Source of the DNA: a virus
Direction: 5' to 3' (one strand)
IMG/VR virus record: IMGVR_UViG_3300030061_001455
Location: 1 to 23,611 of that record
DNA length: 23,611 nucleotides
Within the stretch, counting starts at the first letter, position 1. Every line of letters starts with the position of its first letter. Positions 1-23,611 of the stretch are shown one piece after another. Below the pieces are notes generated by a model that searched no databases, was not told the DNA's origin, and saw only the letters and a list, made by a program, of their open reading frames with translations. Both the position numbers and the translations under genes were made by a program.

Positions 1-55
1 CTTTTGGTCGTGTGTAAATTTGGGTTACACTTCCCGATTCTACTAATGCCCACAT
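1..55 (-). CDS. 5' end of a further tail/fibre-module gene (partial)
   Basis: The first 18 codons of a minus-strand gene run off the window edge, starting at ATG 55-53 and reading MWALVESGSVTQIYTRPK. A GAGGT Shine-Dalgarno-like sequence lies about 12 nt upstream, in the short gap after the DUF7483-like gene, which supports a real start. Openings of this style (M-x-A-L-V-E-x-G-x-V) are common in small conserved proteins beside phage fibre genes, but the visible part is too short to assign a family. Being last in the fibre module, it may be a fibre-associated or chaperone-like protein; that is inference only. Confidence 0.6.
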   Translation of the reverse strand, partial: MWALVESGSVTQIYTRPK

Positions 56-84
56 AATTTTTATTTTACCTCAATTAAATTAAT

Positions 85-1263
85 TTACCTAGCTGTTGTT
101 GGAATTCCTGTTGATGTCGTAAATGGATGTTGAGCAAATGCCATGTAGATGTATTTCCGATTAACTGTATTCATCCAAGCATCAGCGTTCATAATTTTAA
201 AACCATTTGACATAAAATCTACTGGGTCATTATGGCTAAAACCTGAACCTGATTCTGCATCGGTTCTGTCTGCTGCTAAATAGTGCATATCACCATTAGC
301 TATTACTCTTTTATTATCAAACATTGACCATCCATGTGCTGAAACAGTATCTTTAACCATAATTAAAGCAGGTTGAAATCCTGTATAGATAAACGGTGCA
401 TAATCTCTAGCACCTGAACCAATGTAATAACCAAACTTGCTGTAGCCCTGGACATCTGTAAAGGCATACATAACATATTCAGCATCAGCAATATTAACCA
501 ATTCATTGCCTAAATATATATCAGTTGATGTTGGTGCGACAGAACCTGTATAACTATTACCATTAATTCCATCTGTATCATTTAAACTTAAATATTCATT
601 ATTACTATACGCACTTGCACTTGTAATGTGTTTACCCATTACATACCAATCACCAGCAGCATCTCTTCTTTTTAACATCATAAAATCAGGTGCTACACCT
701 AAACCATGTTTTAAAATAGAATGTTGGCCATTATTTAATTGATCGTCTCTACCTGTGTAGGTAATGATGCTGAATCCAGCCGTTGTATTTGCTTGATGCG
801 TACAAGCATTTACACAACCACTTCCTGTTCCTGATGCTGAAACTGATGTTGTTGTTCCACCATTGGCTTTCCATTGCCACGCAACAAATTCTTTAGTATT
901 TTTGTTTACTGTGTCTCCATTAGTTCCGCCAGCAGCTGCTGTAAAACCATCTGTTAAAGCTGCTGAAACATAACCATATGTTGCCTGGGGTGTACTTGCA
1001 GCACCATTTGAATTAGAAGCCATTTGTCCACCAAACGGTCCATTTTCCCAAGGATAGCCTTGTCCTTTTGGTGCATCCCAACCTATACTAGAGTTGGCTA
1101 ATACAAAGTCAGTACTGTTATCAGTTCTATTTTTTAACCAAACTAAATCGGGTTGTAAATCACTATTACCATCGTTTGTAATATTTCTAGGATTAGAGCC
1201 ATTTCCTGTATAAGTAGCAATCTGAAAATTTGCTGAGCTGTCATCTACTGTGGTATAAGCCAT
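85..1263 (-). CDS. DUF7483-like tail fibre / adhesion protein with three internal repeats
   Basis: This 392-residue protein resembles the DUF7483-type proteins found in fibre modules of uncultured marine phages, where they are thought to be virion surface or receptor-binding components. It contains three related units of roughly 100-120 residues. Unit 1 (about 13-132) has YTG, then QPDLVWLKNR, and closes with EFVAWQWKA. Unit 2 (about 164-270) has YTG, then APDFMMLKRR, and closes with EYVMYAFTD. Unit 3 (about 277-378) has YIGSG and YTG, then QPALIMVKD, and closes with KYIYMAFAQ. There is no signal peptide or membrane segment. The ATG overlaps the stop of the LamG/SPRY gene (TAATG), so the two are probably translated in a coupled way and may form one adhesion complex. 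Two nearby Cys (150, 154) are the only ones seen. The family name is assigned by eye; a structural role is likely, the receptor unknown. Confidence 0.8.
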   Translation of the reverse strand: MAYTTVDDSSANFQIATYTGNGSNPRNITNDGNSDLQPDLVWLKNRTDNSTDFVLANSSIGWDAPKGQGYPWENGPFGGQMASNSNGAASTPQATYGYVSAALTDGFTAAAGGTNGDTVNKNTKEFVAWQWKANGGTTTSVSASGTGSGCVNACTHQANTTAGFSIITYTGRDDQLNNGQHSILKHGLGVAPDFMMLKRRDAAGDWYVMGKHITSASAYSNNEYLSLNDTDGINGNSYTGSVAPTSTDIYLGNELVNIADAEYVMYAFTDVQGYSKFGYYIGSGARDYAPFIYTGFQPALIMVKDTVSAHGWSMFDNKRVIANGDMHYLAADRTDAESGSGFSHNDPVDFMSNGFKIMNADAWMNTVNRKYIYMAFAQHPFTTSTGIPTTAR

Positions 1264-2678
1264 TATCCGTTCTCCGCTAAATTCTTGGTGCAGATAGAAT
1301 AGTAATCGTAAGTTCCGTCATTTGGAGAATACTCAAAATTTCCATATCCATTGGCATCTGCATTTCCTGAAGATATGGTATAAGAACTAAGTCCACCAAA
1401 ATTAAAGTAAGCACCATTGCCACTTGTTATATTTGCATAAAAAGGAAAAACTTCTCTTGTGGTAAAGCTAGTAGATTTACTTGCTAAATCAATCGTGCTT
1501 CCATATGAACTGCCATCTTTAAACCATCTCAATGTTTTGGTACTGCTTTCTAAATCTAAGAATACTCCAATAATATTATTATCAGACATATTACCACCAC
1601 CATGAGTAGAAGTGCTTTCACTTCCACCATAGTAAAAAATATCACCACCATCTCCTTTTCTGCAATAAGTGGAGTTATTGGATTGTGCATTACCTGAACC
1701 TAGATTGCTTTCATTGGCTGTTTGTATGCCTGTAAAACCAGCACTGCCTGAACTTGGTATTTTTACTTCCCAATACCATCTGCCATTTTGCAATCCTACA
1801 GAACCTTTAGCACCCTGCCAATTAGAAGCATTAGCAAATACTTTTTGACCACCCTCTGAAATAGTTAAATTATGATGGTATATCCATAAAGGACTCCAAG
1901 TACAAAAATTATTAGTAGGTGTGTCAGTTGCTTGGTCGGCTGATGTTATATTTTGAAGTGTAAAAGTTTGACCATTTCCACTTGTTTCTGTTCCTAAACT
2001 TGAAGAATCTTTAAATTCTAATTTAAATGAGTTTTGTGGAAAACTACCTGTGTATTTTTTAGGAATCCAAATGCCACTATCATCATCGTATTCACCAAAA
2101 GTTGTTGGTGCTAATTGACTTCCTGATATAGAAACAACTTCTGCTATGTAGCCACAAAATCTATCTGCTTCACCAATAGCAGTAGCTATTTCTACGTAGC
2201 TACTATTAGCATTATGTAAAGTGTTATCGTTTTGTGCAAAATTTGTTTCTGTTGAAAAAGAAGTTTCTTCAACACCATTTATATAAATTCTTAATCTATC
2301 TCCTGCTGTTCCACTTGTTGTATCTACAGCAGTAACTATGTGATACCAAGCGTTGGTGTCTCTAAAAACCCTATTAGTTACATAAACACAATCATTAGCA
2401 CCATCTTTTGTTGATCTAAATTTAAGGGTATTGTCAGTTTGAAAACTAACTAATAATACATCATTACCACTTACACCTGCACCCCAAATATGTTGTAAAG
2501 TTCCTAATTCAGTTCTTTTTACCCAAAGGCTAAGTGTCCAAGTTTGGTTATTGCCACCGCCTGCCCCCCAAGCACGATACATTCTTTCAGTATTATCAGC
2601 CTCAAATTTTACAGAGTTATCAATATCATACCCAGTCGAGACACTCCCGCGATTAGCTGTTCTCTGTAAGACCTCCAT
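1263..2678 (-). CDS. LamG-like plus SPRY-like adhesion protein
   Basis: This 471-residue protein has two lectin-like beta-sandwich domains. The N-terminal region (about 15-215) looks like a concanavalin A/LamG domain: it has the W-T-L-S-L-W-V-K-R strand, an A-W-Y-H-I-V segment, then R-L-R-I-Y-I-N-G-V. The C-terminal region (about 255-450) looks like a SPRY/B30.2 domain: G-R-W-Y-W-E-V-K-I, then G-V-F-L-D-L and L-R-W-F-K-D-G, ending with a Y-F-N-F-G-G strand. Such folds in phage fibre modules typically bind host surface glycans or proteins; the ligand here is unknown. The start codon lies 1 nt after the upstream fibre stop, with no good Shine-Dalgarno sequence, so translation is probably coupled. 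The stop overlaps the start of the DUF7483-like gene as TAATG. In related phages these domains can occur on one chain, so this may be half of a split fibre. Confidence 0.83.
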   Translation of the reverse strand: MEVLQRTANRGSVSTGYDIDNSVKFEADNTERMYRAWGAGGGNNQTWTLSLWVKRTELGTLQHIWGAGVSGNDVLLVSFQTDNTLKFRSTKDGANDCVYVTNRVFRDTNAWYHIVTAVDTTSGTAGDRLRIYINGVEETSFSTETNFAQNDNTLHNANSSYVEIATAIGEADRFCGYIAEVVSISGSQLAPTTFGEYDDDSGIWIPKKYTGSFPQNSFKLEFKDSSSLGTETSGNGQTFTLQNITSADQATDTPTNNFCTWSPLWIYHHNLTISEGGQKVFANASNWQGAKGSVGLQNGRWYWEVKIPSSGSAGFTGIQTANESNLGSGNAQSNNSTYCRKGDGGDIFYYGGSESTSTHGGGNMSDNNIIGVFLDLESSTKTLRWFKDGSSYGSTIDLASKSTSFTTREVFPFYANITSGNGAYFNFGGLSSYTISSGNADANGYGNFEYSPNDGTYDYYSICTKNLAENG

Positions 2679-2679
2679 T

Positions 2680-4419
2680 TTAGGTCTGGGCCATATTTTG
2701 AACTCTGCCTATTTCTTGCCACACAGATCCATTGTATCTAAATGAGAAAATATCTGTTTTGTTTGCTGTTGCCGTAACCGTAGGTGCGGTTGAAGCTGCA
2801 AACTCGAACACAGTATTCCATGCGACTGTACGAGCTGTACCACCTTGTGCTAACTCTACAGATATAATAGCCCCTTCTACTGCATTACTAGGGGCCGAAA
2901 ACGTAGTGTTCTCAGTTGTAACATGGTATGCATTTGCGGCAGCTGCAGCGTCCCAAGCTACTGCGTTAGAGCTTGAGGTTAATGCAACTTGTGTAATTTT
3001 TGCCGAAGTTGCTGCTGTAACAACACCTGAAAAAGATGCTGTTGCAAAGGTTGTTGGCGTGATATCAGCAGAACCATCAAAACTTACTCCACCAATATTT
3101 CTAGCAGTTGTTAAAGTAGCTGCTGAACCGGTTGTGTCTTGGTTTAGTGTTCCTACTGTAAAATCTAAAGTATTATCTGCATCTTGATAAGCTACGGTTA
3201 TACCTGATTCAGTATTTGAACCAACCATAGCTCCTACAGTATCTGCTATATATTCGTTTAAGGCTGTGCCATCTACTGTAATTGCATCTGCTTCTAAAGT
3301 CCCATCTATATCAGCATCACCCGATACATCTAAACTTGTTGCATCAACTTCACCTGCTACTGTCAATACTCCATCAGCTAGAGTCATTAAATCAGTATCT
3401 GATGTATGTCCAATGGTTGTACCATTAACAATCACATTATCAACTGTTAAAGTTGTTAAAGTTCCTAATGAAGTTATATTTGATTGTGCTGCGCCTGTAA
3501 CTGTAGCCGCCGTAGCTGCTGAACCGGTTGTATCTTGGTTTAGTGTCCCTATTACAAAATCTAAAGTATTATCAGAATCATCATAAGATACTGCAATGCC
3601 TGTTTCAGTGTTACTTGATACCATAGCGCCAACTGTGTCAGCTATAGTTTCCGCAAGTGTTACACCATTTACAGTAATAGCATCAGCTTCTAAAGTACCA
3701 TCAATATCGGCGTCACCTGATATATCTAAACTTCCTGCATCAAGCTCTCCACTAATAGTTAATAAACCACTAGATGGATTATAAGTAAGCCCAGTATCTG
3801 TTTCTAAACCTTGAGTACCGGTTGCGCCATCTACAAAAACAGGATAAACCGTTTCGTCTGTTGAATTATTAGCAGTAGCTGTAATAGTGTCTGCAGTGCC
3901 TAAGTTTACTGGTTCTACATGATAAGCAGTTATAACCCTGCCATTAGCGGGGGCTGTAGCAAATGTTAAAGTAGTACCAGAAACGGAGTAAGTATTATGA
4001 GCCTGGAAAACACCATCAATAAAAACTTGTAAATAATTTTCATTGGTAGCGGTTTGAGAAAGGGTAAATGTAGTATCACTGCCATCGCCGGCAAAAATGT
4101 TTGTGCCCCACGAAGAAGAACTTGTACTGACTTCTTCAAGTACAACAGCCGTTATTCTAAGCTCGGCTTTATCACCGCTACTGAATGCTCTTGCTGAAGT
4201 ATTATCTTGAGCCCTAACAATGGTTAAAGTGTTACTACTACGAGCAGTTACTTTAACAATTTCATTGTTTGTACCATCATCAAAAGTGCAATAAAAATGC
4301 TCACCTGCACTAAGGGAAGGAAATACAGACCCATCAGTTACAGTAGCACTCGTTACACTATTATTTATATTTGCTGCAAGAGTTGTTTTGGCATTGTTAG
4401 TATATTTAATACTCGCCAT
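2680..4419 (-). CDS. Tail fibre protein with 80-residue tandem repeats
   Basis: This 579-residue protein is Thr/Ser/Ala/Asp-rich and has a fibre-like composition. The N-terminus (about 1-95) is a small beta domain. Residues about 108-170 match a domain widely found near the N-terminus of phage tail fibres: GDGSDTTFTL, then L-Q-V-F-I-D-G-V-F-Q, then V-S-G-T-T-L-T-F. Residues 224-303 and 356-435 are two copies of an 80-residue segment that are identical at 64 of 80 positions. The C-terminus (about 480-579) is a further beta-rich domain ending in F-S-F-R-Y-N-G-S-V-W-Q-E-I, a pattern seen at the ends of phage fibre heads. No catalytic motif is seen. It sits first among the large fibre genes, after the small 144-aa gene with a 17-nt gap containing AGGAG. 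It probably forms the elongated shaft or a side fibre; which one is inference. Confidence 0.85.
   Translation of the reverse strand: MASIKYTNNAKTTLAANINNSVTSATVTDGSVFPSLSAGEHFYCTFDDGTNNEIVKVTARSSNTLTIVRAQDNTSARAFSSGDKAELRITAVVLEEVSTSSSSWGTNIFAGDGSDTTFTLSQTATNENYLQVFIDGVFQAHNTYSVSGTTLTFATAPANGRVITAYHVEPVNLGTADTITATANNSTDETVYPVFVDGATGTQGLETDTGLTYNPSSGLLTISGELDAGSLDISGDADIDGTLEADAITVNGVTLAETIADTVGAMVSSNTETGIAVSYDDSDNTLDFVIGTLNQDTTGSAATAATVTGAAQSNITSLGTLTTLTVDNVIVNGTTIGHTSDTDLMTLADGVLTVAGEVDATSLDVSGDADIDGTLEADAITVDGTALNEYIADTVGAMVGSNTESGITVAYQDADNTLDFTVGTLNQDTTGSAATLTTARNIGGVSFDGSADITPTTFATASFSGVVTAATSAKITQVALTSSSNAVAWDAAAAANAYHVTTENTTFSAPSNAVEGAIISVELAQGGTARTVAWNTVFEFAASTAPTVTATANKTDIFSFRYNGSVWQEIGRVQNMAQT
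3115..3354 (-). repeat. Fibre tandem repeat, copy 2 (residues 356-435)
   Basis: This encodes GEVDATSLDV through TTGSAAT and is the downstream copy of the 80-residue repeat in the tail fibre gene. It matches copy 1 at 64 of 80 residues, with the longest identical blocks being SGDADIDGTLEADAITV and GTLNQDTTGSAAT. The two copies are offset by 132 residues. Confidence 0.9.
3511..3750 (-). repeat. Fibre tandem repeat, copy 1 (residues 224-303)
   Basis: This encodes GELDAGSLDI through TTGSAAT and is the upstream copy of the 80-residue repeat in the tail fibre gene. A 52-residue linker, itself Thr-rich, separates it from copy 2. The pattern suggests duplication of a shaft segment. Confidence 0.9.
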
Positions 4420-4436
4420 TTAAAAACTCCTAAATA

Positions 4437-4871
4437 TTAACTAACAGTTACAGTCCAAGTGATCGTAATAGCGTCAGCTGAACCTTTATTAACTACATCA
4501 AACTCAGTATGACATAACAAAGTACCACCAGAAGAAGCATTTAAAATACCCGCTTCTACGACTGCACCTGTTCCTGTGCCAGCTGGGAACGTAGCTACAT
4601 AAGTTACTACAGCATTAGAAACCGTACCACTTGTAAGGGCGACCCTACCAAGTTCAGTTCCTAGCGCAGTATCACCAGCTGCTGGGTTAGTTGTGTTAGA
4701 TCCGATAGCCATGTGTGTCATCGCTGCTGGGCTGTTTGAAGTTGTTTTTATCATACTTGCAGCCACAAAGTTTTTACCTGCGGTAACAACTAAGTTATCA
4801 ATTTCACGTACAACCTCATCATTTAGACGAACTTCTACTTTACCTTTTAGATTAAAACCATCATTAATCAT
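4437..4871 (-). CDS. Small fibre-associated / collar-like phage protein
   Basis: This 144-residue protein has the look of a small all-beta virion protein. The N-terminal segment has V-E-V-R-L-N-D-E-V-V followed by N-L-V-V-T-A-G-K-N. The middle has M-A-I-G-S-N-T-T-N-P with T-A-L-G-T-E-L and V-A-L-T, and the C-terminus is Thr/Val-rich strands ending I-T-I-T-W-T-V-T-V-S. The 'NxVVxAGKN ... MAIGxGTT ... TALxxE' arrangement recurs in small proteins encoded beside phage tail fibres, where a structural or attachment role is presumed. No enzyme motif is visible. It lies between the 18-residue-repeat protein (8-nt gap) and the tail fibre (17-nt gap). Function beyond virion or fibre association is unknown. 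Confidence 0.72.
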   Translation of the reverse strand: MINDGFNLKGKVEVRLNDEVVREIDNLVVTAGKNFVAASMIKTTSNSPAAMTHMAIGSNTTNPAAGDTALGTELGRVALTSGTVSNAVVTYVATFPAGTGTGAVVEAGILNASSGGTLLCHTEFDVVNKGSADAITITWTVTVS

Positions 4872-4879
4872 ATTTTCTC

Positions 4880-5545
4880 CTAATTAAAACTATAAGTGTT
4901 TAGAGGCGATGCATTCAATACACTGTTTGCACCAGATATATGTAGAACACTTATCGACTCAGATATTGTAGCACTATCTGACGCAGATGTACTAAAACTA
5001 TATGCCAAGGTTTCTGAAACAGACGGCGTTTCAGACAGGGCTTTTGCAAAAGATCTTACTGATGACTCTGATATTGAAGCTGAATCAGCAGCAGTAGTTG
5101 AGTATGCTAAAGCTAAAACTTCGCTTAATGTAGCAGAATGCCCTATACCGGTTGAAAAATCAGTGGTTAGGGGGTCACTATTACTTGCTGTATCAGCTAA
5201 ACTAATAGACTCAGAAAAAGCCCTTACAAAACTTACTACCCTACTAAAACTTTCACTTACAGATACAGATTCTGTTTGAGTAGCTAAAGTAAAGGCTAAT
5301 GCGGCCTGTTCTTCTAAAGTAGCTGTATCTCCTAGTGCTTTAGCAAAACTTGTAATAGCCACAGACTCTGAAATAGTGACTGTTTCTGCGTTTGGATGGC
5401 CTACAATAAAGAATAAATCTTTAGAATAAGCATCTAGTATTACATCTACAGCAGACAAATTTACATACTGTACGATGCCATTGATGTCTGTAAATGTAAC
5501 AGTTGACTTTAAGTCAACATAACTAACTGTTTGTTTGAACGCCAT
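4880..5545 (-). CDS. Ser/Ala-rich fibre protein with 18-residue repeats
   Basis: This 221-residue protein is not assigned to a named family. Residues 1-50 form a short N-terminal domain (VSYVDLKSTVTFTD, then DLFFIVGHP). Residues about 54-205 consist of eight imperfect repeats, mostly 18-20 residues, beginning at about 54, 73, 92, 112, 136, 154, 172 and 190. A typical unit is D-S-A-S-I-S-E-S followed by an A/S-rich half with a central aromatic (SFAKALS, AYSFSTSAS). This could form a repetitive beta shaft or a coiled-coil-like rod. There are no Cys residues, signal peptide or membrane segment. Its ATG overlaps the stop of the BppU-N-like gene as TAATG, so the two are probably co-translated and may form part of the same baseplate or fibre assembly. 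Confidence 0.75.
   Translation of the reverse strand: MAFKQTVSYVDLKSTVTFTDINGIVQYVNLSAVDVILDAYSKDLFFIVGHPNAETVTISESVAITSFAKALGDTATLEEQAALAFTLATQTESVSVSESFSRVVSFVRAFSESISLADTASNSDPLTTDFSTGIGHSATLSEVLALAYSTTAADSASISESSVRSFAKALSETPSVSETLAYSFSTSASDSATISESISVLHISGANSVLNASPLNTYSFN
4931..5386 (-). repeat. Eight imperfect 18-20-residue coding repeats
   Basis: The repeats lie in the Ser/Ala-rich fibre gene and cover residues about 54-205. The unit consensus is roughly [DE]-[ST]-x-[ST]-[ILV]-[ST]-E-S-x3-[FY]-x-[FTA]-[AS]-x-[AS]-x. Spacing is regular (18, 19 or 20 residues) except for one 24-residue unit at 112-135. The divergence between units suggests old duplications rather than recent slippage. Confidence 0.8.
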
Positions 5546-5919
5546 TAATCAAAGTCGTCTCTAACTTTAAACTTAATGAAATCTTGTACGGTTTGTATAC
5601 CGCCTCCAGAAGTTGTGTATTCAAGTTCTCCCTCAAAGGTTCCTGCTGCCGTCCAAGTTCCTGAAGGAAAATTAATCGCGCATTGGCCATTAGACGCACT
5701 TGTTAAAGTGGCTGTAATAGTAGAAAGGACAGTGGTTTTGCCCACTTCTCTAATTCTTAGTTTAACGCTACCACCTGTTAAATTAACAGCTTCCCATGTA
5801 CTACTATCATCAGCGTCTAATGTTGAGCCAGACGCCGCAGCATTACTGTCTTTTAATGTAAAGTTAAGTTGTGGAAGAGTGTCTCCTACTACTAATTTTA
5901 ATGTGTCTGAATATGCCAT
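5545..5919 (-). CDS. BppU N-terminal-like baseplate/tail protein
   Basis: This 124-residue protein resembles the BppU N-terminal domain family (the part of lactococcal phage upper baseplate protein that attaches to the tail). It has an opening L-K-L-V-V-G-D-T-L-P-Q-L-N-F-T-L-K-D, then L-T-G-G-S-V-K-L-R-I-R, a small immunoglobulin-like run of strands, then G-T-F-E-G-E-L-E-Y and a terminal V-Q-D-F-I-K-F-K-V. The match covers nearly the whole protein, so it is a stand-alone domain lacking the receptor-binding part. Its likely role is a small adaptor linking fibre proteins to the tail. A good AGAGGT ribosome binding site lies in the 20-nt gap after the giant protein gene. It is the first gene of the fibre block. 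Confidence 0.75.
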   Translation of the reverse strand: MAYSDTLKLVVGDTLPQLNFTLKDSNAAASGSTLDADDSSTWEAVNLTGGSVKLRIREVGKTTVLSTITATLTSASNGQCAINFPSGTWTAAGTFEGELEYTTSGGGIQTVQDFIKFKVRDDFD

Positions 5920-5939
5920 AAATTACCTCTTAGTATAAC

Positions 5940-8900
5940 TTAAAAAATAGACGCCGCAAAAGGTAGGTAGTCTTTAGTGTTAATTGTTCTGTCAATAAAT
6001 ATATCATCAAAGCGTTCTGCTGTTGGGCCCAATGCAGGTAAGAACCAAGCATCGCCATAACGTTCAGCTTGTGCCATAGGCAACAATAAACCGAATGGCC
6101 CATAAATACCAGATCTATCTAGTAGCTCAAACATGTAAGTGCCCCACGGCATTTTGTCTGATCTAAAAGCTCTGTCTGCGCCAGCTTCATCGCCTATTGC
6201 GCTTCGTCCTAAAAATTTAATAAACTCCCTTAGTTCTAGACCAATAGCAGTTAAAGGTAATAGAAGAGTTGCCATTATTATAACGGGCATTATTCTACTG
6301 CTTAATTGCCCATCACTTCTATATTTATTTCTGCCCTCTCTAATAGCACCACCAACTATGTTTTTACCGTAAGCATAGAAGAAAGATTTTAATTGCCATA
6401 CCAAAGCAAAGTATGGGTTTGAGGCCCACACAGGTCTTTCTGCAGCATTTGGCCTTACAATTGATTCTTCTACAAATCTACCTAAAGCTTCTTGTACTTT
6501 TTTCCCGCCTTCGGTGTCAAACCTTTTTTGGCCGTTTTTATTAGCGCTAGCCCATTCTAATACTTCGTCTGGGGTTAAATTGTTTTGAAGTTCTCCAAGA
6601 TGTCTAATTGCAGTTTCATCGCCGTCTTTAGCTTTTTGAGCAAGTCTTATTAAATATTGTTGACCCATACCCGCTGCAAACACACGTGTAAACTTAGTGT
6701 ACTGTTCTAACAAAGTTATTCTAAAAAAGCCTCTTGCGTAACGTTTAGTGTCTTCTGTCATAAACCCAAGCTCTGCAGCGTTTATGTACATAGTTTCTAT
6801 TGAGTCATGAGTAACAACTCCTAAATCTCTAGCAAACTGTTCTGCTTCTTTTTTGTTTTTAATTGTGTATTGAAGTTGTTCTACAATAGTTCCAAACTTG
6901 TCATTCATGTCTTTTGATCTAAGAACTGGTCCTGCTAAATCAGGCAAGGAAGCAATTGCAGCAAAAGTTAAAAGTGTAACCATATTACCTAAAAGGGCCC
7001 AACTGTTTAATTGACGCATAACTGGGCTCATGTTCATTCCAACTTTACCAAGTTGAGCTTCTATAGCTTTTCTAGCCCCCTCTCTGCTTGCATCATCTTC
7101 TATTCTAGAAAGCAAAATTTCCATAGCTCTCCAACCAGCTACTTCTGTTTCTCCCTCTGCTAACTTTGTTAAAACTTCTGCTTTGTTTTCACCGTACAAC
7201 TCTTCTAATTTAGCTTTATCTGCTTCCGTTGGAGCAACAGTAATAGCTTTTTCATACTCTAGTTTTTTAGTAATGCTTTCTATGTATGATTTAATTGCAA
7301 AATCAGCAGGTGCTAATAAGCCTGCATCTCCTTCTGCATTTATATCACCATTTGCATCTAGTCCTCGTCGGGCTGCATGGTTAGGAATTTTGTCAAAGTA
7401 TTTCTTTCTTTCTTGAGCCATACCAACAGAAAGTGTAGAAGCATCTTCTTCTGCACTTTGTTTTTCATTTCCTGTTGAATCACTATCCTCGTCTGTTATT
7501 GCCCACGCTTCAACAAACGCTAACCAACTTTCAAACCCTTTAGGTTTTGCAACTGTAGGGTTGTATTTTGCTAATAGATCAGCAAGTTTTTGACGTTTTT
7601 GTGGGTCATTGACTATTGAAGATAAAAGCCAATGCCTACTAAAGAAATTTTCTTTGTAACGTATATTAGGGTTGTTTGGTGTTATGTAGGTTTCATAAAA
7701 GTCTTGCAAAACTTTTCTCATTGCTTTTGCAGCAACGGGTAAATCCTCTGTGTTTACTCTGTCATCTTCAGCTTGTAATGCAGCTTCTGCAATAAGCTCA
7801 ATGTTTAATTCACCATTGCCATCTCTAAAAACAAGATTGCCATTTTCATCCCTAGTATCATACAAAGAGTTTAAGTTTTGGTTTGTTATTAAAGTTCTTG
7901 CATTAATAAACCCAAACTTATCTTTAGAAGAAGAACGAGAATATAATTTTTTTGCTATATCTTTTCCGGCTTCACCTAATCCTCTTAAATACCCATCAGA
8001 AGTTTGTAGTAAATATGCAACAGACCAATAACCTTTGTCAGTGGTTTGTCCAGGAAGTTTAGCTCGAAGCATTTGTACAATTTTAGTTTTAATGCTTTCT
8101 AATGTTTGTCTACTTACAGATTTACCAGACTCTTCTATTGTTTCTTCAATTAAATTTCGAACTTGTACTTCTTGCCCAAAACTCATACCTTGCAACGAAT
8201 CATGTAGGCTTTGATAAGTTCTTCCATTTTCCATAACTTTATTTACATAGGTTTCAAAATCTCCAAAACCAGATGCGGTTTCTGAAAACCTTTCTCCAAA
8301 CACAAGATTTCGCATTTTTTTATAAATGTTTTCTATTTTTTTAAATAGCCTAGTAAAGTACCCGCTAACAAAATCGCCGCCTCGTGCTGTTTCTCCTGTT
8401 CTAATTTTCTTTAAAAGTACCGTTGCAAGTTTATCTGCAAACCACTCTTCAAACCCGTACTTAGAATTGTATTGTTCTTTTGCTTTTGGGTCTGTTGTAG
8501 TATCACGTTCTTTTTCAAAAGCATCCATTAAAAACTTTAAACCCCGTTGGTTTTTAAAAAGAAGTTGAAGTTCCGTTCTAAACACTGCGTGGCCCATTTC
8601 ATGTGTTAACGCCAACATTGCAACTGGTAAACTAACGCCACCTCTTCTTCGTTGATCAGAAGAGGTAAACGGCAAAGTAGGGTTAACCTTACCACTAGAA
8701 TCTACAAACAAAGTATCGTCTGTTAAACTTTGAGATTCATCATAAAACCCCGCTAGCTGTCCGGTAAACCCTTTGATTCTTTGTATATCTATTAAAATGA
8801 CATCTTCATCTGTATCTGGCAGATACACATACTGCGCAAGTTTTTCGTCCTCTTGCATTTTTCTTGCATAAGTAAACAAAATTTTATCTCTAGAAGATTC

Positions 8901-11900
8901 TTGTGTATCTTTAGACATCTGAGTCTGTTGAATCAATTCTTCTGGAGTTATCATAGTCAGCTTTCTGTTGTATTTAAAAATGCTTTTTGTAACTTCTAAA
9001 AGTTTATAAGCAAAATTGTTTTTAGAATCAGCGCTTTTACTAGGTTTTTTAGTTGGATCTGGGTTGTTAAAATAATCCCTTACATTAGGGGAAATAGTTG
9101 CATCTTGTAGCTTTAAAGGTTTTGTTGCGGTTTTTGGTTGGTTTTTTTGTGCAAATGCTTTTAAAGATTCTGCATGGTTTGGTCTTTGGTTAATATAATA
9201 TAAAATTGTTTTGCCGGCTAATTTACCTTCTGCTATTTGGTCTAAAACCCACTGTCTTCTTTCTTGTTTAAAATCTGTGTGGGCAGTGCCCTCTAGCCAT
9301 TTTTCATATTGAATTACGCTGTCTTCTAGATTTTTAGTTTTTCTTGCATCTCTAGCATTTGGTAAATGGCTAAAAGGGTTGCCGTAGTGTTTTTCGCCTG
9401 GTTTTCGTAAAACACTTATTCCTTCATTGTTTGCTTCTGCAGTTTTTACAGCTTGTACTCCATTTAAATATTTTATAGTTACTGCTCTAGTTCTGTCAGC
9501 ATCCTCAGCTATTCTTTGTTGTAAGTTGTTAAACCATGTTTGATTTAATACATCTACTGCATCTTCTTGATCATACTCAAGTTCCGCGCCTTCAATTTGC
9601 TCTCGTTGTGCAGACCCTGGGTCGGCGTAAAGACTTGGATCGCCTATAGCAAACTCGTTTAAAGTTATATAACCCTCTCTAGGTGAATTTAATTCTGGGT
9701 AATTTTCAACAAGAAAATCTAAAATAGCTTCTTGGTCAGTTCTGTCAAAAACAAGAGGAGAAAATGCAGGTCCCTGATCAACAGTATCAACGCCTGGAAT
9801 TGATTGTTGTGGGTTAACATTTACTGGGTCAGTAGGAACAACTTCTCCTGGAGACCTTTTGCTTATTTCATCTCTAAATAACCGATCACTTAAACCTTCT
9901 GGTGCTCCTACTTTTTCTATTATTTGAGCTATAAACTCTTCTTTTCCAACGGCAGGGCGAGGGGCGCTTATATTCCGCCCACCTGGAAATTCAGCAGAAG
10001 GAACCCTTAAACCCTGACGAATTGTGTTTTTATTAAATTTAACTCTACTATTTCCATCATCTATTTCTGTTATATTTTTAACCGTGCCACCGGGCCCATA
10101 CTCTACGTCTATAGGAGCAATAACAATTTCTTGTGAAGCGGTGTTTAAATATTCGATAATATTTTTTTGGCTTCCCTTTACACCATAATGTAAAGGTCGG
10201 CCAATTGCTTCTAAATCAGCTATTAAGGTAGGCAAAGCTTGCGCGTATCTAGCTTCTCTTGATATATTTAAATCAATCCCATCTCGGTCAATAATAAAAT
10301 CAAGTAACTGAATAATACTTACACCATTTGTTCTACCATAAAGTTGATCCGGAGCAGCTGTTTTAGGTCTTAAGTTTTCACTAAACAGATTTGGTTGCGC
10401 ATATACCCCACCCCTTACTGTAGGTTCTACAGCATCCATTTTTGTTGCAACAAGAGGGACATTAAAACCTGGTAGTTTATCTAGCCCAGTATCAGACGCA
10501 TATTTTTTTCTTAAATCATCTCGAAGGTGTTGAGGATTAGTAGCATTTTGAATAGCCACATTTAGATCTTGATCAAAACTGCTTGATAAAACTCTTGCGT
10601 TGTAAGCTAGCTCACCCGCGTCATTTTCTTGCACTTCTATACCAACATCTAAAGATGGGTCTTCCTCTTTAGCTTTCATTATTTCTTTAATAAGGTTTAA
10701 TGGCACGTTATCAAAGTTAACGGTGCTTACTTGTGGGCCTATTGCATCTAAAAACTCTTGTTTTTCTTGTTCGGAAGGAGTTTCTTTTTGTTTTAAAGCC
10801 TCACTTTCATATGCGCTAATAGCCCTTTTGGGGACTGAAAACAACAAAGTCCCCTCTACAAACTTGCCTGTTTGTAAAGTTTCGTCTCCTGCATCTGCAA
10901 AAACCCTACCATCATTATCGTCATCAGTTGCTTCTTCTGTTGGAGTTGTTAATCCTTCTTGACTATCTCCCTCCGCAAATATATCTTCGGCAGTAGCAGC
11001 ATTATTAGCCATAGCATCGGCTAATGCTTCATCTCTATCTTCTCCTAAATCTCTTGTTACTGGGCTAGAGCGTTGGACAAAATCTTGTATTGGGCTCGTA
11101 GTTTCTTCTTCACCTTCTTCTTCTAATCTACGCGCTTCGTACTGTGCTTCAAAAGAAGCTTCTTGGTCTGCTAGTGGAACAGCATTGCTATCAACTAAAT
11201 CAACAATATCATCTACAGTGTATGTTTTTTGTCCATCTGGACCTGCGTTATCTTCTCTTAAATAACCTGCATCTACAGCGGCTTCTATTAGCTGATCGAT
11301 GCCTATGCCACCTGTTTTTGTGTAACTAAAAGTACCCCTATCTAATCTATCTCTTAGTTCAGCAACCCCTACCGCTTTAGGATCAAGTTTGTTGTTTCTA
11401 AGAAAAGTTTTAAATGGTACATTCTTTTTAACGGGTTTAGCTTTAGCTTTTGGTTTTCGTTTAGCTCTTGGTTTTAATGTACGTTGAAACCTTGAAGGTC
11501 TAGACCCCCGTAACTCCGCATCTGTTTCTTCACCAAAAAACAGTTCTTCTTGTAAAGGTTTAGTACGTTCAAAAAAGTCTGTTTCTGTTTCTGCTACAAT
11601 TTCTGCGCCCGGGTTATTAGCTTCTAAGTTTCTAAAAGCCGCTTCAATAGATGCTTCGTCAGCAGGAACAGCTTCATAATCAATCGTTCTGCCTTTGCTA
11701 TCAACGGCACGTATAATAATGTCACCAGATTCAGGAAGTGCACTTAAGTTAAATAGGTTTTTAAAGGTTTCAGGGTTAGTAAAATCATTTTCTAAAGCTG
11801 TGGCCCTTTTTTCTCTACTAACCTCGCTGTTTTGATCAAATATAAGAACACCACCCGCAGCTTCATTTATACCTAAAGCGGCTTCTGGAAATTTCTTTAA

Positions 11901-13340
11901 AATATTTTTTATATCATCCTTAGTTTTATTTGGTATCCACACTAATCCTCTTGGAGATGCCGGATCTAACATTGCTTCTATTTGACCTTCATAATCATCA
12001 TCGGTTAGTTCAATTTTAGAGGGATCAATGCTACCTGTAAGGTTGTTATCAGTTAGTCTAGCCCTGGCTTCATTTTGCAAGTCTTGTTGCATTTCTCCGC
12101 CAGTAGAAACCATTTTATAAGCCTCAGCTATAACACCAGAAGGTGCTCCTCTCGCACCACCGGCCATAGCACCCATAAACAAAGCTTCTATGCCCCTAAT
12201 TCTAGCTTCGGCTTCTTTGTATTGTGGGTCTATTGCAAATCTTTGTTGGATAAGTATTTCTTCTTGTGCACGTTCAGTTAAACCTTCTGCTACTGCACTA
12301 CCTGCAAAACCAACAGCGCCGGCTTTGCCTAAGTCTAATAAAAACTCACCTGCGGTAGAATTACCCGCAGCCTTTCTTAAAACTCTAAGGTCTTTTTTAG
12401 AAAGTTCTCCTGGTTTATCTAAAATTTGTCTGACCGTGCTATTTTTCACTAAATCGCCTGTAGCTTTTTTAAACAAAGGCGCAAAGAAAGCCGCTTCTCC
12501 AACGACGTCTAAAACAGCTTGTGGGAAACCTAAAGCAAGAGCCGTTTTGGCTTCTTTTGCAGTTAATTTATATCCAGCCTCGTCATACTCTTTAAATGAT
12601 TGAGAAGCACCTACTATCTCGCCTTGTGTAAGTGCGCCTGTTACTGCACCTATAGTGGGAAGACGCAGGCTTGCTGCTCTTGCTCTAGCATATCTATTTG
12701 TGGCTGCGGGTAAACTTCCCCTACCAACACCAGAGGCGTATCGTAATCCATCATAAGCTGTATCTAAAATCTCTTCTTCAACTTGAGTTAACCCTGGGCC
12801 TCTGCCAGTGTTGCTCATCATTTTTTTTCTTTGTAGGTCTAAAAGCATGTCTTTCGCATACTTTTTACCACCCTGGCTTATAATCTGTTTACCTAAAAAC
12901 CCAGCTACAAGACCAGCTCCCGCTGAAGCAAAAGAAAACATTGCTTGCGGAGTAGTCATTGTTATGGCTTTGGTGCTTTGATCTAAAAAGCCAGAAAAAG
13001 TTGGTTCATCTAAAAATTCTTCAAACTGTCCAAAAGGCTCTAAAATAGAAGAAAAACTTTGTTCAAGTTCTCTTGAACGTTCCATTTTAGCTTCTGCAGC
13101 ATCATCATTGCCCCTCAAATAATCAACGATAGCACCAGCGGTGATTATGTCAGATTCAACTTGCTGTGCCCCAGCGCGAATGCCCTGTGATACTTGTCCA
13201 CTAAAACTAATTGGGCCTACTACTGGGCCTTTTTGGTCAGGTTGTCCTACACGAGTTGGGCCTTTAACAGATGATAAAGATTCAACGTCTTGTTTTTGTA
13301 CTGCAAAAAATTCAGCTAAAGGATTAGAATTGTCAGCCAT
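5940..13340 (-). CDS. Giant polyvalent internal virion protein (zincin + DUF4326-like)
   Basis: This 2466-residue protein is in the position of T7 gp16 (last and largest internal-core gene, before the fibres) but is far longer than T7 gp16 (about 1300 residues). Features in order: Gly/Ala-rich hydrophobic stretches at about 127-150 and 225-245; a Lys/Arg/Pro-rich linker near 615-645; a small domain at about 645-745 (GGIGIDQ, DAGYL, VDDIVDLV) of the type in large phage polyvalent proteins; a DUF4326-like domain at about 1290-1400 (GNPF at 1320-1323, QYEKWLEG, RRQWVLDQI, H1389). A zincin metallopeptidase motif HEMGH follows at 1580-1584, with EEWFAD at 1631-1636 supplying the likely third ligand. 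The C-terminal third matches polyvalent-protein ends, with R-P-V-W-A-S-N-P-Y and hydrophobic segments at about 2115-2140 and 2350-2372. No transglycosylase motif was seen. It is probably packaged and ejected with DNA. It shares TAATG with the 694-aa gene. Confidence 0.85.
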   Translation of the reverse strand: MADNSNPLAEFFAVQKQDVESLSSVKGPTRVGQPDQKGPVVGPISFSGQVSQGIRAGAQQVESDIITAGAIVDYLRGNDDAAEAKMERSRELEQSFSSILEPFGQFEEFLDEPTFSGFLDQSTKAITMTTPQAMFSFASAGAGLVAGFLGKQIISQGGKKYAKDMLLDLQRKKMMSNTGRGPGLTQVEEEILDTAYDGLRYASGVGRGSLPAATNRYARARAASLRLPTIGAVTGALTQGEIVGASQSFKEYDEAGYKLTAKEAKTALALGFPQAVLDVVGEAAFFAPLFKKATGDLVKNSTVRQILDKPGELSKKDLRVLRKAAGNSTAGEFLLDLGKAGAVGFAGSAVAEGLTERAQEEILIQQRFAIDPQYKEAEARIRGIEALFMGAMAGGARGAPSGVIAEAYKMVSTGGEMQQDLQNEARARLTDNNLTGSIDPSKIELTDDDYEGQIEAMLDPASPRGLVWIPNKTKDDIKNILKKFPEAALGINEAAGGVLIFDQNSEVSREKRATALENDFTNPETFKNLFNLSALPESGDIIIRAVDSKGRTIDYEAVPADEASIEAAFRNLEANNPGAEIVAETETDFFERTKPLQEELFFGEETDAELRGSRPSRFQRTLKPRAKRKPKAKAKPVKKNVPFKTFLRNNKLDPKAVGVAELRDRLDRGTFSYTKTGGIGIDQLIEAAVDAGYLREDNAGPDGQKTYTVDDIVDLVDSNAVPLADQEASFEAQYEARRLEEEGEEETTSPIQDFVQRSSPVTRDLGEDRDEALADAMANNAATAEDIFAEGDSQEGLTTPTEEATDDDNDGRVFADAGDETLQTGKFVEGTLLFSVPKRAISAYESEALKQKETPSEQEKQEFLDAIGPQVSTVNFDNVPLNLIKEIMKAKEEDPSLDVGIEVQENDAGELAYNARVLSSSFDQDLNVAIQNATNPQHLRDDLRKKYASDTGLDKLPGFNVPLVATKMDAVEPTVRGGVYAQPNLFSENLRPKTAAPDQLYGRTNGVSIIQLLDFIIDRDGIDLNISREARYAQALPTLIADLEAIGRPLHYGVKGSQKNIIEYLNTASQEIVIAPIDVEYGPGGTVKNITEIDDGNSRVKFNKNTIRQGLRVPSAEFPGGRNISAPRPAVGKEEFIAQIIEKVGAPEGLSDRLFRDEISKRSPGEVVPTDPVNVNPQQSIPGVDTVDQGPAFSPLVFDRTDQEAILDFLVENYPELNSPREGYITLNEFAIGDPSLYADPGSAQREQIEGAELEYDQEDAVDVLNQTWFNNLQQRIAEDADRTRAVTIKYLNGVQAVKTAEANNEGISVLRKPGEKHYGNPFSHLPNARDARKTKNLEDSVIQYEKWLEGTAHTDFKQERRQWVLDQIAEGKLAGKTILYYINQRPNHAESLKAFAQKNQPKTATKPLKLQDATISPNVRDYFNNPDPTKKPSKSADSKNNFAYKLLEVTKSIFKYNRKLTMITPEELIQQTQMSKDTQESSRDKILFTYARKMQEDEKLAQYVYLPDTDEDVILIDIQRIKGFTGQLAGFYDESQSLTDDTLFVDSSGKVNPTLPFTSSDQRRRGGVSLPVAMLALTHEMGHAVFRTELQLLFKNQRGLKFLMDAFEKERDTTTDPKAKEQYNSKYGFEEWFADKLATVLLKKIRTGETARGGDFVSGYFTRLFKKIENIYKKMRNLVFGERFSETASGFGDFETYVNKVMENGRTYQSLHDSLQGMSFGQEVQVRNLIEETIEESGKSVSRQTLESIKTKIVQMLRAKLPGQTTDKGYWSVAYLLQTSDGYLRGLGEAGKDIAKKLYSRSSSKDKFGFINARTLITNQNLNSLYDTRDENGNLVFRDGNGELNIELIAEAALQAEDDRVNTEDLPVAAKAMRKVLQDFYETYITPNNPNIRYKENFFSRHWLLSSIVNDPQKRQKLADLLAKYNPTVAKPKGFESWLAFVEAWAITDEDSDSTGNEKQSAEEDASTLSVGMAQERKKYFDKIPNHAARRGLDANGDINAEGDAGLLAPADFAIKSYIESITKKLEYEKAITVAPTEADKAKLEELYGENKAEVLTKLAEGETEVAGWRAMEILLSRIEDDASREGARKAIEAQLGKVGMNMSPVMRQLNSWALLGNMVTLLTFAAIASLPDLAGPVLRSKDMNDKFGTIVEQLQYTIKNKKEAEQFARDLGVVTHDSIETMYINAAELGFMTEDTKRYARGFFRITLLEQYTKFTRVFAAGMGQQYLIRLAQKAKDGDETAIRHLGELQNNLTPDEVLEWASANKNGQKRFDTEGGKKVQEALGRFVEESIVRPNAAERPVWASNPYFALVWQLKSFFYAYGKNIVGGAIREGRNKYRSDGQLSSRIMPVIIMATLLLPLTAIGLELREFIKFLGRSAIGDEAGADRAFRSDKMPWGTYMFELLDRSGIYGPFGLLLPMAQAERYGDAWFLPALGPTAERFDDIFIDRTINTKDYLPFAASIF

Positions 13341-15424
13341 TATTTAGGCTCTTTATTTTCACCAGCCATCGCATTAAGTAGCTCTAGCCCAGCAGGACCA
13401 AGCTCTTTACCGGCCTGGAAAACTCCAATTCTTGCTCCAGTTATATCCCCGTTTTGATCTAAAAATTCAAAATAAGGCCTACCATCCCCTCTATCAACTA
13501 AACGAATATTAGCTTTAATCGAAAACTTAGCTGCATCTGGCCCACTAGCTTGACCAAAAGATGCAATTTTTCTCCAAAAAGAAACTTTTCCGTTTGCTTG
13601 TGCCCATTCTTTTATCCATTGGCTAGCTGTAACTTCATAAGCTAACTTTCCAGCTGCATCATTATTTTCAATCGCTTGGGTCCCATAGCGGTTTAACTCT
13701 GTTAGATCAGTATTTAATGATCCGTCATCATTAAATACTTTAAATTTGTTTATTTCATTCCTAAAGTAATCAGTGCCTTCTCGTTTTGCATTCATTCTGC
13801 CAGTTTCGGCAGTCATTCTGTTAGTTTGAGCTTGAAAATCTAAAACACCAAACTGTGCCATGCTTATAATTGCATCCATATTTTCAGACATTAGTTTTGG
13901 GTCTGCAGAAATCATAGCCATAACAATACCCTCATTGACTTGTTTCTGAAGTCCTACAAGCCTAATGTTATTTTGTGCTTGTTGTAAGTAACTAACTATT
14001 TTCTTTTGTAGTTCGTTAGAAGGAGGTTTTCCTCCAGTTATAGTGTTTATTGCAGCTAAAATAGTTTGTTCATCACCACTAAATATAGCTGTTTTAAAAG
14101 CGTCTCTTTGTGTAGGGGTTAAGGAAAACCCTTCTTTTTTAAGGTCTTTATTTGTAGAGGTAGTCAATTCAGTAGGAAGTTTAGTTCCTAATTCAGCTGT
14201 TATACCATCTCTTTCGTTGGTTTTAGCTTCAATTTGAGCTTCTATCTTTGCCCTATTTTGATCAGAAACCTTCCCTTTTAACTGGTTTTGCAGGCTTGTA
14301 ATTTCTTCAGTTAACTTAGCTTCTTTTGCGTTTTCTATTTTTACTAAAGCGTCGTAAGAATTTTGTGCACTTTGTTTTATGCCATTAAGTGTATCTTGTT
14401 GAGATTTTAAAAGCCTGTTTAATTGTCCTTGTTCAGGAGCGCTTAACTCACCCTTGTTTTGCAATTTTTGTATTGCATTTTGATTAGCTATATACACTGA
14501 TTTGTATTTTCTTGATTTAGATAGACCCCCAATTGCGGTACCGCCGCTTGGCCATTCTGCTATTTCTTCTTCTGAATATGCGACCGTTGGATCAAGGCTA
14601 TTTAAAACATTTATTCTAGATTCATTAATAGCCAGTTCAGTTTGGCCTTCTTCTGTTGTTCCTGGTGGTTTATCAGAACCATCATCAGTAGGTGTTAGTC
14701 CAGTTCCAGCATCAACTTCTTTAAAAAAAGCTGCAATCCCTCCGGCTTCAGAAAATAAATCATTATTTAATTTTTCAGAAAAAGCGGGTATATCTTTTAT
14801 GTATTCGCCTGCTACGTTACCGCCGATTGCTCCTGTTATAGAGCCTTTAACTGATTTGTATCCATCATTTAAAAGACTGATAGGAACAAGCTCTACCATA
14901 TCCTCTTTTACAGCTGCCTCGCCGCCTGCTGCATTAACATCAACTGCGTCCTTTCTACTTTTCGTTATAGGAGCATTATCATAAGATTCGCCAGTATTGG
15001 TATTAGTCACTTTAACAGGTAGCTTTAAAAAACCCTCGCCATCTATCTTAGTAAAAGTAGAGTTTTTAAAATCAAACTCTTTCATAACGCCTGCTTCTCC
15101 GCCCAAAAGCGCTTGTGCTGCTAATGTTTCGTTATAGGCTATTTGGGACCCCTTTTCAAACCCATACAAAGTTATAAAATCAACAAACTCTGGGTTTTGT
15201 ATGTCTTTTATACTATTAAGCTCTTCTAATCTTTCTGGAGACGCATTTTGTTGTTCGTTTATAAAGTCTGTACCAAATTGAGCTTCTATTTCTTGAAATT
15301 TTTTATTAGATTGCTGCCTTTTTGCAAGAAGACTCGACCTAGCCATTTCTTCATTGTATTTTCTTTCTGCTAAACTAGGGGCTTTTCTAGGTGCTTGACC
15401 AAATATATTATCTAAAATTCCCAT
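13340..15424 (-). CDS. Probable internal virion core protein (T7 gp15 position)
   Basis: This 694-residue protein has no family recognised by sequence. It is polar and mainly helical in appearance, with a long coiled-coil-like stretch at about 310-415 (runs of Q, K, E, N with L/I heptads, including LTEEITSLQNQLKGK). The N-terminus is K/E/Q-rich. A Gly-rich stretch near 195-205 (GSITGAIGGNVAG) and an acidic Thr/Pro linker near 240-262 separate the N-terminal part from the coiled coil. No signal peptide or clear membrane helix is seen. Length and order (after a 179-aa protein, before the giant protein) match T7 gp15 (747 residues), an ejected core protein. The role is inferred from synteny, not from sequence similarity. 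It starts 3 nt after the preceding stop, and its stop shares TAATG with the giant gene. Confidence 0.72.
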   Translation of the reverse strand: MGILDNIFGQAPRKAPSLAERKYNEEMARSSLLAKRQQSNKKFQEIEAQFGTDFINEQQNASPERLEELNSIKDIQNPEFVDFITLYGFEKGSQIAYNETLAAQALLGGEAGVMKEFDFKNSTFTKIDGEGFLKLPVKVTNTNTGESYDNAPITKSRKDAVDVNAAGGEAAVKEDMVELVPISLLNDGYKSVKGSITGAIGGNVAGEYIKDIPAFSEKLNNDLFSEAGGIAAFFKEVDAGTGLTPTDDGSDKPPGTTEEGQTELAINESRINVLNSLDPTVAYSEEEIAEWPSGGTAIGGLSKSRKYKSVYIANQNAIQKLQNKGELSAPEQGQLNRLLKSQQDTLNGIKQSAQNSYDALVKIENAKEAKLTEEITSLQNQLKGKVSDQNRAKIEAQIEAKTNERDGITAELGTKLPTELTTSTNKDLKKEGFSLTPTQRDAFKTAIFSGDEQTILAAINTITGGKPPSNELQKKIVSYLQQAQNNIRLVGLQKQVNEGIVMAMISADPKLMSENMDAIISMAQFGVLDFQAQTNRMTAETGRMNAKREGTDYFRNEINKFKVFNDDGSLNTDLTELNRYGTQAIENNDAAGKLAYEVTASQWIKEWAQANGKVSFWRKIASFGQASGPDAAKFSIKANIRLVDRGDGRPYFEFLDQNGDITGARIGVFQAGKELGPAGLELLNAMAGENKEPK

Positions 15425-15427
15425 TTT

Positions 15428-15967
15428 CTAACTACCTCCAATAACTTTACCAACAGTGCCGGCAATATTACCTAGAAATCCGTAGTAACTACGTTTAGCC
15501 CCAGCTCTTGCTTTAGTGTATTGATTTTCCCTAGCCACTCCAATGTCTCTAAAGGCTTGTAATTGTGCTAAAGCGGATTTAACTCCACCTTGTAAAAATT
15601 GAGTCATAGCAAGAGTATTTGCTAAATTTATTTCATCGTCAGATCTTCTAGCTAAGTTCATAGCCCCTGAAACTGTAGAAGCTCTAGCTAAAGATCCTAT
15701 TTTAGTTAATTCTTTTTGTTCAGCACCGGTAAGTTGAACTCCGTAACGACTTCTGTTACGTGCTGCCTCTGCCTGTGCCCTTTCGTTTGCGGCTATAGCT
15801 TTATTTTGTTGCTCTTCAACAGTATCAATATCTGTCATAAGCGCTTGCTCGGCTTGCCCTAATGTTTGAACATTATCTTTAAGAACAATCCCATTTTCTG
15901 TTTTATAGGATCTTTTGATGTCTTCAAGTTCTTCGTTTCTATATTGTAAATTACTTAAATTAGCCAT
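15428..15967 (-). CDS. Probable internal virion protein (T7 gp14-like)
   Basis: This 179-residue, largely helical protein is rich in Ala, Glu, Gln and Arg. Its central N-R-S-R-Y-G-V-Q-L-T motif followed by a Q/E-rich helix is typical of small internal core proteins of T7-like and cyanopodovirus phages (gp14 class). The C-terminus ends with a short Gly-rich hydrophobic segment (GFLGNIAGTVGKVIGGS) that could insert in a membrane after ejection, as T7 gp14 does in the outer membrane. T7 gp14 has 196 residues, a similar length. The gene sits between the 252-aa and 694-aa genes with gaps of 5 and 3 nt. Assignment rests on motif, length and order, and is moderate. Confidence 0.7.
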   Translation of the reverse strand: MANLSNLQYRNEELEDIKRSYKTENGIVLKDNVQTLGQAEQALMTDIDTVEEQQNKAIAANERAQAEAARNRSRYGVQLTGAEQKELTKIGSLARASTVSGAMNLARRSDDEINLANTLAMTQFLQGGVKSALAQLQAFRDIGVARENQYTKARAGAKRSYYGFLGNIAGTVGKVIGGS

Positions 15968-15972
15968 AATGA

Positions 15973-16731
15973 TTAACCAGAAGGGGTAGTCTTTTCGCCA
16001 GTTTCTGAAACTTCAAGCGTTTGATTTGCGTCTATTCTTGGAAGAGTAGCTAAAGGGTTAACAGCACTATAAATAGGGTCTCCTGTATTAAAGCCAAATG
16101 TCTTATTTTGTTCTTTTTGGTAGTAAGGTTGATTACTAGAAACTCGTTGCTCATACTGTTCTACTGTTAACGGATTACCATCTTCGTCATAATATTTACT
16201 TTCGTTGGTATCTACATCAACCCCTGATTTTTTAGCTGCACCCGCAACTAGCCCTTTAATAAAGGACCTTCCAACACCAGATCTAGCTTCTGCTATGCTA
16301 TCTTTTGCAATTGCCTTGGTTAAACTTTTACTAGCTTCTTGTTGAGCAGTTTTAACTTGCCCGCCACTTTGTATTAAATCTGATTCGTATTGGCTTTTTA
16401 CAAAAGCTAAATTTCTTTGGGCTTTGTCTCTTTCTTCTAAGTTATTCCCCGCGGCTTGAATTTGAGTTTGAATAGTAGCTAGATTTGCGGCTTGGTCTAA
16501 ACTTTTAGCAGCATCATATCCCGCAACTTTATTTTCAACTCTTGCATCTAAATTCATTGCTCCAGCCGCTTGGCCTTCTCTATCAATTTGAGCTTTTTCA
16601 CCCAACCGCTGTTGTGATTGGTTAAACTTCTGCTCAAACATAGCATAGGATTTTTCGGTTGTTTCTTTAGCCATGCGCTCTGCAGGCGTCATAGTTGTAA
16701 AGTTTTTCTTTTTTACTTTTCTGCTTCCCAT
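15973..16731 (-). CDS. Unassigned helical protein, probable virion/core component
   Basis: I do not recognise this 252-residue protein. The N-terminus is basic (MGSRKVKKKNF). Residues about 15-150 are Ala/Gln/Lys/Glu-rich and predicted helical, followed by a Gly/Ala segment (about 160-180, including FIKGLVAGAAKKSG) and a polar, probably extended C-terminus (Tyr, Asn, Asp, Pro). It contains no Cys and no enzyme motif. It lies between the GNAT-like gene (4-nt gap) and the gp14-like gene (5-nt gap), within what looks like the internal-core cluster. A role as an additional ejected core protein or a core assembly factor is plausible, but this is from context only. Confidence 0.65.
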   Translation of the reverse strand: MGSRKVKKKNFTTMTPAERMAKETTEKSYAMFEQKFNQSQQRLGEKAQIDREGQAAGAMNLDARVENKVAGYDAAKSLDQAANLATIQTQIQAAGNNLEERDKAQRNLAFVKSQYESDLIQSGGQVKTAQQEASKSLTKAIAKDSIAEARSGVGRSFIKGLVAGAAKKSGVDVDTNESKYYDEDGNPLTVEQYEQRVSSNQPYYQKEQNKTFGFNTGDPIYSAVNPLATLPRIDANQTLEVSETGEKTTPSG

Positions 16732-16735
16732 AACT

Positions 16736-17179
16736 TTATAATTCTTTTCTAAATGTGTAACTAATTAAATCGAAGCCCATTGTAGGAGCTTCTTTTTTCC
16801 AACCTTCTCGGCTACTTTCAAATTCAATAGCAACAGCGTTATATTCGCTTGCTAGTTTCTCTAAAAAAGTAAAACCAACATTTCTATAATTATACTCCGG
16901 TTTTTGGTAAGTTGCCCATATGTGTAGGGTGACCTCGCCGCTTTTGTTTTTAAGGAACTGCACGATTAAAAAACCTACATACACATCCTCTCTGTAGAAC
17001 ATATACAAAACAGCTTCGCCTTCTCGCAGGGCTACATAAACATCAGAAGTGATCCAGTCAGCTCGCGCTTTTTTTATGACCTTCTTTAGGTGGGGTTCAA
17101 TTTTCTCGAAAGAATACTTTACTTCACTCTGAGGAATTTCTTCAATTGAGATCCCATCAATAATCGATCTCTGAACCAT
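16736..17179 (-). CDS. GNAT-fold protein, T7 gp13-like
   Basis: This 147-residue protein has the strand-helix pattern of a GNAT acetyltransferase fold. It has a beta strand E-A-V-L-Y-M-F-Y, then V-Y-V-G-F-L-I-V-Q-F, V-T-L-H-I-W-A-T-Y, a helix after Y-N-Y-R-N-V-G (97-102) and a C-terminal W-K-K-E-A-P-T-M-G-F-x-L-I-S-Y signature typical of GNAT ends. The acetyl-CoA loop (usually [RQ]-x-x-G-x-[GA]) is only partly kept (R-N-V-G-F-T), so activity is uncertain. T7 gp13 (138 residues), encoded between the tail tube and core proteins, has a similar GNAT-like pattern. Here the gene also lies between connector genes and core genes, which supports a virion assembly role. It overlaps the end of the upstream 227-aa gene by 23 nt. 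It could instead be an active modifying enzyme. Confidence 0.72.
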   Translation of the reverse strand: MVQRSIIDGISIEEIPQSEVKYSFEKIEPHLKKVIKKARADWITSDVYVALREGEAVLYMFYREDVYVGFLIVQFLKNKSGEVTLHIWATYQKPEYNYRNVGFTFLEKLASEYNAVAIEFESSREGWKKEAPTMGFDLISYTFRKEL

Positions 17180-17840
17180 ATCTCTTGTACCTTTTACGAG
17201 GGGCTAGTCCTGCGCCTCTATATCTAACTGTTCTTTTAACGCCTAAATCTCCGCCTCTAGCTTTAAGTTCTGCTTGTACAATTTCTTGATTAAACAAACC
17301 TAAATAGTCTCTTGAAGCATTTATATCAGTCCAGTCTTTAGAAGGTATTCTTAGTAACCTATATAAAGTTCCATACACAATACCATCTCTATAACTGTTA
17401 GAAAAATCTGTGTCTATATTACTAGTAGTTCTGCTTGGTTTTAAAGCAACTGATAATTGAATCCCGTTAGTAACTGCGCTGCCTGGTACAGGAATAACCC
17501 AAAAAGTATCCGGTGTTTTTTGTAAATAAACTTGTGGTACTGAAGTTTTATTCCTCCAATCAGAATAATTTAACTCTAAACTTCTTGGGCTTATAGGATC
17601 TAAATCATGCCCATCATAAGTCATCCACAAAATTGCATGCACATCTGTGCCCGTAGGTTGATCGAACTCATATTCATACACCCCACTAATACTTGTAATT
17701 GGGTCTAAGTCATATACATAAGCTTTAGATCTTTCTGCAAATTCAATACAAGCCGACCTTAAAGTTGATTCAACTAAAGCATCTGGACAATTAGGTACGT
17801 ACGGAAGTACATCTTTTACTAAAGAATCAAATGAAGCCAT
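17157..17840 (-). CDS. Head-tail connector / tail-tube-like protein (second)
   Basis: This 227-residue protein resembles phage head-tail adaptor (gp4/gp11-like neck) proteins. It has an N-terminal helical segment with L-P-Y-V-P-N-C-P-D and A-C-I-E-F-A-E-R-S-K-A-Y, then a beta-rich middle (V-Y-E-Y-E-F-D, W-V-I-P-V-P-G), and a helical section with Y-R-D-G-I-V-Y-G-T-L-Y-R-L-L. The C-terminus is very basic (R-T-V-R-Y-R, then R-K-R-Y-K-R-Y), possibly contacting DNA or the portal. It occupies the T7 gp11/gp12 neighbourhood, after capsid and before the GNAT-like protein. Its ATG shares TAATG with the preceding 238-aa gene. A neck or tail-tube role is likely; the exact homologue is not identified. 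Confidence 0.75.
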   Translation of the reverse strand: MASFDSLVKDVLPYVPNCPDALVESTLRSACIEFAERSKAYVYDLDPITSISGVYEYEFDQPTGTDVHAILWMTYDGHDLDPISPRSLELNYSDWRNKTSVPQVYLQKTPDTFWVIPVPGSAVTNGIQLSVALKPSRTTSNIDTDFSNSYRDGIVYGTLYRLLRIPSKDWTDINASRDYLGLFNQEIVQAELKARGGDLGVKRTVRYRGAGLAPRKRYKRYGSEIDY

Positions 17841-18556
17841 TATCTAACCCCCTGTGTTACAGGTTGTGGAGCATTAGTTTTATCAGTGTTTGGATCAAGT
17901 AAATTTTTAGCTTGTCCTCCACCACTTAAACTAGAAACAAATAATTGATAGTGTGTATTGGCTCTTTGTTGACTGCCTGCAAATTCTGCATCTTTCATAT
18001 AACACCTATATAAAACATAATCTACAATAGCATTACCATAAATATCATCGATATAGATAGTGCTACTTGTAGCGCTTAAATCTGTAGGGTTTCTAGCTGT
18101 TACCAATTCTACATAAGCATTTAATCCAGACTTTACACCCGGATATACATAAAATTTTCTAGGGTCATCTGGATCATAAACATAGTGTTTAATAACAGAA
18201 CCGTGAGCTGCATCCCCCGTAACAGTAGGGTCATGCCAGTTTGGTTCTATAGAATTTAAAACTTCACCATCAACAAGCCTAATACTTCTTTTGCCTGTTG
18301 CACTACCACCAGCAGCACTCATGTTGCGTACTACTTTTATTAAAGACAAAGCCACATCTGGTATAGATTGCTCTGTACCAGTAGCTAATTGTACATTTGA
18401 ATGATCAGCTGCAGCTTCTGGTCTAAAGTTTACTACTTCTCTTTGTGCATCATTTATAGAACGAAGCAATTCAGCTTCAGTCCATCGAACGCCAGTTGTA
18501 TCCTGCAGGGTGTCCTGGATTCTGGATATTAAATTAGCGCCCGTTAATGTACCCAT
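17840..18556 (-). CDS. DUF6682-like head-tail connector protein
   Basis: This 238-residue protein matches the DUF6682 pattern of phage connector proteins. It opens with a helix that runs into T-G-V-R-W-T-E-A-E-L-L, then I-N-D-A-Q-R-E-V-V-N-F-R-P-E-A. It continues with a beta-rich section (K-F-Y-V-Y-P-G-V, Y-V-E-L-V-T-A-R) and a helix with A-I-V-D-Y-V-L-Y-R-C-Y. In that family the 'TGxRWxxxELLxxINDAQRxVVxxRPDA' start is diagnostic. It likely docks between the portal ring and tail. Its ATG shares TAATG with the small Lys-tailed gene and its stop shares TAATG with the next connector gene, so it is tightly coupled on both sides. The name is by eye; the functional class is well supported by context. 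Confidence 0.8.
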   Translation of the reverse strand: MGTLTGANLISRIQDTLQDTTGVRWTEAELLRSINDAQREVVNFRPEAAADHSNVQLATGTEQSIPDVALSLIKVVRNMSAAGGSATGKRSIRLVDGEVLNSIEPNWHDPTVTGDAAHGSVIKHYVYDPDDPRKFYVYPGVKSGLNAYVELVTARNPTDLSATSSTIYIDDIYGNAIVDYVLYRCYMKDAEFAGSQQRANTHYQLFVSSLSGGGQAKNLLDPNTDKTNAPQPVTQGVR

Positions 18557-18873
18557 TATTTTTTAGCAGTTTTCTTTACCGTTTTTTTAGCAGCCGGCTT
18601 TTTTTTAGCGGGTGCTTTACCATCTACATAGGCTTCGTTTATATCAGGTGTAGAAGGATCATCAGCAATATAATGTCCTTTTTCATCTCTAGCCCTAATA
18701 GGTTCACTTGGCTTTTTGTCTTTAATTGAATGAGGTTTGTGTTCTGTACACCCCTCTTGCAAGCACAATAGGCCCATGTCATGTCCAACTTCTTTTGGTA
18801 CGCCAGCTTCCAGTCTGATTGATGCGCCCCAGGTGGTCGAAATATACCTGTCAATATCTGATACTACTATCAT
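18556..18873 (-). CDS. Small protein with histone-like Lys/Ala/Pro tail
   Basis: This 105-residue protein is in two parts. Residues 1-50 form a compact N-terminal segment with L-E-A-G-V-P-K-E-V-G-H-D-M-G-L and a C-L-Q-E-G-C pair, a layout seen in small phage proteins encoded next to capsid and connector genes. Residues 86-105 are an unstructured basic tail, with 10 Lys in 20 residues, plus Ala, Pro and Thr, like the tails of histone H1 or bacterial histone-like proteins. A DNA-contacting or capsid-interior role is plausible but unproven. The start has a good AGGAGT ribosome binding site, which directly follows the U-tract of the capsid terminator. The stop shares TAATG with the DUF6682-like gene. 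Confidence 0.75.
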   Translation of the reverse strand: MIVVSDIDRYISTTWGASIRLEAGVPKEVGHDMGLLCLQEGCTEHKPHSIKDKKPSEPIRARDEKGHYIADDPSTPDINEAYVDGKAPAKKKPAAKKTVKKTAKK

Positions 18874-18884
18874 AATTTACTCCT

Positions 18885-18914
18885 AAAAAAGGGGTGGCTC
18901 AAAAAGAACCACCC
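18885..18914 (-). terminator. Intrinsic terminator after the major capsid gene
   Basis: On the minus strand this reads GGGTGGTTC, loop TTTTT, GAGCCACCC, then C and six T. The 9-bp stem contains one G-U wobble and is immediately followed by the T run, the textbook layout of a rho-independent terminator. It sits 12 nt after the capsid stop codon and directly upstream of the ribosome binding site of the next gene. T7 also has a single major terminator directly after its capsid gene. Confidence 0.88.
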
Positions 18915-18926
18915 ACAAAAACATAC

Positions 18927-20072
18927 TTAGTATGCAACGTCCAATCTAATGACACCAAAGTCTTCAACGCCACCATTGTAGTCGCTGTTAAACTTAGGCT
19001 TCTTAAGACCGAAGATTTTACCAATGGAGATACCATTTTGGTTACCATAGTCGAAAGTATCTTCAACTATTTGTGGTAGACCAATATCTGCCATAGCAAG
19101 AGCTTGAGCTCCACAGAATAAACAAGCAGAACCGTTGACGTCAGCGTCAGCTCCCCACTTATATCCAGCAGAACCGGCGTTTGAAGATGTTCCAGTAGTT
19201 GCGTTAGCAGTGTTAAACACATGTCTAAACTCATGGACCATAACGCCGTCAACCATTAGACTTGAAGAACCAGCGAACAAGCTTGAGCTTGGTCCTCTGA
19301 CTCCAGCATTTCTGACGTTAGCCAAGAAATCTGAATCAAGTTTAAGGTCAGCCATTACTTGAGGTGATACAAATAAATGATATACCTCATCTCCACCTGC
19401 GCCTCTTACTCCACGGATGTAGTTGTCTTTAGCATAAGCTTTAAGAGCAACAATACACTCGTAAGTAATGGTGTCAGCAGCTGCAACTGCAGTTACGTCA
19501 CCAGCAACAAGTTTACTAGTAGCATCCCATCTTCTATGTCTGTTAGAAGTTGGAGCTGTTACATCTGAACCAAAAGTCATGTCGCCAAGATTTTGTCCTG
19601 AAGTCAGAACAGGTCTCAAAGCACCACTGTTTTTGATTGTGTAAGAAATACCAGAAAGCGTTAAGAACGCTAATTGGTCAATACGATCTGCCATCGCGTA
19701 AGCAAGTGCATCACGTGAGTTCTCACGGAAATTAACAACTGATTTTTGATCAGCTAATCTACCAGAAAGTCTATTAGCAAATCTCAATTGATCGAGTTGT
19801 ACAACAATGTCGTAGGCTCTTAAGGTCTCTTCATTACCTTCTAAGGTGTTGTCTCCAACGATACCGTCACCAGTCATGTCAGCTAAAAGTGTTAATACAG
19901 CTCTAGCTCCTTTTTCTGATTGAGTAAGTTCAGATATTCTCTGAACCATAGCATTAGATCCGCTACCTGCGAATTGGTTAATGAAGGACATATTCCTAGC
20001 GACACGCCAAAAATCACGTGACCAGATAGTTAATTGTTCGCTGGTCAACGCGCTAAAGTTTGTGTTAGCCAT
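18927..20072 (-). CDS. Major capsid protein (DUF4043 / N4-gp56 type)
   Basis: This 381-residue protein is the major shell subunit. The family signature is clear: G-D-G-I-V-G-D-N-T-L-E-G-N-E-E at residues 68-82, followed by V-Q-L-D-Q-L-R-F-A-N-R-L-S-G (91-104) and a D-A-L-A-Y-A-M-A-D-R helix, as in DUF4043/N4-gp56 capsid proteins with an HK97-like fold. The start is taken at ATG 20072 (MANTNFSAL), because TGGAGG lies 8 nt upstream. An in-frame TTG five codons earlier sits on top of that ribosome binding site and is unlikely. The gene lies downstream of scaffold and is followed by a strong terminator, matching a need for very high expression. Its codon use looks richer in GC-ending codons than the tail genes, consistent with high expression. 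Confidence 0.93.
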   Translation of the reverse strand: MANTNFSALTSEQLTIWSRDFWRVARNMSFINQFAGSGSNAMVQRISELTQSEKGARAVLTLLADMTGDGIVGDNTLEGNEETLRAYDIVVQLDQLRFANRLSGRLADQKSVVNFRENSRDALAYAMADRIDQLAFLTLSGISYTIKNSGALRPVLTSGQNLGDMTFGSDVTAPTSNRHRRWDATSKLVAGDVTAVAAADTITYECIVALKAYAKDNYIRGVRGAGGDEVYHLFVSPQVMADLKLDSDFLANVRNAGVRGPSSSLFAGSSSLMVDGVMVHEFRHVFNTANATTGTSSNAGSAGYKWGADADVNGSACLFCGAQALAMADIGLPQIVEDTFDYGNQNGISIGKIFGLKKPKFNSDYNGGVEDFGVIRLDVAY

Positions 20073-20080
20073 TGGGCTAT

Positions 20081-20086
20081 CCTCCA
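20081..20086 (-). promoter_or_regulatory. Capsid gene ribosome binding site
   Basis: TGGAGG on the minus strand lies 8 nt before ATG 20072. It decides the capsid start against the upstream in-frame TTG at 20087-20085, whose last base is the first G of this site. Confidence 0.85.
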
Positions 20087-20124
20087 AAAAAAATAATACC
20101 TAGCCAACTTATTGGAGCGGCTAT

Positions 20125-20235
20125 TTACCCGTATACCCTTTTTCGTTGGGGAGACGCTTTCATAGTTTTACGAACATGACCTCGATCAGTTTTACGCCGT
20201 GACAGGCGAAAACGTTTTTTAGTGGAACGACCCAC
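20125..20235 (-). CDS. Candidate 36-residue very basic protein
   Basis: The gap between scaffold and capsid holds a frame starting with GTG (20235) and ending at TAA (20127-20125). It encodes a 36-residue protein with 15 Lys/Arg, one His and a single Asp: GRSTKKRFRLSRRK, then VRKTMKASPQRKRVYG. Its composition is like small nucleic-acid-binding proteins (ribosomal L34-like in style, though no homology is claimed). Placement between scaffold and capsid could suit a DNA-condensing or head-interior peptide. Points against it: no convincing Shine-Dalgarno sequence before the GTG, a stable hairpin inside the frame, and a length that chance could produce. Stop-to-capsid-ATG distance is 52 nt. It may instead be a non-coding regulatory leader. 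Confidence 0.42.
   Translation of the reverse strand: MGRSTKKRFRLSRRKTDRGHVRKTMKASPQRKRVYG
20189..20213 (-). promoter_or_regulatory. Hairpin in the scaffold-capsid gap
   Basis: On the minus strand GTTTTCGCC, loop TGTCAC, GGCG-T-AAAAC forms a 9-bp stem with one bulged T. It is not followed by a T run in the transcription direction, so it is not an obvious terminator. It could be an RNA processing or stability element for the capsid mRNA, or simply part of the small basic ORF. Confidence 0.5.
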
Positions 20236-20251
20236 ACTAATTATCGTATTA
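20234..20251 (-). promoter_or_regulatory. Possible T7-type phage promoter (weak)
   Basis: The minus strand has TAATACGA at 20251-20244, identical to the upstream recognition part (-17 to -10) of the T7 RNA polymerase promoter. It is followed at roughly the right distance by GGG (20233-20231). The initiation part (CACTATA in T7) is not conserved. The location, in the only sizeable gap and upstream of capsid, is where a strong phage promoter would be expected. No phage RNA polymerase gene is in the window. Confidence 0.28.
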
Positions 20252-20253
20252 GT
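20236..20253. repeat. Perfect inverted repeat ACTAAT-N6-ATTAGT
   Basis: A 6-bp perfect inverted repeat with a 6-nt spacer lies directly upstream of the GTG of the candidate basic ORF and overlaps the TAATACGA octamer. It could be an operator-like palindrome or a short RNA hairpin. Confidence 0.45.
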
Positions 20254-20281
20254 ACCGAATTCTTATATCTTATACCAAGCC

Positions 20282-21358
20282 TTAACCAAAGTCACCACGC
20301 ATTCTTTTCAAAGTTTCTGCGGGCAGAGCATCAAACTCTTCACTTGATAACAGGGATAAATCTATTTTCTTTTCGCCTTTTGCATTTGAACCCTCACCTT
20401 TCATTGCAGGTGGTTGAGATTCAGCGGCTTGAAGTTTTTTATTAACTGTAGCTGTTTTTTTCTTAGCTTGAAGCTCCGGATCAGCTTTTGCTACCGGCGC
20501 CTCGTCTGCAGGTTGTAATAAGTCTGGCCTTTTTGCCGCTAAAGTATAATTTGTAGCTTTTGCTAACGCATCTGCTGCAGAATAACCTTGTACAGTAAAC
20601 GCATCTCTAAGATCTATAACCTCAGCTTGCAAATCTGCATCAAAATCAGCGCTATTTTCATTTAAAATAGGAAAAGTTGCTTCAATTTCTGCTGCTTTGG
20701 CCTGTAACTCAGTCATTTCTTGGCTTTGTTGCACTGTTTGGCCCATTTTTGCTTGAACTTCAAACATAAACTGGTCTTTTTCAGCCTTTCTTATCTCATT
20801 TCTAAGTTCTACAGCCTTTTCAGTCTCTCCATTAAGCACTAAATCCTGATATTCGACTTCTTTTGCATTAAAATCGTATTCCGGCGCGTTTTCTAAGGCT
20901 TTTTGCTCTGCTTCTGTAGCTTCTTGTAGCTTTTTTTGCATAGCTTTGTTTTTAGCCAAGACTTCATCGAGTCTAGACTTAGGCACCATAGGTGCTTTTA
21001 CTTTATCTTGCTCGTCAAGGCTTTGCTCGCTTCCTTCAACTGCTGGAATATCTGGTTGTGGAGCTGGCTCGCTGTCTTCATCCACTCCTTCTTCGCTAGT
21101 AGCTTCTGGTTCAGCTGCTTCTTCTTCTTTAACTTCTGGTTCTGGTTCCTCCGCAACAGCTTCTTCTTCTGGAGCGGCGTCAACTTCTTGTTCGACTTCT
21201 TCATTTTCTGCTTCCTCCTTTGGAGCATCTTCCTCGAAGTTTAAATCTACTTCAAATGGTTTTGCTTCTTCTTCTGAAACTGCATCTGCCCCTGGCATTA
21301 CATCCATTACAATATCTTCTTTTGCTTCCGCATTATCCTGTTTTTTACTTTTAGCCAT
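20282..21358 (-). CDS. Capsid scaffolding protein
   Basis: This 358-residue protein has the classical scaffold composition. Residues about 15-120 are extremely acidic and low-complexity (Glu, Asp, Ala, Pro). Residues about 125-240 are helical and coiled-coil-like (K-N-K-A-M-Q-K-K-L-Q-E-A-T-E-A, then Q-A-K-M-G-Q-T-V-Q-Q). The C-terminus is Lys-containing, with a helix S-S-E-E-F-D-A-L-P-A-E-T-L-K-R-M-R-G that likely contacts the capsid subunit. There are no Cys residues. It is expected to guide procapsid assembly and then leave the shell. It overlaps the end of the portal gene by 8 nt, and its GGAGGT ribosome binding site is inside the portal coding end. It lies directly upstream of capsid apart from the 209-nt gap. 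Confidence 0.87.
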   Translation of the reverse strand: MAKSKKQDNAEAKEDIVMDVMPGADAVSEEEAKPFEVDLNFEEDAPKEEAENEEVEQEVDAAPEEEAVAEEPEPEVKEEEAAEPEATSEEGVDEDSEPAPQPDIPAVEGSEQSLDEQDKVKAPMVPKSRLDEVLAKNKAMQKKLQEATEAEQKALENAPEYDFNAKEVEYQDLVLNGETEKAVELRNEIRKAEKDQFMFEVQAKMGQTVQQSQEMTELQAKAAEIEATFPILNENSADFDADLQAEVIDLRDAFTVQGYSAADALAKATNYTLAAKRPDLLQPADEAPVAKADPELQAKKKTATVNKKLQAAESQPPAMKGEGSNAKGEKKIDLSLLSSEEFDALPAETLKRMRGDFG

Positions 21359-23468
21359 CTCTATTACCTCCTGTAGGTTTCATGGCGGCAGTTGCCAACT
21401 TGGCTGCTGCCTGAGTTTCTGTTTGTCCCCTTCGGACTTCATTAGTCATTCCTGCTAATCTTTCTCTTAGTTCAAGTTCTTCTTGCTTCATCTGTATTTT
21501 ACTTTGTAATTCTGCAACTTTAAGTTGTGGGTCAGAAGCTTCACCTTGTGCTTTTGCCATATTAAGTTGAGCAGTGGATTCAAGATTTTTGACCTCTGCT
21601 TCAAGTTTAGCAATCTCAAGTTGTGTACTTCTAATTCTAGATTCCATTTCAAACTGTGCAAGTTGTGCTTGTTCTGGAGTTGGTGGTTCAGTACCTTGCA
21701 TTTGTCTAATACGTTGTGCAATATTTGCTTTACGTGCAAGATGTGAGTATTCAACAATTAAATCATCTGGTATTGGTACACCAGCTTTTCTAAGTTCTAC
21801 TGCTTCTGCAAATTGTACTTCATCAAAATTATCCCTAGCTGGAGCAGTTGCAATAATAACGTCATACTCACCCAAAGTTAAATCATTTATAATTTGACCT
21901 TCAGGAGTAACTTGGTTTATTGCCATTGGCTCTCTTGGTTTAAATGGATTTGTTTCATCGGTAATTTGGATAACTCGCTCTTCGGTGTAATACCTTTGCA
22001 CAAGGTTCAATACTTTTTCTGCTAAATATTGTCTTGTCTTTTTCAAATTATCCAAAGGAACTTGAATCATTAATACGCCGCGGTTTTGTTTTGCTTGTAT
22101 AGCAACTCCAGAAACCTCAGCCCCATCTGTTCCCAACATAGAATCACTTATGCCACTAATTTGTTTTATATTAGCTGATGCTTTTTGTGCAATTCTATCT
22201 AGACCGGTGGGAATCTGATTTGGCGGTATTTTACCAGGGGGAGTACTACCGCGATTAAACTCGAGTACTAAACCAGTTTCCGCACCGTGTTCTTCTAAGT
22301 CATCTGCTGTCATGCCAGTTAATGAACCTGACTCTACAATCCAACCACTGTTAGCAGTTGTATTTACAATGTGTAGTTCTTGAGATGAAATTTTGTTTAG
22401 TTGTTCTTGTGGTGAAATTAAATTTCTAACCATGCCAAAAGGTTTACCCCTTCTCCAATATGGAAAGTAAGGTACTAAAGTAAAGTGATCATATGGGGAC
22501 CAGTCATCATGCAGCACTACTGTGTCTGCTGTTACTGTCCAGCGAACCGCTCGCATTTTTTTCTCTACTATATAAAGGCCATAATCATCAGCAAACTTTT
22601 CTCTTTTCTTTTTGCCCCATTCATAAGGAACATTTCTTTGGTCACCTGATACCGGATCAACATAAAGTATGCAATCTTTTAATCTATAATATTGTCTTTC
22701 TACAACTCTTATAGATCTTAACGTTCTCGCATCTTCTGGATTGTTCGGATAATCAGCCCCATGATAATTTTCTTTATCAGTATCGCCGTAAGTTTCATCT
22801 TCATACTCCATAGAGTCGGCGCCTAAAGTTGTACCAACTTCAGCAATCATTCTTAACTTGTCTGCTTTTTCTTGCCCGTAAGTTTCTTCAATCTCTTCTA
22901 TACTCATCCACTTGGTTTCAAAAATCTCATTCCAAGTTCTTGGATCATATTCTTTAGCATCTGGATCAATAATAATATCTAAAGGATCTTTAGTTTCTAC
23001 TCTTACTTCACCATTAATGTGATCAGAAAAATCTATACGAACATCAAACCATCCTCTATCTTGAATCAACCCATCAGCAAACGCTTGGCTTTCTAACCAT
23101 TCTAATTTATTGTTGTCTGCAATTTGCATATACAACTTAGAAAGTACATCTGCTATTTCTTGGTTACCATTTCCTCTAGGTTTAAATTGTACATCTGCTC
23201 TTCGTGTACTTTGTTCACCAAGAACTGTATTAACTGTAGGTAAAATTGTGTTGATTGTTAATGCTGGTCGACCCTGATCGTCGAGCGCGGATATGTCAGC
23301 TTCGTCCCACTGTTCGCCGCGATAAAATGCGTCGCATTGTTGCGCCATTTCTACATAGTCTAAATGCCCATGGTCGCGGGCTCGACTGTAAGCTTCCCAT
23401 TGTCTTTTAGCGAGAGTTTGTTCTTCTCCCGCACTAAGTTTCTTTTTTGGTTTTTTATAACTTGCCAT
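21351..23468 (-). CDS. P22-like portal protein
   Basis: This 705-residue protein forms the portal ring through which DNA is packaged and ejected. It has the P22-portal-family pattern: an N-terminal helical part with F-Y-R-G-E-Q-W (48-54), then P-A-L-T-I-N-T-I-L-P-T-V-N-T-V-L-G-E-Q (68-86) leading into R-R-A-D-V-Q-F-K-P-R. The middle has wing and clip regions with F-P-Y-W-R-R-G-K-P-F-G-M-V-R, then I-S-P-Q-E-Q-L-N-K-I-S-S. A long C-terminal coiled coil at about 600-675 (L-E-I-A-K-L-E-A-E-V-K-N-L) recalls the helical barrel of P22 portal (725 residues). The ATG shares TAATG with the terminase stop and lacks a clear Shine-Dalgarno sequence, so translation is probably coupled. The position right after terminase is standard. 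Confidence 0.92.
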   Translation of the reverse strand: MASYKKPKKKLSAGEEQTLAKRQWEAYSRARDHGHLDYVEMAQQCDAFYRGEQWDEADISALDDQGRPALTINTILPTVNTVLGEQSTRRADVQFKPRGNGNQEIADVLSKLYMQIADNNKLEWLESQAFADGLIQDRGWFDVRIDFSDHINGEVRVETKDPLDIIIDPDAKEYDPRTWNEIFETKWMSIEEIEETYGQEKADKLRMIAEVGTTLGADSMEYEDETYGDTDKENYHGADYPNNPEDARTLRSIRVVERQYYRLKDCILYVDPVSGDQRNVPYEWGKKKREKFADDYGLYIVEKKMRAVRWTVTADTVVLHDDWSPYDHFTLVPYFPYWRRGKPFGMVRNLISPQEQLNKISSQELHIVNTTANSGWIVESGSLTGMTADDLEEHGAETGLVLEFNRGSTPPGKIPPNQIPTGLDRIAQKASANIKQISGISDSMLGTDGAEVSGVAIQAKQNRGVLMIQVPLDNLKKTRQYLAEKVLNLVQRYYTEERVIQITDETNPFKPREPMAINQVTPEGQIINDLTLGEYDVIIATAPARDNFDEVQFAEAVELRKAGVPIPDDLIVEYSHLARKANIAQRIRQMQGTEPPTPEQAQLAQFEMESRIRSTQLEIAKLEAEVKNLESTAQLNMAKAQGEASDPQLKVAELQSKIQMKQEELELRERLAGMTNEVRRGQTETQAAAKLATAAMKPTGGNRDG

Positions 23469-23611
23469 TAAGCGCTCATTGATGATTTACGTTTTCCATC
23501 TTTTACTAAATGTTTTAATCCATCTCTCCACGACGGAACATGCTCAGGTCTTTCATAAAATGTAGCAAATTCTGTCATCATTAAACCGATCCACGCCAAG
23601 GCATCCACCTG
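23468..23611 (-). CDS. Terminase large subunit, C-terminal end (partial)
   Basis: An open frame enters from the window edge and gives 47 residues, beginning QVDALAWIGLMM and ending KRKSSMSA before TAA at 23470-23468. The 'QVDALAW' motif is the conserved end of the large terminase nuclease domain (often DDQVDALAW), whose Asp is commonly one of the metal-binding acidic residues. The ATPase domain and most of the nuclease lie outside the window. The protein cuts and pumps concatemeric DNA into procapsids through the portal encoded immediately downstream; the stop shares TAATG with the portal start. Identification rests on one motif plus strong synteny. Confidence 0.8.
   Translation of the reverse strand, partial: QVDALAWIGLMMTEFATFYERPEHVPSWRDGLKHLVKDGKRKSSMSA

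Follow-up and report, generated by a model that had tools for sequence, protein, structure and literature searches.

A gene for a probable giant gp16-like virion protein with a candidate enzymatic cargo in a podovirus genome from IMG/VR

A single open reading frame of 2466 codons lies among the virion genes of an IMG/VR virus (record IMGVR_UViG_3300030061_001455, positions 1 to 23,611; this whole stretch of 23,611 nt is called the window below). An earlier note on this DNA had read the frame as a candidate giant ejected core protein, carrying a metallopeptidase and a DUF4326-like domain. The locus raises a two-part question: whether a protein of this size belongs to the ejection machinery of the virion, and, if it does, what its enzyme-like middle could be doing there.

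The gene, its neighbors, and its relatives

A virion module of podovirus type lies on the minus strand of the window and encodes a P22-type portal, a major head protein, tail and core proteins, and tail fibers (Table 1). Among known phages, those of the KPP25 type have the most similar major head proteins, at 52% identity. Gene order is that of T7 genes 14-15-16-17, with proteins of 179, 694, and 2466 aa followed by four small genes and a tail fiber, compared to 196, 747, and 1318 aa and then gp17 in T7. The extent originally given for the giant frame was exact. Two other genes of the module may be described briefly. One (16736-17179), between the tail and core genes, encodes 147 aa with the look of a GNAT acyltransferase by eye, and matches PHROGs 610 and 7642, of unknown function; the other (4880-5545) encodes a repetitive 221-aa protein in which S-x-S-E-S and S-F-x-K-A-L stretches recur and which is probably part of a fiber.

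Table 1. Positions of the giant gene, its parts, and selected neighboring genes in the window.
Feature	Residues	Coordinates	Strand	Basis or remark
Giant gp16-like internal virion (ejection) protein, predicted	2466 aa	5940..13340	minus	Intact ORF and translation; relatives of similar length sit likewise between virion genes
N-terminal chassis	~60-560	11661..13163	minus	Common to part of the family
N-terminal hydrophobic cluster (weak)	128-405	12126..12959	minus	Hydropathy; EGLTERAQ motif at 352
Variable cargo region	600-1500	8841..11543	minus	Few relatives align
Possible small polyvalent-type domain	645-745	11106..11408	minus	Marginal
Divergent, cysteine-less DUF4326 domain	~1300-1402	9135..9443	minus	Pfam and hhalign
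Zincin-like metallopeptidase domain	~1440-1700	8241..9023	minus	Family alignment, predicted secondary structure, relatives' model matches
Hypervariable patch, directly before the HExxH helix	~1485-1570	8631..8888	minus	Window compared to L002
HEMGH; H1580 and H1584 putative zinc ligands, E1581 putative general base (zincin precedent)	1580-1584	8589..8603	minus	Invariant in family alignment
EEWFAD; E1632 likely third zinc ligand	1631-1636	8433..8450	minus	E1632 family-invariant; E and D invariant in zincin alignment
C-terminal helical chassis domain	~1740-2461	5958..8123	minus	Profile matches and BFVD folds
C-terminal hydrophobic cluster	2110-2378	6207..7013	minus	Hydropathy
Protein at T7 gp15 (tunnel) position	694 aa	13340..15424	minus	Putative, from position and size only
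Protein at T7 gp14 position	179 aa	15428..15967	minus	Putative, from position and size only
Protein adjoining core genes	252 aa	15973..16731	minus	No assigned function
Tail fiber gene, downstream, compare T7 gene 17 after gene 16		2680..4419	minus	PHROG tail fiber, 2.4e-25

Relatives of the giant protein gathered from IMG/VR include one that is 93% identical (L002), one that is 39% identical in its best segment (L003; 917 alignment columns, zincin included), and then 38 loci found by alignment of the zincin and C-terminus. Many of these were fetched with HExxH or GFEEWF patterns, so the frequency of zincins among those loci is biased. Relatives in named phages are those of phiA008, KPP25 and its relatives, CRP-810, tf, and a Microcystis phage. 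The KPP25-type (HESMH), Microcystis phage (HELGH), and phiA008 (HELGH) proteins came from tblastn, in most cases by way of the C-terminus, and keep an HExxH although no motif was used to select them; tf gp51 has none.

Coverage of the window protein by 33 family proteins is uneven: up to 17 of them align over residues 60-560, two over 600-1260, about four by 1500, and between 19 and 30 over 1560-2460. With high coverage at both ends and low coverage between them, the giant protein is, by sequence comparison, a conserved chassis with a replaceable middle.

Kinship with internal virion proteins

A profile of the C-terminal domain was tested with reversed decoys, and the proteins it matched had no part in its construction. 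Matches were found to phiA008 (1e-118), CRPAP1904 (5e-117), tf gp51 (4e-55), Mae-Yong (5e-48), CRP-810 gp34 (6e-44), and LUZ24 gp50 (7.5e-37); a weak one to LIMElight gp47, the T7 gp16 equivalent (4e-6, above the best decoy at 0.076); and a borderline one to LKA1 gp48 (0.023). T7 gp16 itself has no sequence match to this profile. An N-terminal profile built from relatives matches tf gp51 (E 1e-8) and LUZ24 gp50 (E 3e-6). With an AlphaFold model of residues 1720-2466 (pLDDT 72, pTM 0.75), BFVD fold matches at probability 1.00 were obtained to the KPP25 structural protein and to the internal virion proteins of LKA1, LIMElight, RSB3, JG068, and Cota. A PDB fold search with the C-terminal model gave nothing significant (T7 core protein 7eyb was second, E 0.39), and little was learned from searching PDB by sequence or with Foldseek. 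The T7 gp16-like position proposed in the earlier note is supported, as are the gene order and the C-terminal relationship.

Hydropathy confirms the C-terminal hydrophobic segments reported earlier (2110-2142 and 2342-2378). The weaker N-terminal cluster in Table 1 had not been remarked on. The two clusters lie around a soluble middle, as do those of T7 gp16 (319-413 and 1132-1263), and an EGxTExxQ motif is common to the window protein, L003, phiA008, CRPAP1904, and tf. The part of T7 gp16 between its two membrane regions has been placed in the host cytoplasm (PMC8954989); by analogy, the middle of the window protein would also come to lie there.

The likeness to T7 gp16 and the phiKMV-type proteins (LIMElight gp47, LKA1 gp48, RSB3 core protein) thus extends to gene position, the two hydrophobic clusters, and predicted fold, and in the case of LIMElight to C-terminal sequence. 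Unlike these, the window protein carries a zincin, and its two clusters are separated by some 1,000 additional residues. The N-terminal transglycosylase, present in T7 and absent from P22, has no Pfam match in the window protein; this domain is not universal in gp16-like proteins (PMC8954989).

As they are matched by both the N- and the C-terminal profiles, LUZ24 gp50 (1,055 aa) and tf gp51 (1,021 aa) can be described, from sequence, as the bare chassis: its two halves are joined directly, without the cargo block of the window protein. Both are recorded as virion structural proteins. ESI-MS/MS detected nine proteins in LUZ24 particles, and seven tf proteins have homologues among the LUZ24 virion proteins (PMC3517423). 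The LUZ24 gp50 record reads “phage particle protein” in PMC3890496 and “virion structural protein” elsewhere; its membership in the mass spectrometry set is taken here from the names of such records and from papers that cite the work. By analogy with these homologues, the giant protein is probably carried in the virion. KPP25 ORF088 and the CRPAP1904 virion structural protein (2107 aa, with HESMH) have the full C-terminal domain, as the window protein does, but no DUF4326 was detected in them and their middle region is a different one.

The N4 virion RNA polymerase was considered as a further example of the same chassis, and rejected. The polymerase of Klebsiella phage Pylas is likewise a giant virion protein with an HExxH, but its score with the C-terminal profile does not exceed that of decoys, and it has no convincing match to either of the two chassis profiles. 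No RNA polymerase family was found in the window protein.

The zincin, the DUF4326 domain, and exchanged cargo

The HEMGH and EEWFAD motifs are present where they had been reported, and a single HExxH has a chance expectation of 0.006 in the window protein. The pair HExxH ... E-W-F/Y-A/S-D is kept across relatives. In a structural model of the domain (mean pLDDT 64, no PDB fold match), secondary structure fits the order helix-strand-helix-strands-HExxH helix-E helix. Relatives match the Peptidase_M78 (best 2.4e-4), DUF6782, and CapP (7.5e-6) models, with the matches centered on the HExxH helix; in a single-model Peptidase_M78 search they score 5e-6 to 9e-3, one of them over the cut-off. For the copy in the window protein itself there is no match to any zincin family model, M78 and CapP included. 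Weak PDB matches of the family profile (E 0.5-2.4) are mostly to zincins, among them IrrE and CapP. Taken with the family alignment, these results uphold the zincin-type domain suggested earlier: it is conserved in sequence, and is predicted to be a zinc protease. Precedents for zincins in polyvalent proteins include both self-processing and action on host proteins (PMC5512222). Just before the HExxH helix, the window and L002 proteins differ at 29 of 72 residues, with additional indels and few synonymous changes, while residues 1576-1650 are identical.

For the second domain, the GNPF, QYEKWL, RRQW, and H1389 elements listed in the earlier note are all present, and homology to DUF4326 (PF14216) is supported; an active phosphatase is another matter. 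Pfam gave nothing on the whole window protein. With the domain cut out, DUF4326 is the best family for the window (E 0.0048), L003 (0.0062), and a third locus, L046 (0.0029), in each case below the gathering score. Against four megaplasmid proteins, three of them annotated and Pfam-confirmed as DUF4326, hhalign returned 97.9%, E 3.6e-13. The homology covers about 100 residues, with G-N-P-F, Y/F..W, ERR.W, and the final histidine in common, but the conserved cysteines near the C-terminus (CFC and CH) are all replaced in the window, L003, and L046, with GCFCxPxxCHGD of the megaplasmid proteins corresponding to LYYxxQxPNHAE in the window. DUF4326 has been placed in the rhodanese-phosphatase superfamily, with processing of ADP-ribose phosphates as its predicted activity (PMC9503650). 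Because every conserved cysteine is lost, phosphatase activity of the window copy is doubtful; the domain may hold a ligand without cleaving it. In searches with restrictive patterns, DUF4326-like domains were found in IMG/VR only in L002, L003, and L046, and in none of the bacterial genomes or phages searched. When the window record was searched with the DUF4326 model alone there was no match, though the cut-out domain does match; the first pass of this search is coarse and its negatives are weak.

Most of residues 600-1500 have no assigned domain in Pfam. The small polyvalent-type domain that had been proposed at 645-745 is marginal: L024 alone among relatives matches it (E 0.017, against 0.074 for the best decoy), and Pfam gives nothing. 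No match was found in the window protein to MPTase-PolyVal (PF18818), in a single-model search with a coarse first pass, or to LPD38 (PF18857), in a similarly coarse search in which no control matched either. In overall makeup, though, it is polyvalent-like: a zincin and a DUF4326 domain in one large protein beside virion genes, with further enzymes in relatives. Polyvalent proteins (Iyer et al., 2017, PMC5512222) are likewise large, multi-domain, and zincin-bearing, are encoded beside virion genes, and have mixed cargo among relatives. The window protein differs from them in the two family matches it lacks and in a chassis homologous to a gp16-type ejection protein.

Cargo differs among relatives on the one chassis, which bears out the earlier suggestion of cargo fused to an ejection protein. 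In the L003 protein (P0003) the order is SLOG (882-1062), NADAR (1076-1181; 2e-5), DUF4326, half-SLOG (1350-1453), and zincin; the window protein gave no match to either NADAR or SLOG. The phiA008 protein has a staphylococcal nuclease (SNase) domain at its N-terminus, and CRP-810 gp35, which combines two HExxH motifs with an ART-PolyVal domain, adjoins gp34, the C-terminal chassis protein. Cargo is therefore not always between the hydrophobic clusters, the phiA008 nuclease being N-terminal and the CRP-810 ART on a separate protein. The middle regions of most other relatives gave scattered weak matches to Pfam and NCBIfam, none convincing, so that most of the cargo is without a domain assignment.

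A SLOG matching that of L003 is present within the virion RNA polymerase of Pylas. Of the two L003 copies, the first is degenerate in its N-terminal half and intact in its C-terminal half, and the second is an N-terminal half alone. The same SLOG is also found near the C-terminus of a ~4,300-aa protein of the crAss-like phage cr109_1 (L056).

Possible roles of the middle region

On this evidence, it is reasonably probable that the giant protein is a gp16-type ejected protein, delivered at injection, with inserted cargo acting against early host defense signals. It would be stored in the head as an internal core protein and leave with the DNA. The N- and C-terminal parts would make up the ejection machine, with the two hydrophobic clusters crossing the host inner membrane as in T7 gp16. 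The block of about 1,000 residues inserted between them, comprising the divergent DUF4326 domain, the zincin, and other stretches, would be exposed in the host cytoplasm at the start of infection. An anti-defense action is the most likely one for this cargo because the block is exchanged between relatives, some with NAD/ADP-ribose or nucleic-acid enzymes; domain identity in a few relatives, together with published context, points to NAD/ADP-ribose defense signals as its possible target. The zincin would most likely cut the giant protein itself, freeing the cargo or readying its release, or else cut a host regulator.

A broader version can be put forward only tentatively. A podovirus ejection-protein family could be a loading frame, with cargo enzymes exchanged in the stretch that separates the two membrane-crossing parts and reaching the cytoplasm before phage expression, and in this lineage the cargo could be an ADP-ribose-signal module, with the DUF4326 domain as a cysteine-less binder (sponge or sensor) that the zincin releases or activates.

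Alternatively, the middle could be a relic or spacer, with a dead DUF4326 domain and a zincin whose sole task is maturation, during assembly, of the giant protein or of the head, without any action on the host. The missing cysteines would fit, as would the two chassis proteins without cargo (tf gp51 and LUZ24 gp50), and P1 DdrB is known to be processed before packaging (PMC5512222). However, the DUF4326 block is 55-61% identical to those of L003 and L046 over the domain (for L003, 69% across the best 100 residues), compared to 39% for the chassis, and is therefore either constrained or recently exchanged; in other relatives, different enzymes are found at the same gene. A relic or spacer is accordingly rather unlikely.

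The zincin could also be the main effector, acting once injected to cut a regulator of the host or of a prophage in the manner of ImmA/IrrE or CapP, with the patch before the HExxH helix tuning its target. The M78 and CapP matches of relatives, the weak IrrE and CapP matches in PDB, and the replacement of the patch between otherwise near-identical proteins are all consistent with this. It becomes improbable when the window protein is found to match neither model and the relatives' matches to center on the HExxH helix; moreover, since pLDDT is under 50 over much of the patch, this may be just a flexible loop. That the giant protein is instead a late-expressed assembly factor kept in the producing cell, and not a virion protein, is very hard to reconcile with homologues recorded as virion structural proteins, the fold match to internal virion proteins, and the T7-like gene order.

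If the giant protein is indeed ejected with its cargo, it would offer a testable route by which counter-defense functions could be delivered ahead of phage gene expression. The bare-chassis forms in LUZ24 and tf would serve as natural controls. Profile matches, predicted fold, and gene order tie a zincin-bearing, polyvalent-like chassis to the gp16-type core proteins, and in one relative NAD/ADP-ribose-type domains are fused to the putative injection protein.

The genome of the closest relative, L002, has some further genes of possible interest: two weak matches to Nmad5 (nucleotide modification associated; L070, 15-665 and 2693-3565), a DUF2201 putative metallopeptidase/VWA protein, a family A DNA polymerase, and a SNF2-type helicase.
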